Assembly (NCBI GenBank): GCA_017449065.1
Contig: JAFSKF010000038.1
Span: forward strand, 1 to 64,000
Direction: 5' to 3'
DNA length: 64,000 bases
Origin: Bacteroidales bacterium
Lineage (GTDB): Bacteria > Bacteroidota > Bacteroidia > Bacteroidales > UBA3663
Below are positions 1 to 64,000 of this stretch, in pieces. Below the pieces are notes generated by a model. The model ran no database searches. It was not told the DNA's origin and saw nothing but the letters and a program-made list of their open reading frames with translations. The position numbers and the translations under genes were made by a program. Numbering within the stretch: the stretch's first letter is position 1; the number at the start of each line of letters is the position of its first letter.

Positions 1-248
1 CGTTGCTGTCCGTCAATCATTTCAAACTGCTCATCATTAACAACACTCCAATACATGATATTAAGCGGAAAGCCTTTCAATATGGTGTTTACCACTGCCT
101 GTTTCTGCTTCGTATCATAACGAAACTCCCTCTGATAAGGTGGACGAATATCAAGACGACCACCATAGCCACGAACACCGTGGTCTGGGTCATTCACATA
201 ACCAGCCACAAGGTCACGAACTGTTATTGTCTGCTGCTTTATATCCAT
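1..248 (-). CDS. DUF262 (GmrS/ParB-like) protein, N-terminal part, cut by window edge
   Basis: Reading leftwards from an ATG at 248, the first 82 codons are visible and the gene runs off the window. Residues include RPPYQREFRYD near position 35 and end in the hallmark DGQQR. These two motifs are typical of the DUF262 domain, a ParB/Srx-like nucleotidase-nuclease fold found in GmrSD type IV restriction enzymes and many other defence genes. The ATG lies two bases after the stop of the methyltransferase, so the genes are almost certainly co-transcribed and translationally coupled. By family and context it is a candidate restriction or effector partner of the methyltransferase. Which nuclease domain (if any) follows the DUF262 part cannot be seen. 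Confidence 0.8.
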   Translation of the reverse strand, partial: MDIKQQTITVRDLVAGYVNDPDHGVRGYGGRLDIRPPYQREFRYDTKQKQAVVNTILKGFPLNIMYWSVVNDEQFEMIDGQQ

Positions 249-250
249 AT

Positions 251-1342
251 CTATTGTTTCTTTATTTTACGAATTAGAATTCTTGGATAGGTTTGAACAT
301 ATATCTTACCATCTACTTTATAGTATGTCTTACCAACGGGTGGCGTTTGCACTTCAAGCACAGCACCATCATTAAGTTTAGTGACTCTGCTTTCTTTGCC
401 GTTTTTGTCTATCTGAATTTGTTCACCATAGGTCTTGCTTGCCATCCCAAACCATGTCTTTGTTATTCCCAATATATCAAATTGGTCTGGATTGTATTTA
501 TCAAGGAAAGTAACCGGTACACCCATCACACCATCATAATCACAAGGAATCTCTTCTGTTTTATCCACATTTATAGCATCAAAGTTATCAAACTTAGGAT
601 ATTCTTCAGGAGAGTAGCATTTATACAAAAAAATATCCTCATGGCGTTCCTTATAGTCAAGGTTTGTAAACCATCTAACACCTTTTACACGAATAAACTT
701 GCGCCCACTTTCATCAATTCCACAACCAGCAGCATTCAATTCGTAGTCATCAGGAACCCAGAATTTGCGGTCTCCACTATGGATGCTTGCACCCATCCAG
801 ACCTTTTTGTCTTTAATGAGTGGGAATATCTCTTTTGTCGTATTAGAATTGACGTTGCCTATAATCAAGAACTTCTTGTCATACTCAATCAACTGCGCCA
901 CATATTCGCGGAACAGCGAGAAAGGCGGATTGGTAACAACAATGTCTGCCTCTTTCAATAGTTCGATGCACTCGCGGCTACGGAAATCACCATCACCTTT
1001 TAGCGGATGAATGCCAATTTCTTCGGGGTCTGGAATGTTGTTTCCGTTTTTGTCGCCCTCGTATATCAGATAGACAGCCTTTTCCGACTGATGCTGGCTG
1101 AATAGGTCTGCATCCTGATTCTTATAGCAAGTAGTGATTAGACGCTTCAATCCCAAGAACTCAAAGTTATAGGCAAAGTAAGTAAAGAAGTTCGACACAC
1201 GCGGGTCGTCACAGTTGCACAGCACCGTCTTACCTCGGAAGTGTTCCCGATAGTGCCGTAACTCATTATTGATGTCCTCTAACTGCGTGTAGAATTCATC
1301 TTTCTTTGCCTCTTTTGCTGCATTCAAATTCTTGTTGGCCAT
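251..1342 (-). CDS. EcoRI-family adenine-specific DNA methyltransferase
   Basis: The 363-residue product is predicted to transfer a methyl group from SAM to adenine in DNA. It carries the N-terminal KKDEFYTQ segment, a CNCDDPRVSNF stretch at about residues 42-52 and the catalytic motif IV NPPF at 138-141, all characteristic of the EcoRI modification-methylase family, and its length fits that family. Start ATG at 1342 lies two bases after an 11-bp perfect hairpin in the mRNA, so initiation may be structure-controlled. It is followed two bases later by the DUF262 gene. The recognition sequence cannot be deduced. No EcoRI-like endonuclease is visible; the DUF262 protein is the only candidate partner in the window. 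Confidence 0.9.
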   Translation of the reverse strand: MANKNLNAAKEAKKDEFYTQLEDINNELRHYREHFRGKTVLCNCDDPRVSNFFTYFAYNFEFLGLKRLITTCYKNQDADLFSQHQSEKAVYLIYEGDKNGNNIPDPEEIGIHPLKGDGDFRSRECIELLKEADIVVTNPPFSLFREYVAQLIEYDKKFLIIGNVNSNTTKEIFPLIKDKKVWMGASIHSGDRKFWVPDDYELNAAGCGIDESGRKFIRVKGVRWFTNLDYKERHEDIFLYKCYSPEEYPKFDNFDAINVDKTEEIPCDYDGVMGVPVTFLDKYNPDQFDILGITKTWFGMASKTYGEQIQIDKNGKESRVTKLNDGAVLEVQTPPVGKTYYKVDGKIYVQTYPRILIRKIKKQ

Positions 1343-1650
1343 ACGCGATTGATAGATTTAAGTCACAGCATCGACTATCAATCGCTGACGCACAAAAAAG
1401 CGTGATGCTTCTTATGCGTTGAACTTTGAGGCATGCCCAGGAAAGGAAACCCCAGTCGGTTAACAGAATGCATCACGCCTATTGGCGCGAAAACATTACT
1501 ATATTAACCGACATGGTGATGCACTATTCCTGCACCCCATTATCTCTATTACTTCTGAGCGTTTTTATTTCCAAACTGTTTCCTGGGCATTTTGGTTCAA
1601 CGCGAAATAATAGCAAATGCTTTCTAATGTCCGGGATTTCTCCCCCGAAC
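1343..1650 (-). promoter_or_regulatory. long structured leader of the methyltransferase operon with a possible 11-codon uORF
   Basis: A TAAATTTG -7 element at 1657-1664 implies a transcript starting near 1650, giving a leader of about 300 nt. Perfect complementary segments are 1595-1603 with 1416-1424, 1579-1590 with 1433-1444, 1504-1512 with 1455-1463, and 1469-1478, which can pair either with 1516-1523 or with 1400-1408. The last segment is followed by six T in the transcript, as in an intrinsic terminator. A minus-strand ATG at 1514 opens an 11-codon reading frame whose stop (1479-1481) directly abuts the switching segment. Attenuation is an inference from this layout. Confidence 0.5.
1345..1385. 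repeat. 11-bp perfect inverted repeat abutting the methyltransferase start
   Basis: The arms GCGATTGATAG (1345-1355) and CTATCAATCGC (1375-1385) are exact reverse complements with a 19-nt loop. In the mRNA the hairpin ends two bases before the ATG, where the ribosome would bind. It could be an RNA hairpin limiting translation or a DNA operator for autoregulation; either is common in restriction-modification loci, but neither is shown. Confidence 0.7.
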
Positions 1651-1656
1651 ACGCTG

Positions 1657-1664
1657 CAAATTTA
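1657..1664 (-). promoter_or_regulatory. -7 element TAAATTTG for the methyltransferase operon
   Basis: Matches the Bacteroidetes TAnnTTTG consensus on the minus strand. The -33 TTTG is not obvious, so strength is uncertain. Confidence 0.5.
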
Positions 1665-1875
1665 AGTAAAAAAACTTTAATTCCAGCATCTTGAACCGCT
1701 AAAATTGCAAAAAATGAGATGAATTAGGTTATTTTTTGTCTGAAATGCTCAGAATGTGAGTTTTTTGCTGCCGTTTTAGTCAAAATTTGGTTAAAAAATA
1801 TGCGTGTTTCTATAGTTTTACTTTAGTTTTAAGCAAAATTCGTTCTGGCTTTTGGATAAGAATCAACCTTGGGAT

Positions 1876-1921
1876 ATAGGTTTAGTTTTCTCCATATATA
1901 AGAGGCTTAAACTAAACCTAT
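1876..1921. repeat. 13-bp perfect inverted repeat
   Basis: ATAGGTTTAGTTT at 1876-1888 is the exact reverse complement of 1909-1921, separated by 20 bases. No T-run follows, so it is not an obvious terminator. Confidence 0.65.
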
Positions 1922-2123
1922 TTGCCGATACAAAATCTACTTTCCAATGCAAAGTTTCTATTTACCTATTGCGAAAATGCGAAATGGCGAAAAATATGCA
2001 AAAGTTTATCCGTCTTGTCAGTACACCGTGTTCGCTTAGAATTTTCGTACATTTCCGTTTTTCCGCATATTTTCGCAATGTGAAATTCACTATCGGTAGT
2101 CAGGTTAAAACACACTTTTTTCC

Positions 2124-2182
2124 GAACCATAGGTTCATCGCCCAACGAACATAGGTTCATTGGCACTTGAACATAAGTTCAT
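2124..2182. repeat. three GAACATAGGTTCAT-like dyads spaced 22-23 bp
   Basis: Copies begin at 2124 (GAACCATAGGTTCAT), 2147 (GAACATAGGTTCAT) and 2169 (GAACATAAGTTCAT). Each has GAAC/GTTC dyad symmetry and the spacing is about two helical turns, as expected for cooperative binding of a dimeric regulator on one face of DNA. Confidence 0.6.
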
Positions 2183-2320
2183 TTTTTTTGAGGAGAATGA
2201 AGCGTATCCGTTTAATCCGTACAATCCGAGTTTGTTTTAATAATTTCGCAGATTTCATTTCCCGATTCGTTGCTGTGCAATTTGAGTGAATTTGCAAACA
2301 GAATTGAGTAAATTCAGAAC

Positions 2321-2397
2321 GGAATAAGTGTGTTATTTCATAGGTTGAAAAATGGAATAAGTGTAAATTTTGCGGGTCAAAAAGATGGAATAAGTGT
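2321..2397. repeat. three exact GGAATAAGTGT repeats at 33-bp period
   Basis: Identical 11-mers begin at 2321, 2354 and 2387, exactly 33 bp apart. The second and third share further flanking bases (ATGGAATAAGTGTAAA). The intervening sequence is not conserved, so this is not a simple tandem duplication. Confidence 0.7.
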
Positions 2398-2577
2398 AAA
2401 AAATATGGGCATTGCACGTCTTTCCCCACCCAAAAATTTGGAGGTATGGCTGAAACGTTGTAGCTTTGCAGCAAACAATAATACCGATTATTATGCTATG
2501 AATTCGAATGTCTTGCGAATTTCGGCTTCGCTTTGGAGGTGTCTGACATAAGTAATCCACATTTAGAAATAAAACAA

Positions 2578-3151
2578 ATGAAAAAACTAATTGTTTTTCT
2601 GTTTTTGCCCTTCACTCCGGTATGGGGACAAGGCGGTCCCACAATGGGATGGAGCTCCTGGAATACCTATGGCGTCAATATCAGCGATGCCCTGATCCGC
2701 AGTCAAGCAGATGCGATGGTTGCCACAGGATTGAATGGTGTGGGTTACGACCACATCAACATCGACGACGGTTTCTTTGGAGGAAGAAACACAGAGACAG
2801 GAGAGCTTATCATTCATCCGGATCGTTTCCCCAACGGACTGAAACCTGTGGCTGACTACATCCACGACAAGGGGCTGAAGGCTGGTATCTATAGTGATGC
2901 CGGAGCCAACACCTGCGGAAACATGTATAACGGCGACAAGCTGAGCGTCAACGTAGGATTCTACAAATACGACCAGCACGATGCAGACTTCTATTTCAAG
3001 GAACTAGACGGCAGTTCCGGCAACAGGCATCGCCAACGTATTGTCGGTCAGCACTCAAGCAGATACACCGTCTTTCGATGTGGCGGGACGACTGGCTACC
3101 CCAAATACTCCCATTCGCGTACAGAATGGCAAAATCACAATGAAGAGATGA
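2578..3151 (+). pseudogene. collapsed GH27 alpha-galactosidase (two ends kept, middle lost)
   Basis: From ATG 2578 there is a signal peptide (hydrophobic core to about residue 16) and then a clear GH27 N-terminus: GWSSWNTYG, INIDDGFF and GIYSDAGANTC. Homology stops after DADFYFKE near 3002, before the catalytic Asp residues. The sequence then continues in another frame (3011-3151) with 46 codons ending FDVAGR...IRVQNGKITMKR, a C-terminal tail typical of secreted Bacteroidetes proteins, compare the tail of the LRR protein at 26765. A large internal deletion plus frameshift explains this. The unshifted frame runs on to 3195. A full GH27 enzyme would normally be over 350 residues, so the product cannot be active. 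Confidence 0.8.
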
Positions 3152-3170
3152 GCAAAAGGGGAAATAGAAA

Positions 3171-5072
3171 CTATCTGCTGAAAACCAGCGTGTAGCCGCC
3201 TTGCGGAAGACAGGGAATCGCAAGGACGATATCGGCAGAAATCGTCTGCTTGCGAATGTCGAAATGCATCGCATCGGCTCCATCGGCCAAAACGGTCACC
3301 TCGTACTGTCCTTCATGAAGGAATGTCGGAGAGAAAGAGATGGTGCGAGGTGATTTGTCGCCATTAAGCGCAGCCACATACCACGTGTTGCCCTGCCTGC
3401 GAGCAACGACGAAGTGTGTGCCGGGATAACCGTCAATGAAGCGGGTCTCGTCCCATGCCGTAGGCACTTGCTTCATCAGCTGGCGGGCTTCAGCGGGCAA
3501 GGCATAGAATCCTTCCGGCCGGTCTGCCCAATGCTGGATGCCCGACTCGAAGGCAACGGAAAGCGCCAGTTCGTGTGCGAAAGAGGTGGTGTGCGGATGC
3601 TGCGAATGGGTGAACGCTACAGGCGTATAATCCATCGGTCCCACCACGTTGCGCGTGAAAGGCAGCGTGCAGTTCAGTCGCGATGCAATACCGGTCATCA
3701 GAGGCGTATTGTTATATTGCTCCGCCCCGAAGACGGCCTCCATCGACATCAGATGCGGGTAGGTGCGACTCCATCCGCGCGGAAGTGTGCAGCCATGAAA
3801 GTTGACCATCATCCGGGCTTGGGCACAATCTTGCAGAATGTCGAGATAGTAGGCCATCATCGACTGCTTGTCGCTTTCGAAGAAGTCGATCTTTACGCCA
3901 ACGAATCCCATGCTTTTCAGCCAAGCCAGTTCCTTGACGCGTGCCTCGTGGGTGAGGAACCTGTCTCGCGGTGTGGCAGGCACGCCGTTATGAGGACCGC
4001 CTGAATTGTACCAGATGAGAGGCTTGACTCCTTTCGACAGAGCATATCGGGCAGCATCTTCCAGGTTGCCTCCGTTGGTCATTGCATCCCATTCCCAATC
4101 GAAAAGCACATATTCCCAACCCATTTGGGCAGCCAGATCCACATAGCGGCAACAAGTCTGGTAGTCCTTCGTGCCATGATTGTAAGCCCAATAGATCCAG
4201 GAGGCACGTCCGCTCTGTATCCAATCCGTATCGGTCAGGGTCGAGGCGTCCGAAACATCTTCCACCAACGTACTTTCCACAATGTCTTTCAGGCTACCGA
4301 TGATGAGCACCCGCCAGGGGGAAGTCCATTTCTTGGCACAACAGACCGGCAAAACCTCGCCTTGTCCGCACCCTTCCCACTGGAAAGGATAGGAAACCCG
4401 ATAGGAGTTCTCGTCCGACTCGTTGCTCAGGTGGGTGGCGCAATAGTTCCGATGGGCATTGGCTTCGGTAATCAAGGCGAACACCTCTCGTCCGCTCTCC
4501 ACCAGCAGGGGATAGTTCCACGCACCCTGCTTTTCGGCTCCCTTTTGAAGCGGGAAATCGCCCTCGTAGCAAGCCGTAAACTTCTGTATCCACCGGCTGG
4601 CATTCGTCGGAAGCGTATAGGCTGTCTGCTCTTCGGTAAAGGCAAGAGACTTCTGTCCTTTATTATTAATAATGTATCGGAAACAAACACCGTCGTTATA
4701 GGCACGCAGTTCCACCTGTAAAGGCTTACCGTCCTTCCCGGCGAACTTGACGAAGCAGGCGTTGGCCTCATTTTCGCAGAGCGAGCGTTTTCCGTGCAGG
4801 GCCGCATACTTTTCTTCGATACGCTGGGGTGCTGTGACTTCCGACAAAGCGACTTGCTGCGAGTAATCGGAGCCATTGAAGGTGAGTCCGAGCCCGATCT
4901 GCTCGACCACCATCTGTCCTTTGTAAGCAACTTGCAGAGACGGCTTTCCGTCGTTCACCGCCACCTTCACCGCAATCTTTCCGTTGGGGGAAAGCAACGA
5001 AGCATTGTCTGCCTTTACACACCATGCGCACCCTACCAGTGCCAGAGCTATTATCCAGAGTCTTTTTTTCAT
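3171..5072 (-). CDS. GH97 glycoside hydrolase, predicted retaining alpha-galactosidase
   Basis: The 633-residue protein has a signal peptide (to about residue 21), the GH97 N-terminal beta-sandwich, and a catalytic barrel. VGVKIDFFESDKQ places Asp396 where retaining GH97 enzymes have their nucleophile; inverting members such as SusB lack it. Glu451 in AVFGAEQY lies 55 residues on, the spacing of the nucleophile and acid/base reported for the B. thetaiotaomicron retaining alpha-galactosidase. It is therefore expected to release alpha-linked galactose in the periplasm. Its 3' end meets the remains of a GH27 alpha-galactosidase, so the pair looks like an old alpha-galactoside locus that has lost one enzyme. 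No SusC/SusD pair is nearby. Confidence 0.88.
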   Translation of the reverse strand: MKKRLWIIALALVGCAWCVKADNASLLSPNGKIAVKVAVNDGKPSLQVAYKGQMVVEQIGLGLTFNGSDYSQQVALSEVTAPQRIEEKYAALHGKRSLCENEANACFVKFAGKDGKPLQVELRAYNDGVCFRYIINNKGQKSLAFTEEQTAYTLPTNASRWIQKFTACYEGDFPLQKGAEKQGAWNYPLLVESGREVFALITEANAHRNYCATHLSNESDENSYRVSYPFQWEGCGQGEVLPVCCAKKWTSPWRVLIIGSLKDIVESTLVEDVSDASTLTDTDWIQSGRASWIYWAYNHGTKDYQTCCRYVDLAAQMGWEYVLFDWEWDAMTNGGNLEDAARYALSKGVKPLIWYNSGGPHNGVPATPRDRFLTHEARVKELAWLKSMGFVGVKIDFFESDKQSMMAYYLDILQDCAQARMMVNFHGCTLPRGWSRTYPHLMSMEAVFGAEQYNNTPLMTGIASRLNCTLPFTRNVVGPMDYTPVAFTHSQHPHTTSFAHELALSVAFESGIQHWADRPEGFYALPAEARQLMKQVPTAWDETRFIDGYPGTHFVVARRQGNTWYVAALNGDKSPRTISFSPTFLHEGQYEVTVLADGADAMHFDIRKQTISADIVLAIPCLPQGGYTLVFSR

Positions 5073-5103
5073 TGTTTTTTGTTTAGATTAGGTATTGACG
5101 GCG

Positions 5104-5111
5104 CAAAGGTA
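5104..5111 (-). promoter_or_regulatory. -7 element TACCTTTG for the GH97 gene
   Basis: Consensus element on the minus strand, about 32 bases before the GH97 start at 5072, in the divergent spacer shared with the deaminase gene. Confidence 0.7.
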
Positions 5112-5175
5112 GTAAAATCCGTTCACAATTACAAAGAAAATGCCACAAATTATTGCAAGTTCGCAAAAAATCGGC

Positions 5176-5183
5176 TACCTTTG
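5176..5183 (+). promoter_or_regulatory. -7 element TACCTTTG for the guanine deaminase gene
   Basis: Consensus -7 element 25 bases before the ATG at 5209; the spacer 5073-5208 thus carries divergent promoters. Confidence 0.7.
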
Positions 5184-5208
5184 CCATCGAAAAAATATTT
5201 GAGCAAAA

Positions 5209-5688
5209 ATGAATATCACAGAAGAAGACCGCAAGTTTATGCGCGAGGCTATCCGGCTGGCCAATGAGAGTGTCAAGAATGGCGGCGGACCTTTCGGTGC
5301 TGTCATTGTGAAGGACGGAAGCATTGTGGCTGGAAGTTCCAACCGCGTCACTCTCGATAACGATCCTACAGCCCATGCAGAAGTGAATACCATCCGTGAA
5401 GCCTGCCGGAAACTGGGCACATTCGACCTTTCGGGCTGTATCATCTATACCTCGTGCAAACCGTGTCCGATGTGCCTAAGTGCCATCTATTGGGCGCACA
5501 TCGACCGCATCTATTACGGCAACACCCGCAAGGATGCCAACGACATCAACTTCGCCGACGACTTCATCTATGAGGAACTGAACAAGCCACTCTCGGAACG
5601 CACTATCCCCATCTTACCACTGCTCCGCGATGAGGCATTGCAGACCTTCCGCCTCTGGACAGAGAAAACCGACAAGACCGAATATTAG
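5209..5688 (+). CDS. guaD: guanine deaminase (cytidine-deaminase fold)
   Basis: This 159-residue zinc enzyme is predicted to convert guanine to xanthine and ammonia in the cytoplasm for purine salvage. HAE at 56-58 and PCPMC at 85-89 supply the zinc ligands His56, Cys86 and Cys89 and the proton shuttle Glu58. The C-terminal part (DDFIYEELNKPLSERTIPI and a terminal EY) matches the domain-swapped tail of the B. subtilis GuaD type, which separates it from TadA; a true TadA is present at 14827. It is a single-gene unit with its own promoter. Confidence 0.87.
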   Translation: MNITEEDRKFMREAIRLANESVKNGGGPFGAVIVKDGSIVAGSSNRVTLDNDPTAHAEVNTIREACRKLGTFDLSGCIIYTSCKPCPMCLSAIYWAHIDRIYYGNTRKDANDINFADDFIYEELNKPLSERTIPILPLLRDEALQTFRLWTEKTDKTEY

Positions 5689-5695
5689 CCTTGCT

Positions 5696-5947
5696 TCATA
5701 TCCCGATAATCTCTTCAAGTCGGGCAACCGCCTCCTTCATATCGGCACCGAAGCGGCTGTGATTGGTGAGAAAATCCGGACGACCTTGAGACAATAGGTC
5801 GAAAAGTTCTTGGGGCATATCATCTACATAGGAAGCGATGGCGACTTCAATGTCGTCACGCTGCCAGTCCATTGTAGAGTATTCAAAAACCCGTTGCTTC
5901 TGGTGTAGGAAGCAGTAGGCGGTCTCTATACTTTCGCGCAAGATCAT
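5696..5947 (-). CDS. small conserved-type protein of unknown function
   Basis: An 83-residue acidic protein with no recognised domain, signal peptide or membrane segment. I start it at ATG 5947 because a TAACTTTG -7 element lies at 5968-5975, inside the longer reading frame that begins at 5998. The sequence looks like a compact helical protein (VDDMPQELFDLLSQGRPDFL, then a helix to the C-terminus). It converges on the guanine deaminase gene with a 7-base gap. Confidence 0.55.
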   Translation of the reverse strand: MILRESIETAYCFLHQKQRVFEYSTMDWQRDDIEVAIASYVDDMPQELFDLLSQGRPDFLTNHSRFGADMKEAVARLEEIIGI

Positions 5948-5967
5948 ATGTGTCTTATTTCTCGCCG

Positions 5968-5975
5968 CAAAGTTA
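5968..5975 (-). promoter_or_regulatory. -7 element TAACTTTG for the 83-residue ORF
   Basis: Consensus element about 20 bases before ATG 5947; it decides the start choice for that gene. Confidence 0.6.
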
Positions 5976-6108
5976 ATGATTATTTCAGTATTATCCAAAT
6001 ATTTTGCCGGAAACCAGCGTTGGTATGTACGAGTAAGGCCCGCATCTCTTTTCCTGAATAAGGTTTTCGATTAAATAGGGCAAAGGGGAGGAAAATTTGC
6101 GGCATAAC

Positions 6109-6152
6109 CATCGCGCAATTTTTTTATAGGCATCGCGCAAATTTTTCATAGG
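6109..6152. repeat. 22-bp imperfect tandem duplication
   Basis: Two adjacent 22-bp copies beginning CATCGCGCAA and ending ATAGG (6109-6130, 6131-6152). It lies in the gene-free stretch 5976-6393, which otherwise holds only the glucokinase promoter. Confidence 0.55.
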
Positions 6153-6296
6153 CATAGAGATTAAGTGGACTGCTGAGGTCGTTCGTATTTTTCTAAAAAT
6201 GAGCAATCGCAATATTGAAAATAGAAAAATGTTGTGTTCAGAAGAAAAAAATCAGCAAAAAATAAGGCGGTTCTTGGCAGATTCGCCGGAATTGTG

Positions 6297-6304
6297 TATC
6301 TTTG
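6297..6304 (+). promoter_or_regulatory. -7 element TATCTTTG for the ROK kinase
   Basis: Exact consensus, about 90 bases before ATG 6394, implying an 80-nt leader. Confidence 0.65.
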
Positions 6305-6393
6305 CGGCGAAGATATGGCAGCATATCTGCTAAAAGATACCATACCTTATTTAATATCTATCGGATACAATCACTAAAACTAAAATCGAAACA

Positions 6394-7353
6394 ATGAAAA
6401 GTTACGCAATTGGCATGGATATCGGAGGAACCAACTCCGTGTTCGGAATCGTTGACCGTGAAGGACAAGTCGTTTGCTGCGACAGTATCAAAACTCAGGA
6501 ATATACCCTGATTGACGACTATATCGAAGCCGTCAGCACTCGCGTGGAAGCCTTGATCGAAAAGGTGGGTGGCAAGAAGAATATCGAGGGATTCGGCATC
6601 GGAGCCCCCAACGGAAACTACTACAAGGGTACCATCGAACTGGCTCCCAACCTGCCTTGGAAGGGCGTGGTGATTCCGCTTTGCGATATGTTCGAGAAAC
6701 GACTGGGCATCCGTACCCGCCTGACCAACGATGCCAATGCTGCTGCTTTGGGCGAAATGACCTATGGTGTGGCTAAGGGTGTGAAGAACTTCATCATGAT
6801 CACTTTGGGCACCGGTGTCGGAAGCGGTATCGTGGTGGATGGCAAGATGCTGTACGGCTCGACAGGCTTTGCCGGCGAACTCGGACACGTGACCGTCAAC
6901 CGTACGCCACAGGCGCGTCTGTGCGGATGCGGACGTCGCGGATGTCTGGAGACCTACTGCTCAGCTACCGGTATCGCCCGTACTGCCCGCGAGCGTGTGA
7001 TTGCTATGGCAGAACCTTCGCTGCTGCGCGAACTGGATGTGATGAAGATCACCTCGAAGGACATTTACGATGCTGCCGTGAAGGGCGATGCGATGGCCAT
7101 CTCCATCTTCCGCGAGACAGGCACCATTCTGGGTCGTGCGCTGGCCGATATGGTGGTATTCTCTTCGCCGGAGATGATTGTCTTGTTCGGTGGTTTGGCC
7201 AAAGCCGGCGACTACATCCTGAAGTATGCAGAAGAGGCAATGGACGAGAACCTGCTGCCAATCTTCAAGGGAACCGTCAAGCTGGTGCTCAGCGGACTGA
7301 AGGATGCCGATGCAGCCGTGCTTGGAGCTTCTGCGCTGGGTTGGAAGGAGTAA
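6394..7353 (+). CDS. glk: ROK-family glucokinase
   Basis: The 319-residue cytoplasmic kinase should phosphorylate glucose (or a related hexose) with ATP. The N-terminal DIGGT phosphate-binding loop is at 9-13, the catalytic Asp113 sits in TNDANAAALGE, and GELGH at 161-165 with CGCGRRGC at 177-184 gives the ROK zinc site (His165, Cys177, Cys179, Cys184). No DNA-binding N-terminal domain is present, so this is an enzyme and not a NagC/XylR-type repressor. ROK substrates overlap, so fructose or N-acetylhexosamines cannot be excluded. It is monocistronic. Confidence 0.88.
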   Translation: MKSYAIGMDIGGTNSVFGIVDREGQVVCCDSIKTQEYTLIDDYIEAVSTRVEALIEKVGGKKNIEGFGIGAPNGNYYKGTIELAPNLPWKGVVIPLCDMFEKRLGIRTRLTNDANAAALGEMTYGVAKGVKNFIMITLGTGVGSGIVVDGKMLYGSTGFAGELGHVTVNRTPQARLCGCGRRGCLETYCSATGIARTARERVIAMAEPSLLRELDVMKITSKDIYDAAVKGDAMAISIFRETGTILGRALADMVVFSSPEMIVLFGGLAKAGDYILKYAEEAMDENLLPIFKGTVKLVLSGLKDADAAVLGASALGWKE

Positions 7354-7490
7354 ACGGTTTTTCCTTCGTTGGCGCGTAATTTTTTCCTAACTAAGCGCCT
7401 GCTGGGTGTCAATATCGTACAAAATCGGGAAATTAACTCTTTTTAAGGGCTGATTTTCCGATTTTTCTTGTCCGAATGAAAAAATAATAG

Positions 7491-7498
7491 TATCTTTG
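7491..7498 (+). promoter_or_regulatory. -7 element TATCTTTG for the TPR protein
   Basis: Exact consensus, 50 bases before ATG 7548. Confidence 0.65.
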
Positions 7499-7547
7499 CC
7501 GGCGTAATGCAAAAATCCCAAATCAAAATCCCTTTGGTATTCACACC

Positions 7548-9473
7548 ATGAACCGTAGCCGCCTTGTTTATATCTGTACGATTGTTCTTTCCCTGTTCTG
7601 TCTGGCCCCGTTGCAGGCGGCAAAGCCTTCAGCGACCCAATATGTCCAGGTCTTCGAGTATCTGCCTGACCTCAAGCATGTGGGAGCTGAAGCCAAGCGC
7701 ATTCCTTTGTCCAACGTGGAGGTGACGGTTTTGGGAGCCGGAACCGTATCGACCGACCATAACGGTGTGTGCAAGCTGGATTTCCTGACCAAGCAGCCAG
7801 GTGACGAACTGCATTTCAGGCGGGTATATAAGGCGGGCTATGAAATCTTGAATCCGGTTCAGACGAATGTCATCTATGTAATTCATTCCGCCAGCGATAC
7901 CATCCCCTTGGTGATGATTACCCATGAGAATCAGGCACGTCGTGCGGAGTTGTTTTCAAAATTTGCCGAAACCCAGTATGCCAACCAGATGGCAGCTGAA
8001 AAAGCGCGTCTCGACAAGTCGGATGCCGAATATGAGGCAAGCCTGAAGCAGATCGAGCTCGATTACCAGCAGAAACTCGACAATATCGAAAACTATATTC
8101 GCACGCTTTCTCGTATGGACTTCACCGCATTGTCGGGCAAGGAAAAAGAGGCGTTCGATATGTATCTGAGCGGCAATTACGACAAGGCCATAGAAACCGT
8201 CGAGAACATGCACCTTGTCGATTTATACCGCCAGAGTGCGCAGAAGTCGCACAACATCGAGGAAGCCCGCCAGAAGGTGAGAGATGCAGGTATGGCACAC
8301 CGTGCGCAATCCGATACCCTGAAGCGCCACCTCTACACCCATTTGTCGCTACTCACGCTGGAGGGTTCGCCTGCCAGTCAGGAGAAAGCGATGCGCATAC
8401 TCGAAAAGATGCTCGATGTAGATCCGCTTAGCATGCAGTCGTGGAACAAGTACATCGGACTTTGTCTCGATTCCAAGTATTTCGTGTATGGCGACAGCGC
8501 GATTCGCAGCCAGTTGCTCCGTCCCGAACTCACCCCGTTCCAGAATGCTTTCTTCCGCGCAAGTCTGAGCCAGATGCTCATCGGACAGAAGCAGTATGCC
8601 GAGGCGCGACACTACATGGCTACCAGCGAACTGAAGCGCGACAGCATGATTCAGCTCGACCCGAACAACTCGCTGCTGTGGTACCAGAAAATGTGCTGCC
8701 ACCAGATGAATGCGACCTGTATGTACAATTACGGCGAGTACGACAAGGCCATCCGTCAGATTCAGAAGAGCTACGATGCCTACCTGCATCTGCGTCCGCT
8801 CGATCAGGAACAGCTGCTTTACGTGGAGCAGTCGTATGTCACCCTGGGACGCAACATCGACCTGCTGCTCGATATGGGACAGCAGCAGTTTGCAGACTCC
8901 ATCTTCCGAGTGGCAGAAAGCCGTGTGAAGCTCCGTTTCGGGAAGCAGACCCTCAAGATCCGTTATGTGCGTATCTCCTACAACATACATAATGCCGACA
9001 TGCTGATGCAGCATGGACGCTATGAAGAGGCGTTCGAGATCTTTGAGCAACAGGTGCCGGAGCTGGAGTATATCTATTCGGTGAACCCGATGCTGGTCGA
9101 TGAGTTGTACCTGCGCACGCTGACAGCCTTGCGCGATTACTATAAGTTCAAGTCGGCCCACCAGAAAATGTTCGAACTCTGCCGGAAGTCGGAAGCCGTT
9201 TACCAACGTATGACAGCGATGGAGGCAGAAGTGAACGCACGCAACAGCCGGAACAAGATAACCCGCGTCGATTCCACTTTCGTGAAGAGCTATCAGCCTT
9301 GGTATGCCGACCTGCGCTTCGACTATGCGAGAGCCTGGCGTTTTGTCGATCCGAATGCACAGACGAAACCGATCTTCCAGGAGATTATCGACAATATGGA
9401 GCAATGGCCTTCGCGCACTCCCGAACAGCAGGAGTTGCTCGAAGAATGTCGTAAGGAACTCAAAAGAAACTGA
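7548..9473 (+). CDS. secreted TPR-rich protein of unknown function
   Basis: The 641-residue product has a signal peptide ending near QAA (residues 23-25), a short beta-rich segment at about 40-110 resembling a carboxypeptidase-regulatory-like domain (VEVTVLGAGTVSTDHNGVCKL), a charged coiled-coil region at about 125-190, and then helical TPR-like repeats to the end. It is probably periplasmic or membrane-attached and may scaffold other proteins. There is no enzyme motif. It is a single gene with its own promoter and a strong downstream hairpin at 9536-9566. Confidence 0.7.
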   Translation: MNRSRLVYICTIVLSLFCLAPLQAAKPSATQYVQVFEYLPDLKHVGAEAKRIPLSNVEVTVLGAGTVSTDHNGVCKLDFLTKQPGDELHFRRVYKAGYEILNPVQTNVIYVIHSASDTIPLVMITHENQARRAELFSKFAETQYANQMAAEKARLDKSDAEYEASLKQIELDYQQKLDNIENYIRTLSRMDFTALSGKEKEAFDMYLSGNYDKAIETVENMHLVDLYRQSAQKSHNIEEARQKVRDAGMAHRAQSDTLKRHLYTHLSLLTLEGSPASQEKAMRILEKMLDVDPLSMQSWNKYIGLCLDSKYFVYGDSAIRSQLLRPELTPFQNAFFRASLSQMLIGQKQYAEARHYMATSELKRDSMIQLDPNNSLLWYQKMCCHQMNATCMYNYGEYDKAIRQIQKSYDAYLHLRPLDQEQLLYVEQSYVTLGRNIDLLLDMGQQQFADSIFRVAESRVKLRFGKQTLKIRYVRISYNIHNADMLMQHGRYEEAFEIFEQQVPELEYIYSVNPMLVDELYLRTLTALRDYYKFKSAHQKMFELCRKSEAVYQRMTAMEAEVNARNSRNKITRVDSTFVKSYQPWYADLRFDYARAWRFVDPNAQTKPIFQEIIDNMEQWPSRTPEQQELLEECRKELKRN

Positions 9474-9529
9474 TGTGAGCGGATTTTTTCGCTGACATTC
9501 AACAGACTCATTTTATCAACAGACATATT

Positions 9530-9689
9530 TAAAAGACAAAAGGATCGGCATTGTCGATCCTTTTGTAAATGGAGTTATCTCTCAACACAAGCGAACTTGT
9601 CATCTTGTGCCGCGTGTTTCCTGATATAGAGACCCAAGGTAAACCCAAATGTATTTCTTTAAGGTATTGTGTTCTGGTTATATCTTAAG
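9530..9689 (-). ncRNA. candidate small RNA upstream of htpG
   Basis: A near-ideal promoter (TTTG, 20 bases, TACCTTTG at 9696-9703) points leftwards into a region with no ORF, and about 125 bases after the predicted start comes the 12-bp terminator hairpin. The 160-nt interval also contains an ACAAG-TTCG-CTTGT hairpin (about 9585-9600). The sequence does not show the conserved cores of tmRNA, SRP RNA, RNase P or a tRNA. Identity is unknown; a regulatory sRNA is the simplest reading. Confidence 0.6.
9536..9566. terminator. bidirectional hairpin terminator
   Basis: A perfect 12-bp stem (ACAAAAGGATCG with its complement) and 7-nt loop. On the minus strand it is followed by CTTTT and ends the candidate sRNA; on the plus strand it can end the TPR gene transcript. 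Confidence 0.75.
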
Positions 9690-9695
9690 GTAGCG

Positions 9696-9703
9696 CAAAG
9701 GTA
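9696..9703 (-). promoter_or_regulatory. -7 element TACCTTTG for the candidate sRNA
   Basis: Consensus -7 with an upstream TTTG 20 bases away, the best two-element match in the window. Confidence 0.7.
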
Positions 9704-9915
9704 CAGACTTTTTAGCGTCCTGCCAAATTTTTTTACGGAAACTTTTTCGTGCAATAGATTGCCAAAACTAATAATTAACATTTGTTTGCATTCTTTTCTG
9801 CCAAATTGGCAATATTTTTTGCTTTGGCACGGGTTTTGCTGAAAGGACAGACGGATAAAATGTCCGTGATTATCAACTATTAACTGATAACTAATAACTT
9901 TTATAAACATAAACA

Positions 9916-11988
9916 ATGAAAACAGGTTCCATTAATGTGACATCGGAGAACATTTTCCCTGTCATTAAGAAATTCCTTTACAGCGATCACGAGATCTTTC
10001 TGCGCGAGTTGGTATCTAATGCCGTCGATGCCACCCAGAAGCTGAAGACGTTGGCCCGTGCCGGCGAGTTTCAGGGCGATGTATCGGACTTGAAGGTGCG
10101 CGTAAGCGTCGATCCGGATGCCGGCACGCTGACAGTGAGCGATAGCGGTATCGGTATGACTGCCGAAGAAATCGATAAGTATATCAACCAGATTGCCTTC
10201 TCGGGTGCTACCGAGTTCCTCGATAAATATAAGAAGGACGGTGCCAGCATCATCGGCCACTTCGGACTGGGCTTCTACAGCGCTTTTATGGTGAGCAAGA
10301 AGGTGGAGATTCGCAGTAAGAGCTACAAGGACGAGCCTGCCACGCTGTGGAGCTGTGAGGGCAACCCGGAGTTCCAGATGGACACATGCGACAAGGCTGA
10401 GCGCGGTACTGATATCATCCTCTATCTGGACGATGACAACAAGGCCAACCTGACGTTGAAATACACGATCGAAAACCTTCTGAAAAAGTATTGCAAGTAT
10501 CTGCCTATTCCAGTTGTGTTCGGCAAGAAAACCGAATGGAAGGACGGTAAGGAGGTCGATACCGACGAAGATAACCAGATCAACGAGGTGAATCCGTTGT
10601 GGACACGTCAGCCAGCTGACCTGAAGGACGAGGATTATCTGAAGTTCTATCACGATCTCTATCCGATGGCTCCCGATCCTTTGTTCTGGATTCACTTGAA
10701 CGTCGATTATCCATTCAACCTGACTGGTGTGCTCTACTTCCCGAAGATTGAGAACAACGAGTTCCATCGCGACAAGATCCAACTGTTCTGCAACCAGGTC
10801 TTCGTGACCGATCATGTGGAGGGCATTGTGCCTGAGTTCATGATGCTGTTGCACGGTGTGATCGACTCACCGGACATTCCTCTGAACGTCAGCCGCAGCT
10901 ATCTGCAGAGCGATCAGAACGTCAAGAAGATCAGCGGCTACATCACAAAGAAGGTGGCCGACCGTCTGCTCGAGATCTTCAACGCCGATCGCAAGGCCTT
11001 CGAGGAGAAATGGGACGATCTGAAGATCTTCATCCAGTATGGCATGCTGAGCGATGAGAAGTTCTACGAGAAAGCCATCCAGTTTGCTTTGGTCAAGAAC
11101 ACCGAGGGTAACTACTATACTGTCGAGGAGTATCGCAAGCTGGTGGAGGGCAACCAGACCGACAAGGACGGACAACTAATCTATCTCTATTCGGACAACA
11201 AAGTGGCTCAGTACAGCTACATCGAGGCCGCTAAGGCCAAGGGCTACGATGTGATCGAAACCGGCGGCCAGCTCGATACACCTTGGATGAACCAGCAGGA
11301 ACAGAAGCAGGAGAAGTGCCACTACAACCGCATCGATGCCGATACGTTGAGCAACCTCATCAAGAAAGCTGATGCCAAGAAGGTGGAATTCACCGAAAGC
11401 GAACGTCGCGAGAACAACGCGCTGTTCCAGACGCAGATTCCTGTCACCTCGGGTGAGGACGGCAAGAAGATCGACTGGACTATCGACTTCCAGGCCATGG
11501 AGGAGACCGACAAGCCTGTGATGGTGGCTCAAAACGAGTGGATGCGCCGTATGAAGGAGATGAGTCGCGTGCAGGGCGGTGGCATGAACTTCTATGGTCA
11601 GATGCCCGACCAGATGAACCTCGTGGTTAATACCGAGGCTCCTGTAGTGAAAGCCATCCTAAACGATGCCAAAGCCGCTTTGGGCAGTCAGCTGTCGGCC
11701 ATGACGAAGGACATCGAAGACAAGGAAGCCCAGATCAAGCCGTTAGAGGAGGAGAAATACAAGGCCAAGGCGGGTGAGTTCCCACAGGACAAAGACCAGC
11801 TGCTCGATACTTTGCGCAAGGAGGTAGAGGATCTGAAGAAGCAGGAGAGCGAGGCTGTCGGCCGTTATGCCGCCGGACAGAGCAACCTGCATCAGCTCAT
11901 CGACCTGGCTCTCCTGGAGAGCGGTCTCTTGAAGGGTGAGGCTTTGGCGAAGTTCATCAGCCGCACACAGACGCTTTTGAATAAGTAA
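9916..11988 (+). CDS. htpG: molecular chaperone HtpG (Hsp90)
   Basis: The 690-residue cytoplasmic ATP-dependent chaperone has the GHKL N-terminal ATPase: ELVSNAVDA at 31-39, DSGIGMT near 75 and GHFGLGFYSAFMV near 112. The middle domain (NVSRSYLQSD) and the C-terminal dimerisation domain follow. It is longer than the E. coli protein (624), as is usual in Bacteroidetes, with a Lys/Glu-rich insertion near residues 590-640. No TAnnTTTG element is clear just upstream, so a stress-type promoter is possible. A hairpin terminator follows at 12010. Confidence 0.97.
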   Translation: MKTGSINVTSENIFPVIKKFLYSDHEIFLRELVSNAVDATQKLKTLARAGEFQGDVSDLKVRVSVDPDAGTLTVSDSGIGMTAEEIDKYINQIAFSGATEFLDKYKKDGASIIGHFGLGFYSAFMVSKKVEIRSKSYKDEPATLWSCEGNPEFQMDTCDKAERGTDIILYLDDDNKANLTLKYTIENLLKKYCKYLPIPVVFGKKTEWKDGKEVDTDEDNQINEVNPLWTRQPADLKDEDYLKFYHDLYPMAPDPLFWIHLNVDYPFNLTGVLYFPKIENNEFHRDKIQLFCNQVFVTDHVEGIVPEFMMLLHGVIDSPDIPLNVSRSYLQSDQNVKKISGYITKKVADRLLEIFNADRKAFEEKWDDLKIFIQYGMLSDEKFYEKAIQFALVKNTEGNYYTVEEYRKLVEGNQTDKDGQLIYLYSDNKVAQYSYIEAAKAKGYDVIETGGQLDTPWMNQQEQKQEKCHYNRIDADTLSNLIKKADAKKVEFTESERRENNALFQTQIPVTSGEDGKKIDWTIDFQAMEETDKPVMVAQNEWMRRMKEMSRVQGGGMNFYGQMPDQMNLVVNTEAPVVKAILNDAKAALGSQLSAMTKDIEDKEAQIKPLEEEKYKAKAGEFPQDKDQLLDTLRKEVEDLKKQESEAVGRYAAGQSNLHQLIDLALLESGLLKGEALAKFISRTQTLLNK

Positions 11989-12009
11989 TTCTATCCGTTA
12001 GACTACGGG

Positions 12010-12051
12010 GTGCATCGCCGACTCGAAAGGGTTGCGATGCACTCTTTTTTT
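12010..12051 (+). terminator. intrinsic terminator after htpG
   Basis: GTGCATCGC (12010-12018) pairs with GCGATGCAC (12034-12042), followed by TCTTTTTTT. Confidence 0.85.
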
Positions 12052-12103
12052 GTGCGAAATTATTAAAAATGAAGAAACGTTTGGAGGTATGCGAAAAAAA
12101 ATG

Positions 12104-12111
12104 TATCTTTG
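12104..12111 (+). promoter_or_regulatory. -7 element TATCTTTG for the trmB operon
   Basis: Exact consensus, 18 bases before the trmB start at 12129; the following four genes have short gaps and no promoter of their own. Confidence 0.7.
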
Positions 12112-12128
12112 CGCCAAAATAAGCAGGT

Positions 12129-12908
12129 ATGGCAAAAAAAAACAAACTGATGAAGTTCGACGATATGGCGGGTTATGCCAACGTCTTCCAATACGCTTTT
12201 GAACAACTTCAAGAGAGCGGATTCCCATTGCGTGGCCGATGGGGATCCGACTATTTCCATAACGATCATCCGATTGTTATTGAACTGGGTTGCGGAAAGG
12301 GCGAATATACCGTCGGATTGGCCAAACGTTATCCGGATAAGAATTTCATTGGCTTCGACATCAAGGGAGCGCGGATGTGGACGGGTGCTACGCAGGCCAT
12401 CGAGGAGGGGTTGTCGAATGTGGCTTTTGTGCGCACTCGCATCGAGCTGATCACTTACTTTTTCTCTCCTGCCGAGGTTTCGGAAATCTGGATCACTTTC
12501 GCCGACCCTCAGATGAAGAAAGTCAACAAGCGTCTGACGTGCACGATGTTTATGCAGCGTTATCTGCAAATCCTCAAGCCCGAAGGTATTGTGCACCTGA
12601 AGAGCGATTCGAACTTCCTTTTCACTTATACCGAAGAGATGGCGAAAGCAAACCGGTTGCCAGTTCTGGCTTCTACCCGTAATCTTTATAGCGATGAGGC
12701 ATTTGCCCCCGCTTCCACCATCGAAGCGTTGCGTGGCATTCAGACCGCCTACGAGAAGCAATGGCTGGCTCGTGGTATCGATATCAAATACATGGCTTTC
12801 CAGCCGCAACCCCGTTCGCCGTGGGTAGAGCCCGATGTCGAAATTGAACTTGACACCTATCGCAGCTATGGTCGCGACAAGAATTCCGGACTTGACAAGC
12901 ATGTGTAA
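12129..12908 (+). CDS. trmB: tRNA (guanine-N7-)-methyltransferase
   Basis: The 259-residue enzyme methylates G46 of tRNA with SAM. It shows the class I SAM loop ELGCGKGEY, FIGFDIKGARMW and the TrmB signature TFADPQMKKVNKRLT, where most relatives have PDPWPKKRH. The latter substitution is common in Bacteroidetes. First gene of a run with mrp, birA, tadA and the arabinofuranosidase. Confidence 0.92.
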   Translation: MAKKNKLMKFDDMAGYANVFQYAFEQLQESGFPLRGRWGSDYFHNDHPIVIELGCGKGEYTVGLAKRYPDKNFIGFDIKGARMWTGATQAIEEGLSNVAFVRTRIELITYFFSPAEVSEIWITFADPQMKKVNKRLTCTMFMQRYLQILKPEGIVHLKSDSNFLFTYTEEMAKANRLPVLASTRNLYSDEAFAPASTIEALRGIQTAYEKQWLARGIDIKYMAFQPQPRSPWVEPDVEIELDTYRSYGRDKNSGLDKHV

Positions 12909-12926
12909 TAATAATATTTCAAAATA

Positions 12927-14039
12927 ATGGCACTATATCCAAAACTGATACAAGATGCGTTGGCGCAGGTGATCTATCCTGGCACCAAGCAGAATCTGAT
13001 TGAAAGCGGCATGTTGCAGGACGATATCCGCATTGCAGGGTCCAAGGTGAGTTTCACTTTGGTGTTCGAGAAAGAAAGCGATCCGTTCATGAAATCGGTG
13101 GTGAAAGCCGCAGAGGCGAACATCAAGTATGCCTGCCAGCAGGTGGGCGAACCCGTCGAACTGGAAATCAAGACAGCCGCCAGACAGGCACCTCGTCCCG
13201 AACCAGATAAACTATTGCCGCAGGTGAAGAATGTTATCGCCATTGCATCAGGCAAAGGCGGTGTCGGCAAAAGCACCGTGAGTGCCAATCTGGCAGTAGG
13301 TTTGGCCATGTTGGGCTACAAGGTGGGCTTGCTCGATGCCGATGTGTTTGGTCCTTCGGTGCCCAAAATGTTCCAGCTGGAAGACTACCAGCCCATTGCA
13401 GAGCGCATAGACGGACGCGACCTGCTGATACCAGCCGAGAAGTATGGCGTGAAACTGTTGAGCGTGGGATTTTTTGTCGATCCGAACAACGCCACAATCT
13501 GGCGCGGTAGTATGGCATCGAGCGCCATCAAGCAGTTTATCGGCGATGCCAACTGGGGTGAGCTCGATTACCTGCTCATCGATATGCCTCCAGGAACCTC
13601 AGATATCCACCTTACCATCGTGCAGACCTTGGCGCTGACGGGAGCCGTAGTGGTTTCAACCCCGCAGCAGGTGGCTTTGGCCGATGCCCGCAAGGGAATC
13701 GACATGTTCTTGAACGAGAAAATCAATGTGCCCGTACTGGGACTGGTCGAGAATATGGCCTGGTTTACTCCGGCCGAACTGCCTCAAAACCGCTACTACC
13801 TGTTTGGCAAAGAGGGTGTGAAGCAGTTGGCAGAAGAGATGAACATCCCACTTCTGACACAGATTCCAGTGGTGCAAAGCATCTGCGAAAGCGGTGATCA
13901 GGGCGCACCTATTGTCATGAACTACGATTCGATGGTAGGTCAGTCGTTCCTGAGCCTGGCGCAGTCTGTGGTGACGCAAACCAATCTGCGTAATGCCAGC
14001 CAGCCCAAGACCCAGCGCGTTCAGGTGGATGGCAAATAA
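12927..14039 (+). CDS. mrp: Mrp/ApbC-family P-loop ATPase, iron-sulfur carrier
   Basis: The 370-residue cytoplasmic ATPase is predicted to help load or deliver Fe-S clusters. An N-terminal MIP18-like (DUF59) domain at about 1-85 precedes the deviant Walker A SGKGGVGKST at 108-117. Where many family members have a CPxC cluster-binding pair, this one reads ENMAWFTPAELPQNRYYLFG, without cysteines, a form usual in Bacteroidetes. Cluster binding may therefore differ. It sits 18 bases after trmB. Confidence 0.88.
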   Translation: MALYPKLIQDALAQVIYPGTKQNLIESGMLQDDIRIAGSKVSFTLVFEKESDPFMKSVVKAAEANIKYACQQVGEPVELEIKTAARQAPRPEPDKLLPQVKNVIAIASGKGGVGKSTVSANLAVGLAMLGYKVGLLDADVFGPSVPKMFQLEDYQPIAERIDGRDLLIPAEKYGVKLLSVGFFVDPNNATIWRGSMASSAIKQFIGDANWGELDYLLIDMPPGTSDIHLTIVQTLALTGAVVVSTPQQVALADARKGIDMFLNEKINVPVLGLVENMAWFTPAELPQNRYYLFGKEGVKQLAEEMNIPLLTQIPVVQSICESGDQGAPIVMNYDSMVGQSFLSLAQSVVTQTNLRNASQPKTQRVQVDGK

Positions 14040-14056
14040 AAAAGACGAACGGCGGT

Positions 14057-14830
14057 ATGTATAAAATCCATCTCGACGAAGTAAAATCGACCAACACCTG
14101 GTTGCTCGATGCTTTGAATAAGGGTGCCTTGTTCCCCGATGAAACCGTTGTTTGGACTATGCGGCAGACGGCAGGACGCGGGCAGGTGGGCAACTCGTGG
14201 GAAGCGGAACCCGATCGGAATGTTTCGTTCTCGATGTTGCTGATGCCCGACTTTCTGGCGCCTCATGACCAGTTCGTCATCAGCGAGATTACAGCTTTGT
14301 CGGTGGCACACGAAGTGGACGGTCTCATCAAGTGGCCGAACGACATTTTCGTGAACGAAGGGAAGATCTGCGGCATTCTGATCGAGCACAAACTGCAAGG
14401 TGGCAAGTTGAGCCACAGTGTGCTGGGTATCGGCATTAACGTCAACCAGACGCATTGGATCGGTTCTGCACCGAATCCGACTTCTCTCAAGTTGCAAACC
14501 GGACACGATTACAATCCGGAAGAGGTGATGGATGGAGTGATTCGCCGTATTTCAGCCTACTATCGGCAACTGCGGGCAAACCCTGAGGAAGTGCGCCATC
14601 AGATTCATGAGGAGTTCCTCGGTCGGCTATATCGGAAAGAAGGCTGGTATCCCTACGTCGATGCCGCTACCGGTGAAGCTTTCGAGGCCCGTATAGTAGG
14701 TGTGGAGGCGGATGGCCGTCTGATACTCCAACCGCAAGCCGATTCTGCAAACGCAACACTACCCGCCGTGCGCACCTATTGGTTCAAAGAGGTGAAGTTC
14801 GTTTTACCGTGCGGGGTCACTAAAGAATGA
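14057..14830 (+). CDS. birA: biotin--[acetyl-CoA-carboxylase] ligase
   Basis: The 257-residue cytoplasmic enzyme attaches biotin to the carboxyl-carrier protein. GRGQVGNSW at 40-48 is the variant biotinyl-AMP loop (GRGRxGR-W in other groups) and KWPNDIFVNEGKICGILIE is the biotin-binding strand. There is no N-terminal HTH, so it is a ligase only and not the E. coli-type repressor. Its stop overlaps the tadA start (ATGA), indicating coupling. Confidence 0.9.
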   Translation: MYKIHLDEVKSTNTWLLDALNKGALFPDETVVWTMRQTAGRGQVGNSWEAEPDRNVSFSMLLMPDFLAPHDQFVISEITALSVAHEVDGLIKWPNDIFVNEGKICGILIEHKLQGGKLSHSVLGIGINVNQTHWIGSAPNPTSLKLQTGHDYNPEEVMDGVIRRISAYYRQLRANPEEVRHQIHEEFLGRLYRKEGWYPYVDAATGEAFEARIVGVEADGRLILQPQADSANATLPAVRTYWFKEVKFVLPCGVTKE

Positions 14831-15276
14831 CGAATATGGAACAGAATGCAGACATCCAATATATGCGCGAAGCGCTGAAAGAGGCGAAGGCGGCTCTGTC
14901 GGAAGGCGAGATTCCGGTGGGAGCTGTGGTGGTATGCCGCGACCGGATCGTAGCGCGAGCCCACAATCTGACCGAAACCTTGCACGATGTGACGGCCCAT
15001 GCGGAAATGCAGGCCATTACGGCGGCAGCCGAGACATTGGGCGGAAAATATCTGCAAGACTGCACGCTCTATGTCACCCTCGAACCCTGCGCCATGTGTG
15101 CCGGAGCCTTGGGATGGAGCCAGGTGAGCCGGATTGTGTATGGTGCCGCCGATCCCCGAAGAGGCTACCAGCTGTATGCACCTAAGGTGCTGCACCCCAA
15201 GACCCAGGTGGCCGATGGCGTGCTGGCCGACGAATGCCTGAAACTTGTTACCGATTTCTTCAAGTCGAAACGCTGA
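14827..15276 (+). CDS. tadA: tRNA adenosine(34) deaminase
   Basis: The 149-residue enzyme converts A34 to inosine in tRNA-Arg. Zinc ligands are His58 (HAE), Cys88 and Cys91 (PCAMC) with Glu60 as proton shuttle, and GEIPVGAVVV is typical TadA. The ATG at 14827 overlaps the birA stop by four bases; an ATG nine bases later (MEQN) is an alternative start. Confidence 0.9.
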   Translation: MTNMEQNADIQYMREALKEAKAALSEGEIPVGAVVVCRDRIVARAHNLTETLHDVTAHAEMQAITAAAETLGGKYLQDCTLYVTLEPCAMCAGALGWSQVSRIVYGAADPRRGYQLYAPKVLHPKTQVADGVLADECLKLVTDFFKSKR

Positions 15277-15322
15277 CAATAAGCAGTAGCAAATACAAAC
15301 TCAAAATACAATTCTCTGATCT

Positions 15323-17833
15323 ATGAAAAAAGCATTATTATTATCGGTGCTGACATTGGGAGCGATGTTCGAAGCCTATGCCCAGTACGTGCCGGCATCG
15401 CAGGCCGACAGCGCCTGGCTGTTCACCTACGCCACCACCAAGAACAACGGCAAGAACGGACTTCATTTTGCATGGAGCACCGACCGCCAGTTGTGGCAGG
15501 AGATCGGCCCGGAGTGGGCACCCGTGAAGAGCGATTACGGTAATTGGGGGCCCCAGAAGCGAATGCTCGATCCTTGTGTGTCTTACAATGCCCGGAAGCA
15601 GCGTTGGGAGGCCATTTGGCGCGTGAACGAGCAGGAGAATGTCGTTGCCTATACCTACAGCGACAACCTCTACCTGTGGCATCCGCAGGACTACTATGCC
15701 TTGCCTGGCGAGAAGATCGGAACCGCACGTCTGCTCGATGAGTTCAACCATCGTGCTCCTGTGGCGTCGATGGAGAACACCCAGCTCCTTGACCTGCCTT
15801 TCAGCGGAGAGGTTCGCGGACAAGTGCATCGCGTAGCGTGGAGCGTGGTGAACGAGTTGCTGAACGCCTGGCAATTGCAGCAGGTGAAAGATCGCAGGAA
15901 TGCCGAACGCGCCATCGACGATTTGAAGGGCCGTTTTGCCAAACTCAGCAGTCAGGAAATCAATATCCGTGTGCAGAAAGAAGGACAGAAGCAGATTTCC
16001 GACAAGCTGATCGGTATTTTCTTCGAAGACATCAACTATGCAGCTGATGGCGGCTTGTATGCCGAACTGCTTCAGAACCGTGACTTCGAATATACTCACA
16101 AGGATAATCGCGACTGGAAGGCCGAAAGCTTCTGGAAGGCCGAGAAACTGGATTTCAGCATCGCCGTCGAGAAGCCGATTCACGAAAATAACAGCCACTA
16201 TGCCGTTCTGAAAGCATCCGATGCCAAAGGTTCGCTGACTAACGAAGGCTGGGAAGGCATCGTGCTGAAAAAGAACGCCAAATACGATTTCTCGCTCTTC
16301 GGACGTGTGCCGGAAGGTAAGAATACGAAGGTGAAAGTGCAGTTGGAGACCCCCAACGGCAAGCTGCTGGCACAAACCACGCTCAGTTTGCCCAAGGGAG
16401 AGAAGTGGAAGCAGGTGAAAGCCACGCTGAAGGCAAGTGCGGACGCTTCGGATGCACGTCTGGCAATCATCCCTCAAGGCGAAGGCACCTATCATATCGA
16501 CTTCGCAAGCCTCTTCCCGCAAGATACCTACAAGGGTCGCAAGAACGGTATGCGCAAAGATCTGGCTGAAGCCCTCGAAGCCCTGCATCCGCAGTTCGTC
16601 CGCTTCCCGGGCGGATGTGTGAGCCACGGACAGGGCATCGACAATATTTACCGATGGAAGAATACCATCGGTCCGTTGGAGGCCAGAAAGCCCGATTTCA
16701 ACATCTGGCACTATCACCAGTCGGTGGGCTTGGGCTACTACGAATACTTCCAGCTTTGCGAAGATCTTGGTGCGCGCCCGTTGCCCGTCTTGGCTGCCGG
16801 TGTGCCTTGCCAGAATTCGGCTGTGGGCGGATACGGCCAGCAAGGCGGCATTCCGCTTAGCCAGATGGATGCCTATATTCAGGATATTCTCGACCTGATT
16901 GAATGGGCAAACGGCGATCCTAAGACCAGCCAGTGGGCGAAGTTGCGAGCCGAAGCCGGACATCCCAAGCCGTTCAATCTGACCATGATCGGCATTGGCA
17001 ACGAAGACCTGATAGGAGAGACCTTCGAAATTCGCTACAAGATGATCTGCAAGGCTATTAAGGAGAAATATCCGGAGATGGAGATTGTCGGCACAGTAGG
17101 CCCTTGGTGCGAAGGATCCGACTACGAGTGGGGGTGGCGACTGGTTCGCGAAATGAAGTTAGAGTATGTCGATGAGCATTATTACAACAGCCCCGGCTGG
17201 TTCATCAACAATCAGGACTACTACGACCGCTATGCCCGCAAGGGAACGCAGGTCTATCTGGGCGAATATGCCAGCCACATCAACGGACGCGCCAACTGCA
17301 TCGAGACAGCCCTAAGCGAAGCCCTGTATCTGTGCTCCGTAGAGCGCAATGCCGACGTAGTGGCAATGACCTCCTATGCGCCGCTCTTCTCGAAGAAAGG
17401 ACACACACAGTGGACTCCCGATATGATTTATTTCACCAATACGCAGGTGGAACTATCGTCGGGCTATCAGGTGCAGAAACTCTTCGGACAGAATGCCGGC
17501 ACACAGTATCTGCCTTCGAAGGTCCGCTTGCAGCACCCCGATGCCAACGTACAGAAGCGCATCGGAAGCAGCGCCGTCATCGACCCTGCTACCAGCAATC
17601 TGATTGTGAAGGTGGTAAACTATCTGCCTGTCGCCAACAACTTCAAGGTGGAGGTTCCTGCGGGTTATGCCGAAGTTAAGGAAGCACAGGTGCTTACCGG
17701 TGCATTGGGCGATACCCGCGCCATGCCTGCCGCCATCGATGCCGTCTTTGCCGACAATCAGCTTTCGTTCGAGGCTCCGGCCTACAGTTTCGTCGTGGTT
17801 CGCCTGAAGCCGGTTGAGACAGCGAAGAAATAA
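15323..17833 (+). CDS. GH51 alpha-L-arabinofuranosidase with a partial GH43-like N-terminal domain
   Basis: The 836-residue secreted protein (signal peptide to about residue 20, AYA/Q) starts with about 110 residues resembling the first blades of a GH43 propeller (WLFTYATTK, HFAWSTDRQLW, MLDPCVSY). A helical linker (165-210) leads to a GH51 domain beginning FFEDINYAADGG. Glu561 in GIGNED is the predicted acid/base and Glu648 in YLGEYASH the nucleophile. It should remove terminal arabinofuranose from plant polysaccharides in the periplasm. The N-terminal part is too short to be a catalytic propeller and is probably a substrate-binding or structural relic. A related full GH43-like gene lies at 56196. 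It follows tadA by 46 bases with no clear promoter. Confidence 0.87.
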   Translation: MKKALLLSVLTLGAMFEAYAQYVPASQADSAWLFTYATTKNNGKNGLHFAWSTDRQLWQEIGPEWAPVKSDYGNWGPQKRMLDPCVSYNARKQRWEAIWRVNEQENVVAYTYSDNLYLWHPQDYYALPGEKIGTARLLDEFNHRAPVASMENTQLLDLPFSGEVRGQVHRVAWSVVNELLNAWQLQQVKDRRNAERAIDDLKGRFAKLSSQEINIRVQKEGQKQISDKLIGIFFEDINYAADGGLYAELLQNRDFEYTHKDNRDWKAESFWKAEKLDFSIAVEKPIHENNSHYAVLKASDAKGSLTNEGWEGIVLKKNAKYDFSLFGRVPEGKNTKVKVQLETPNGKLLAQTTLSLPKGEKWKQVKATLKASADASDARLAIIPQGEGTYHIDFASLFPQDTYKGRKNGMRKDLAEALEALHPQFVRFPGGCVSHGQGIDNIYRWKNTIGPLEARKPDFNIWHYHQSVGLGYYEYFQLCEDLGARPLPVLAAGVPCQNSAVGGYGQQGGIPLSQMDAYIQDILDLIEWANGDPKTSQWAKLRAEAGHPKPFNLTMIGIGNEDLIGETFEIRYKMICKAIKEKYPEMEIVGTVGPWCEGSDYEWGWRLVREMKLEYVDEHYYNSPGWFINNQDYYDRYARKGTQVYLGEYASHINGRANCIETALSEALYLCSVERNADVVAMTSYAPLFSKKGHTQWTPDMIYFTNTQVELSSGYQVQKLFGQNAGTQYLPSKVRLQHPDANVQKRIGSSAVIDPATSNLIVKVVNYLPVANNFKVEVPAGYAEVKEAQVLTGALGDTRAMPAAIDAVFADNQLSFEAPAYSFVVVRLKPVETAKK

Positions 17834-17835
17834 GA

Positions 17836-18021
17836 GCCTCTCAGCGCTGAGCGGTGCTACTTGGAGGGCAGGAAGATGCCTCTCAGCGCTGAGCGGTGCT
17901 ACTTGGAGGGCAGGAAGATGCCTCTCAGCGCTGAGCGGTGCTACTTTGAGGACAGGAAGGTGCCTCTCAGCGCTGAGAGGTGCTACTTTGAGGACAGGAA
18001 GGTGCCTCTCAGCGGTGAGCG
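17836..18021. repeat. 42-bp tandem array, about 4.4 units, each with CTCAGCGCTGAG
   Basis: The perfect 12-bp palindrome CTCAGCGCTGAG occurs at 17840, 17882, 17924 and 17966, and a one-mismatch copy at 18008, exactly 42 bp apart. Units are nearly identical, with a switch from TTGGAGGGCAGGAAGAT to TTTGAGGACAGGAAGGT after the second. The array starts two bases after the arabinofuranosidase stop and so lies in its 3' UTR. An ORF crosses it (14-residue repeats) but has no other support. Confidence 0.9.
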
Positions 18022-18034
18022 TACAAGAAAATTA

Positions 18035-18085
18035 GAACAGCCCTCTGAGCACGAAGCTCAGAGGGCTGTTCTGTTAAGTTGTTTT
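18035..18085. terminator. 16-bp hairpin terminator between two convergent genes
   Basis: GAACAGCCCTCTGAGC (18035-18050) pairs perfectly with 18056-18071 round an ACGAA loop, followed after a few bases by GTTTTTG. It shares the CTCTGAG/CTCAGAG core of the arrays on both sides. Confidence 0.8.
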
Positions 18086-18088
18086 TGT

Positions 18089-18198
18089 CCGCTGAGGACT
18101 CAGACGACCTCTTGTAAGCTTGCAGAAGCACCGCTGAGGTCTCAGAGGCACCCTTGTAAGCTTGCAGAAGCATCGCTGAGGTCTCAGCGGTACCCTTG
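18089..18198. repeat. second 42-bp array in opposite orientation, about 2.6 units
   Basis: CCGCTGAGGACTCAG (18089), CCGCTGAGGTCTCAG (18131) and TCGCTGAGGTCTCAG (18173) are 42 bp apart, separated by CTTGTAAGCTTGCAGAAGCA-type spacers. Read on the minus strand the unit (GCCTCTGAGACCTCAGCGGT...) resembles the first array's unit. It ends at the stop codon of the permease gene (18199), so each convergent gene has such an array in its 3' UTR. Confidence 0.85.
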
Positions 18199-19248
18199 TC
18201 AGTTGTTTTTCTTATAGCTCTTCACAGCCCATACAGCCATCAGGGTGGAGATACACACGAGGGCATAGACCTGGTGGGCGATGCTCTGGAAGGTGCCGCC
18301 ACGGACGAAGACGGTGCGGATGGCATCGATGAAGTAGTGCATGGGGTTGACGTAGGTGGTCAGATAGGCCCACGAGGGCATCGAGCGGGTGGGCGTGAAG
18401 AGGCCGCTGAGCAGCATGAGGCACACCACGAAGAACCACATGACGAGCATGGCCTGCTGCATGGTGTCGCTGTAGTTCGAGATGATAAGTCCGAACGACG
18501 AGAAGAACAGCGCCAGCAGGATGGCCAGCAAATAGATGAGGAGAAGCGGTCCCTGGCACGTGATGCCATAGACCAGCCACGAAAGGATGAGGCAGACCGT
18601 GAGCACCAGCAAGCCAATGAGCCAATAGGGAATCAGTTTGGCCAGAATGAACGACCACTTGGAGACCGGCGTGACGTTGATCTGTTCGATGGTGCCCTTC
18701 TCCTTTTCGCCCACAATGTTCAGGGCCGGCAGGAAACCGCAGAGCATCATCATCAGGATGCCCATCAGCGCGGGAATCATGAACACTTTGTAGCTCTGGC
18801 CTTTGTTATATAAGAATAAGGTGCTGACTTTCGATTGTATGGCAACGACTGAGGGCTGCACGTGGGCGGTGACTATCTGCGAGAGATACGACGAGCCTAT
18901 CGAGCCTTTAGTGCCGTTGACGGCATTGGCAGCAATGAGGTACTGACCGTCACGTATCTCGAGGATGATGTCGGCCTGCGACGTCTCGATGTCCTTGAGG
19001 GCTTCCTGATAGGTGGCCTTCTGACCATTAAAGATAAAATAGTTGGACTGCTCTATCTGGTGGACCAGCTGTTGGGACTCGGTGGTGCGGTCGGTATCGA
19101 CCACATCGACACGGATATTCGTCACCTCCTGATTCATCACCCACGGCATGACGCACATCACCATGATGGGGAATATGAAGATGATCTTCGGCATAAACGA
19201 GTTACGGCGAATCTGCAGGAACTCTTTCTGGAGCAAATATTTTATCAT
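18199..19248 (-). CDS. ABC-2 type exporter permease (YbhS/YbhR-like)
   Basis: The 349-residue inner-membrane subunit has one N-terminal membrane segment (about 22-40), a large periplasmic domain, and five C-terminal segments from about 165 on, with GEKEKGTIEQINVTPVS as the conserved coupling motif. It is the last gene of the five-gene exporter operon and pairs with the permease at 19292. The substrate is unknown; relatives export drugs or other small hydrophobic compounds. Confidence 0.88.
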   Translation of the reverse strand: MIKYLLQKEFLQIRRNSFMPKIIFIFPIMVMCVMPWVMNQEVTNIRVDVVDTDRTTESQQLVHQIEQSNYFIFNGQKATYQEALKDIETSQADIILEIRDGQYLIAANAVNGTKGSIGSSYLSQIVTAHVQPSVVAIQSKVSTLFLYNKGQSYKVFMIPALMGILMMMLCGFLPALNIVGEKEKGTIEQINVTPVSKWSFILAKLIPYWLIGLLVLTVCLILSWLVYGITCQGPLLLIYLLAILLALFFSSFGLIISNYSDTMQQAMLVMWFFVVCLMLLSGLFTPTRSMPSWAYLTTYVNPMHYFIDAIRTVFVRGGTFQSIAHQVYALVCISTLMAVWAVKSYKKNN

Positions 19249-19291
19249 TGTTTTCGGTATGACGGTATTACGGGAAAACGGGAAAGTGGGA

Positions 19292-20365
19292 TTACGACAA
19301 TCGCTTGTTAAACTTTTTCAACGAGATGACGAGCAACAGTATTGTCATGCCCGTGAGGACTGTCACCTCCTGCCATACTTCGCCAATGCCCACGCCCATT
19401 ATCATGAGCTTGCGCATGGCCTGAATGTAATAGCGAGGCGGGATAATGGCCGAGACCCATTGCAGAATCCGGGGCATCGACTCGACGGGGAACAGCATGC
19501 CCGAAAGCATCACGGTGGGCAACAGCAGCATCATGGCCGACACCAGCAGAGCCACGAACTGCGTCTGCGCCACGTTGGAGATAAGCAATCCCAGCGAGAG
19601 TGCCAGCAGGATATAGATGAACGAGACCACAAGAATCCAGCCGAGCGAGCCCTGCAGAGGGACATCGAGCACAGTGGCCGACATCGCTAAGATGATAAAA
19701 AGGATGAGCAGCGCCTGCAACAGATAGGGCACCGCCTTCGCCACGATGATCATCAGCGGCCGAACGGGCGACACCAGCAGCACCTCCATCGTGCCCTGTT
19801 CCTTCTCGCGCACTATCGATACGGAAGTCATCATCGCACAAATCAGCAGGAGCAGCATGCCCATGATGGCCGGCACGAAGTTGTAGGCCGACTTCATGCG
19901 CGGATTGTAGAGCAGCTTCAAGTTGACCAACGACGACTGAGGGTTGAGAATCACCTGTTGGGCATAGGTCACCCATTGTTGTGCCATGTTCGGGTCGGCG
20001 CCATCGACGATGAACTGGACGCCGCTCTTCTTGGCGGCAAAGTCATGGGCGAAGACAACGGCAAGGTCGGCCTGCTGGCTGCGGATAAGCAGCTCTGCCT
20101 CTTGAGGCTGGGGAACGGTGGCGGTGATGGAGAAGTATTCCGAAGCTGCCAGACGATCAATGGCGGTCTGTGTCAGATGATCCATCTGCGAGGTGACCGC
20201 CACCGTGCGCACGTTCTTCACGTCGTTGGTGATGGCGAAGCCGAAAAGCAGCATCAGCACCACCGGCATGCCGAACAGAATCAGCATCGTGCGCTTGTCG
20301 CGCAGGATGTGGCGGGTTTCCTTGATGACGAAAGAAAGAAACGTATTCATTTTTATTCTAGTCAT
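19292..20365 (-). CDS. ABC-2 type exporter permease, second subunit
   Basis: The 357-residue paralogue of the neighbouring permease has the same topology (one N-terminal segment, periplasmic domain, five C-terminal segments) and the motif REKEQGTMEVLLVSPV. Two different permeases with one double ATPase is the YbhFSR arrangement, so they probably form a heterodimeric channel. 20 bases separate it from the ATPase gene. Confidence 0.88.
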   Translation of the reverse strand: MTRIKMNTFLSFVIKETRHILRDKRTMLILFGMPVVLMLLFGFAITNDVKNVRTVAVTSQMDHLTQTAIDRLAASEYFSITATVPQPQEAELLIRSQQADLAVVFAHDFAAKKSGVQFIVDGADPNMAQQWVTYAQQVILNPQSSLVNLKLLYNPRMKSAYNFVPAIMGMLLLLICAMMTSVSIVREKEQGTMEVLLVSPVRPLMIIVAKAVPYLLQALLILFIILAMSATVLDVPLQGSLGWILVVSFIYILLALSLGLLISNVAQTQFVALLVSAMMLLLPTVMLSGMLFPVESMPRILQWVSAIIPPRYYIQAMRKLMIMGVGIGEVWQEVTVLTGMTILLLVISLKKFNKRLS

Positions 20366-20385
20366 ACTAGTTTTTTCCAGATATT

Positions 20386-21849
20386 CTAGTCACTGCTTCT
20401 TGTTGCCTGACGGGCCAGATATGTGAACACATGATCCATATCAGGCTGGTTCAATGTGCGCTTCAGTTCCTCAGGCGTACCCATCGCGCTGATCTTGCCG
20501 TCAACCATGATCGAGATGCGGTCGCAATATTCTGCCTCGTCCATATAGTGTGTGGTCACAAAAACGGTGATGCCTCGCGAGGCTGCATCGTAAATGAGTT
20601 CCCAGAACTGGCGGCGCGTGGCGGGATCGACACCGCCGGTAGGCTCGTCGAGGAACACCACGCCAGGCTCGTGGAAAATAGACACACTGAAGGCAAGTTT
20701 CTGCTTCCAGCCCAACGGCAGCGAGCCGACCAGGTCGTTCTTATGTTCCTCGAACTGGAGCTTCCGGAGCAGGTCGTCCGTCTTGCGGGCAATCTCGTCG
20801 TCCTGCATGCCATAGATGCCTGCAAACAGGCGGATATTCTCGGCTACGGTCAGGTCTTCGTAAAGGGAGAACTTCTGCGACATATAGCCGATGTGGCGCT
20901 TGATGTCCTCATATTGGGTGCGGATGTCGAAACCGCAGACGCGACCTGTGCCGCTGGTAGGCTGGTTCAGGCCGGTCAGCATGTGCATGGCGGTGGTCTT
21001 GCCGGCACCGTTGGCACCGAGGAAGCCGAATATCTCGCCTTTCCTGACGCTGAACGAGATGTCATCGACGGCGTGGAAGTCGCCGAAGGCCTTCACCAGA
21101 TGCTCCACCTCGATAACGTTTTCTTCGGCAACTCCCATTGTCTTTTCATGTTCGATGCCCGGCGGATTGAACACATCCTTGAATCGGTCGAGTATCACGT
21201 CCGGCGTGTCGATGCCCATCACTTGTCCCTCGCTTAGGAACGCCACGCGCTCGCACCGTCGCACCTCATCAAGATAGGGCGTGGAGGCCACGATGGTGAT
21301 CTGACGCTCCTTCAGCATCGAGAGCATATCCCAGAACTCTTTTCGGCTCACGGGATCGACACCTGTGGTCGGCTCGTCGAGGAAGAGCACGCTGGGCTGG
21401 TGAACGAGTGCGCACGAGAGGGCCAGTTTCTGCTTCATGCCGCCCGAGAGGGCTCCGGCCTTGCGATCCTTGAAACGTTCTATCTGCGAATAGATGGCCT
21501 TGATGCTGTCGTAGCCTTCTTCCACCGTCGTGCCGAAAAGCGTGGCGAAGAACTCCAGATTTTCCTGCACCGTCAGGTCCTGATAGAGCGAGAACTTGCC
21601 CGGCATGTAGCCTACGCGGCGCCGGATATCCGACATCTGTCGCACCACGTCGTAGCCATCCACCGAGGCCGTGCCTACATCGGGCAACAACAGCGTGCAG
21701 AGAATGCGGAACATCGAGGTCTTGCCCGCACCGTCAGGACCGATGAGGCCGAAGACCTCACCCTTCCCGACAGAGAACGACACATCCCGTAAGGCCCTTA
21801 CCCTGCCGTAGTTCTTGCTGACGTGACTTGCGATGATAGCTTCATTCAT
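20386..21849 (-). CDS. double ATP-binding subunit of the exporter (YbhF-like)
   Basis: The 487-residue protein contains two ABC ATPase domains in tandem. The first has Walker A GPDGAGKT (37-44), signature LSGGMKQKLALS and Walker B VLFLDEPTTGVD. The second has GANGAGKTT, but its signature is altered to LPLGWKQKLAFS, a feature shared with YbhF-type proteins. It energises export through the two permeases. Confidence 0.9.
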   Translation of the reverse strand: MNEAIIASHVSKNYGRVRALRDVSFSVGKGEVFGLIGPDGAGKTSMFRILCTLLLPDVGTASVDGYDVVRQMSDIRRRVGYMPGKFSLYQDLTVQENLEFFATLFGTTVEEGYDSIKAIYSQIERFKDRKAGALSGGMKQKLALSCALVHQPSVLFLDEPTTGVDPVSRKEFWDMLSMLKERQITIVASTPYLDEVRRCERVAFLSEGQVMGIDTPDVILDRFKDVFNPPGIEHEKTMGVAEENVIEVEHLVKAFGDFHAVDDISFSVRKGEIFGFLGANGAGKTTAMHMLTGLNQPTSGTGRVCGFDIRTQYEDIKRHIGYMSQKFSLYEDLTVAENIRLFAGIYGMQDDEIARKTDDLLRKLQFEEHKNDLVGSLPLGWKQKLAFSVSIFHEPGVVFLDEPTGGVDPATRRQFWELIYDAASRGITVFVTTHYMDEAEYCDRISIMVDGKISAMGTPEELKRTLNQPDMDHVFTYLARQATRSSD

Positions 21850-21862
21850 GGGCTTTAACTCT

Positions 21863-22777
21863 TTATTCCCCTTCTTGGAGGGATGATCCGAACTTCACTT
21901 CGCCGTACATGCCTATCTTGATGTATCCGTCGTTCCGAACGGCAACCTTCAGCGCATACACCAGGTCGGCACGTTCGTCGTCGGTCAGGATGGTCTTGGG
22001 GGTGAACTCCGAGCGGCTCGAAATCCACGTCACCGTGCCGTCATACTCCTTCCGTTGCCCATCGCCATAGTCGGCAAAGACTTTTGCCTGCTGCCCTACT
22101 CTGATGTTTTGCAACTGGGCCGACGTGACGTAGGCACGGATGTGCATCTGCTGCGTATCAGCCATCTTGAACAGCGGCTTGCCGATAGCCACAAATTCGC
22201 CCTGCTCAACGTATTTCTCCAGCACGGTGCCATTTACCGGCGCCACGATGTGGCACTTCTGCAGCTGGTCCCGGAGCTGGCTCTCCTGCACGTCAACCGT
22301 CGAGAGCTGAGAGTCGAGGGTCGAGAGCTGCGTGTTCAGGGTCGAGATCTGGGCGTCAAGCTGTTTCTGCAAGACCGCCACCTGACTGACAGCATCGTCG
22401 AGCATCTTGCTGGGAGCGGCACCGTCAGCCACCAGTTCGCGATAGCGCTGCTCTTCCTGTCGGGCCTTGGCCAGCTGCTGGCGAGTGGCGGCGAGCTGCT
22501 TCTCTTTGTCGGGCTTCTGGCTTTCATAGACCGCCTTTGTGGCTCCCATCTGCTGAACCTTCAGCCACAGCTGAGTGGTATCTGTGAGTCCCACTTCCTT
22601 TCCCCTGGCAATCTCGTCCCCCTCGTTGACGTCGAAGCGCACCAGTGTCCCGCTCTGTTCGGCCGACACGGTGGTCTCCGTAGCCTCGAATGTGCCGGTA
22701 GCGTCGTAGTCCTTTTCGTTGTTTCCACAGGCAGCAAGCAGCATCGCCGCAACTGCCGTTAGCATCATCTTTTTCAT
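21863..22777 (-). CDS. HlyD-family periplasmic adaptor, lipoprotein
   Basis: The 304-residue membrane-fusion protein has a lipobox LLAAC with Cys17, so it is likely anchored as a lipoprotein. A biotinyl-lipoyl half-domain (SGTLVRFDVNEGDEI), a long coiled coil (about 75-165, with STLNTQLSTLDSQLSTVD heptads) and the second half-domain (APVNGTVLEKYVEQGEFV) follow. It bridges the inner-membrane transporter and the TolC-type outer-membrane channel. Confidence 0.9.
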   Translation of the reverse strand: MKKMMLTAVAAMLLAACGNNEKDYDATGTFEATETTVSAEQSGTLVRFDVNEGDEIARGKEVGLTDTTQLWLKVQQMGATKAVYESQKPDKEKQLAATRQQLAKARQEEQRYRELVADGAAPSKMLDDAVSQVAVLQKQLDAQISTLNTQLSTLDSQLSTVDVQESQLRDQLQKCHIVAPVNGTVLEKYVEQGEFVAIGKPLFKMADTQQMHIRAYVTSAQLQNIRVGQQAKVFADYGDGQRKEYDGTVTWISSRSEFTPKTILTDDERADLVYALKVAVRNDGYIKIGMYGEVKFGSSLQEGE

Positions 22778-22830
22778 TGTTCGATTTTCGTTATATCGTT
22801 ATTACGTTATATCCTTATTATGCCATTCCA

Positions 22831-24117
22831 TTATTCAGCGGCTGTCCACTTCAGGTCGCACATAGCTTTCAGCATCTGAATCTCGTGCACCGACTGCTGC
22901 ACCAGGGCGGCATTCTCTGCGTTGATTTCCTTCACGAGGTCGTTCACATCGATGATGCCGTGTGCAAGCTTCGACTCCGCAGCCTTCCGGATGCTGCTGC
23001 GCAAGGCAATAATCTCCTTGTCGTCGGCCATCAGGCTACGGTAGCGCCGGATGTCTTCGTTCTGCTGGATCTGTTCCAACCCGTTGTTGAAGAGAAACAC
23101 ATCGCGCTGGTTCTCGGTCGTCTCGCGCTGCAGCTGCAGCTTGGTCTTGTCTTGCTTGCGGGTGTAGAACGATCCGATGTTCCAGGTGAGCCGGGCGCCG
23201 ATCATGCCGTTGAGGCTCCACTTGCGGCTCATCATGTCCTCAAACATATTATAGCCGGGATAGCCGTAGAAACCTTGTGCGAACACTCCCAACTTCGGCA
23301 TCATTGCCGCGTCAAGGGCTTTCTCCTGCGCATCAGCCAGACGCAACTGGGCATCAAAGGCTTTCAGCTCCGGTCGCTGCCCCGTCGGCTGCTGTGCCTC
23401 GGCAACAGCCAGCACCGGCTTCTCGACCTGCTTCACCTCTATTCCGCAAAACACCGACAGCATCCTGGCCAAGGCGCTTCGCTGTGCCGAAAGGCTTGTC
23501 ATCTGCTGCGCAGCGTTCAGCCGCTCGGCCTTCACACTTTGGAAGTCGCTCTCTGCGGCCGTTCCACCTTTCAGCATCGAGGCCAGCTTCTTCTCGTTTT
23601 GGGCCAATAGCTCCTGAAGATCCCGGTTCAGCACGATCTGCTCGTCAAGCAGCAGCAAGGCAAAGTACATCTCATTCACGCGCTGGCGCACATTATACAG
23701 ATGAGTCTCTGTCTGTGCCGTCTGCACGTTTCCCTGTTCGCGGGCGATGGCTTTCTGGCTGCTGATGGCACCGCCATCATATACGGTCTGCTGCACGTCG
23801 ATGCCCACGCGATACTGGTCTTTCCGTAGTCCCTTCATGTCGATGCCCATCGTCTGGTAGGCCTGCTGAATCTGGTCGGGGAAAGCCGTCACGTCGCTTT
23901 GCAGCGTTGCCTGGGCCGAGGCCGTCACCTGCGGCAACCAGCCTTTCCGGACGTTGCTTACAGTCAGGTCGGTGGTCTTCGCGATGAGGCCGTACTGGCG
24001 GATCATCGGGTAGTTGCGCTCTGCCGCCTGCTGGCACTCCTCAAGCGTCTGCGCTCCTGCGAAACTGATTGATAAATGAAAAACAATAAATGATAAAACA
24101 ATCGGCAATCTGTTCAT
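22831..24117 (-). CDS. TolC-family outer-membrane efflux protein
   Basis: I start the gene at ATG 24117 (MNRLPIVLSF, a signal peptide), giving 428 residues; the frame is open further upstream to 24186 but that would include the -7 element at 24160-24167. The mature part begins QTLEECQQAAERNYP, typical of TolC proteins, and is long-helical throughout. First gene of the exporter operon, providing the outer-membrane duct. Confidence 0.87.
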   Translation of the reverse strand: MNRLPIVLSFIVFHLSISFAGAQTLEECQQAAERNYPMIRQYGLIAKTTDLTVSNVRKGWLPQVTASAQATLQSDVTAFPDQIQQAYQTMGIDMKGLRKDQYRVGIDVQQTVYDGGAISSQKAIAREQGNVQTAQTETHLYNVRQRVNEMYFALLLLDEQIVLNRDLQELLAQNEKKLASMLKGGTAAESDFQSVKAERLNAAQQMTSLSAQRSALARMLSVFCGIEVKQVEKPVLAVAEAQQPTGQRPELKAFDAQLRLADAQEKALDAAMMPKLGVFAQGFYGYPGYNMFEDMMSRKWSLNGMIGARLTWNIGSFYTRKQDKTKLQLQRETTENQRDVFLFNNGLEQIQQNEDIRRYRSLMADDKEIIALRSSIRKAAESKLAHGIIDVNDLVKEINAENAALVQQSVHEIQMLKAMCDLKWTAAE

Positions 24118-24159
24118 AACGATTCTCTTTGGTTCAACGTTCCTTGTCTTCCGACGGTG

Positions 24160-24167
24160 CAAAGGTA
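24160..24167 (-). promoter_or_regulatory. -7 element (TACCTTTG) for the exporter operon
   Basis: Minus-strand consensus about 43 bases before the tolC-like start. With the opposite element at 24265 it makes a divergent control region (24118-24291) expected to bind the AraC regulator. Confidence 0.65.
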
Positions 24168-24264
24168 CGCCTAATTTGCGAATCAATTGTTATCCTTAGA
24201 TTTGATAAAATGGTCTTTTTGTCAGTTTCTGCATAAAATATGCCATTATATCGTGCTTTTTTAT

Positions 24265-24272
24265 TATCTTTG
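24265..24272 (+). promoter_or_regulatory. -7 element TATCTTTG for the araC gene
   Basis: Exact consensus 20 bases before ATG 24292; it excludes the upstream in-frame ATG at 24187. Confidence 0.7.
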
Positions 24273-24291
24273 CGGCAAAAATCGGACACAG

Positions 24292-25221
24292 ATGGCAGAA
24301 CTAAGACACTTTTCGCTGATGCAACTTCAGCAGTTGCTTAACGGCGATGGCGGGCTGACGGAAAACGGTTCGGCTTCACAGAACGCGATGCTGGTCGGCA
24401 ACTACATCTCGCAGAACCTGGTCATATCCCGCAAAATCGAGCCGCAGATTGTGTTTGAGCAGTTCAAGCACGGGCCGATGCTCATGCCTGAGATGCGCGT
24501 GATCATCGTGACGCAGGGCTGGGTGGAGCCGACCATCAACCTGAAGCCCTGCCACTTCGAAGCCGGACAGCTGGTGTTTGTGGGGCGCAACGGCATCATA
24601 CAGGCCGAGCATGCGTCGGACGACGTGCGCGGCATCGGTTTTTCATTGAGCGATGATCTCTTCTCGCTTGCCGTCGGCAGCCACCTGCCCAAGGCCTTCG
24701 ACGGACATCTGCGCGACTTCAATTTTCCCCTGTCGGCCGAAGAGTTCGATTTTCTGGATCGCATCCACTATCTGCTCTATCAGAATATGCAACAAACAGA
24801 GCATGATGCGCAGGTCACGCTCAGCCTCATCAGCTCGTTCCTCTGGTACATCAACCAGCTGTGGCGGCAATACGAGACCATCACGCGCCAGACGCAGACC
24901 CACGAGCAGCGCATCTTCTCCGACTTCATACAGCTGGTCAATCGCGATGCTCCCCGGCAGCATCAGGTGGAATACTATGCCTCGCAGCTCTGCCTCGCTC
25001 CCCGCTATGTCAGTACGCTCATCCGACAGGTCAGCGGCAAACCTCCCAAGGAGTGGATTGACGAGGCCCTGCTCACTCACATCAAGATCGAACTCAGGCA
25101 CACCGACAAGACGGTGGCGCAAATCTCCGACGACACTAACTTCCCCAATCCCTCTTTCTTCTCGAAGTTCTTTAAACGCCTCACCGGCATGACGCCCGGC
25201 GAGTATCGGCAATACAGATAA
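24292..25221 (+). CDS. AraC-family regulator, divergent to the exporter operon
   Basis: The 309-residue protein has an N-terminal cupin-like sensing domain (about 30-130) and a C-terminal AraC double helix-turn-helix (about 205-309: VEYYASQLCLAPRYVSTLIRQ, then VAQISDDTNFPNPSFFSKFFKRLTGMTPGEYR). The start is chosen by the promoter at 24265. Its position makes it the likely regulator of the TolC-HlyD-ABC operon, perhaps in response to the exported compound. Confidence 0.87.
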   Translation: MAELRHFSLMQLQQLLNGDGGLTENGSASQNAMLVGNYISQNLVISRKIEPQIVFEQFKHGPMLMPEMRVIIVTQGWVEPTINLKPCHFEAGQLVFVGRNGIIQAEHASDDVRGIGFSLSDDLFSLAVGSHLPKAFDGHLRDFNFPLSAEEFDFLDRIHYLLYQNMQQTEHDAQVTLSLISSFLWYINQLWRQYETITRQTQTHEQRIFSDFIQLVNRDAPRQHQVEYYASQLCLAPRYVSTLIRQVSGKPPKEWIDEALLTHIKIELRHTDKTVAQISDDTNFPNPSFFSKFFKRLTGMTPGEYRQYR

Positions 25222-25244
25222 CGCACCTGCCCTTCTGCGCATTC

Positions 25245-25535
25245 TTCATGATGCCGATGTTGTGAAAAATTTTAACATTTCCGCCCACATCAGTTCGATG
25301 TAGGCTCCCCTGTTAACATTCCTTTACATATCGGACCGATGTAGCGTCGTTTGTTAAAAAGTGTTTCCACATCGATTCGATGTAGCGCCGATTGTTAACA
25401 GATGTTATCACATCGGTCCGATGTGGGCTCAGTTGGATAAATTTGAGGCCAAATCGGACCGATGTAGGGTTAGTTGGAAGAGTTTGGGACTAAATCGAGC
25501 CGATGTAGGCTCAGTTGGAAGAGATTGGAGCAAAA
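25245..25535. repeat. 41-bp tandem array of seven units with an ATCGGnCCGAT dyad
   Basis: CGATGT begins at 25255, 25296, 25337, 25378, 25419, 25460 and 25501, exactly 41 bp apart. Most units carry a dyad such as CACATCGGTCCGATGTG. Outside the dyad the units have drifted: early ones have TGTTAACA, later ones CAGTTGGAAGAG. The array fills the space between the convergent araC and DUF1643 genes. Confidence 0.9.
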
Positions 25536-25575
25536 TCAGGATTTTATATGAGAAATTAATCATTATGAGTAACTT

Positions 25576-26289
25576 TTATACCAAAGTGCCGAGCAGTTCC
25601 AGTGCTTGGTTCACGTTCTTCTCCTCAATGTGTTTGCCGTCCCACAACAGAAGTACAGGCAACCCTGTCGGAACGGGGATCCCATCTTTATCGACTTCGC
25701 CAATAGAATATACTTCCATACCATTAGATAAGCCAAGGAAGCTAACTTGGTTACATCCTTGATTCTTCATCTCTTGGATTATTTCCCATGGAATCATTGT
25801 GTAATTGTTCAGCAATTCATAGCGGGCATATAGAGGATGTCGGGGATGACCAAGTCTTGTGAGCGCTCCGATTTGTTTCCATTGCGGGTGGAGGGGCTGT
25901 AGCAGGTCGGTAATATCGCGCAGGCAGGTTTTAAGATAATTCCGGGTTTCGATTGCATTGCCGTACGCCAAGAGTATGACGGGTTGGCGGATATTGCAGA
26001 ATTCTGCCTGAATGATACTCAGATTTTTGCTGTGAAGGCCATCGTCGCATTCCCGATGTAGGCCGTCTGGGTTCGTGCTTCGTTGGGGATAGATATTAAA
26101 CATTGCAAAGCCATCAAACCCGTTTATTTCCGCAAAACCCATTACTTTCTGTATAGTTGGATCTGGTTTTTCATTGTCTGCGGTGCTGGGATTCAAACCA
26201 ATAACATACAAAATGTGTGTTCCTTCCTTTTTCAGCATGTAGCGGACATTTTCCATGTCTCCAATCATCGCAATATTGTCATATTCCAT
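25576..26289 (-). CDS. DUF1643 family protein
   Basis: The 237-residue soluble protein contains the DUF1643 signature (VIGLNPSTADNEKPDPTI, GFDGFAMFNIYP, VILLAYGNA). The family is widespread but its activity is unknown. I start at ATG 26289 because a TAATTTTG -7 element lies at 26313-26320, inside the longer open frame. A C-terminal extension of about 70 residues (CNQVSFLGLSNGMEVYSIG onward) is additional to the basic domain. No partner gene is adjacent on the same strand. Confidence 0.75.
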   Translation of the reverse strand: MEYDNIAMIGDMENVRYMLKKEGTHILYVIGLNPSTADNEKPDPTIQKVMGFAEINGFDGFAMFNIYPQRSTNPDGLHRECDDGLHSKNLSIIQAEFCNIRQPVILLAYGNAIETRNYLKTCLRDITDLLQPLHPQWKQIGALTRLGHPRHPLYARYELLNNYTMIPWEIIQEMKNQGCNQVSFLGLSNGMEVYSIGEVDKDGIPVPTGLPVLLLWDGKHIEEKNVNQALELLGTLV

Positions 26290-26312
26290 TGTAAGTCTTA
26301 TATTTCTCGCCC

Positions 26313-26320
26313 CAAAATTA
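26313..26320 (-). promoter_or_regulatory. -7 element TAATTTTG for the DUF1643 gene
   Basis: Minus-strand consensus about 24 bases before ATG 26289. Confidence 0.55.
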
Positions 26321-26764
26321 CTCAAAATATTTCAATTTCTCATGGAAACTCCTAAAAAACTGACAAATTCTTATAATATTTGTAGTATTGGAGATAAAAT
26401 TGTATCATTTATTTCCTCAAATGTAATATTTCCGTATAAACACGTTTATAGATAATAAAAAGGATACGCCCGAAAAACAGAATAGCCTTCTAAGAGGGTG
26501 AACGATGTCTGTGGAATTGGGGAAAGATAAGGTATAAAAAAGGAAAGATACGGGTTCGTTCAGGTTAGGCCAAACGACCTCATAAATAAGGGCGGGTGCT
26601 CTCATATATTGGAGCGCCCGCCCTAATAGGCTGGAGCGGCCGGACGAATCCGAATTCTATTCTATATGCTTATCTCCCGATTTAGACAGAGTCTCGCTTC
26701 AGTCCGCTGTATCATATACTCCGGGATTGCAGTATATCCAAGTCCAATGCTCTTACAAGTTCGC
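26321..26764. other. gene-free AT-rich stretch with one GC-rich hairpin
   Basis: No supported ORF. The only clear structure is the hairpin at 26589-26624. The left half is strongly AT-rich; the right half is the 3' UTR of the LRR gene. Confidence 0.5.
26589..26624. terminator. hairpin downstream of the LRR gene
   Basis: AGGGCGGGTGCTC pairs with GAGCGCCCGCCCT with one mismatch; the following T-run is weak (TTATTTAT on the minus strand), so terminator function is probable but not certain. Confidence 0.6.
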
Positions 26765-28780
26765 TTACTTGTGCAACACTTTTTTTCCGTCTTTCACATA
26801 AAGACCCTTCTCGGGAGCAACCACACGCTTGCCGTCCAGAGAGTACCAAGAAGAATCGTTATTGTCAGCCTTTACGCCTACGATGCCGGTCTCGATGTTG
26901 AAGAAGTTTTTCCAAACGTCGGCCTGCTTATAGGCATTGAGCGAGGCGGCTGGCACATAGAGCTGGCACGTCTCAGAGGGGACGTCGCCCAGACTCTCGC
27001 CGTCGACCACGGGCGGAACGAGGGCGGCCACACGCAGCTCCTTGACGTTGTTGCACCCTTGGAAGGTGTTGCCTGCTATCTTCTTCATTCCCTTGCCGAT
27101 GATGACGGTCTCAAGATTGCTCTGCCATACCAGGTCATTGTCGTAAAGCTCCTCCACGTAGTCACCAAAGGTTATCTTCTTCTGGCCATATTTGAAGGCT
27201 TCGCGGTTGCCAGGCGTTTTATAGGGACGCCCCACGTACAGTTCCTCAAAACCAGTGTAATCCGATTCGTTGTCAATGGCCCACTCCAGCAGGTTGGGAC
27301 CGTCCTCCAGGGTCAGCTTCTTCGCGCCGCCATAGTAGAACACCCAACCTCCCATATAGTCCACGCTGGCTGGTATTGTGATATCGTCAAACGAACAATA
27401 CATGAAAGCACCATAGTTAATGCGCTTCAGCGTTGGGGGCAGGCTGATGGTAGTGATGCCGCTGCTTTTGAAGGCTTCATCGCCAATCTCGGTCACGCCC
27501 TCGGGAATGACGATGCTCTTCAGAGCCGTCGTTTCCTGGAAAGCCTTGTTGCCGATGCGCTTGATGCCGTTGCCCAAGATGCAAGTTTCCAACTGATTAC
27601 AGTAGATCAGGTCCTCATCGTATATCTGATCCACGCTGTTGCCGAACGCAATCTTCTTGATAGGGAGCGAACGGAAGGCATTGTTGCCCTCTGCCGTCTG
27701 GTAAGGACGGCCGATGTAGATTTCCTCGAATGAGTTCATGTAAGGCCAGTTGTCGCAGATGCGGTCCCACTTTAGCGTTGTCTCGCCGTCGGCAAAGGTC
27801 ACCTTCTTCAGTTTGCTGCAATACTCGAAGGGGCATGCGCCCAACTCTTCCACGCTGCCGGGTATCGTTATCTCCACGAGGCTGCTGTTCTGGAACATGT
27901 TGTTGCCCATCTTCTTCAGCGTTGAGGGCAGGCTGATGGTAGTGATGCCGCTGCTGTTGAAGGCTTCATCGCCAATCTCTGTCACGCCCTCGGGAATGAC
28001 AATGCTCTTCAGAGCCGTCGTTTCCTGGAAAGCCTTGTTGCCGATGCGCTTGATGCCCTTGCCCAGAATGCAGGTCTCAAGCTGGTCGCAGTAGATCAGG
28101 TCCTCATTGTAAATCTGATCTACGCTGTCGCCAAAGGTAATCTTCTTCATTTTGAGCGAGCGGAAGGCATTGTTGCCCTCTGCCGTCTGATAGGGACGAC
28201 CTATGTAGAGTTCTTCGAAAGCATCGAGATAGACCCATTCGCCAATGCCGTTCCACCTCAAGAGAGTCTCGCCGTCGGCCACGGTCAGCTTCTTCAGGCC
28301 GCTGCAATACTGCAGTATGGTGGCCCCGATGCTATCGACCGATGCAGGGATGGTCAGCTCGGTGAGGGCATTGCAACTCTGAAAAGCACAGGCCTCGATG
28401 GTCCTGACGTTCTTTCCGATAGAGACCGATGTCAGCCCTTCACTTCCCTGGAAGGCAATTCCCATGATGCCCACCACGGGGATTTTCTCGCCCGAGCCTT
28501 CCACCGTGGGTGTATCGATATCGTCGCTTTCCGACCACACGATGCTGTCGGCTATCGACACGTCGCCCGAATAGCTGTTCCAGTCCTGAAGGACAAGGAA
28601 CTTGCCTGCTTCATACTCATAGCCATAGTGCCAGCGGCTGCTCACCCAGGCCTGGCCATTGATGTTCTGATACCACACGCCTCCAATGTTGTGAACCATA
28701 GGATGGGTGTCCATCTCCTTGATTGCCCAGCAGCTCAGGGAGGTCATGACAAGCGATAAGACAAGTAAAAACCTTTTCAT
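26765..28780 (-). CDS. BspA-type leucine-rich-repeat surface protein
   Basis: The 671-residue secreted protein has a signal peptide (to about residue 19) and LRR_5/BspA-type repeats (TTALKSIVIPEGVTEIGDEA, TTISLPSTLKKMGNNMF). A 163-residue block occurs twice almost unchanged. The C-terminus WYSLDGKRVVAPEKGLYVKDGKK is a short tail common on exported Bacteroidetes proteins. Proteins of this type often bind host or other cell-surface ligands. It lies downstream of the two AraC-type regulator genes in the same orientation, with a 122-base gap holding a long palindrome. Confidence 0.85.
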   Translation of the reverse strand: MKRFLLVLSLVMTSLSCWAIKEMDTHPMVHNIGGVWYQNINGQAWVSSRWHYGYEYEAGKFLVLQDWNSYSGDVSIADSIVWSESDDIDTPTVEGSGEKIPVVGIMGIAFQGSEGLTSVSIGKNVRTIEACAFQSCNALTELTIPASVDSIGATILQYCSGLKKLTVADGETLLRWNGIGEWVYLDAFEELYIGRPYQTAEGNNAFRSLKMKKITFGDSVDQIYNEDLIYCDQLETCILGKGIKRIGNKAFQETTALKSIVIPEGVTEIGDEAFNSSGITTISLPSTLKKMGNNMFQNSSLVEITIPGSVEELGACPFEYCSKLKKVTFADGETTLKWDRICDNWPYMNSFEEIYIGRPYQTAEGNNAFRSLPIKKIAFGNSVDQIYDEDLIYCNQLETCILGNGIKRIGNKAFQETTALKSIVIPEGVTEIGDEAFKSSGITTISLPPTLKRINYGAFMYCSFDDITIPASVDYMGGWVFYYGGAKKLTLEDGPNLLEWAIDNESDYTGFEELYVGRPYKTPGNREAFKYGQKKITFGDYVEELYDNDLVWQSNLETVIIGKGMKKIAGNTFQGCNNVKELRVAALVPPVVDGESLGDVPSETCQLYVPAASLNAYKQADVWKNFFNIETGIVGVKADNNDSSWYSLDGKRVVAPEKGLYVKDGKKVLHK
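27438..28110. repeat. 489-bp in-gene duplication in the LRR gene (two nearly identical blocks)
   Basis: The segment from about 27440 recurs 489 bp later (AGGCTGATGG at 27441 and 27930) with only scattered substitutions over roughly 180 bp, and the protein repeat unit is 163 residues. It indicates recent duplication or ongoing homogenisation. Confidence 0.75.
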
Positions 28781-28863
28781 AATTAAATAGTTTGCAGTTA
28801 ATAATTATTAGGATTTATTCGCAGCGAAAATAACTAAAAAATTCCTTGAGGGACTGCCATATA

Positions 28864-28906
28864 CTGAAAATCGACTGCCAAACGCATTTTGGCAGTCGAT
28901 TTTCAG
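28864..28906. repeat. 19-bp perfect palindrome overlapping the Kelch-AraC gene stop
   Basis: The arm at 28864-28882 (CTGAAAATCGACTGCCAAA) is the exact reverse complement of 28888-28906, with a 5-base spacer. It covers the last codon and stop of the regulator gene (stop at 28903) and has no T-run, so it is either an RNA 3'-end structure or a DNA-binding site upstream of the LRR gene. Confidence 0.85.
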
Positions 28907-30636
28907 CGTTTTTGCTGCATACTGATCCAATCTCGGGTCGTCATGCCCGTGGCTTCCTTGAAGATGCGGAAGAAGGAGCGTTCGCTCGAAAAGCCCGCAT
29001 CCAGATAGATGACTGAGACGGGCTTGTCCGGATATTGCGACAACTGCCTTTTCACATACTCCACACGATAGGCATTGATGAATTGCGTGAATGTCTGTCC
29101 CCGTTCCGACTTAATGCAGTCGGTGACATAGTGCGTATTGGTGGCGAGGGCAGCCGCCACGTCCGAAACCTTCAGCTCGCTGTTGCGGAATAGCTGTTGC
29201 CGATCCATCAAATCGCAGAGGCGAGGGAATAGGCCGGGAACAGAGACGCCGTTACTTCCCGCGCCCGGCTCTTCTGCATTCCTGCTTCTCCCTACGTCGG
29301 CAGGAGAGGCTGTACGACGATAGAGCAACACCGCTATGGCCCAAATGACCGCCATGAGCGACAGGCCAAGAACCCACCATATCCAAGGGGAAGTGTTGCT
29401 TGCCGACTTTCCGTCATCATGCAGTCGGATAAGCCAAGCCGAGGCGACAGGTTCGTAGTTCGTGCTGAACAAGCCCTCTTCAAAGTTGCCGCCAACGATA
29501 GCCAGATTGCCGTCGGCTGTCAGCACGGGAGTATTGAACCCGCAGTCGGGCAACGGGTCGGTGTAGTAAACGACCAAGGGAGCGGGCTGTTTGCTATAGT
29601 ACACGCAGAGCAGATAGAGCCGCTTCTCCCGGTCGATGCCTGGCACGTATGCCCGTCGGGTTTGTCGGTCGCAGGTGACGGAACCGTACCAGTCGATAAG
29701 ACCGCCAATGCCGCTCTCCTTAGGAATAGGGCAGAGGGTTGGCAGCAGGGAGAACACCGTATCGTGCACCTGTAGGATGGCACTCTGTCCCATCGACTGG
29801 CCGGACTGTTCCGGCAGGTGATCATACACCACATTGTCGCGAGCCAGAATCAGGTACGTATAATCGCCTATCGTTTCGTCGCCAATAAAGCCGTCGGCAT
29901 TGCTGCGTATAGGAGTGGCATTGCTGACGGGTTTCCATTCGCGAAACAATGGAACCAGGAAGGGTTCTCCCTTCAGACGATCTACGATGGCGGAACTATC
30001 GCCAAGCATCTGCCCGCGTGTGCCCTGACAGCCGAAGATAAGGACATTGTCGGGCGCGATGCGCAGGATATAGGGAGCCGTTCGTTCAACGCTGGCATCT
30101 TTCAGGTACGAGAACGTGTGGTTGCCGTCAAACAGTTCGATGCCGTCCTTACCGTACCAGTTGCCGCTGATGACCACGCGCCCGCTGTCCGTCTCCGAAC
30201 CGAAAGCCATTGCCCGCTTCAGGCACATGCAGCCGTAATGGCCGAAGGAGTGCGTAGCGGGATGGTAAATCTCTGCCTCGAAGGTCTGACCGATGCCCAG
30301 GTTGTCCTTGTGGCCTCCTGCCATCAGCACCGATCCGTTCCTCAGCAGCACAGCCATCCCGTCGTCGTGCGGATAAGCCATCTGTACGGTGTGCCAGTCG
30401 CCGTCCTTCAGGTATTCCACCGTCGGTGTGGGAACAAACCCCGTGGTATGTCCGCCCAATACGGTCAGTTCGCCATCGGCCACCAGTGTCTGATGTCCCG
30501 AGCGCGGAATGCTGAGATCCGGCAGCCGTTCTGCCGCAATCTTTATGAACCTGCACGTATCTGCCGGTGCTGCGAGTGCCGACTGCATTAGCATCAGCAG
30601 CGCTATAAATATAATAATGTGTGTCGCTCTCTTCAT
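28903..30636 (-). CDS. membrane-spanning AraC-type regulator with periplasmic Kelch-like sensor
   Basis: The 577-residue protein has a signal sequence (to about 22), about 385 periplasmic residues with Kelch/galactose-oxidase-like propeller strands (LTVLGGHTTG, SVLMAGGHKD, LAIVGGNFEEG), a transmembrane helix at about 418-439, and a cytoplasmic AraC HTH domain at about 488-575 (LKVSDVAAALATNTHYVTDCIK; YLDAGFSSERSFFRIFKEATG). It therefore seems to sense something outside the inner membrane and bind DNA inside, without a kinase step. It is translated 23 bases after the HTH gene at 30660 and precedes the LRR surface protein, its likely target. Confidence 0.8.
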   Translation of the reverse strand: MKRATHIIIFIALLMLMQSALAAPADTCRFIKIAAERLPDLSIPRSGHQTLVADGELTVLGGHTTGFVPTPTVEYLKDGDWHTVQMAYPHDDGMAVLLRNGSVLMAGGHKDNLGIGQTFEAEIYHPATHSFGHYGCMCLKRAMAFGSETDSGRVVISGNWYGKDGIELFDGNHTFSYLKDASVERTAPYILRIAPDNVLIFGCQGTRGQMLGDSSAIVDRLKGEPFLVPLFREWKPVSNATPIRSNADGFIGDETIGDYTYLILARDNVVYDHLPEQSGQSMGQSAILQVHDTVFSLLPTLCPIPKESGIGGLIDWYGSVTCDRQTRRAYVPGIDREKRLYLLCVYYSKQPAPLVVYYTDPLPDCGFNTPVLTADGNLAIVGGNFEEGLFSTNYEPVASAWLIRLHDDGKSASNTSPWIWWVLGLSLMAVIWAIAVLLYRRTASPADVGRSRNAEEPGAGSNGVSVPGLFPRLCDLMDRQQLFRNSELKVSDVAAALATNTHYVTDCIKSERGQTFTQFINAYRVEYVKRQLSQYPDKPVSVIYLDAGFSSERSFFRIFKEATGMTTRDWISMQQKR

Positions 30637-30659
30637 TGCCTTTGTCGATTAATCAGACC

Positions 30660-31208
30660 TCACAGCCGGAAGCGACCCACGTCGCCCTCTTTCTGCAGGA
30701 ATGCCCTGCGCTCGGAGGCCGACATATTGTATTCGCGGCGGAGCGCCAGATACATGTTGTTGGGCGAGCCGAGACCGCTGCGGCGTGCCACCTCGTCGAA
30801 GGGCAGGACGGTGTAGCGCAGCAGTTCGTCCACCATGCGCATCTGGAAGAGCTGCCGGAAGCGCACGCCCTTGATGCCCGTCAGGATGAAGACCATCGCG
30901 CCCACCTCCTCGGTCTTCAGTCCGTGGCGGTCGGCGAAGGCCTGCATGTCCGACTGTCCCGCCGAGAGGTAGTTGAGGTAGTCGTCCATGATGCGGATGC
31001 CCGTGGGGCTGGTGCGCCGCTCCACCGCCACGTATTGCCACCGCCCGTCCTCTTCGTAGCGCTTCCGCTGCGCGAAGGGCGTGATGTACAGGTCGTTGAA
31101 GGTGAACTGCGGCTCCGACTTCAGTTCGCGGTTCACGATTTTGCGCCCCTCTTGGCCGAAGTAGGGCCGTGTGTGGTTGCGCGTCTTCCAGGAATTTCCT
31201 TTTGCCAT
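30660..31208 (-). CDS. AraC-type DNA-binding protein without a sensor domain
   Basis: The 182-residue protein has a basic N-terminal arm (to about 65) and a divergent AraC-type double HTH (about 80-175: MQAFADRHGLKTEEVGAMVF and FDEVARRSGLGSPNNMYLAL). No ligand-binding domain or signal is present. It is the first gene of a two-gene operon with the membrane AraC regulator, which suggests that the two act together or on the same sites. A 41-bp repeat array lies directly upstream. Similar short proteins are not well characterised. Confidence 0.65.
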   Translation of the reverse strand: MAKGNSWKTRNHTRPYFGQEGRKIVNRELKSEPQFTFNDLYITPFAQRKRYEEDGRWQYVAVERRTSPTGIRIMDDYLNYLSAGQSDMQAFADRHGLKTEEVGAMVFILTGIKGVRFRQLFQMRMVDELLRYTVLPFDEVARRSGLGSPNNMYLALRREYNMSASERRAFLQKEGDVGRFRL

Positions 31209-31237
31209 ATAGATTTCAGTTATTTTTTATTCTTTTT

Positions 31238-31425
31238 CGTCAGCGAGAATGTACATCGTCCCGATATTTATTCTCTGTCGTTACGGAGAATGTACATGGC
31301 TCCGATATTTATTCTCTGTCGTTACGGAGAATGTACATGGTCCCGATATTTATTCTCTGTCGTTACGGAGAATGTATATCGCTCCGATATTTATTCTCTG
31401 TCCCGACGGAGAATGTTTTTCGGGG
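31238..31425. repeat. 41-bp tandem array of five units
   Basis: GAGAATGT begins at 31245, 31286, 31327, 31368 and 31409, exactly 41 bp apart. Units read GTTACGGAGAATGTACATGG followed by a CCGATATTTATTCTCTGTC-type half, so ATTCTC/GAGAAT half-sites face each other. It occupies the 5' region of the regulator operon (start 31208) and the 3' side of the DUF5686 gene. No TAnnTTTG promoter is visible between the array and the start. Confidence 0.9.
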
Positions 31426-31433
31426 CTATGCGG

Positions 31434-33575
31434 CTACAGATGCTGGTCGAGCTCGATGGTAAACTTCAGGCCGGCGTCCATGAACTGCAGGCCGACAAAG
31501 CCGGTGAACACTCCGATGTTGAAATAGTTATTGCCCATGCCGTATCCCGCCTCGGTATAGACGTTCTTACCGTCGGCCAGCAGCTGGCTGAAATAGACAC
31601 GCTCCTGAATCACGAACTTCGAGATGGGACGGATGCGGTGGAGCAGCATGAAGGGCGATTCGTACATGACGTGGACCTGCAGATAGGCCGGCGAGGAGCT
31701 GTACCAGTAATCGTCGAGCAAGGAGAACACGCCGCCGATGTGCGTTTCCCAGTTGTCGGGGTACTGCGAGCGCGAGAAGTAGCTGTAGTTGATGAAGTAT
31801 TCACCCTTCTGGCGGAAGAACATGCCGCCGCCGGAGTGGTAGGAGAGGCTGCGCACGCCGCCCAGGGGGATGGTCTGGTGAACGTCCAGCTCCATGCGGG
31901 TGTAGTCGCTTTTCGAGCCCAGGATGCCCTTGATGCCTTGTGCCATTTCGAGCTTGAAGGTGGGGTAGCGGCTTGCCAGATAGAGCTTCTGCAGGTTCTT
32001 GTAGTGATAATACTGGCGGGGTGTCCACTCCAGGCGGACGTAGGGGTTCAGGTCGGTGTAGTGGTCGTTCACCACCTGGCTGGCTGCCGTGTTCAGGTCG
32101 TTGTTCCAGGCGCGGCTGCCGCGGCGCACGGGCTTGCGGTAGTTGTAGAACGAGCCGGCATAGAGCATCAGGCCGTTGCGGAGCTCGAGGGCGTGCTCGA
32201 GCTTGAACTCGTAGCGGTGATAGTACTTCAGGTTCAGGTCGTCGAAGTCGATGCCTTCGTGCAGCGTGGTGTGGGTGTCGTCCTTCAGTTTGCGGACGTA
32301 TTCCTCCAGGCGGTTGTTCACCAGGTTGCTGAACTTCGACGAGAAGCCGCTGTTGCCGTTCTGCAGCAGGAGGCGGAAGCCGGCACGCCGGGCGGGACCA
32401 TAGACCCACTGCGTGTCGAACTTGTATCGGAATTCCTGAAAGCCGAAGCTGTAGCCCACTTCGGGCCGGATGACCAGCGACTGCCCGTCGCGCCACAAAT
32501 GGGAGAAGCGTAAGCGTTCGCGCAGGGTGATGCCGTTGAACTTGTCGTAGCCGACGGACGCCGGATTCAGCGGACCGTAAACGCGCAGGTCGGTGCCGAA
32601 AGCGTCGATGTCGGACGTGCCGACCATGCGCTGCGGAAGCTGCTGGAACAGGGTTTTCTTGCGGCGGATGGTGCGCGTGGAGTCGGCGTAATAGTAGTCG
32701 TAGTGGGTCTCTTTGGGGGTATAGACATCGGTCAGGTCGAGCGGCTCGTGCCTGGGGTCCATGTCGCTTTTATTTACTATTGTCCGATGGGAGTAGCGCG
32801 TCTGGAAAGCGTTGTGCCCCTCCGACTTGCCGTAGCGGTAATCGATGCGGGTGTGGTTCTCGATGGGCACGAAGCGGTCGAACTTCCTGCCGAGCCAGAG
32901 TGTGTCGGACAGCAGGCCGAAGTCGGTGCGTCCGGAAAAATTCATCATGTGGGGGGACAGGTCCGAGCGGTTTAGCAGCATGTATCCGCTGATCAGCGTG
33001 TGGTGGTCTTTCTTCGGCGAAAAGGCAATCCGGTAGAAGTGGTCTCTGTGCGAGACGGAGTCCGACAGGCTGAAGTTGTAAAGCAGGAGGCCGTCGTCGC
33101 TGAACGGCAAGGTGTAGGATTTGTCGGAGCCGCGTTCGTTCATGCGCCTGAAGGCATAGACGGGCAAAAGCACTTTGCTGACTTCGCGCATGATGCGCCG
33201 GGAGCGGCGGCGGTTGCTGGTCTTGACCGAGAGGGGAGAGATCAGCAGGTTGCAGGGCTTCTGGTAGCTCATTTGCGTCACGCCCTCCATCCTGAAGGTT
33301 TTGTCCGAATGAGGGTAGAAGGGGACCAGATCGGGAAGGTGCTTCGAAGCAAACCCTTCCTGCGAGCACCAGGATTGCGCGTTGAACGAGGCATAGAGTT
33401 CCAGTTTGCCGATCTCGTTCTCCTTCATGGTATTATAGGTGCGGTTGATTTCGGTCAGGAGGCTGTCGAGCGTCTGATTGCCCGTGTTGAGCCGTTCTGC
33501 TGCCGTATGCTTTCTGGCCAACAGAGCGCTGGCCACACAGATCAGAGATACGGATAACAGCAGTTTTTTGAGCAT
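31434..33575 (-). CDS. DUF5686-type outer-membrane beta-barrel protein
   Basis: I start at ATG 33575 (MLKKLLLSVSL, signal peptide), giving 713 residues; the frame is open to 33689 but that part overlaps rsgA. The C-terminal half has alternating aromatic strands typical of a beta-barrel and ends in a strand-like FTIELDQHL. Overall pattern fits the DUF5686 outer-membrane family, but without its usual N-terminal carboxypeptidase-like domain. Role unknown. It starts ten bases after the rsgA stop, so it is the last gene of the rsgA transcript. Confidence 0.65.
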   Translation of the reverse strand: MLKKLLLSVSLICVASALLARKHTAAERLNTGNQTLDSLLTEINRTYNTMKENEIGKLELYASFNAQSWCSQEGFASKHLPDLVPFYPHSDKTFRMEGVTQMSYQKPCNLLISPLSVKTSNRRRSRRIMREVSKVLLPVYAFRRMNERGSDKSYTLPFSDDGLLLYNFSLSDSVSHRDHFYRIAFSPKKDHHTLISGYMLLNRSDLSPHMMNFSGRTDFGLLSDTLWLGRKFDRFVPIENHTRIDYRYGKSEGHNAFQTRYSHRTIVNKSDMDPRHEPLDLTDVYTPKETHYDYYYADSTRTIRRKKTLFQQLPQRMVGTSDIDAFGTDLRVYGPLNPASVGYDKFNGITLRERLRFSHLWRDGQSLVIRPEVGYSFGFQEFRYKFDTQWVYGPARRAGFRLLLQNGNSGFSSKFSNLVNNRLEEYVRKLKDDTHTTLHEGIDFDDLNLKYYHRYEFKLEHALELRNGLMLYAGSFYNYRKPVRRGSRAWNNDLNTAASQVVNDHYTDLNPYVRLEWTPRQYYHYKNLQKLYLASRYPTFKLEMAQGIKGILGSKSDYTRMELDVHQTIPLGGVRSLSYHSGGGMFFRQKGEYFINYSYFSRSQYPDNWETHIGGVFSLLDDYWYSSSPAYLQVHVMYESPFMLLHRIRPISKFVIQERVYFSQLLADGKNVYTEAGYGMGNNYFNIGVFTGFVGLQFMDAGLKFTIELDQHL

Positions 33576-33585
33576 GAGGTTATTT

Positions 33586-34596
33586 CTATTCGCGATATTT
33601 GCCTTCGTCTTCGTCTTGCAGAATGCTGAGGTAACTATCGTAGCGCGATTGTGCGATGCGGTGTTCTTCGACGGCTCGGAGCACGGCACAGCCCGGTTCG
33701 TGGGTGTGGGTGCAGTTGCCGAAGCGGCAGTCGTCGGAGATGCTGAAAATCTCCCGGAAGTAGTGGCTCACGGTTTCTTTTTCGAACTCGATGGTGCCGA
33801 AGCCCTTGATGCCGGGGGTGTCGATGATGTAGGCGGGAGGGAGGTCGGGGGAACTGGGTTCCACTGAGGATGGCATTACGTACATTTCGGAAAACGTCGT
33901 GGTGTGCATGCCCTGGTCGTGCACGTCGCTGATTTCGGCGGTCCTGGTGTTGGCGTTGGGAATCAGCAGGTTCAGGATGGTGGATTTGCCGACGCCGCTG
34001 TTGCCCGACAGGAGGGAGGTCTTGCCCACCAGTTCCTGCCTGAGTTCATCGATGCCCGAGCCGGTTTTGGCTGAAATCCGGAACACCGGGTATCCGATGT
34101 TGCGGTAGAGGCAGGTCAGATAGTCGGCATATTCCAGATCTTCGTCCGTGTAGAGGTCCATCTTGTTGATGACCAGGATGGCGGGCACGCGATAGGCTTC
34201 GGCGGTGGCCAGGAAGCGGTCGATGAACGTGGTGCTGGTTTGCGGATGGCTGGCGGTGACGACCAGTAGCGCCAGATCGAGGTTAGTGGCAAGGATGTGC
34301 GCCTGCTTGCTCAGGTTGATGGAGCGGCGGATGATGTAGTTGCGGCGCTCCTGAATGCGGTTGATGAAGGCGAATCCCTCTTTGTTCATTTCGTAGTTCA
34401 CCCAGTCGCCGACAGCGACGGGATTCGTGGTCCGGATGCCTTTAAGCCGGAAGTTTCCTTTCACCTTGCAAGGCACCAGACCTCCTTCAGCCGGTTGCTG
34501 CGTGGCGTCCAGCTGAAGGAGGCTGTTACTGAGTGACTGGCCTTCCGGAAGAACCAGATACCAGAACCCTGTATTTTTGACAACAAGTCCTGTCAT
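33586..34596 (-). CDS. rsgA: ribosome small-subunit GTPase A
   Basis: The 336-residue circularly permuted GTPase helps mature the 30S subunit. An OB fold is followed by NKMD (G4), the Walker [10 protein letters not shown] and DTPGIKGFG (G3) in permuted order, then a zinc site in [14 protein letters not shown]. It lies six bases after frr. Confidence 0.95.
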
Positions 34597-34602
34597 CCCC
34601 GC

Positions 34603-35163
34603 TTACACTTCCATGATTTCCTTGTCCTTGGCAGCATAGATGGCTTCAAGATTCTTGATGTACTTGTCGTGCGACTTCTGTACATTGGTCTCAGCATCTT
34701 TCTCGACATCCTCGGGAAGACCGTTCTTGATGTCTTTCTTCAGAGCTTCGATCACGTCGCGGCGAATGTTGCGGATTGCCACCTTGGCGTTTTCTGCTTC
34801 GGTCTTGGCCTTCTTCGAAAGTTCGCGACGGCGGTCTTCGGTCATCGGGGGCAGACCGATGCGGAGATACTCGCCGTTGTTTTCGGGCATGATGCCCAGC
34901 GAGGAATCGATGATGGCCTTTTCGATCACTTTGAGCATCGATTTGTCCCAAGGCTGAATCAGGATGCTCTTGGCATCGGGTACGGAACAGTTGGCACACT
35001 GGCTGATTTCCATCATGGTGCCGTAGCATTCGCATTTGATGCCATCGAGCAACTTGACCGTTGCACGTCCGGCACGGATGTGGTCGAATGTTTCTTCCAG
35101 ATGATCGACGGTAAGCTGCATCTTAGCTTCTGCGTCTTTAATAACTTGCTTTACGTCTAACAT
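34603..35163 (-). CDS. frr: ribosome recycling factor
   Basis: The 186-residue protein splits post-termination ribosomes with EF-G. VDHLEETFDHIRAGRATVKLLDGIKCECYG near the N-terminus and LPPMTEDRRRELSKKAKTEAE are family hallmarks. Normal length. Confidence 0.96.
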   Translation of the reverse strand: MLDVKQVIKDAEAKMQLTVDHLEETFDHIRAGRATVKLLDGIKCECYGTMMEISQCANCSVPDAKSILIQPWDKSMLKVIEKAIIDSSLGIMPENNGEYLRIGLPPMTEDRRRELSKKAKTEAENAKVAIRNIRRDVIEALKKDIKNGLPEDVEKDAETNVQKSHDKYIKNLEAIYAAKDKEIMEV

Positions 35164-35217
35164 AATGAATGCAGATAAATGGATTTATAATAGTTGAATT
35201 ATTTCAAAATGGTTTCG

Positions 35218-35634
35218 TCAGTCCAAGAATTTCGAGAAGCTCCACACCGTGTCGTGGCGGGAGATGATCAGGTCGTGGTTGTTCAGCTTCTGCAGGGCAA
35301 AGCCCGTAGGCTGTCTTTTGGGATCGGGAACAATGCCGATGTCGATGAAGTTGCCGCCATAGGCAAGCGGATTCAGCACCAGACTGTCTGCCGTTTTTCT
35401 GTATGACCCCCAGTCAAAGTGCCCCCAACCGACCAGATACTGGTAGGCTGTGCCCTGAAACGACAGGAAGATGGTGTCGTTGTGCACCACCGGACCTTGG
35501 GCGGATTCGATCGACTCCAAGTGCCATCGTCCGTACAAGTTGCCGATGTCGGCACCGTCGGGTTCACAGCCTGCGAAAACGCAAGCGCTGCCTATCCCGG
35601 CGAGAAGCAGTTTTAGAATTCTTTTTTTGCGCAT
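35218..35634 (-). CDS. small lipoprotein, lipocalin-like
   Basis: A 138-residue protein with a lipobox (ACVFAGC) and then NLYGRWHLESIE, a start typical of lipocalin-like beta-barrels in Bacteroidetes. Its ATG overlaps the 3' end of the Wzi-like gene by 22 bases, so translation is coupled. Ligand unknown. Confidence 0.65.
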   Translation of the reverse strand: MRKKRILKLLLAGIGSACVFAGCEPDGADIGNLYGRWHLESIESAQGPVVHNDTIFLSFQGTAYQYLVGWGHFDWGSYRKTADSLVLNPLAYGGNFIDIGIVPDPKRQPTGFALQKLNNHDLIISRHDTVWSFSKFLD

Positions 35635-37214
35635 ATATGATAGCGTACTTTGAGGCGGAAGCCAATATTATTTCCCAGTAATTCGCCGTTGTCGTAGGCA
35701 AACGATGGAAGGAATTGAAAGTTCTTGTAGGTGTAGTCGGCTTCGAGGTAGGCGGAAGTATTCTTTCTCGTTTTGAGGAACGGGGCGAAGGGTGATCCCC
35801 ACGATTCCTGTCGGTGCATCTTGAGTGTATATCCGACTTTGCCGATTGTGCCGGCCACGCCAATGTGGATTGCTTCGATCATGTTCGAAGCATAGTCCGG
35901 ATAGAAATCATCGTTGTAGATCGGCGACATCAGCAACGGGTTGCCGATTCCCATATAATAGTTTGCCCAAGGGCCATACGACTCGTCGTGATAGAAGTTC
36001 GAGTTGCCTGCCTCTTTCTGGAATTTCCCGGTATAGGGATCTTTGTCGTTGGCATAAACCACGCCGTTCTGGTTGGTGGTGTAAAGGGTTTCGACCACGA
36101 TATGATTGAGCCAGGGCAGGCATGGGAGCTTGACTTCCAGTCCCCACAGGCCGTCTTTGCCGCTTTCGAACAGACCGCCTTCCATATCGTCGGTATAGTG
36201 TTGCTTGTAAAGCCCCAGTTTCCAGTTCTCGAAATTGAGATCGCCTCTGAAGTTGTATGACATCAGGTGGTTGTAGCCGGCTTGCCTTTTTCCTTTCGAA
36301 CCGAACGCTGCCATAAACCATCCGTGACTTTGCTTGTTGTTGCGTCCGTTCACTTTTCCCCCGTACATGGCAGCATGCTCCATACCAACCGTCAGGAAGA
36401 AGGGATAAGAACTCTTGGTTCGGACAAAGACCGACTTATGGTGTATCCAGGCGTTCTCGACACAAGCATGTTGGCGATGATCGGGAAAAGGAGGAGCACC
36501 GTGTGTTTTCTGAAATTCGTCGAAGAAGCTCTTGCTAAACCGTCCGTCTGTCAGTTTGTGCCAGCTGAAGTTGAATTTTCCTTCCAGAAACTCATTGACG
36601 ATCACCATGTGCGAAAAATCGTCCATGCCGCCATCAATTCCGATACCCGGGCGGGCATTGCCGGAAACCACCATGTTGCCTGAAGACAGATGCCTGTCAA
36701 CAAACTCACCCGGTTCTTCCTTTTTGCCAAGGATGATGCGATAAATTCCGTAGCTGAACTTGGCGTACAGCTGTTGGATGTGGAAATTATGTCCGTAATA
36801 ATCCGACTTGGTCGAAGCATAGCCCATGAAATCCGCACCATATTCCAGTCGCCACCGTTTGTATTCCGACGAGAAGAAGCCGGAAACACGGGCATATCCC
36901 TGAGAGTGTTCGGGAGAGAGTGTGCCGAAACTGTTGGCCGACATATAGTAAGGAAGCCGGTTGTCCCACTTGAGAGCAGTGGTCAATTCTCCAAAGGCAT
37001 CGAACGTCCTGTGAACCTGAGCGGTGTCTGGTCCTTCTCTTTTTTCTTTTTCGGCTTTCAGTTTTGCCTTCAGTTCCTTTCGGGTCATCGTATAGAGATG
37101 TTCTGCTCCCCAACCTTCGCTATCCCATTGGGCCATCGAAGGCAGGAAACAGAACAAGAGCAGGGTGATGACGGCAAGCCGCATTCCAGTTGCTATATGG
37201 ACGGATTTTCGCAT
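35613..37214 (-). CDS. Wzi-like capsule assembly outer-membrane protein
   Basis: The 533-residue secreted protein (signal peptide to about residue 28) has the beta-strand-rich pattern of an 18-stranded Wzi-type barrel, with motifs such as GFMGYASTKSDYYGHNFH-like strands and GIGIDGGMDDFSHM. In Wzi proteins the barrel holds capsule at the surface. No capsule locus is present here, so the surface glycan involved is unknown. It starts directly after the pyrH stop. Confidence 0.65.
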   Translation of the reverse strand: MRKSVHIATGMRLAVITLLLFCFLPSMAQWDSEGWGAEHLYTMTRKELKAKLKAEKEKREGPDTAQVHRTFDAFGELTTALKWDNRLPYYMSANSFGTLSPEHSQGYARVSGFFSSEYKRWRLEYGADFMGYASTKSDYYGHNFHIQQLYAKFSYGIYRIILGKKEEPGEFVDRHLSSGNMVVSGNARPGIGIDGGMDDFSHMVIVNEFLEGKFNFSWHKLTDGRFSKSFFDEFQKTHGAPPFPDHRQHACVENAWIHHKSVFVRTKSSYPFFLTVGMEHAAMYGGKVNGRNNKQSHGWFMAAFGSKGKRQAGYNHLMSYNFRGDLNFENWKLGLYKQHYTDDMEGGLFESGKDGLWGLEVKLPCLPWLNHIVVETLYTTNQNGVVYANDKDPYTGKFQKEAGNSNFYHDESYGPWANYYMGIGNPLLMSPIYNDDFYPDYASNMIEAIHIGVAGTIGKVGYTLKMHRQESWGSPFAPFLKTRKNTSAYLEADYTYKNFQFLPSFAYDNGELLGNNIGFRLKVRYHICAKKEF

Positions 37215-37922
37215 TTATTTTTCGTAAACCAGTGTGCCGATATTTTCGCCGTTCATGACTTTCACCAAGTTGCCGGGTTTGTCCATGTTGAAGACAATAA
37301 TCGGCAGTTTATTGTCGCGGCAAAGAGTCGTGGCTGTCAGATCCATAACCTTCAAGCCTTTCTGATATATCTCGTCGTAAGTGATTTTGTCGAATTTGGT
37401 GGCCGTCGGATCTTTTTCCGGATCGGCAGTGTATATGCCGTCAACACGAGTGCCTTTCAGCATAACATCGGCTTCAATCTCGATGCCACGCAGGGCGGAA
37501 CCCGTATCGGTAGTGAAATAAGGACAACCCGTGCCTCCTGCCAAGATGGCGATTTCTCCTTGTTCCATCAGTTCGATGGCGCGCCACTTGCTGTATTGCT
37601 CGCCGATGGGGAACATATTGATGGCCGTCAGAACCCGAGCTTTTTGTCCGATGGACTGCAGGGCACTCGATAAGCCCAGGGCATTGATTGTGGTGGCCAG
37701 CATTCCCATCTGGTCGCCTTTCACGCGGTCGAAGCCTTTGCCGGCTCCGCTGAGACCGCGGAAAATATTGCCTCCACCAATCACGATGCCGATTTGTATG
37801 CCTTTGTCGGCTATTTCTTTGATTTGCTGAGCATATTCCGACAAGCGGACCTCGTCGATACCATATTGCTTGCTGCCCATAAGGGACTCTCCGCTCAGTT
37901 TCAAAAGAATTCTTTTATACAT
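37215..37922 (-). CDS. pyrH: UMP kinase
   Basis: The 235-residue amino-acid-kinase-fold enzyme makes UDP from UMP and ATP. KLSGESLMG at the N-terminus, IGGGNIFRG and GTGCPYFTTDT are the nucleotide-binding motifs of the PyrH family. It begins a minus-strand transcript with the Wzi-like barrel, lipoprotein, and possibly frr-rsgA. Confidence 0.96.
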   Translation of the reverse strand: MYKRILLKLSGESLMGSKQYGIDEVRLSEYAQQIKEIADKGIQIGIVIGGGNIFRGLSGAGKGFDRVKGDQMGMLATTINALGLSSALQSIGQKARVLTAINMFPIGEQYSKWRAIELMEQGEIAILAGGTGCPYFTTDTGSALRGIEIEADVMLKGTRVDGIYTADPEKDPTATKFDKITYDEIYQKGLKVMDLTATTLCRDNKLPIIVFNMDKPGNLVKVMNGENIGTLVYEK

Positions 37923-37980
37923 GTGAAGAAATAGTATATTAAATAATGTGGGGATTAGTAAAAGTAAGAAAACAGATTAT

Positions 37981-38017
37981 AAAATACCGCAGCAGAAGAA
38001 CTGCCGCGGTATTTTTA
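37981..38017. terminator. terminator between the exb operon and pyrH
   Basis: AATACCGC-AGCAG pairs with CTGC-CGCGGTATT with little mismatch, flanked by A-rich and T-rich ends so it can work in both directions. Confidence 0.75.
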
Positions 38018-38031
38018 TCGGAAAGAATGTC

Positions 38032-38499
38032 TTACTTGTTGCGGCGAATCTGCTTTTTGGCAGAATAGCTGATCTTCAGACACTGTGCCTTACGAAGCTG
38101 TGTCTTGAGTTCGGTCACAACACCCATCTTGGTGTCTCGGTCGATCTTCATAGATACCTGCATCTTAGGCTGGTCAACCTCCTTCATTGACTGACGCTGC
38201 TGTGTCATCTTTGGCACTACGTTTTCAAGGTCAAGGAAGTCGTCGTTAAACTGAATCAATGATTCAACACCATACTTTTTATCCTTTGGCTTACCTACCA
38301 GAATGGTAGTAACGCAACTCTTGTTTTCGAGTTTGACAATTTCTGATGCCTGAGGCGTGTTAACCTGTACGATAGCGGTCTCCTCACGCATGTGGGTAAT
38401 TGTCATAAAGAAGAACAGAATTGAGAACACCAAGTCAGGAAGAGATGAGGTGTTCAATTCAGGCATTCCTCTTTTTTCGCCTTTATTAAATTTACTCAT
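38032..38499 (-). CDS. exbD: ExbD-type biopolymer transport protein (second)
   Basis: A 155-residue inner-membrane protein with one N-terminal transmembrane helix (SLPDLVFSILFFFMTIT) carrying the conserved proton-path Asp, and a short periplasmic domain. With the ExbB-like and other ExbD-like proteins it should form the proton-driven motor for TonB. It is the last gene of the cluster. Confidence 0.88.
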   Translation of the reverse strand: MSKFNKGEKRGMPELNTSSLPDLVFSILFFFMTITHMREETAIVQVNTPQASEIVKLENKSCVTTILVGKPKDKKYGVESLIQFNDDFLDLENVVPKMTQQRQSMKEVDQPKMQVSMKIDRDTKMGVVTELKTQLRKAQCLKISYSAKKQIRRNK

Positions 38500-38520
38500 A
38501 GTTTCTTTCTTTTTTGGTGA

Positions 38521-39123
38521 TTAATACTTGGCGTTAGCCTCAGAAATATTCATAGGATAGTAATCCTTGATGGCCTGCATCTGCTCTTTTGAGAGCAACT
38601 CTTCGTCGTAAGCTTTGCCGAACTTGTCTTGTGCAAGCTCCTCACGCAACTGATTGTAGGCGGCTACAAGTTCGTTCTGTACTTTAATGTACATTTCGTA
38701 GCTGGTGCCATAGTCAGACTGCAGAGAAATGACGTGGTTCTTAGGTGTCTTAGTGTCGGCGCCAAAGAACTGGACAAGTTCCGGTGTCTTTTCTGGATTA
38801 ACCTGAATGTACTCAGGACCGCGCTCACCGGCAAAATCTCCTTCAGCTTTGATGAAGTCCTTTGCCTTCTCGCACAGATCGTCAACATTCGAAATCTCAT
38901 CGCCAATCATCAACTGGTTGTTGGCATTTACAAGAACGTTCAGAATGTTACGTTTCTTAATATCCTGATTGGTTTGCTCTTCTGTCCAACGTGGCAGGAG
39001 TCGAGTCAAACCTTCATCTGTATCCATAGAGGTGACCACGAGGAAGAAGATAAGCAGGGTAAATGCCAAGTCGGCACTTGATGACGAGTTGATACTCGGC
39101 GCTTTTCTTTTCTTTCTTGCCAT
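38521..39123 (-). CDS. exbD: ExbD-type biopolymer transport protein (first)
   Basis: A 200-residue protein with an N-terminal helix SSSADLAFTLLIFFLVVTSM containing the conserved Asp, and a longer periplasmic domain than the neighbouring paralogue. Two different ExbD proteins with one ExbB is common in Bacteroidetes and may give a heteromeric motor. Confidence 0.88.
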   Translation of the reverse strand: MARKKRKAPSINSSSSADLAFTLLIFFLVVTSMDTDEGLTRLLPRWTEEQTNQDIKKRNILNVLVNANNQLMIGDEISNVDDLCEKAKDFIKAEGDFAGERGPEYIQVNPEKTPELVQFFGADTKTPKNHVISLQSDYGTSYEMYIKVQNELVAAYNQLREELAQDKFGKAYDEELLSKEQMQAIKDYYPMNISEANAKY

Positions 39124-39133
39124 AGGTCAGATC

Positions 39134-39586
39134 TTATTTGATAATTGCACGTTTAACGCCGAAGCCTATAATGAGCAGGATGGTTGCACCTACGAGAGCA
39201 TAAATGCTATACAACCATGCATCAATGGATTTCATGGTCGATTCGGTGAATACCTGAGTCTCTCCGTTTACGATTCGAGTGAATTCCTGTTCGCCGCTTA
39301 ACATGTTGCAGACGAAATAGAGCACAATTACGGATGCAACAACAATAAGCAGACTGAAACGTTTGCCGATAATAGCATCAATAAGAATTGAGATTGGCAA
39401 CAGGACGAATCCGATAGCGACGGCTATTGTCATCCATGTGATGAAAGCGTCGAGCTGGGTCGATACTTGGATAATATTGCCGTTGGTCAACTGAACGTTT
39501 TCGCTCTCGGCAAAAAGGAACATGCAGAGAACAACGATCGTGATTGCGGCTAATACCCAAAGTAAAATACTATTCAAATATTTCAT
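39134..39586 (-). CDS. small four-helix membrane protein in the exb operon
   Basis: A 150-residue protein with four hydrophobic segments (about 7-26, 50-69, 77-94, 126-144) and no known domain. It lies between exbB and exbD with 10-20 base gaps. Such a protein at this position is probably an accessory part of the motor; the function is unknown. Confidence 0.7.
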   Translation of the reverse strand: MKYLNSILLWVLAAITIVVLCMFLFAESENVQLTNGNIIQVSTQLDAFITWMTIAVAIGFVLLPISILIDAIIGKRFSLLIVVASVIVLYFVCNMLSGEQEFTRIVNGETQVFTESTMKSIDAWLYSIYALVGATILLIIGFGVKRAIIK

Positions 39587-39605
39587 GGGTTATTCTCCTT
39601 AAAAA

Positions 39606-40322
39606 TTACTTCTTAATGTTGTATTTGATGATGGCATCGAGCAGAGAAATAGAAGCATCTTCCATATCGCTTACGATAGCCTCTACCTTAGAAAGCAGGT
39701 AGTTGTAGAAAATCTGGAGAATAAGGGCAACGATAATACCGCCGATGGTGGTGATAAGGGCGACCTTCATACCGCCGGCAACGACTGTAGGACTGATATC
39801 ACCAGCCTTTACGATATCGTCGAATGCCTGAACCATACCGACTGCAGTACCAAGGAATCCGAGAGAAGGAGCAGCAGCGATAAACAAGGTAATCCAAGAG
39901 AGGTTCTTCTCCAAGTAGCCACTCTGAAGGGCACCATAAGAAGTGATAGCCTTATCGATATCCTCAAGGCTCTGACCGTCCTTCAAACGGATGAGGGCCT
40001 GGGTGAAGATAGAAGCAATAGGACCGCGGGTCTTCTTTGCAACCTCGAGAGCCTCCTCAACGTTACCGGCTTCCAATGCGTCTTCAACAGCAGCAACGAA
40101 CTTCTTGGTGTTAACCTCAGCCAGGTTCAAGTAGATGATACGCTCTACAACGAATGCAACACCGAGTACGAGAGAAAGGGCAACCATGGCCATAAAGCCA
40201 GGACCACCATCGATGAAGTAAGTTTTGAGTACCTGGTGATAAGAAACGGTTTCCTCAGCTTCCTGAGCAAATGCTGGTGCCATCGTTGCGATAGCAGCCA
40301 AAGTCACGAAAAACTTTTTCAT
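39606..40322 (-). CDS. exbB: ExbB/TolQ/MotA-family proton channel protein
   Basis: The 238-residue protein has an N-terminal signal-like helix and three membrane segments, with APSLGFLGTAVGMVQAF and the last helix pair ALITTIGGIIVALILQIFYNYL, family hallmarks. It forms the pentameric stator of the TonB motor. First gene of exbB-TM-exbD-exbD; a TTACTTTG-like element precedes it near 40379-40386. Confidence 0.92.
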   Translation of the reverse strand: MKKFFVTLAAIATMAPAFAQEAEETVSYHQVLKTYFIDGGPGFMAMVALSLVLGVAFVVERIIYLNLAEVNTKKFVAAVEDALEAGNVEEALEVAKKTRGPIASIFTQALIRLKDGQSLEDIDKAITSYGALQSGYLEKNLSWITLFIAAAPSLGFLGTAVGMVQAFDDIVKAGDISPTVVAGGMKVALITTIGGIIVALILQIFYNYLLSKVEAIVSDMEDASISLLDAIIKYNIKK

Positions 40323-40489
40323 TGAGTTTTGTGTTTTAAGAATGTTAATTAATTAGGGTTTGTTTTAATTTATCGGTGCAAAGTAAATGATTTTTTCGAT
40401 ATGTTGTGCTTTTTTTGACGAATAATTTTACTTTTGTTGCATTTTTTTTATAAAAAACCACAATTTAGAGATATTTCTGTTCCGATTTT

Positions 40490-41287
40490 TTAGAATCCGA
40501 ACAGTTCCGAGGCATTTTTTGATGTTATCTTAGCTGCCTCTGTCGCTGTGGTGCCTGATAATTCTGCAAGCATCTGGCAAGTTACAGCGGTAAAAGCAGG
40601 CTCGTTCCGTTTGCCTCTGTGTGGAACAGGTGCCAGATAGGGAGCATCGGTTTCGAGCACAAGATGCTTAAGTCCGATGGTGCGAACGACTTCCGGCACC
40701 TGACTTTTTTTATATGTCAGGGTTCCGCCAATGCCTAATAGAAAATGTCCGTATTGCATGGCTTCGATGGCCTGATCGGCTGTTCCGCTGTAGCAATGCA
40801 GGATGCCTTTTACCTGTTTTCCCATCGTCTCAGCCATCGGATGCAGACGGCTTTTCAGGAGTTCGAGAAATTCATCCATCGCATTGCGAATATGCAATAG
40901 AACAGGAAGATCGGACTCAAGCGCCCATTCCACTTGCTTTTCCAATAGCCAAAGTTGGTCGGTCAATCGGCTTTTGTCCCAATACAAGTCGAGTCCGATT
41001 TCTCCGATGGCACGAATACAAGGACCTGTATAATTGGTCAGAGCGCTTTTCAATTGCTTGAGTTGTGCTTCGATGTCCGATGACATATTTTCGGGATGAA
41101 TGCCGATGGTGGGGTAGAGCCGGTCAGGATATCTTTGGCATAGTTCCACAATGGAAGGAAATTCCGTTTCGTCGCAGCAGGCCAGTATCATTTTCTGCAC
41201 ATCGGCCTCCAGTGCACGAGAAACCACCTTATCCACGTCGGCTTCGAAGGCTTTGTCAATAAGGTGGCAATGTGTGTCGATAATCAT
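40490..41287 (-). CDS. TatD-family metal-dependent hydrolase
   Basis: The 265-residue TIM-barrel enzyme has DTHCHL, GIHPEN, GEIGLDLYWD, LLHIRNA, HCYSG and ETDAPYLAPVPHRG motifs supplying the metal ligands. Family members are 3'-5' DNA exonucleases or D-aminoacyl-tRNA deacylase-like. It is third in a unit after the polyprenyl synthase and a conserved unknown. Confidence 0.92.
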   Translation of the reverse strand: MIIDTHCHLIDKAFEADVDKVVSRALEADVQKMILACCDETEFPSIVELCQRYPDRLYPTIGIHPENMSSDIEAQLKQLKSALTNYTGPCIRAIGEIGLDLYWDKSRLTDQLWLLEKQVEWALESDLPVLLHIRNAMDEFLELLKSRLHPMAETMGKQVKGILHCYSGTADQAIEAMQYGHFLLGIGGTLTYKKSQVPEVVRTIGLKHLVLETDAPYLAPVPHRGKRNEPAFTAVTCQMLAELSGTTATEAAKITSKNASELFGF

Positions 41288-41298
41288 TGGAATGTCTG

Positions 41299-42030
41299 TT
41301 AGAAATCAATCGAATGTTGAGCGGCGTTAGCTTTCATTTTGGCCTTTTCGCTTGAACGATAGTAGTAAATAAGTCCGAACTGTTTGCATTTGGCCATTTT
41401 CTCTTCAATGGGCAGATCTGCATAGAATGCTTCTACCTGATTCCAGATGTCCAGAATGATGTCGTCGGCCTGCGGTCGCATTTCAGTAACTTCCTCCAAC
41501 GCTTTTGCCACATTGTCGCGAAGTCCTTTTTGGCTGAAATAGTGCTCGTTAAATACACCCCAATGCACTTTCACTTTGGCGATGGTCGGATTATAGATAG
41601 GTACACCTCCTTTAGAAGTGCGTTCCTCTTCTGCCTTGATGATTCTTTCTCCCCATTCCAAAAGTCCCTGTTCGCTGGTCAGATCCGGATTGCTGTAGTT
41701 GTTCACTTCCAATCCATAGTCGCTTTTTATTTCTTTGCGAAGTTCGCCGCGCATGATGGTCATGTTGAGCACCTGGATGAAGTGCGAGACATACATACGT
41801 GCCAGTTGCAGTTCTTTTCGGTAGCTTTTGCTTGAAGCCAGATGCAAGTCGTTGCATTGCTGGTATTTCTTCTGTGCACGTTGAAACTTGATCAGAAAGT
41901 TCAACGCTTCCTGTGTGGTTTGATAGCTAAGCACCTGTTCGCCCCTCTCTCGGAATCCTTCCATTTCAACGGCTTTCTTCAAAGCGTATATGCGTGCAAG
42001 GTCGGTATTAGGTAATCTTCTGTAAGGCAT
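41299..42030 (-). CDS. conserved Bacteroidetes protein of unknown function
   Basis: A 243-residue, mostly helical, soluble protein with no recognised motif. It has a charged helical N-terminal half and a C-terminal stretch GLIYYYRSSEKAKMK. It sits 14 bases after the polyprenyl synthase and 11 before the tatD-like gene, so it belongs to that operon. Confidence 0.7.
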   Translation of the reverse strand: MPYRRLPNTDLARIYALKKAVEMEGFRERGEQVLSYQTTQEALNFLIKFQRAQKKYQQCNDLHLASSKSYRKELQLARMYVSHFIQVLNMTIMRGELRKEIKSDYGLEVNNYSNPDLTSEQGLLEWGERIIKAEEERTSKGGVPIYNPTIAKVKVHWGVFNEHYFSQKGLRDNVAKALEEVTEMRPQADDIILDIWNQVEAFYADLPIEEKMAKCKQFGLIYYYRSSEKAKMKANAAQHSIDF

Positions 42031-42044
42031 AGTTATTTTGAGAT

Positions 42045-42995
42045 TTACGCATTTCGGTTTTCAAGTTTCGAAGCCAAAGCCTTTAGCAGCGACAGCTTTT
42101 CGTCGGGCATATTCAACTGATCCAGACAGGCGTTTGCCTTATTTACGTATTCAGAAATGGCTTTTCTGCACGATGCTTCTGCACCCGTCAGGATATAATA
42201 GTTTTTATACATTTCAATGTAATCCTCTTCGGTTTGTCCCCGATAGGATTCCGGACGAGAGAGCTTACTTTCTGCTTTGATGCGTAAGTAGGTTTTCTTG
42301 TTACAGAGAATGTCTCCTCCAATGCGTTTTCCGAAGGTTTCCGGATTGCCCCAACAATCCAGCCAGTCATCCTGTAGCTGGAATGCTACCCCCAGGTTCA
42401 TACCGAAGTCGTACAGGATCTGAGCCCGCTCAGGGGTGGCTTTGCCGATTATGGCACCCATTTTGAGGGCAGCACCCAGCATGACACTGGTTTTCAGTCG
42501 GATCATTTCGATGTATTCGTCGAGCGTTACGTCGTCTCGAGTTTCGAATTCCATGTCGAGCTGCTGGCCCTGATCGATTTCAATATTATTCTGATTGAAG
42601 ATGTCGAGCACTTCTTTCAGGCAATAACTTGGGGTTTTGGCAATCAATTGGTAAGCCAAAGCCTGCATGGCATCGCCGGAAAGGATGGCCACATTTTCGT
42701 TCCATCGGAGGTGTACGGTTTCCCGTCCATGACGTTCTGGTGCCTTGTCCATCACGTCATCGTGTAACAGCGTGAAATTGTGGTACATTTCCAATCCGAC
42801 AGCTGGGATTACTGCATCTTGGATGTCGTCGGTAAAAAGGTTGGCTGCCATTAGCACGAGTGTGGGACGCACACGCTTGCCTCCGCCTGCGAGCATATAT
42901 TTAACCGGGTCAAAAAGGCGAGGAGCCAAATTGGGGTACTCGATTTCGTCGAGCCCCTTTTGTATCATTTCAGAAAGTTCAGTTTGTGAAAACAT
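42045..42995 (-). CDS. trans-polyprenyl diphosphate synthase
   Basis: The 316-residue all-helical enzyme condenses isopentenyl diphosphate onto allylic primers. The first Asp-rich motif is DDVMD (HDDVMDKAPER) and the second is DDWLD. GGGKRVRPTLVLMA is the substrate-binding start. Two residues instead of four lie between the first Asp pair, typical of long-chain or farnesyl/geranylgeranyl types in this phylum; chain length is not assigned. Confidence 0.9.
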   Translation of the reverse strand: MFSQTELSEMIQKGLDEIEYPNLAPRLFDPVKYMLAGGGKRVRPTLVLMAANLFTDDIQDAVIPAVGLEMYHNFTLLHDDVMDKAPERHGRETVHLRWNENVAILSGDAMQALAYQLIAKTPSYCLKEVLDIFNQNNIEIDQGQQLDMEFETRDDVTLDEYIEMIRLKTSVMLGAALKMGAIIGKATPERAQILYDFGMNLGVAFQLQDDWLDCWGNPETFGKRIGGDILCNKKTYLRIKAESKLSRPESYRGQTEEDYIEMYKNYYILTGAEASCRKAISEYVNKANACLDQLNMPDEKLSLLKALASKLENRNA

Positions 42996-43012
42996 GGAAA
43001 GGGTTAAATTCT

Positions 43013-43029
43013 GAGTACTCCGAGTACTC
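43013..43029. repeat. two adjacent GAGTACTC palindromes
   Basis: GAGTACTC at 43013-43020 and 43022-43029 lie just upstream of the polyprenyl synthase start at 42995; a possible operator. Confidence 0.4.
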
Positions 43030-43039
43030 TGATAACAGC

Positions 43040-43070
43040 AAACGCCCCGCCCGCATAGGGCAGGGCGTTT
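43040..43070 (-). terminator. terminator after tonB
   Basis: AAACGCCCTGCCC pairs with GGGCGGGGCGTTT (one G-T mismatch), 15 bases after the tonB stop. Confidence 0.8.
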
Positions 43071-43084
43071 GTTATGATTTAGAA

Positions 43085-43783
43085 TTACTGCAAGCGGAAC
43101 GTAACAGGAAGCACGTACTTAACACGTACTGCCTTACCACGCTGCTTACCAGGCTTCCACTTAGGCATCGACTGCACTACGCGGATGGCTTCTTTCGACA
43201 ATTCCTCAGCAGGAGAACGCATTACTTCGATGTTGGCGATAGAACCGTCCTTCTCAACGGTGAATGAAAGGGTAACACGACCCTGAATGCCGTTTTCAGC
43301 TGCAAATGCAGGATACTTCAGGTTCTTTTTGATGTACTGCATCAAAGCAGCTTCACCACCTGGGAATTCAGGCTGCTGTTCAACGACAGTAAAGATCTGA
43401 TTGCCTTCTGCCTCCTCTTCCTCAGATGGTCCGGATTCGGCACTAAGATCTACCACTTCAACCACGGTGTTGTTGTCGTCTTCGAGAGACTGCATCTCAA
43501 CCTCTTCGATTTCGACGTCATCTTCTACAACCGTCAACTGCTCAATGACATCCGGCATTGGCGGCGGCGGTGGCGGTGGTGGCGTATTGTTCTGTACTGT
43601 CATTACGATCTCCTCCTCTTCCTCAATGTCAGCGGTACGACCTGCAATATTGCTGTAGCGGCGGCTGGTTGCCGACCACTCCAAGGCAATAAAGAGAATC
43701 GCCAAGACGCCAACGAGTCCGGTGAGCACGTAGGTGGTCTTTCTGGACTCAAGGTTTGCTTTGGGGTCTTTCTTAATTTCCAT
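43085..43783 (-). CDS. tonB: TonB energy transducer
   Basis: I start at ATG 43783 (MEIKKDPKANLESRK), giving 232 residues, because the TAATTTTG element at 43820-43827 falls inside the longer frame. A transmembrane helix (about 18-35), a Pro-rich PPPPPPPMPD linker and acidic region, and a C-terminal TonB domain (YPAFAAENGIQGRVTLSFTV; MPKWKPGKQRGKAVRVKYVL) follow. It transmits energy from the ExbBD motor encoded 3 kb away to outer-membrane receptors. Confidence 0.93.
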   Translation of the reverse strand: MEIKKDPKANLESRKTTYVLTGLVGVLAILFIALEWSATSRRYSNIAGRTADIEEEEEIVMTVQNNTPPPPPPPPMPDVIEQLTVVEDDVEIEEVEMQSLEDDNNTVVEVVDLSAESGPSEEEEAEGNQIFTVVEQQPEFPGGEAALMQYIKKNLKYPAFAAENGIQGRVTLSFTVEKDGSIANIEVMRSPAEELSKEAIRVVQSMPKWKPGKQRGKAVRVKYVLPVTFRLQ

Positions 43784-43819
43784 TAGGTTAAACTTTAGGT
43801 TAATTGAAAAAATGTACTG

Positions 43820-43827
43820 CAAAATTA
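43820..43827 (-). promoter_or_regulatory. -7 element TAATTTTG for tonB
   Basis: Minus-strand consensus about 37 bases before ATG 43783. Confidence 0.6.
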
Positions 43828-43910
43828 CGTATTTTTTCAATAAGCGGCCAAAAAAAGTATAAAAAATGATGTTTTTGGTGAAAAAAATTGTTGTTTCCCT
43901 AAAAAAAAGG

Positions 43911-43918
43911 TAATTTTG
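43911..43918 (+). promoter_or_regulatory. -7 element TAATTTTG for the porQ-cmk-ispH-pfkA run
   Basis: Consensus element 53 bases before the porQ ATG at 43972; divergent from the tonB promoter. Confidence 0.6.
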
Positions 43919-43971
43919 CGTACATTTTTTGCAGTTTTTTCTTTTTTTATTGTTGCAGCTAATTTACATAG

Positions 43972-44958
43972 ATGACTCAGAACAGAATCATTATAACAAC
44001 TGGATGTTGTCTTTGTGCCCTGTTTTCGGCATGGGCGCAAGAAGTAGGTGAGTACGGTTTTCTGGAGTTGCCAACCTCTACTCACGCTGCCGCTTTGGGA
44101 GGTACAGCTATCAGCGTCGTCGAGCCTGAAGCCGCATTGGCTTACCAGAATCCGGCATTGCTTTGTCCGGAAATGTCTAAACAGGTAACCCTGTCATATA
44201 TGAACTATGTGTCAGATATTAATTTGGGTTATGCCAGTTATACGGGGGCTTTCCGTCACGTGGGAGGATGGCAGGCTGGTGTCCAGTATTTGAGTTATGG
44301 CGATTTCAAAGGGTACGATGAGAATGGCGTTTCCACCGGTACCTTCACGGCCAAAGATATTGCCTTATATGGCAGCTTGGGCCTCCCCATTAACGAACAC
44401 TGGCGTTGGGGTGTCACCGCTAAGGCGATTATTTCCAAATATGAGAGCTACTCGGCTTTTGCAATGGGTGTCGATGCGGGTTTGAATTATTACGATGAAG
44501 TGGAGGGGCGCAGTATCTCGCTTGTGGTATCGAATTTGGGCGGACAGCTCAAAAGCCTTGACGATAATCGGAAATGTAATATGCCAACCCAACTTTCTGT
44601 AGGTATTACCAAGGAGGTCGAGCACTTGCCATTCTGTTTCACTCTTACCGCCTATAATCTCTTTGATTGGGATCATGACTATTACGACGGAGACGGCTCG
44701 AAGCACGAGTATAATGGTGGAGAGCAGATACTGAATCACCTTTTATTGGGTGTTGAGTGGGTCGCTTCCGATTATTTCTATCTGGCGGCCGGTTACAGTT
44801 ATCGCCGTCAGAGTGAATTCTCTGGTAGCGGAGGCTTTCTTCGAGGCTTGTCGATGGGTGGAGGCTTGAATTGGCGCCAATGGAAGGCAGGAGTGAGTTA
44901 TGCCAGCTACAACGCCATTGATGGGTCATTAATGTTTCAGTTGTCGTACACATTTTAA
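43972..44958 (+). CDS. porQ: type IX secretion protein PorQ
   Basis: A 328-residue outer-membrane beta-barrel with a signal peptide (to about 22). EYGFLELPTSTHAAALGGTAISV at the start and the FadL/PorV-like strand pattern match PorQ, which supports attachment of type IX cargo at the surface. Other type IX genes are not in the window. porQ next to cmk and ispH is a common Bacteroidales order. Confidence 0.85.
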   Translation: MTQNRIIITTGCCLCALFSAWAQEVGEYGFLELPTSTHAAALGGTAISVVEPEAALAYQNPALLCPEMSKQVTLSYMNYVSDINLGYASYTGAFRHVGGWQAGVQYLSYGDFKGYDENGVSTGTFTAKDIALYGSLGLPINEHWRWGVTAKAIISKYESYSAFAMGVDAGLNYYDEVEGRSISLVVSNLGGQLKSLDDNRKCNMPTQLSVGITKEVEHLPFCFTLTAYNLFDWDHDYYDGDGSKHEYNGGEQILNHLLLGVEWVASDYFYLAAGYSYRRQSEFSGSGGFLRGLSMGGGLNWRQWKAGVSYASYNAIDGSLMFQLSYTF

Positions 44959-44964
44959 ATATAT

Positions 44965-45663
44965 ATGAAGAAAATAACTATTGCTATCGATGGCCATTCT
45001 TCTTGCGGAAAAAGCACTATGGCAAAGAAACTGGCTGAAGAATTGGGATATGTCTATGTTGATACCGGAGCCATGTATAGGGCTGTGACACTCTATGCTT
45101 TGCGTAGCGGAATGATGAATGCCGATACCAAAGTGATTGATGAGGACGCGCTCTGCAAGGCTGTTTCTCAAATTTCCATACGTCAGGAAAAAGGAGCCGA
45201 CGGGAAAAACCGTACATATCTGAATGGCGAATGCGTGGAGGAGGAGATTCGTCAGATGACAGTTTCTTCTTGCGTGAGTCCTATTGCTGCGCTCGGTTTT
45301 GTGCGCAGTCAGTTGGTAGCCTGGCAGCAGGCAATGGGACAAGAAGGCGGAGTTGTGATGGATGGTCGCGATATCGGTACTACGGTATTCCCTCATGCTG
45401 AGTTGAAAATATTTGTTACGGCAAGCGCAGAAGTCAGGGCGCAGCGCCGTTATGACGAATTGCGTGCTAAGGGAGATCATTCGCTGACGCTCGCTGAAGT
45501 GCTGAAAAATGTCGAGGAACGCGATTATATCGATTCGCATCGCGAAGTATCGCCGCTGGTTCAGGCTGCCGATGCGCGTCTGCTCGATAACAGCAATCTT
45601 ACCATTCCGCAACAGAATGAGATTGTATTGGGTTGGGCACGTGAGGTAATCCAGAAAGTATGA
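44965..45663 (+). CDS. cmk: cytidylate kinase
   Basis: The 232-residue enzyme phosphorylates CMP/dCMP. Walker A-type [25 protein letters not shown] and [16 protein letters not shown] are classic Cmk motifs. Its stop overlaps the ispH ATG by four bases. Confidence 0.96.
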
Positions 45664-46517
45664 TTGTCGAAGTCGATAAAGAATCCGGTTTCTGTCCGGG
45701 TGTTATCAATGCCATTCGGAAGGCAGAAGACGAGTTGAAGACTCGTCCGATGCTCTATTGCTTGGGCGATATCGTCCATAACGGACAGGAAGTGAAGCGC
45801 CTGGAGGAACAGGGCCTGAAAACCATCGATCATGCCTCGTTGTTACAGTTGCGCGATACAAAAGTGCTTTTGCGAGCACACGGAGAGCCGCCTTCAACAT
45901 ACGAGTTAGCACAGCAACAGGGCATCGAGATTGTGGATGCCACTTGTCCGGTTGTGCTGCAATTGCAAAAGAAGGTGCGGCGCATGTATGAAACGGAACC
46001 GGATTCGCAGATTGTGATTTACGGAAAACACGGACATGCGGAAGTGAACGGATTGGTGGGGCAGACGCATTCGACGGCAATCGTAATCGAAAATGAGTCG
46101 GAGCTCAGCAAGATAGATTTCAGCAGGCCTGTCCGTCTGTTTTCGCAAACGACGATGTCGGTGGATAATTTCCGGCAATTGAGCCTGAGTATCGGACAAC
46201 GTATGAAAGACGGAGCAACCCTACAGACCTTCGATACAATCTGCCGACAGGTTGCAAACCGGATTCCACACATGCGAGAATTTGCTTCTCGTCATGATGC
46301 AATTCTGTTTGTGAGCGGCAAGAAGTCGAGCAACGGCAAGGCACTTTTCGAGGTTTGCCGATCGGTCAATCCGCATAGTTATCAGGTCTCTTCCCTCGAA
46401 GACGTCGATCCTTCTTTCTGGGAGGGCGCCCAAAGTGTCGGTATTTGCGGAGCTACCTCCACGCCACGTTGGCAGATGGATCAGGTGGCAGATTTAGTGA
46501 AAAGTTTTAATAGGTAA
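45660..46517 (+). CDS. ispH: 4-hydroxy-3-methylbut-2-enyl diphosphate reductase
   Basis: The 285-residue Fe-S enzyme makes IPP and DMAPP in the last MEP-pathway step. Cysteine ligands lie in GFCPGV (Cys12), DATCPVV and [21 protein letters not shown] and EVNGLVGQ also fit. It overlaps cmk by ATGA. The products feed the polyprenyl synthase at 42045. Confidence 0.95.
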
Positions 46518-46537
46518 ATAGCTAAACACATTTTGTT

Positions 46538-47521
46538 ATGGGAAAAATTACAAGCGTTGGTATTTTAACCAGTGGTGGCGATGCTCCGGGTATGAATGCA
46601 GCCATTCGAGCTGTGACTCGTTCTGCCATTTATGCAGGGTTGCGAGTCTTTGGCATTCGTCGAGGCTATCAGGGGCTTATCGAAGACTGTATTTCGGAGT
46701 TCGAAACACAGAGTGTGAGCAATATCATTTCTCGTGGAGGTACGATTCTGAAAACAGCCAGAAGTGAGGATTTCAAGACTCCGGAGGGTCGCGCAAAGGC
46801 TTACGAGAATATGCAGAAACATGGTATCGATTCATTGGTGGTGATTGGTGGCGACGGTTCCATTACGGGGGCAACCATCTTCAGCCAGGAGTATAATATT
46901 CCGATTGTCGGTTTGCCAGGTACGATCGATAACGATTTGGCAGGTACTGATACCACTATCGGTTATGATACGGCTTTGAATACTATCATGGATTGTGTCG
47001 ATAAGATTCGCGATACAGCGACTTCACACGCCCGTCTGTTTTTTATCGAGGTGATGGGACGAGATGCCGGTTTTCTGGCATTGAGTAGTGCAATCGCCTG
47101 CGGTTGCGAGGACGCCATTATTCCGGAGGAGAAAACCCAGTATGAGCAGCTCAAGGCACTTATCGAAAACGGATTCCGAAAGAGTAAATCGTCGGCTTTG
47201 GTGATTGTGACCGAAAGCAAAGATCCCGATGGCGGTGCCATGGGTCTGGCTTCTTTAATGAAGAAGGAGTTTCCGGAGTACGATGTGCGGTGTTCTATTC
47301 TCGGTCACTTGCAGCGCGGCGGTTCTCCGACGGCATGCGACAGAATCTTTGCCTCGCGAGTCGGTTATGCAGCTGTCGAGGCTCTGCTTGAAGGTCAGCG
47401 TAACGTGCTTATCGGGGTACACAACGACGAAATCGTAAACATTCCGTTTGCCAAGGCTATCAAGAAAGACAAACCCGTAGATCCGGACCTTTTGAAGGTT
47501 TTGAGAGTTTTGTCTATCTGA
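46538..47521 (+). CDS. pfkA: ATP-dependent 6-phosphofructokinase
   Basis: The 327-residue glycolytic kinase has [20 protein letters not shown] and [12 protein letters not shown], with [10 protein letters not shown] as substrate-binding segment. GGDGS (Gly after the second Asp) indicates ATP rather than pyrophosphate use. Last gene of the porQ run. Confidence 0.95.
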
Positions 47522-47573
47522 TGTTTCTCTTATTCCTCCGATTGCATAGAATCCTTGATGTAATCGGAGGTTT

Positions 47574-48314
47574 TTAAATAAATAATTCTTTCAAAACATC
47601 CACCGACCGGAGATTGCCGGTTTCGGGCATGTGGATGCGCAGGAACGTAAGCATCATTTCGAGCAAGGTGTTGCGCTGCTCGCGGGTGAGCTGCAAGTCC
47701 GAGAGATTGGAAAAATTGGTTTCTAATAACCGATGCAGCCAATGGGCCGATTCCGCAGTCAGATAATAGGGGTGATAGATCGGAAGCGCTGTGAAGACAC
47801 CTTCGCTGATGTCGAACTGCATGCCTTGCCGATAGGCTTGGTTATCGACATGAAAGCCGATGAGGTGGCAAAGGCGGGTGGTAAACACCAGATGGAAGTT
47901 GGCCGATCCGTTTTGCGTGAGTTCCAGCAGCTCGATCGATTGGCTGATGAAATCCCAAAGCTTTGGGTTTGTCTCGCCCACTTCGCCGATGGTTTTGTCG
48001 AGCAGTTCTGCCATATACAGGCACTGGGCGGTTTTGGCCGGATCGGACATCGAGAGCAGGTAGGGTGAACGCAGCAGTTGCGCCTCCTTGATTTTCAGGA
48101 TCTCCTGATTGTTGTGCCCCTCCAGCACCAGATCGAGCACCGAAAGCGGAGCGTACAGAGTGCGTTGTCCGCCACCTCGATGAATGCGTCCGATGGTGAT
48201 TCTGCAAGTCAGTTTGCCGAACAGTTCTGTGTAGAAATGAACAAATTGCGTGCGGTCATTGTAGGGGATCGCACAAAGAACTATGCCTTTGGTTTTGTTA
48301 ATTGAATTTGTCAT
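47574..48314 (-). CDS. recO: DNA repair protein RecO
   Basis: A 246-residue recombination mediator with an N-terminal OB fold (KGIVLCAIPYNDRTQFVHFYTE...) and a helical C-terminal part. The zinc cysteines of some RecO proteins are not evident, as often in Bacteroidetes. TATTTTTG at 48324-48331 is its likely -7 element. Confidence 0.88.
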   Translation of the reverse strand: MTNSINKTKGIVLCAIPYNDRTQFVHFYTELFGKLTCRITIGRIHRGGGQRTLYAPLSVLDLVLEGHNNQEILKIKEAQLLRSPYLLSMSDPAKTAQCLYMAELLDKTIGEVGETNPKLWDFISQSIELLELTQNGSANFHLVFTTRLCHLIGFHVDNQAYRQGMQFDISEGVFTALPIYHPYYLTAESAHWLHRLLETNFSNLSDLQLTREQRNTLLEMMLTFLRIHMPETGNLRSVDVLKELFI

Positions 48315-48323
48315 TTACGAGGG

Positions 48324-48331
48324 CAAAAATA
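48324..48331 (-). promoter_or_regulatory. -7 element TATTTTTG for recO
   Basis: Minus-strand consensus only 10 bases before ATG 48314, giving a very short leader. Confidence 0.5.
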
Positions 48332-48404
48332 ACGAAAATTATAAAAAACACCAAGTTTTTCAAAGAAAATCTGAAGAAAAATTTGCAGGAAGAAAATATT
48401 TTTC

Positions 48405-48412
48405 TAAATTTG
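48405..48412 (+). promoter_or_regulatory. -7 element TAAATTTG for rpsT
   Basis: Consensus 160 bases before rpsT. The leader of about 155 nt (48419-48573) contains short GC-rich complementary segments (for example GGCTGGC with GCCAG-like stretches at 48470-48505) and may hold an autoregulatory S20 site. Confidence 0.55.
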
Positions 48413-48573
48413 CACCCGCAATTCAGCATTTTGAAGTCGTTTTTTAAGTCCTGACTACGTGTGCAGGCAAGGCTGGCTAAAGCAATTGGCGGCGCAGAGC
48501 CAGATCGGTTTGGAACTTCGATGCAGAATGCAAAACAAGAAAAAAGTATAAATAAGGAAATAAAACTAAAACA

Positions 48574-48828
48574 ATGGCAAATCACAAATCTTCTAAGAAG
48601 AGAATTAAGCAGACTATCACCAGAAACGAGAGCAACCGTTATTATGGCAAGGTAACCCGTAACGCAGTTCGCAAGTTCCGTGCTACTACCGACAAGGCTG
48701 AGGCAACCGCACAGTATCCTGTTGTTTCTTCGATGCTCGATAAATTGGCTAAGAAGGGCGTAATCCACGCTAATAAGGCTGCTAACCTGAAGAGCAAACT
48801 TGCAAAGCGTCTCAATAAACTCGCTTAA
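48574..48828 (+). CDS. rpsT: 30S ribosomal protein S20
   Basis: An 84-residue, very basic helical protein ([39 protein letters not shown]) that binds 16S rRNA. Normal length; monocistronic with a terminator downstream. Confidence 0.95.
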
Positions 48829-48852
48829 TACTTTTGTGGTATTGACAGACCT

Positions 48853-48893
48853 CCCCACTTAGCCTCAATAGGTTCAGTGGGGTAGTCGTTTTC
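48853..48893 (+). terminator. terminator after rpsT
   Basis: CCCCACT (48853-48859) pairs with AGTGGGG (48876-48882), followed by TAGTCGTTTTCTTTT. Confidence 0.65.
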
Positions 48894-48982
48894 TTTTACG
48901 CGCGCGTGCGTGAATATAAAAAGGTTAAGGCTTTCCTTTACTTCCCTATTTCTCCTCCCCCAAATCTTATAAACTATCTTAT

Positions 48983-50923
48983 ATGTCAGAGATTCAGAAC
49001 AACTACGACGCCAGTCATATTCAAGTCCTGGAAGGCTTGGAGGCTGTGCGTAAGCGTCCGGCAATGTATATTGGCGATACAAGTGTCAAGGGTTTGCATC
49101 ATCTGGTCAGCGAGGTTGTCGATAACTGTATCGACGAGGCGTTGGCTGGCTATTGCAATGATATCAAGGTTACCATTCTGCCCGATAACTCGGTAAAGGT
49201 TGTCGATAACGGTCGTGGTATTCCGGTTGATATGCATCAGAAGGAACATCGTTCTGCCCTTGAGGTCGTCATGACTGTGTTGCATGCAGGTGGTAAGTTC
49301 GACAAGAATACTTATAAGGTGTCCGGCGGTTTGCATGGTGTGGGTGTGAGCTGTGTGAATGCTCTTTCCGATCAGTTTACGGCCATCGTCCACCGTCAAG
49401 GTCATGTTTATCGTCAGGATTATGCTTTCGGCAAGCCTCTGACCGGCGTAGATGTTATTGGCGATGCAGACGATACGGGTACAACCATCATCTTCCATCC
49501 GGATGCATCCATCTTCACCGAAACGGTTTATGAGTGGGACCGTCTGGCAGAGCGTCTGCGCGATTTGGCATATCTGAATACCGGCATTCATCTGTCGTTG
49601 ACCGACGAGCGGCCGGAAGCTGTTCAGCCGAACGGACAGCCTCGTTATCAGGAGTTCTATAGCACCGAGGGATTGAAGGAGTTTGTGAAGTGGTTGGACG
49701 AAAGTCGCGTGCCGCTGATTCCCCACATCATCCATTTGGTTACCGAAAGCGACGGTGTCCCGGTCGAAGTGGCATTGACCTATAATACCGGCTACAGCGA
49801 GACAATCTATTCGTTTGTAAACAATATCAATACGCACGAGGGTGGTACTCATCTCGATGGCTTCCGTAGCGCATTGGGTTCGGCATTGAAGGAATACGGC
49901 AACAAGGAGAAGATGTTCGAGAAGGCCAAGGTCGAAATCAAGGCCGAGGACTTCAAGGAAGGTCTGACTGCTGTTGTGAGCGTGAAGGTGGCCGAACCTC
50001 AGTTCGAAGGACAGACAAAGACCAAGCTCGGCAACGTTGAGGTTCGTCCTGCTGTCACCAAGGCTGTGCGCAATGCGATGGATAACTACTTGGAGGAGCA
50101 TCCGTCGGAGGCACACACCATCATCGAGAAAGTCATCTTGGCTGCTCAGGCACGTGTGGCTGCCCGCAAGGCTCGCGAGAACGTGCAGAAGAACTCAAAA
50201 CTGACGGGCGGAGGTCTGCCTGGCAAGTTGGCCGATTGCTCCAGCAAGAATCCTGAGGAATGCGAGATCTTCCTCGTCGAGGGTGATTCGGCCGGTGGTA
50301 CCGCCAAGACCGGACGCAACCGTTTCTTCCAGGCTATTCTTCCTTTGCGTGGTAAGATCCTGAATGTCGAGAAGGTATTGATTCACAAGATGCTCGACAG
50401 CGAGGAAATCCAGAATATGTTCCGTGCTTTCCGTGTGAACTTGCTGGAAGACAAGAGTTTGGATATAACCAACCTGCGTTATCACAAGATCATCATCATG
50501 ACCGATGCCGATGTCGATGGTGCTCACATCGCTACACTGATTATGACGCTTTTCTTCCGTTATATGCGTCCATTGATCGAAGGTGGCTACGTTTATATCG
50601 CTCAGGCTCCGCTTTATAAGTGCACAATCGGCAAGGTGGAGGAATATTGCTGGGACGATGCCGAGCAGCGTGCTTTCTTCCAGCAGTACGGACAAGGCAA
50701 GGAGGATAAGATCAAGGTGCAGCGATACAAAGGTCTGGGTGAGATGAACAGCGAGCAGCTTTGGGACACCACTATGGATCCTGTGCATCGTCGCTTGAAG
50801 AAAGTTTCCATCGAAGACGCTATTTCTGCCGATCAGACATTCTCGCTGCTCATGGGCGAAGATGTGGCTCCGCGCCGAGAGTTCATCGAGTCGAATGCTA
50901 CATACGCAAATATCGATGCGTAA
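48983..50923 (+). CDS. gyrB: DNA gyrase subunit B
   Basis: The 646-residue ATPase subunit has the GHKL domain (EVVDNCIDEALAG, DNGRGIPVDMH, GLHGVGVSCVNAL), the TOPRIM EGDSAGG and DADVDGAHI, and the tail KGLGEMNSEQLWDTTMDP. Length is that of the short Bacteroidetes form without the gamma-proteobacterial insert. No clear -7 element upstream. A hairpin at 50964 ends the transcript. Confidence 0.97.
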   Translation: MSEIQNNYDASHIQVLEGLEAVRKRPAMYIGDTSVKGLHHLVSEVVDNCIDEALAGYCNDIKVTILPDNSVKVVDNGRGIPVDMHQKEHRSALEVVMTVLHAGGKFDKNTYKVSGGLHGVGVSCVNALSDQFTAIVHRQGHVYRQDYAFGKPLTGVDVIGDADDTGTTIIFHPDASIFTETVYEWDRLAERLRDLAYLNTGIHLSLTDERPEAVQPNGQPRYQEFYSTEGLKEFVKWLDESRVPLIPHIIHLVTESDGVPVEVALTYNTGYSETIYSFVNNINTHEGGTHLDGFRSALGSALKEYGNKEKMFEKAKVEIKAEDFKEGLTAVVSVKVAEPQFEGQTKTKLGNVEVRPAVTKAVRNAMDNYLEEHPSEAHTIIEKVILAAQARVAARKARENVQKNSKLTGGGLPGKLADCSSKNPEECEIFLVEGDSAGGTAKTGRNRFFQAILPLRGKILNVEKVLIHKMLDSEEIQNMFRAFRVNLLEDKSLDITNLRYHKIIIMTDADVDGAHIATLIMTLFFRYMRPLIEGGYVYIAQAPLYKCTIGKVEEYCWDDAEQRAFFQQYGQGKEDKIKVQRYKGLGEMNSEQLWDTTMDPVHRRLKKVSIEDAISADQTFSLLMGEDVAPRREFIESNATYANIDA

Positions 50924-50963
50924 GTCTTGCTAAGAGTAGAGAAGAGGAGTAAAAGAGAAATGA

Positions 50964-51027
50964 AAGGGGAGTAAAAAGGACAATACCATCAGTTGGTTGT
51001 AACGTCCCTTTTACTCCCCTTAATTTT
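50964..51027. terminator. bidirectional terminator between gyrB and the FAH gene
   Basis: An 18-bp stem with one mismatch (50964-50981 with 51004-51021), followed by AATTTTT on the plus strand. Confidence 0.8.
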
Positions 51028-51079
51028 TCCTTTTATTGCTTTTAACAGCCCTTGTAATAATCTCTTCTTAAAGAATCTC

Positions 51080-51790
51080 TTACCTGATTCTGCACTCCAA
51101 CACCTGACGGCCCTCCAACTGAGCTGTGATCAGGTCACCTTCCGACAGTTTGCCGACGCCGGCGGGAGTGCCCGTGAAAATCAGATCACCCATTTTCAGA
51201 ATATAGAAGCGAGAGACGTAAGCGATGATTTTGTCCACGGAGTGAATCATATCGCCCGTATAGCCGACTTGACGCGTTTCTCCATTCAACTGCATTTCGA
51301 AGTGCAAGTCCTGAATGGTTTTCTCCGAAGGAACAGGTGCCTCATCCTCACGCACGATGCCCAAATCCTTCAGTTTGACCCACTCGCCGCAGAATGCAGA
51401 GCTGTCGAATCCTTTTGAGATTTCCCAAGGCAGGCCTTTTGCTTTCAGTTGCCGTTGCAGGTCGCGACAAGTAAAGTCGAGACCCAAAGTAACCTCCTCG
51501 TAGTATCGGTGAGCAAAGCGTTCGGGAATACTTTTTCCCAACCGGTTGATTTTTACGACCAATTCCGTCTCATATTCCACCTCGTTGCTGAAATCGGGGA
51601 TATAGAAAGGCCAGTCGCTGCGCAGCAGGGCAGTATCCGGCTTCAGAAAGATGGTGGGATTCCAACTGCCGATCACACTCTCCGTTTCCGATGTGCCTGA
51701 AGGAACCGTGATTCCCTCGATTTCGCCGATCTTATGGTTCAGCTCTTGGTTATGCTGGGCATAGTTCATGCCCACACAGATGATTTTCAT
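51080..51790 (-). CDS. fumarylacetoacetate hydrolase family protein
   Basis: A 236-residue cytoplasmic enzyme with the FAH fold; GLDFTCRDLQRQLKAKGLPW, KGFDSSAFCGEW and LIFTGTPAGVG are family motifs and the metal site Glu residues lie in YETELVVKI. Relatives hydrolyse acylpyruvates or decarboxylate oxaloacetate. The exact substrate is not known. Its ATG overlaps the rnhA stop by four bases. Confidence 0.85.
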   Translation of the reverse strand: MKIICVGMNYAQHNQELNHKIGEIEGITVPSGTSETESVIGSWNPTIFLKPDTALLRSDWPFYIPDFSNEVEYETELVVKINRLGKSIPERFAHRYYEEVTLGLDFTCRDLQRQLKAKGLPWEISKGFDSSAFCGEWVKLKDLGIVREDEAPVPSEKTIQDLHFEMQLNGETRQVGYTGDMIHSVDKIIAYVSRFYILKMGDLIFTGTPAGVGKLSEGDLITAQLEGRQVLECRIR

Positions 51791-52452
51791 TTTCTTCCGA
51801 AGTCAGCGGGGATTTCGCCCCATTGTTTGGTTTCCCATTTATAAATAGGTAGGCGGAACGAGTGCGTGCGCAGCCAGTTTTCTGCCCGCTCTATCATGTC
51901 GAAAATCGGGGCGTTGACTTCCGTTTCTTCCAGTTTCGTCTTGCACACGCCTTGTTGCACCCAAAGCTGGGCATTCACCGAGTCGCTGTAGATTGGGAGC
52001 GCTGTTCCCTGTTTCTCTTGCAATGCCAGCCCGTGGACGATGGCCAGGAACTCGCCGATATTGTTGGTGCCTTGTTCCAAGGGGCCGACGCGGAAAATCT
52101 CCTGACCCGTGCGGACATATACGCCTCGATATTCCATCGGACCCGGATTGCCCGAACAGGCAGCATCCACCGCCAAAGCATCCAGCAGGTAAGGAACCGG
52201 CTTCGGCTGCTGGGGCTTGACCTCGATTTTGACCCCCTCTGCCGAAATATTCTGCATCTGACGGGCCACTTCCTGAATCAACCCCTCCTTGTCGTATCCC
52301 TCGCGAAAAGCGTCCACCGCGGCTTCTTGGGTCTTGTAGGCGCGATATTGGGCATCCGGATAGCCGGAAACCTGAATCTCGGCTTCCTCCCAACTGTCGT
52401 AAACCCCTGGCGCATAGCCCTTCCACACCACGTAGTATTTATTTGACTGCAT
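51787..52452 (-). CDS. rnhA: ribonuclease HI with N-terminal viroplasmin domain
   Basis: The 221-residue enzyme degrades RNA in RNA-DNA hybrids. Residues 5-48 (YYVVWKGYAPGVYDSWEEA) form a viroplasmin/RNase HI-type hybrid-binding domain. The RNase H fold has Asp96 (VDAACSGNPG), Glu134 (NNIGEFLAIVHGL), Asp157 (IYSDS) and Asp217 as the catalytic set. It starts a two-gene unit with the FAH gene; TAACTTTG at 52485-52492 is its promoter element. Confidence 0.92.
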   Translation of the reverse strand: MQSNKYYVVWKGYAPGVYDSWEEAEIQVSGYPDAQYRAYKTQEAAVDAFREGYDKEGLIQEVARQMQNISAEGVKIEVKPQQPKPVPYLLDALAVDAACSGNPGPMEYRGVYVRTGQEIFRVGPLEQGTNNIGEFLAIVHGLALQEKQGTALPIYSDSVNAQLWVQQGVCKTKLEETEVNAPIFDMIERAENWLRTHSFRLPIYKWETKQWGEIPADFGRK

Positions 52453-52484
52453 TGTAATGATAACTCTGTTTCAATAATTAGCGG

Positions 52485-52492
52485 CAAAGTTA
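52485..52492 (-). promoter_or_regulatory. -7 element TAACTTTG for rnhA
   Basis: Minus-strand consensus about 33 bases before ATG 52452; divergent from the aroK promoter. Confidence 0.65.
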
Positions 52493-52554
52493 TAGAAAAA
52501 ATGCGATTTTGCCAAATTTTTGCTAAATAATTTGGTAGATTTAAGAAAAAAATA

Positions 52555-52562
52555 TACCTTTG
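52555..52562 (+). promoter_or_regulatory. -7 element TACCTTTG for aroK
   Basis: Exact consensus 21 bases before the aroK start. Confidence 0.7.
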
Positions 52563-52582
52563 CCGCCATAAAGTTCTATTAA

Positions 52583-53119
52583 ATGCAACGAATCTTTCTG
52601 ATAGGCTATATGGGCGCCGGTAAAACCACTTTGGGACGCGCCTTGGCAAAGACAATGAATCTGGAGTTCATCGATCTCGATGATTTTATTGTCAGCCGGT
52701 TTCACAAAACCATCAAGGAGATCTTTGCAGAAGTAGGAGAGGAGGGGTTCCGGAAGATTGAACGGAATGCGCTCATCGAAGTGTCGGAGTACGAGAACGT
52801 CATCATCTCGTTGGGTGGAGGCACCCCTTGTTTCTTCGATAACATGGACATCGTCAATCGCTCAGGACAGAGTGTTTATCTGAAGCCGGACGAGAAGGTG
52901 TTGCTGATCCGTCTTATCAAAGGAAAGCATAAGCGTCCATTGCTGGCCGATAAGAGCGACGAAGAGATTCTGCAAGTCATTCGCGAACAGCTCGCCTGGC
53001 GTGAGCCCTACTACCAAAAGGCCGATATTACATTCAATGCGTCGCATCTGGAAAATAAGACAGATATTCATTTGAATGCCGAAAAACTGGCAGAGTTATT
53101 GGGTAATAAATTAAGGTAA
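52583..53119 (+). CDS. aroK: shikimate kinase
   Basis: A 178-residue P-loop kinase of the shikimate pathway. Walker A GYMGAGKTT at 8-16, the shikimate-binding DLDDFI and the GGGTPC loop are present. Normal length. korA follows 35 bases later. Confidence 0.94.
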   Translation: MQRIFLIGYMGAGKTTLGRALAKTMNLEFIDLDDFIVSRFHKTIKEIFAEVGEEGFRKIERNALIEVSEYENVIISLGGGTPCFFDNMDIVNRSGQSVYLKPDEKVLLIRLIKGKHKRPLLADKSDEEILQVIREQLAWREPYYQKADITFNASHLENKTDIHLNAEKLAELLGNKLR

Positions 53120-53154
53120 AATTGTGTTTCATTCTATAACAGTATTGCATTATT

Positions 53155-54990
53155 ATGGAGAATCCTAAGATTATTGAGACCCCAGAAGTCGTAGTTCGCT
53201 TCTCGGGCGACTCCGGCGATGGTATGCAGCTTGCCGGAACAATCTTCTCAACGGTTGCCGCCATTTTGGGTAATGAGATTTCTACATTCCCCGATTATCC
53301 GGCCGAGATGCGTGCTCCGCGCGGCTCGTTAGGCGGTGTGTCGAGTTATCAGGTACATGTCGGCAAGAAGGTCTATACGCCAGGCGATGCCTGCGACGTG
53401 CTGATTGCCATGAATCCGGCAGCCTTGAAGCAGAATGTCAAGTATCTGAAGAAGGGCGGCGTGCTTATCTATGATACCGACACCTTCGTAAAATCCGAAC
53501 TCGATAAAGCTAAGTTCACAACGGCCGATCCGTTCGAGGAACTGGCCATAGCCGGCAAGTTCCAGCTGGTTCCTGTGCCGATTTCGGAGAGCACCAAGTC
53601 GTCGTTGGCCGATACAGGCATGGACGCCAAATCGGTGGCTCGTTGCCGCAACATCTTTGCTGTCGGCTTCGTGTTCTGGCTCTTCAATCGTCCGCTTGAG
53701 AAGGCCGAGGAGTTCCTGACCAGCAAGTTCGGCAAGAAGCCGGAAGTATTGGCAGCCAATATCAAGGTGCTGACCGACGGTTTCAACTATGGCGCCAACA
53801 CGCACGCCAGCGTTTCCACTTATCGCATTGAGAGCGAGAAAGCCGCTCCCGGCATCTATTGCGACGTGAAGGGTAATGCTGCCACAGCCTATGGTTTGGT
53901 GGCCGCTGCCGAGAAGGCCGGCTTGAAGCTCTTCCTCGGTTCTTATCCTATCACCCCTGCCACCGATATTCTTCACGAACTTTCGAAGCTGAAGTTCTTG
54001 GGCGTAACCACCGTACAGGCCGAGGACGAGATTGCTGGTATCTGTACCGCTATCGGAGCCTCTTTCGGCGGTGCTTTGGCTGCCACTTCAACCTCCGGAC
54101 CTGGTGTTGCTTTGAAGAGCGAGGCCATCGGTTTGGCTGTTATGGCAGAACTTCCTCTGGTGGTGATCGACGTGATGCGTGGCGGTCCGTCAACAGGTCT
54201 GCCGACCAAGACCGAGCAGACCGACTTGCTCCAGTGTCTCTATGGTCGCAACGGAGAGTCGCCTGCGGTTGTGATGGCTGCATCTACGCCGGTCGATTGC
54301 TTCTATAGCGCTTACAACGCTTCGAAGATTGCTTTGGAGCACAATACTCCGGTCATTTTGCTGACCGATGCGTTCTTGGGTAACGGCTCTTCTTCGCTGC
54401 GCATTCCTGAAATGGATCAGTTGCCTGAAATCAAGCCTGCTGTGGCTTCGGCCGATATGGCTGACAGCTACGAGCCTTATGCTCGCGATGCTGAGACCTT
54501 TGTCCGCTTGAAGGCTGTGCCTGGCACCGAGGGACTTATGCACCGTTTGGGCGGTTTGGAGAAGAACGTTCACGGAGCCATCAGCACCGATCCGAATGTT
54601 CACCAGCAGATGGTCAATAACCGTCAGGCAAAAATCGACTATATTGCCAATTGCATTCCTGCACTCGAAGTGAAGGGCGATGCCGATGCCGACACTTTGG
54701 TGGTCGGTTGGGGCGGCACCTACGGACACATCTCCGCTGCTGTCGAGAATCTGCGTGCTGAGGGCATGAAGCTGGCTCAGGCTCACTTCTCCTACATCAG
54801 CCCGCTGCCGAAGAATACGGAAGAGGTGCTCAGGAAGTACAAGAACATCCTTTGCTGCGAGCTCAACAACGGCCAGTTCGCCGGCTACCTCCGTTCGAAG
54901 ATTGAGGGTATCTCCATCAAGCAGTTCAACGAGGTCAAGGGTCAGCCGTTCCAGATCAGCGACATCGAAGCCGCCATTAAGGCGTTATAA
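53155..54990 (+). CDS. korA: 2-oxoglutarate:ferredoxin oxidoreductase, fused gamma-alpha subunit
   Basis: A 611-residue subunit of the CoA-dependent 2-oxoacid oxidoreductase linking central metabolism to ferredoxin. The gamma domain is at about 10-190 (FSGDSGDGMQLAGTIFS) and the pyrimidine-binding alpha domain follows (GSYPITPATDILHELS, EDEIAGICTAIGASFGG, RGGPSTGLPTKTEQTDL). It is paired with the beta subunit 32 bases downstream; together they make an anaerobic TCA-type enzyme. Pyruvate as substrate is less likely for this two-gene form. Confidence 0.92.
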   Translation: MENPKIIETPEVVVRFSGDSGDGMQLAGTIFSTVAAILGNEISTFPDYPAEMRAPRGSLGGVSSYQVHVGKKVYTPGDACDVLIAMNPAALKQNVKYLKKGGVLIYDTDTFVKSELDKAKFTTADPFEELAIAGKFQLVPVPISESTKSSLADTGMDAKSVARCRNIFAVGFVFWLFNRPLEKAEEFLTSKFGKKPEVLAANIKVLTDGFNYGANTHASVSTYRIESEKAAPGIYCDVKGNAATAYGLVAAAEKAGLKLFLGSYPITPATDILHELSKLKFLGVTTVQAEDEIAGICTAIGASFGGALAATSTSGPGVALKSEAIGLAVMAELPLVVIDVMRGGPSTGLPTKTEQTDLLQCLYGRNGESPAVVMAASTPVDCFYSAYNASKIALEHNTPVILLTDAFLGNGSSSLRIPEMDQLPEIKPAVASADMADSYEPYARDAETFVRLKAVPGTEGLMHRLGGLEKNVHGAISTDPNVHQQMVNNRQAKIDYIANCIPALEVKGDADADTLVVGWGGTYGHISAAVENLRAEGMKLAQAHFSYISPLPKNTEEVLRKYKNILCCELNNGQFAGYLRSKIEGISIKQFNEVKGQPFQISDIEAAIKAL

Positions 54991-55022
54991 GAATCATCAT
55001 TAACCATTAAAAGAATTGAATT

Positions 55023-56054
55023 ATGAGCTATACACAAGCAGACTTTAAGTCAGATCAGCCTTTGAAATTCTGTGCGGGTTGTGGTGACCACGCAGTGGCA
55101 GCTTCTATGCAGAAGGCGATGGCCGAATTGGGTATTGCCCCAAGTCAGACGGCGGTAATCTCGGGTATCGGTTGCTCCAGCCGTATGCCTTATTATATGA
55201 ATACGTATGGTATGCACACCATTCACGGACGTGGTTTGGCCGTTGCAACCGGTTTGAAGACGAGCCGTCCGGACCTGACCGTCTGGAATGTTTCGGGCGA
55301 CGGCGACTGTCTCGCCATCGGCGGCAACCACTTCATTCACGCCATGCGTCGTAACATCGACCTCAACATCATCCTTTTCAACAATAAGATCTATGGTTTG
55401 ACCAAGGGTCAGTACAGCCCTACATCCGATCGCGGATTGGTCTCAAAGTCTTCACCTTGGGGAACGGTCGAAGATCCGTTCTGCCCGGCAGAGCTTTGCT
55501 TGGGTGCCCGCGGTAATTTCTTTGCCCGAGCCATCGATGCCGACATCAAGAACAGCGTCGAGGCGATGAAGGCTGCCGTTCATCACAAGGGTGCCGCTGT
55601 GGTCGAGATGCTTTGCAACTGCGTCATCTTTGCCGATGGCATCCACAAGCTGGTGACCGATTCTTCGGTGCGTGCCGATAAGACCATCCTTCTGGAGGAC
55701 GGCAAGCCGATGATCTACGGCAAGAACCGCGATAAAGGCCTGATTCTCGATGGCTGGGACATTAAGTCGGTAACCATCGGCGAGAACGGCATTACCGAGA
55801 AGGATCTGTTGGTTCACGATGCCAAGAAAGCCGATCCGACCTTCCATCTGAAGCTCGCCATGATGGGCTACAGTCCTTACGGCTATGCTGGTGCCGACGA
55901 CAATCTGCCTATTGCGCTTGGCGTGATTCGCGATGTGGAGGCTCCAACCTACGATTGGGCCGTCAACGATCAGATCGAGGATGTCAAGGGCAAAAAGAAG
56001 CAGCGCACGTTGCGCGATCTTCTGCTTTCCGGCGACACCTGGGAGGTGAAGTGA
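55023..56054 (+). CDS. korB: 2-oxoglutarate:ferredoxin oxidoreductase, beta subunit
   Basis: The 343-residue subunit binds thiamine diphosphate (GDGDCLAIGGNHFIHAMRRN...NNKIYGLTKGQYSPTS) and has FCAGCGDHAVAASM for the Fe-S site. It works with KorA. A terminator follows at 56075. Confidence 0.93.
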   Translation: MSYTQADFKSDQPLKFCAGCGDHAVAASMQKAMAELGIAPSQTAVISGIGCSSRMPYYMNTYGMHTIHGRGLAVATGLKTSRPDLTVWNVSGDGDCLAIGGNHFIHAMRRNIDLNIILFNNKIYGLTKGQYSPTSDRGLVSKSSPWGTVEDPFCPAELCLGARGNFFARAIDADIKNSVEAMKAAVHHKGAAVVEMLCNCVIFADGIHKLVTDSSVRADKTILLEDGKPMIYGKNRDKGLILDGWDIKSVTIGENGITEKDLLVHDAKKADPTFHLKLAMMGYSPYGYAGADDNLPIALGVIRDVEAPTYDWAVNDQIEDVKGKKKQRTLRDLLLSGDTWEVK

Positions 56055-56074
56055 ACAGTAGGATTACAGTAAAT

Positions 56075-56112
56075 ATCCCCGGTCGGCAACGTGCCAGCCG
56101 GGGATTTTTTTC
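56075..56112 (+). terminator. intrinsic terminator after korB
   Basis: ATCCCCGGTCGGC pairs with GCCAGCCGGGGAT (one mismatch), followed by TTTTTTTC. Confidence 0.88.
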
Positions 56113-56153
56113 AAAAAATATCCGAATAATTTGGAAATGTTAAATAAATACCT

Positions 56154-56161
56154 TACATTTG
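56154..56161 (+). promoter_or_regulatory. -7 element TACATTTG for the GH43-like gene
   Basis: Consensus element 35 bases before ATG 56196. Confidence 0.6.
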
Positions 56162-56195
56162 CCTCGAAAATACCAATTACCTAACTACCGGAACA

Positions 56196-57194
56196 ATGAA
56201 AAAATCCAACCTTATCCAATCGCTGGTCATTGTGCTGACCTTTGCTTCGTGTCTGACATTGCAGGCCAAAAACAAGATGTCGGCCTATCTGTTTGCCTAC
56301 TTTACGGGCAATGCACCCGAACAGGAGCAGATTCATTTTGCCTACAGTTACGACGGCTTCAACTTCGAGTTGCTGAACGATGGCAAACCGATTATCGGAT
56401 CGGACAGCATTGCCATTATGAAAGGGGTGCGCGATCCGCACATCCTGCGTGGCAACGACGGCTATTTCTATATGGTGGTGACCGATATGCAATGCAGCCG
56501 CGGATGGTCGAGCAACCGGGGCATTGTCCTGATGCGCTCCAAGGATATGGTGCAGTGGGAACACCATACGGTTCACTTCCCCGAAAAGTATAAAGGCACC
56601 AATCTGGAGCACGTGACCCGTGTGTGGGCTCCGCAAACCATCTTCGACGTGAAGGCACAGAAGTACCTTGTCTATTTTTCGCTGCTGACCGACGATGGCT
56701 CCATTCCCTACGATCGCGTCTATTGTGCCTACGCCAATGCCGATTTCTCGGATCTGGAAGGCACGCCGCAAATCTTCTTCGACTATCAGCAGGCGGCCAT
56801 CGATACCGACATCGTGCAGGACGAGCACGGCACTTATCACATCTTCTTCAAGACCGAAGGTTCCCGCGTGAAGGGCCTGAAGCACTATGTGGCTCGCGAC
56901 TTGAGCGACTGGAAGTCGTGGCGTATGGTGGATGGCTACTGCCAGGATACGAAGGAGGCCGTGGAAGGTGCAGGCGTTTTCCCGTTGCTCGAAGGCGGCT
57001 GGTGCCTCATGTACGACTGCTACATGAACGGACACTACCAGTTCTGCAAGAGCGACGACCTGCTTTTCTTCAAGGCCTACAAAAATACCGAGACGAAAGG
57101 TGCTTTCACACCCCGTCACGGTACCATTATGCAAATCACCAAAAAGGAGCTGAAGCGTCTGAAGAAAGCTTTCCCGACGGCTTCTGGCAAGTGA
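56196..57194 (+). CDS. GH43-like five-bladed propeller glycosidase
   Basis: The 332-residue secreted protein (signal peptide to about 24) starts YLFAYFTGN, then VRDPHILRGNDGYFYMV (Asp80), AIDTDIVQDEHGTYHIFF (Asp203/205) and AVEGAGVFPLLEGGW (Glu257), the three acidic positions expected in GH43 enzymes. An arabinosidase or related activity on plant glycans is likely; the exact bond is not known. It may cooperate with the GH51 enzyme at 15323, whose N-terminal part resembles this fold. Monocistronic. Confidence 0.8.
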   Translation: MKKSNLIQSLVIVLTFASCLTLQAKNKMSAYLFAYFTGNAPEQEQIHFAYSYDGFNFELLNDGKPIIGSDSIAIMKGVRDPHILRGNDGYFYMVVTDMQCSRGWSSNRGIVLMRSKDMVQWEHHTVHFPEKYKGTNLEHVTRVWAPQTIFDVKAQKYLVYFSLLTDDGSIPYDRVYCAYANADFSDLEGTPQIFFDYQQAAIDTDIVQDEHGTYHIFFKTEGSRVKGLKHYVARDLSDWKSWRMVDGYCQDTKEAVEGAGVFPLLEGGWCLMYDCYMNGHYQFCKSDDLLFFKAYKNTETKGAFTPRHGTIMQITKKELKRLKKAFPTASGK

Positions 57195-57217
57195 TTCGAT
57201 GAATCCGGTTTCTTGTC

Positions 57218-57751
57218 TTATGCCTTCTGCATCGAGTAGCCGAGCTTCTTCAGGCCGACGGCTGCTCCGAGCAGATAGAGCGTCTTGACCGAAACGATAT
57301 AGACGTAATAGGCAAGGGGAGAAGAGGGTTCTATCTGTTCGTGCCGGATCTGGTCGAGTGCCATCTGGGCGCAGTTCCGGACGGGTTCCTCGCAATCCCA
57401 ATGGTAGAGATCGAAGCGCACCACTTCATCCAGGTAGTCGAAGCCGCGCACATCGCGCAAGTGCTCGTACAGGTTCGGATGCTTGCTGTAAACCTCCCAG
57501 CCGTCGTCCCAGTATTTGGCCATTGCCAGACCTAAGTACATCGCCCAGCCTAACGAAACCAGCGGATATTGGGCAATCTCCTTCATGGCATCGGCTGTAT
57601 AGCTGCCCATCATGCCGTCCCAACGTTCCGTAATATCCGGTGTTTCGGGCAGCGGACCTGTTTTCGGAATCAGATCTTTTTCACGTAGCAACTGCACCAG
57701 ATTCTCGTGCAGTTGTTTTTCATATTGCTGTAGGTATTCAGTTTGTTCCAT
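57218..57751 (-). CDS. conserved Bacteroidetes protein of unknown function
   Basis: A 177-residue protein, mostly helical and acidic (KDLIPKTGPLPETPDITERWD, LGWAMYLGLAMAKYWDDGWEVY), with a mildly hydrophobic C-terminal segment that may touch the membrane. No known enzyme motif. TATCTTTG at 57812-57819 is its promoter. It converges on the GH43-like gene with a 23-base gap. Confidence 0.65.
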   Translation of the reverse strand: MEQTEYLQQYEKQLHENLVQLLREKDLIPKTGPLPETPDITERWDGMMGSYTADAMKEIAQYPLVSLGWAMYLGLAMAKYWDDGWEVYSKHPNLYEHLRDVRGFDYLDEVVRFDLYHWDCEEPVRNCAQMALDQIRHEQIEPSSPLAYYVYIVSVKTLYLLGAAVGLKKLGYSMQKA

Positions 57752-57811
57752 AAATGTTTCTTAATTCGGGCGTAAAGATGTTTCCTTGTGATCCTTTTTC
57801 ATAATGGGGTG

Positions 57812-57819
57812 CAAAGATA
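57812..57819 (-). promoter_or_regulatory. -7 element TATCTTTG for the 57218 gene
   Basis: Minus-strand consensus about 61 bases before ATG 57751. Confidence 0.65.
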
Positions 57820-57943
57820 ACAAAAAACTTCGAATCTGTCAAACCATTCGTCACATTTCACTCATTTTATCCCACTTTCATAGCCGTTCGTCACAAAATC
57901 ATGCAGAATATCCCAGAAATTTGGCGATAACCAGAATTTTCCA

Positions 57944-57951
57944 TACCTTTG
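57944..57951 (+). promoter_or_regulatory. -7 element TACCTTTG of an orphan promoter
   Basis: Exact consensus pointing to the truncated reading frame at 57985; no intact plus-strand gene follows for 700 bases. Confidence 0.65.
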
Positions 57952-57984
57952 CAGTCGTCAAACAATAGAAACAATAAACCGATT

Positions 57985-58098
57985 ATGGAGCTGATTGACT
58001 ACACCAACAAATCAAAGCATGCTAATCTGGAAGATACTTCTGTAGCATTGCGTGATATTCGGCGTTGCGTGCTCGCGTGTTGCTATCCACAGCCATGA
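57985..58098 (+). pseudogene. 5' end of a lost gene
   Basis: After a good promoter and 33-base leader, ATG 57985 opens MELIDYTNKSKHA, then the frame runs into the antisense of the neighbouring gene's 3' end (from about 58022) and stops at 58098. The first dozen codons look like a genuine start whose remainder was removed. I cannot identify the parent gene. Confidence 0.45.
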
Positions 58099-58525
58099 GA
58101 AAGGCACCGAGCATCATCAGGACGATGAACCACGCACGCCAATGCGTCTTGGTAATGAACATGGCGCCAACGGCACACGCGATGACGAGAACGAGCAGGA
58201 TGCGGAACACGATCATCGTCAGGTCGCTGTCTGACTTCGACGTGCGCTCCAGTTCATTCTTCACAAATTGCTCTGGGTTCTCCCTGTACTGCTCCTGAAA
58301 CGATGTGATGCGCGGATGGTTGGCATAGTACAGACCTCCCGCCACCACCACGAGAAAGACGCCCGACAATGCGAGTGGCAACCAGTAGGCCCGCGCCATC
58401 GAGGTCTTGCCCAAGAAATAGAAACCCGCTGCACAAAGCAGCACAAACACACTAATTAGCGCAATCACACGGGCAGAGAATACCTCGCCCCGTGCCCAGT
58501 CGATACTGTAGTTGATAATCTCCAT
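58022..58525 (-). CDS. small membrane protein of unknown function
   Basis: A 167-residue protein with four predicted membrane segments in two pairs (about 18-37 and 48-66; about 106-124 and 130-146) separated by a charged loop. No known domain. I use ATG 58525 (MEIINYSIDWARGEVFSARV) because TACCTTTG lies at 58551-58558; the frame is open further upstream to 58642. Confidence 0.65.
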   Translation of the reverse strand: MEIINYSIDWARGEVFSARVIALISVFVLLCAAGFYFLGKTSMARAYWLPLALSGVFLVVVAGGLYYANHPRITSFQEQYRENPEQFVKNELERTSKSDSDLTMIVFRILLVLVIACAVGAMFITKTHWRAWFIVLMMLGAFLMAVDSNTRARNAEYHAMLQKYLPD

Positions 58526-58550
58526 ACTCTTTTCGATTTGAATCTGGGTG

Positions 58551-58558
58551 CAAAGGTA
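58551..58558 (-). promoter_or_regulatory. -7 element (TACCTTTG) for the small membrane protein
   Basis: Minus-strand consensus about 26 bases before ATG 58525. Confidence 0.65.
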
Positions 58559-58692
58559 GGCAGATTTATCGGGATCGGTCGAGCGGAAGATGCCATTCTG
58601 TTTGCAAAGTGCGCCAAAATAAAATGGGGCGTTTTGGCACACTTTGCAAATAAAATGGCACAGATAATGACGGCTATTTCAAAATTTATTTG

Positions 58693-58700
58693 TACCTTTG
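58693..58700 (+). promoter_or_regulatory. -7 element TACCTTTG immediately before an araC start
   Basis: Exact consensus ending four bases before ATG 58705, so the transcript would begin at or within a few bases of the start codon. Confidence 0.6.
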
Positions 58701-58704
58701 CGCC

Positions 58705-59682
58705 ATGAAATACGTATTTGACAGACAGTTTGGTCGATTGTTCGAGCGGGCGGGCATAGATATTCACGAGTTGCTTATTGGTGCCCATCTGCCCGAGGAT
58801 TTGTTCAGCAGGAGAGATATATTGCTCAGCAAGGCAGAGTATTTCTCACTAATTGAGAGTGCCGGACGAATGGCGACAGAGGGGACTGCCCTGCGTATTG
58901 CAACGGAAGAGGGCATCGAGACCTTTTCGCCGCCTATCTTTGCGGCCTATTGCAGCAACAATGCTGAGAACTTTATTACCCGTCTGGCCCATTACAAACG
59001 ACTGGTAGGGCCATTGCGCTATCTCATCGAAAGGCATGACGGAAAGGTGGAGATAGAGATTCGAGGTGCTGAGGACGATGACCGGATTCCTGATTTTTGG
59101 GTAGAAATAGAATTGGCATTTATTGTCTGTCTGATCAGGCGGGCAACGAAGGTCCATGTCACTCCCCTCAGTATCACAACGACTAACGGTTGCATAGACA
59201 AAACCCTGCTCGACTTTATGGGCTGTCCTGTCCGTCAGGACGAACGGGTGCTGCTGACGATGCGGGAGGAGGACATGCAGCTGCCGTTCGTCTCGCGCAA
59301 CGACTCGATGTGGCAGTATATCGAGCCGGAGTTGCGACGCCGGTTGTCGGAGATGGAGGTCGATGACACGACGGCGGCGCGTGTGCGTAGTGCGCTGGTG
59401 GAACTGCTGCCTGCCGGGAAGACCACCGTGGACGATGTGGCCTCGAAACTGTGCATGAGCCGCCGCACCTTGCAACGCAAGTTGACCGACGAGCAGACCA
59501 CCTTCCAACAGCAACTGAATGCCACGCGACTGCTTTTGGCCAAGAACTATCTGAAAAACAGCGAACGGACGAGCGACGACATCGCGTTCCTGTTGGGATA
59601 TGAGGACACCACCTCTTTCCTCAGGGCGTTTAACATGTGGACTGGGCAAACCATCACTCAATACAAGAACAATAATTTATGA
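58705..59682 (+). CDS. AraC-family regulator with arabinose-binding-like N-terminal domain
   Basis: The 325-residue protein has an N-terminal domain of the OruR-type arabinose-binding-like family (LSKAEYFSLIESAGRMATEG; IEIRGAEDDDRIPDFWVE), and a C-terminal AraC HTH (VDDVASKLCMSRRTLQRKL; DDIAFLLGYEDTTSFLRAFNMWTGQT). It is likely to control itself or the hydrolase gene 87 bases downstream. MKYVFD at 58705 is the natural start although it sits almost on the promoter. Confidence 0.85.
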   Translation: MKYVFDRQFGRLFERAGIDIHELLIGAHLPEDLFSRRDILLSKAEYFSLIESAGRMATEGTALRIATEEGIETFSPPIFAAYCSNNAENFITRLAHYKRLVGPLRYLIERHDGKVEIEIRGAEDDDRIPDFWVEIELAFIVCLIRRATKVHVTPLSITTTNGCIDKTLLDFMGCPVRQDERVLLTMREEDMQLPFVSRNDSMWQYIEPELRRRLSEMEVDDTTAARVRSALVELLPAGKTTVDDVASKLCMSRRTLQRKLTDEQTTFQQQLNATRLLLAKNYLKNSERTSDDIAFLLGYEDTTSFLRAFNMWTGQTITQYKNNNL

Positions 59683-59769
59683 GAAATTCATGATAATTAT
59701 ATGTTTTCTTTTTAACACGAATTACCACGAATTGGACATGAATTATCCATTAATTTTTAGTGAGAATAA

Positions 59770-60879
59770 ATGAAAAGAAAGATGCTTTATACCTTATTTG
59801 TTGTAGCTGCCGTGCTACTGGGCTGGCAGGGCTACGAGTTCTGGGTGGCGGTGGGCCGTCAGCCGCGTGGCGAACGATTGGAGCGATGCAGGCAGTCGCC
59901 GCAATGGAAGGACGGGGAGTTTGTGAATGTACATGATACACCGACGCTGACGGGCGACGACGGGTTCTTTGGACAGATGTGGAAGTTTCTGTTCGGACGG
60001 GTGGACGACCTGAAGCCTGGCCGCGACATTCCCGTGGTGAAGACCTCGCTGAAAGACATTGCCCGCACGGAGGAGGTCTGCGTGTGGCTGGGGCACTCGA
60101 CTGTCTATATCCAGACAGGCGGGGTGCGCTTCCTCTTCGATCCTGTGCTGACGAACAAGTTGCCCGTGTGGTGGTTCATGCGTCCGTTCAAGGGGGCCGA
60201 TGCCTACACCACGGATGACATTCCCGAAGTGGATTACCTCGTCATCACCCACGACCATTGGGACCATCTGGACTGGAAGACGGTGGCGGCACTCAGAGAC
60301 CGCGTAGGTCAGGTGGTCTGCAGCCTCGGCATAGGCGAGCACTTCGAGTATTGGGGCTATGACCCGAAGAAGATTCACGACCTCGACTGGGGAGATTCCA
60401 TCGCGGTAGCAAATTCTTCACTCTTCACTTTTCACTCTTCACTTAAACTGCGCTGTTTGCCTACAAGACATTTCTCTGGCCGCATGGGTCAGCACAAGAC
60501 GCTGTGGGCCTCCTACCTGATTGACGGTCCCCGCCGCATCTTTATCTCTGGCGATGGCGGCTACGACGAACGTTTCACCCAGATTGGCGAACAATATCCC
60601 AACATCGACCTGGCCATTATGGAGAACGGTCAATATGACGAGGGCTGGCACTACATCCACACCCTGCCCCGCGAACTGCCGCAGGCCATCAACGACCTCG
60701 GTGCCCATCGGGTGCTGACCTACCACAACTCGAAATACGCTCTGGCCAACCACTCCTGGACTGAACCGCTCGACAGCATCTACGAGCATGCGAAGGGTCA
60801 GCCGTGGCAACTGCTCACTCCTCGCATCGGGGAACCCATCCGGCTCAACGAGCAGCAGACGTTCGAGAAGTGGTGGTAG
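59770..60879 (+). CDS. metallo-beta-lactamase-fold hydrolase (NAPE-PLD/RomA-like)
   Basis: The 369-residue protein has an N-terminal membrane or signal helix (5-21) and the metal motif THDHWDHLD with His161, His163, Asp165 and His166. The pattern VCVWLGHSTVYIQTGGVRFLFDPVL and THRHFSGR-like later metal site fit the NAPE-phospholipase-D-like branch, which acts on phosphodiester or lactone bonds. Residues about 215-226 are encoded by a low-complexity TTCACTCTTCACTTTTCAC stretch that looks inserted. Substrate unknown; possibly regulated by the AraC protein upstream. Confidence 0.82.
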   Translation: MKRKMLYTLFVVAAVLLGWQGYEFWVAVGRQPRGERLERCRQSPQWKDGEFVNVHDTPTLTGDDGFFGQMWKFLFGRVDDLKPGRDIPVVKTSLKDIARTEEVCVWLGHSTVYIQTGGVRFLFDPVLTNKLPVWWFMRPFKGADAYTTDDIPEVDYLVITHDHWDHLDWKTVAALRDRVGQVVCSLGIGEHFEYWGYDPKKIHDLDWGDSIAVANSSLFTFHSSLKLRCLPTRHFSGRMGQHKTLWASYLIDGPRRIFISGDGGYDERFTQIGEQYPNIDLAIMENGQYDEGWHYIHTLPRELPQAINDLGAHRVLTYHNSKYALANHSWTEPLDSIYEHAKGQPWQLLTPRIGEPIRLNEQQTFEKWW

Positions 60880-61003
60880 GCTGAATGGTGGCTATGGATG
60901 AGCGGATTCTTGGCTTTCTCCATTCTCAGTATGGGACTATTGGCCAAGCCACACTATCACGACGCTCATTGCGTCAATTGTAGGACTTAAAACAGTTTAT
61001 AAT
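60880..61003 (+). other. degraded sequence between hydrolase and PPOX remnant
   Basis: Contains only short open frames, for example ATGAGCGGATTCTTGGCTTT at 60897, which could be the trace of a lost membrane protein. No promoter or terminator is clear. Confidence 0.4.
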
Positions 61004-61081
61004 ATGGATTTCAGAGATATGAGACGCAAACGCCAACAGCTCTCACAGGCAATAGAACTGGTTAAACAACATCAAAAATGA
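61004..61081 (+). pseudogene. 25-codon remnant of a Nim-like PNPOx-family flavoprotein
   Basis: The reading frame encodes MDFRDMRRKRQQLSQ joined directly to AIELVKQHQK. The first part matches the start of pyridoxamine-phosphate-oxidase-like (nitroimidazole-resistance NimA-type) proteins (FRxMRRKxQxLS), and the second their last strand and C-terminus (GKxAIELVK). About 130 residues between them are missing. Both ends being kept in one frame points to a clean internal deletion. Confidence 0.6.
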
Positions 61082-61134
61082 CGCTCCCCAAGTTTATCGT
61101 CTGCATGATTGAAGGATGTTCTTTTCGTCAGCCA

Positions 61135-61797
61135 TTATTCCACCATCCGTTTGCCCAGCTCGTAGGCTGCCTGCAGGTCCTTGGGCCACTGGTTGTCGCG
61201 GAACCATTGCTTTTCTTTCACGTCGATGGCGCTGCTGTCATACTTTGAGTAGTCGGGGAATTGCCAGGTATTGAAAGAGTTCAGCACTTCGCACGAACCG
61301 AACATCATCTCCATATACTGCTGGTCGGGGGCAAGGATGGTGCCGTAGTTCACCAAGTCGTAACGCTCTGGCGTATTGTTCATGGTGTAGATGAGAGCCG
61401 TCTTCATCTTCTTGTCGATGTACTTGCTGGCACCGCCCGTTTTCTCGTCGAGGTCATAACGCAGGATAGGGAATAGCAGACGCTCAATAACGTTACGGAA
61501 CATACCCGTAGGGTACGACCAGTAGATGGGCGTACCCATCACGAAGGCATCGGCAGCGAGAATCTTTTCGAGCAGAGGGCGCAACTCGTCCTTGTAAGCA
61601 CAGAGACCATTGCATTTGTTTCCCGTGCGTTTGCAGGCGAAACAGCTCATGCAGCCTTTGAAGTTCATGTTCACAAGGTGAATCAGTTCGCACTCGGCAC
61701 CCGCTTCCTGGGCGCCTTTCATCACGCTTTCCAGCATCTGCGCCGTGTTCTTGTTCTTGCGCGGGCTGGCGTTCAGTAGAATCATTTTCTTTGTCAT
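61135..61797 (-). CDS. flavodoxin-fold NAD(P)H-dependent oxidoreductase
   Basis: The 220-residue FMN protein has the phosphate loop NASPRKNKNTAQML, a Cys-rich segment KGCMSCFACKRTGNKCNGLC (about 47-66) as in NADPH-dependent FMN reductase / iron-sulfur-flavoprotein relatives, and GTPIYWSYPTGMFRN. It probably reduces quinones or other electrophiles. It follows the alpha/beta-hydrolase remnant by 14 bases and shares its promoter. Confidence 0.85.
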   Translation of the reverse strand: MTKKMILLNASPRKNKNTAQMLESVMKGAQEAGAECELIHLVNMNFKGCMSCFACKRTGNKCNGLCAYKDELRPLLEKILAADAFVMGTPIYWSYPTGMFRNVIERLLFPILRYDLDEKTGGASKYIDKKMKTALIYTMNNTPERYDLVNYGTILAPDQQYMEMMFGSCEVLNSFNTWQFPDYSKYDSSAIDVKEKQWFRDNQWPKDLQAAYELGKRMVE

Positions 61798-61811
61798 AGC
61801 TGAGTATTTGT

Positions 61812-62081
61812 TTATAATTCTATAACCCTATGTAGAAAGTCGCGCATCAACGCGGCAATCTCCGTGTGATGACTTTCAAGCGCGAAGTGGCCGCTGGGTA
61901 CGAAGTGGATTTCGGCATTGGGTAGGTCGCGGCGGAAGGCGTCGGCTCCGGCGGGGATGAACGACGGGTCATTCTCGCCCCAGACGGCAAGCAACGGGGG
62001 CTGGTTATCGCGCAGGTACTTCTGGAACTCGGGATAGAGGGCCACGTTTGAGCGGTAGTCGAGGATGAGGTCGTTCTGCAT
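61812..62081 (-). pseudogene. C-terminal third of an alpha/beta hydrolase, still behind a promoter
   Basis: The 89-residue frame begins MQNDLILDYRSNVALYPEFQ and includes LLAVWGENDPSFIPAG (acid residue region) and PSGHFALE (catalytic His), i.e. the last third of a haloalkane-dehalogenase/epoxide-hydrolase-like protein of about 290 residues. The nucleophile and oxyanion part is absent. TACCTTTG at 62109-62116 and a 5' leader stand directly before it, so the N-terminal two thirds have been deleted. It is in operon with the flavodoxin-fold enzyme. Confidence 0.75.
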
Positions 62082-62108
62082 CTCTGTTTTTCTTGCGATT
62101 TAACGCAG

Positions 62109-62116
62109 CAAAGGTA
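62109..62116 (-). promoter_or_regulatory. -7 element TACCTTTG for the hydrolase-remnant/oxidoreductase unit
   Basis: Minus-strand consensus about 28 bases before ATG 62081, now serving mainly the downstream flavoprotein gene. Confidence 0.65.
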
Positions 62117-62211
62117 GTTCAAATTGTGTGAATTTACAAATTTCATTCAATTTTTCTCTCATTAGAGGACACAAATGGCCTCAATTATTTGGACAATACA
62201 AACAAATTCCA

Positions 62212-62219
62212 TATATTTG
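62212..62219 (+). promoter_or_regulatory. -7 element TATATTTG for the Ser-rich membrane protein
   Basis: Consensus element 41 bases before ATG 62260. Confidence 0.6.
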
Positions 62220-62259
62220 CGGCGTGAAGGGGAAGTAAACATACCCAATCCAGAATCTT

Positions 62260-63285
62260 ATGATCCCACAACTTATCATTTGCAGCTCATTTTTGGCTAT
62301 AGCCATACTTTTGGTGAGAGTAAGCAATGTGCGCTATCGGAAGGCCGAGGAACTGAACGAGAAGGCAAAGCCGGAAGATGTGCGGCAAAGACTGTGGGTG
62401 AAAGTGTACGATTATGAGAACTATGAATTCTTTGTGATTTGCGGCCTCATAGCTCCCTATCTCGTGGCCTATCCGCTCTCCTGGTTTATGTCGTGGATTA
62501 CAGGAGATCCCGGTGTTCCGCATATGTTGATTCCCATTCTCCAATGCTTTTGGTATTTGATGGGTTGCTTAGCGATTACGGACGTCTTTCGTGCGCATTG
62601 GTTTTCTTTCAAAGAACTGATTGCAAGAAACCGAAGCGTGCTGCACTATCAATGGGTGCTGATTATCGTCTTCATGGCCGAAATGGCGATTAACACCTGC
62701 CTGATTTTGAATGAGCCTTTGGTGCTCGAAAGTGTATTCCTTTCGCTGTTCGCATTTGTGCCTAAGCTGCTCTTTTTCATCCTGTTTGTTCTTTTTGTGC
62801 TGCGACGTCGCCAGTTCTCGCTTTGGAGCGAAGCAACCCAAAAGAATCCGGACGGAAGGCAGTCCTCCGGCACCTTTTCTTCTTTCGGCTATGCGGGCGC
62901 ATCTTCGGCTTACGGAGCCTATGGAACGAATGGCGCAGTTTCCTCCCGCGGCGCATCTGCTGCCGACCTCAAGAATCCCTATCCGCCAGGAGAGTATCCT
63001 CCGTTGCACCTGACCGGGACCACGCATTTTGAAGATACCACCGATCCCGATTGGCTCGATTCCGGCGATGAAGATGACTGCTTCGGTTTCTCGTCTTCTT
63101 CTTCCTCATCTTCTTCGTCTTCTGCCTCTCCGTCCTCTTACGGTTCTTATCGGCCGCAACAGCCCACACACCCGTTGTGGCAGGCGCCTAATCCGCCTCG
63201 CCAGGCTCCCGCCAGAAAGCGCCAAACCCGGTTGGAAGACTACGACCGCGAGGTGCGTTTCGACGATGAAGACCATTGGTTCTGA
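62260..63285 (+). CDS. five-helix membrane protein with a Ser-rich disordered C-terminus
   Basis: A 341-residue protein with hydrophobic segments at about 3-20, 57-78, 87-112, 128-150 and 156-181, then a long polar tail: Gly/Ala/Ser-rich (FGYAGASSAYGAYGTNGA), an acidic part (DWLDSGDEDD), about ten serines from residue 278, and a Pro/Gln/Arg-rich end. No known domain. The tail is probably cytoplasmic and disordered and may bind partners. Convergent with the partial gene at 63290, four bases apart. Confidence 0.65.
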   Translation: MIPQLIICSSFLAIAILLVRVSNVRYRKAEELNEKAKPEDVRQRLWVKVYDYENYEFFVICGLIAPYLVAYPLSWFMSWITGDPGVPHMLIPILQCFWYLMGCLAITDVFRAHWFSFKELIARNRSVLHYQWVLIIVFMAEMAINTCLILNEPLVLESVFLSLFAFVPKLLFFILFVLFVLRRRQFSLWSEATQKNPDGRQSSGTFSSFGYAGASSAYGAYGTNGAVSSRGASAADLKNPYPPGEYPPLHLTGTTHFEDTTDPDWLDSGDEDDCFGFSSSSSSSSSSSASPSSYGSYRPQQPTHPLWQAPNPPRQAPARKRQTRLEDYDREVRFDDEDHWF

Positions 63286-63289
63286 CTCC

Positions 63290-64000
63290 TTACTGCATCT
63301 TGATTCGCTTCAGGGCATCGATGAGCTGTCCGCTTTCGGAGACACCCTCTAAGCGGATGGTGTAGATGGTGTTGTAGTTGTCGTTCGTCCAGAAAGAGAA
63401 GGAGGCGATGCCGGTGCTATCCACTTCGATGCGAGGGTTCCAATAGAGCGTGGAACGCATATCCGTGCCGGGCGGATTGGCGTAGCGGTCGGCAGGATTG
63501 GCATAGTCGATGGCATGATATTCCTTCGGCACCTGGTGGCCGAGCGGCTTGAAGGTGATCGACCCCAGATCTACCTTGGTGGCCAACGTGGGGTTCTCCT
63601 GAATGCGGATCACATAGGCGTTGAAGTCCGTGATGGATGTAGAAGCATACGTGGCCTGAATCAGGTCGAGAAACTCGATGCAGTCGGTGTTGCAATAGCT
63701 ATCTACATACTCGAACTCCGTTTCGTCCTCCGTCACCGAAAGCGCCACTTCCATGCCGTTCATGATGAAGTGCAACTCCTTGCCGCGATATTTGGCGATG
63801 CGCTTGCCGGCTTCGTTCACGTCTATGATGACGCCCGGAATATTGTTCAGCAGGTCTTCCAGCGAAACCACATTCATCTCCTGAATCTCCTTGAAGCCCG
63901 CCTTCCATTCGGCATACTTGCTGGCGTGATCCATACCGCGCGTGGCTTTCTTTGCCGATACTCCCACCTCGTTCAAAGTGATTTCCCATTGTCCGTTGCT
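63290..64000 (-). CDS. large secreted protein with TonB-plug-like and macroglobulin-like segments, C-terminal part
   Basis: The frame is open to the window edge, so only the last 236 codons are seen. It contains SLEDLLNNIPGVIID, resembling a TonB-dependent receptor plug, and ends STLYWNPRIEVDSTGIASFSFWTNDNYNTIYTIRLEGVS..., the closing beta-sandwich typical of large MG2/TonB-plug-like surface proteins of Bacteroidetes. The TTG at 63976 is not a start. Function is unknown. Confidence 0.65.
   Translation of the reverse strand, partial: SNGQWEITLNEVGVSAKKATRGMDHASKYAEWKAGFKEIQEMNVVSLEDLLNNIPGVIIDVNEAGKRIAKYRGKELHFIMNGMEVALSVTEDETEFEYVDSYCNTDCIEFLDLIQATYASTSITDFNAYVIRIQENPTLATKVDLGSITFKPLGHQVPKEYHAIDYANPADRYANPPGTDMRSTLYWNPRIEVDSTGIASFSFWTNDNYNTIYTIRLEGVSESGQLIDALKRIKMQ

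Follow-up and report, generated by a model that had tools for sequence, protein, structure and literature searches.

A convergent Bacteroidales spacer filled by 42-bp-phased palindromic arrays, and arrays of similar build across the genus

Two arrays and a terminator on a common register

In the window (the whole 64,000-nucleotide stretch analyzed, contig 34 of a 3.15-Mb draft genome that is 86.8% complete), the 365-bp spacer between two convergent genes is wholly taken up by a tandem array, a terminator and a second tandem array, which raises the question of whether such an arrangement works in RNA, works in DNA or is merely tolerated between gene ends. The gene on the left (15323 to 17833, plus strand) is an open reading frame (ORF) of 836 aa with its TAA stop at 17831 to 17833; sequence resemblance names it a GH51-type alpha-L-arabinofuranosidase-like gene, and it has relatives in congeners by DNA match. 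The gene on the right (18199 to 19248, minus strand; ORF of 349 aa, stop codon at 18199 to 18201) is named in the same way as an ABC-2 type transporter permease gene; its relatives are MAGs of rumen Prevotella or Bacteroidaceae, the closest reaching 91% identity. Where we inspected these relatives, the gene adjoining the permease was not GH51, and none of 17 orthologous permease loci (one of which ends at a contig edge) carried this array downstream.

The array region starts 3 bases past the GH51 stop and reaches the permease stop codon. Array 1 (17836 to 18020, plus orientation) consists of about 4.4 units of 42 bp with the dyad CTCAGCGCTGAG, centered at 17845.5, 17887.5, 17929.5, 17971.5 and 18013.5; TRF delimits it at 17832 to 18021 (period 42, 4.5 copies, 95% match, score 317). 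With up to two mismatches allowed, CTCAGCGCTGAG has nine matches in the window against 3.1 expected, among them four exact matches and one with a single mismatch, and it is those five that are spaced 42 bp apart. Array 2 (18086 to 18198, minus orientation) holds 2.6 units of 42 bp related to those of array 1, with the dyad CTGAGGTCTCAG centered at 18097.5, 18139.5 and 18181.5 (TRF: 18089 to 18199, period 42, 2.6 copies, 90% match, score 164). Between them lies an intrinsic terminator (18034 to 18072) with a perfect 17-bp stem (18034 to 18050 paired with 18056 to 18072) and a 5-nt loop; it is canonical on the minus strand, where AATTTTCTTG follows the hairpin, and has a weaker T-rich tail on the plus strand.

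The two arrays are on a common 42-bp register across the terminator: the distance from the last dyad of array 1 (18013.5) to the first of array 2 (18097.5) is 84.0 bp, an agreement with a chance of about 1 in 42. The hairpin center (18053) lies 2.5 bp from the vacant register slot at 18055.5, so that the terminator takes the slot of one unit, and its stem (CCTCTGAGC/GCTCAGAGG) is one compensated pair apart from the unit arms (CCTCTCAGC/GCTGAGAGG). Within each array the palindromes are in direct tandem order, and only the two halves of the locus are mutually inverted. Aligned with its reverse complement, the region matches at 69% over 17959 to 18152 (194 bp; E of about 1e-7), and the alignment of an array 1 unit with an array 2 unit reaches a z of about 5 against shuffles. 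A first, sequence-only reading of this DNA had described two related arrays that share a period and mirror each other across a terminator with the same core, a description that TRF and these alignments bear out. Its placement of the arrays in the 3' UTRs of both convergent genes also holds at this locus, where each array lies between a stop codon and the terminator.

We picture the locus as one 42-bp-phased array of dyad-symmetric units, interrupted by an intrinsic terminator. The founder palindrome was probably the terminator hairpin itself, or one ancestral to both hairpin and units, and tandem and inverted duplication at the site itself most likely extended the array outward on both sides. 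Since founder and units are palindromic, copies made in either orientation would remain in register, which would account for the mirror arrangement. An array-free copy of the terminator, 90 to 92% identical, stands between other convergent genes of the same genome (G000:C24:65466-65504).

Folded as RNA, the two strands score z = -8.1 and -9.0 against shuffles, and what is predicted is long hairpins plus the terminator, not the row of small hairpins that had been proposed; such stable folding into long hairpins is expected for direct repeats of palindromes. The further suggestion of an sRNA sponge drew no evidence from an Rfam search, in which the best matches at the locus stayed below the gathering score; the His_leader match (37 bits against a gathering score of 49) spans repeats and terminator and was taken as a composition effect. 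A CRISPR array was likewise rejected, as all 42 bp repeat and unique spacers are absent.

Arrays of similar build in the genome and the genus

The sequence-only reading had also taken CTCAGCGCTGAG for a recurring unit, a view that confinement of the arrays to this spacer and their absence from, or variable phase in, close relatives would count against. As a sequence, the unit is indeed so confined: it occurs in the 3.15-Mb genome only in this spacer, and in none of 14 sister species of the genus. What does recur is the build, since the genome search prompted by that reading led to many unrelated-looking arrays of the same period and palindromic construction across the genus. The genome statistics that follow come from stretches amounting to about 0.47 Mb of the source genome and about 1.2 Mb of long congener stretches, with genes for context called by a simple hexamer caller rather than a standard annotator.

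Two such arrays lie in the window itself. One (25287 to 25530) occupies a convergent spacer with 41-bp units carrying ACATCGnnCCGATGT palindromes, and has a second genome copy, 83% identical, at G000:C11:11814-12067 (stretch L147, 3841 to 4100). The other (31226 to 31416) lies in the spacer between two tandem minus-strand genes; each of its 41-bp units holds two dyads, ATTCTC..GAGAAT and ATCGnnnCGAT, about 20.5 bp, or half a period, apart. Elsewhere in the genome, 41-bp units of a family that we call Y (GGAGTTGCCGCCGACACAGCGGATTTCATTTCCTGCGCTCC) are dispersed over L054 3212-3348 and more than 20 further loci, with none in congeners; some copies end in an inverted half-unit plus a tail like that of the F2 arrays of sister species described below. 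The commonest array period in the source genome is 41, and in the 472-kb sample intergenic arrays with units above 30 bp have periods of 41, 42 or 82, bar one of 32.

Of 15 genomes of the genus, at least 8 have intergenic palindromic arrays of 41 to 42 bp and multiples, with differing unit families, and six species have dozens of array loci per genome. The same period with other sequences was seen in stretches of G001, G003, G004, G005, G006, G010 and G013; samples of 27 to 60 kb each from G002, G007, G009, G011, G012 and G014 held no such arrays, and in G008 a single array, of 44 bp, was found. In other Prevotella (1.2 Mb), arrays between genes usually have a period of 22, with long periods spread over various values. 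Tandem repeats of 22 bp also lie between genes of the source genome (window 6109 to 6155; L051 10722-10802; L053 19752-19794; L057 19575-19618; L066 776-847), several of these loci having CGCGCAAATTTTTCATAGGCAT-like units in common. Another Prevotella species carries 42- to 44-bp repeats built on CCCCTCC/GGAGGGG hairpins (L143 4485-4709, 9291-9558 and 12542-12627), and intergenic arrays of 18 and 27 bp made of 9-bp half-palindromes, such as TCTAGAAAA, occur in G010 (L148, L149, L155, L157, L158) and G001 (L161).

In the six-species clade, arrays comprise about 9 to 12 units, each an imperfect palindrome of 26 to 30 bp plus a linker of about 14 bp. Family F2 is found at roughly 10 to 24 places per genome and F4 at dozens, loci being fewer than matches because the counts take in both strands and pieces. 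Arrays of F3 or F4 beyond the genus were absent from a 393-genome sample of the order, bar one weak 31-bp match, and in the G013 and G010 samples no F3 palindrome stood alone outside an array in the manner of an ordinary terminator. Some F2 arrays of sister species have leaders and tails in common, in a leader-array-tail plan. One F2 array in G013 is missing in G004 and G010, whose spacer is short, and comparison with the empty site gave no clear ends (terminal inverted repeats or target-site duplication). A 125- to 127-bp tandem repeat of G013 (L208 353-775; L219 5869-6168) has GACGTGCGCAAGC in common with an F2-array tail. In addition, the two flanks of an F4 array in G006 (L257) are separated by about 64 kb in G004, where an array accompanies each of them (L267 and L258, contig C110, at about 12 kb and 76 kb), as if the arrays were rearrangement breakpoints.

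The window array is intergenic, falls within the 41- to 42-bp period and keeps a single dyad register, the three features of the class, and it is by period, palindromy and intergenic location only that we assign it there. Its unit compares with F2, Y and other class members at z = 3.4 to 3.9 over about 90 comparisons, which is suggestive or borderline, and speaking against membership are its lack of leader and tail, its lack of dispersal and its size of only 7 to 8 units. The lineage-wide 41- to 42-bp class to which we assign it takes the form of dispersed leader-array-tail elements in sister species.

Unit families turn over within a kept register

We called dyads without assuming a period in 55 arrays, which had been selected by lags near multiples of 42 and so are biased to that period: of 440 dyad-to-dyad distances, 349 are exactly 42.0 and 372 exact multiples of 42, and another 28 are 63 or 105. 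A sample chosen in this way informs on exactness, family mixing and ortholog comparison rather than on the mean. Neighboring units differ at a mean of 23% of positions, yet few distances are off by about 1 base; aligned flanks of the same elements show 0.08 to 0.23 gap events per substitution, lower in the better pairs. Single arrays can combine F3 and F4 units, alternating or mixed, on one register (L301, L303, L306 and L309). At a locus compared in four species, G005 has F4 units only, while G013, G010 and G003 have F3/F4 mixes in different slots, and the 42-bp register is kept in three of the species and shifted by one base in G003. Palindrome arms are less variable than linkers. Conservation showed no supported periodicity at 10.5 bp, F2 alone reaching p = 0.05. 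Across the class, these observations suggest that it is the spacing of the dyads, rather than their sequence, that is kept.

Array spacers (n = 23, one array per spacer, from stretches not chosen for arrays) were convergent in 10 cases, tandem in 11 and divergent in 2, against 55 convergent, 370 tandem and 124 divergent among 549 background spacers of 100 to 1200 bp. This convergent excess fits a function at gene ends and tolerance of insertions alike. Together with the register, the palindromy and the turnover of unit families within the register, it belongs to what these data establish.

Readings of the arrays and their known relatives

We give about an even chance to the reading that this is a DNA-level array under constraint on its spacing. 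Forty-two base pairs correspond to four turns of B-DNA, so helical phasing may be the reason for the period; dyads on the same face would then give a symmetric DNA-binding factor a regular platform. Alternatively, still at the level of DNA, the structure may be copied in register by recombination and replication. The protein-binding and nucleoid-organizing roles raised in the sequence-only reading stay among the candidates. A fuller version can be put forward only tentatively, and we would sooner bet against it: that in this rumen Prevotellaceae lineage selection acts on the 42-bp spacing of dozens to hundreds of intergenic arrays but leaves the dyad sequence replaceable. The arrays would then form a helically phased DNA scaffold of flexible sequence that could serve, for instance, a symmetric factor acting in the nucleoid or on topology, and the window array would be a young member built around a terminator.

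Strict register could, however, also arise without selection, if the arrays expanded recently and underwent gene conversion, and a neutral or selfish minisatellite is the strongest competitor, plausible if somewhat short of probable. The arrays would then be a MITE-like expandable core or a local slippage product, tolerated in convergent spacers and owing their period to descent and copying. The leaders and tails shared within dispersed families, the presence and absence of an array between species at one locus, the species-specific families and the convergent excess all agree with it; less easily accommodated are a register that outlasts the change of unit family at one locus, the very few off-register steps despite 23% divergence and the lower variability of the arms. 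Minisatellite elements of such period are not new to the Bacteroidales: Porphyromonas gingivalis has MITE464/PgRS (41 nt) and BrickBuilt (23 nt), intergenic minisatellites in 10 to 20 copies per genome, the latter with leader, tail, long predicted stem-loops and 0 to 6% indels (PMC4596501). The intergenic tandem core of a minisatellite MITE is present in the window array too. The leader-array-tail plan of BrickBuilt is seen in the F2 arrays of sister species, whereas the window array lacks it and abuts both stops, and multi-copy dispersal applies to families Y, F2 and F4 but not to the single-locus window unit. Moreover, 464/PgRS and BrickBuilt are reported to have one sequence family per element type, in contrast to the many palindrome families per 42-bp register here. 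PINSR, a 188-bp intergenic repeat of Prevotella intermedia (PMC4755523), is comparable as a highly amplified, non-coding repeat without terminal inverted repeats in the Prevotella lineage, but its 188-bp unit is described as a dispersed repeat and not as 42-bp phased palindromes. We found no description of 42-bp phased palindrome arrays in the open-licence literature.

An RNA function, in which long 3'-terminal hairpins stabilize mRNAs, block 3' exonucleases or attenuate convergent read-through, is unlikely in our view. In its favor, both arrays here lie between stop codon and terminator and the strands fold far better than shuffles, although direct repeats of palindromes do so by construction. 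A recognizable terminator precedes the array on just 11 of 61 gene-to-array sides and is lacking on the other 50, so that many arrays may be transcribed; yet the G013 array discussed above sits beyond the terminator of its left gene, and 10 of the 52 arrays of the mismatch-test set with assigned spacer type are in divergent spacers. In transcript sense, G-U mismatches were not above A-C mismatches (164 versus 148 in 18 tandem-context arrays), and compensatory changes were not in excess of the shuffle expectation (below it in F2, 46 versus 133, and F4, 45 versus 108; close to it in F3, 61 versus 53). The two tests thus lend no support to selection on RNA or cruciforms, which nevertheless survives them because related units have a common history; with neither a G-U bias nor a compensatory excess, the palindromes agree better with a role in DNA than with rows of hairpins in RNA. 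Our confidences in the DNA-level, neutral and RNA readings overlap, since a spreading element may be put to use too.

Very improbable are REP/BIME-type repeats spread by a RAYT (Y1) transposase: the arrays are palindromic, intergenic and often convergent, and the source genome has one Y1_Tnp gene, but G004, G006, G010 and G013, with dozens of arrays each, gave no Y1_Tnp match, and the window unit is not dispersed. Enterobacterial REP sequences bind gyrase, IHF and Pol I (PMC2817692, PMC1525189), and the BIME of Escherichia coli may be the best functional analogy (PMC1525189), with regularly spaced palindromes at intergenic, often convergent sites as here. BIME/REP palindromes, however, alternate in orientation within a cluster, whereas here they stand in direct tandem at exactly 42 bp; the sequences here vary between loci, and no Y1 transposase was found in the richest species. 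By the features tested, the window array is a member of neither the minisatellite MITEs nor the BIMEs. Coding repeats of 14 codons are hardly credible: 42 is divisible by three and a 118-aa ORF covers both arrays, but this ORF reads through the terminator, the differences between units are non-synonymous in three cases out of four and most arrays of the source genome have a period of 41.

Tandem repeats in bacterial spacers are usually seen as neutral or mobile debris, whereas here the spacing outlives the sequence. If selection keeps the spacing, a DNA-level organizing function would be directly testable by changing it; if there is no selection, the arrays would be an example of palindromes copying themselves in register. 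Either way, a common period rule may join them to the unexplained 41-nt and 22/23-nt minisatellites of another Bacteroidales genus.
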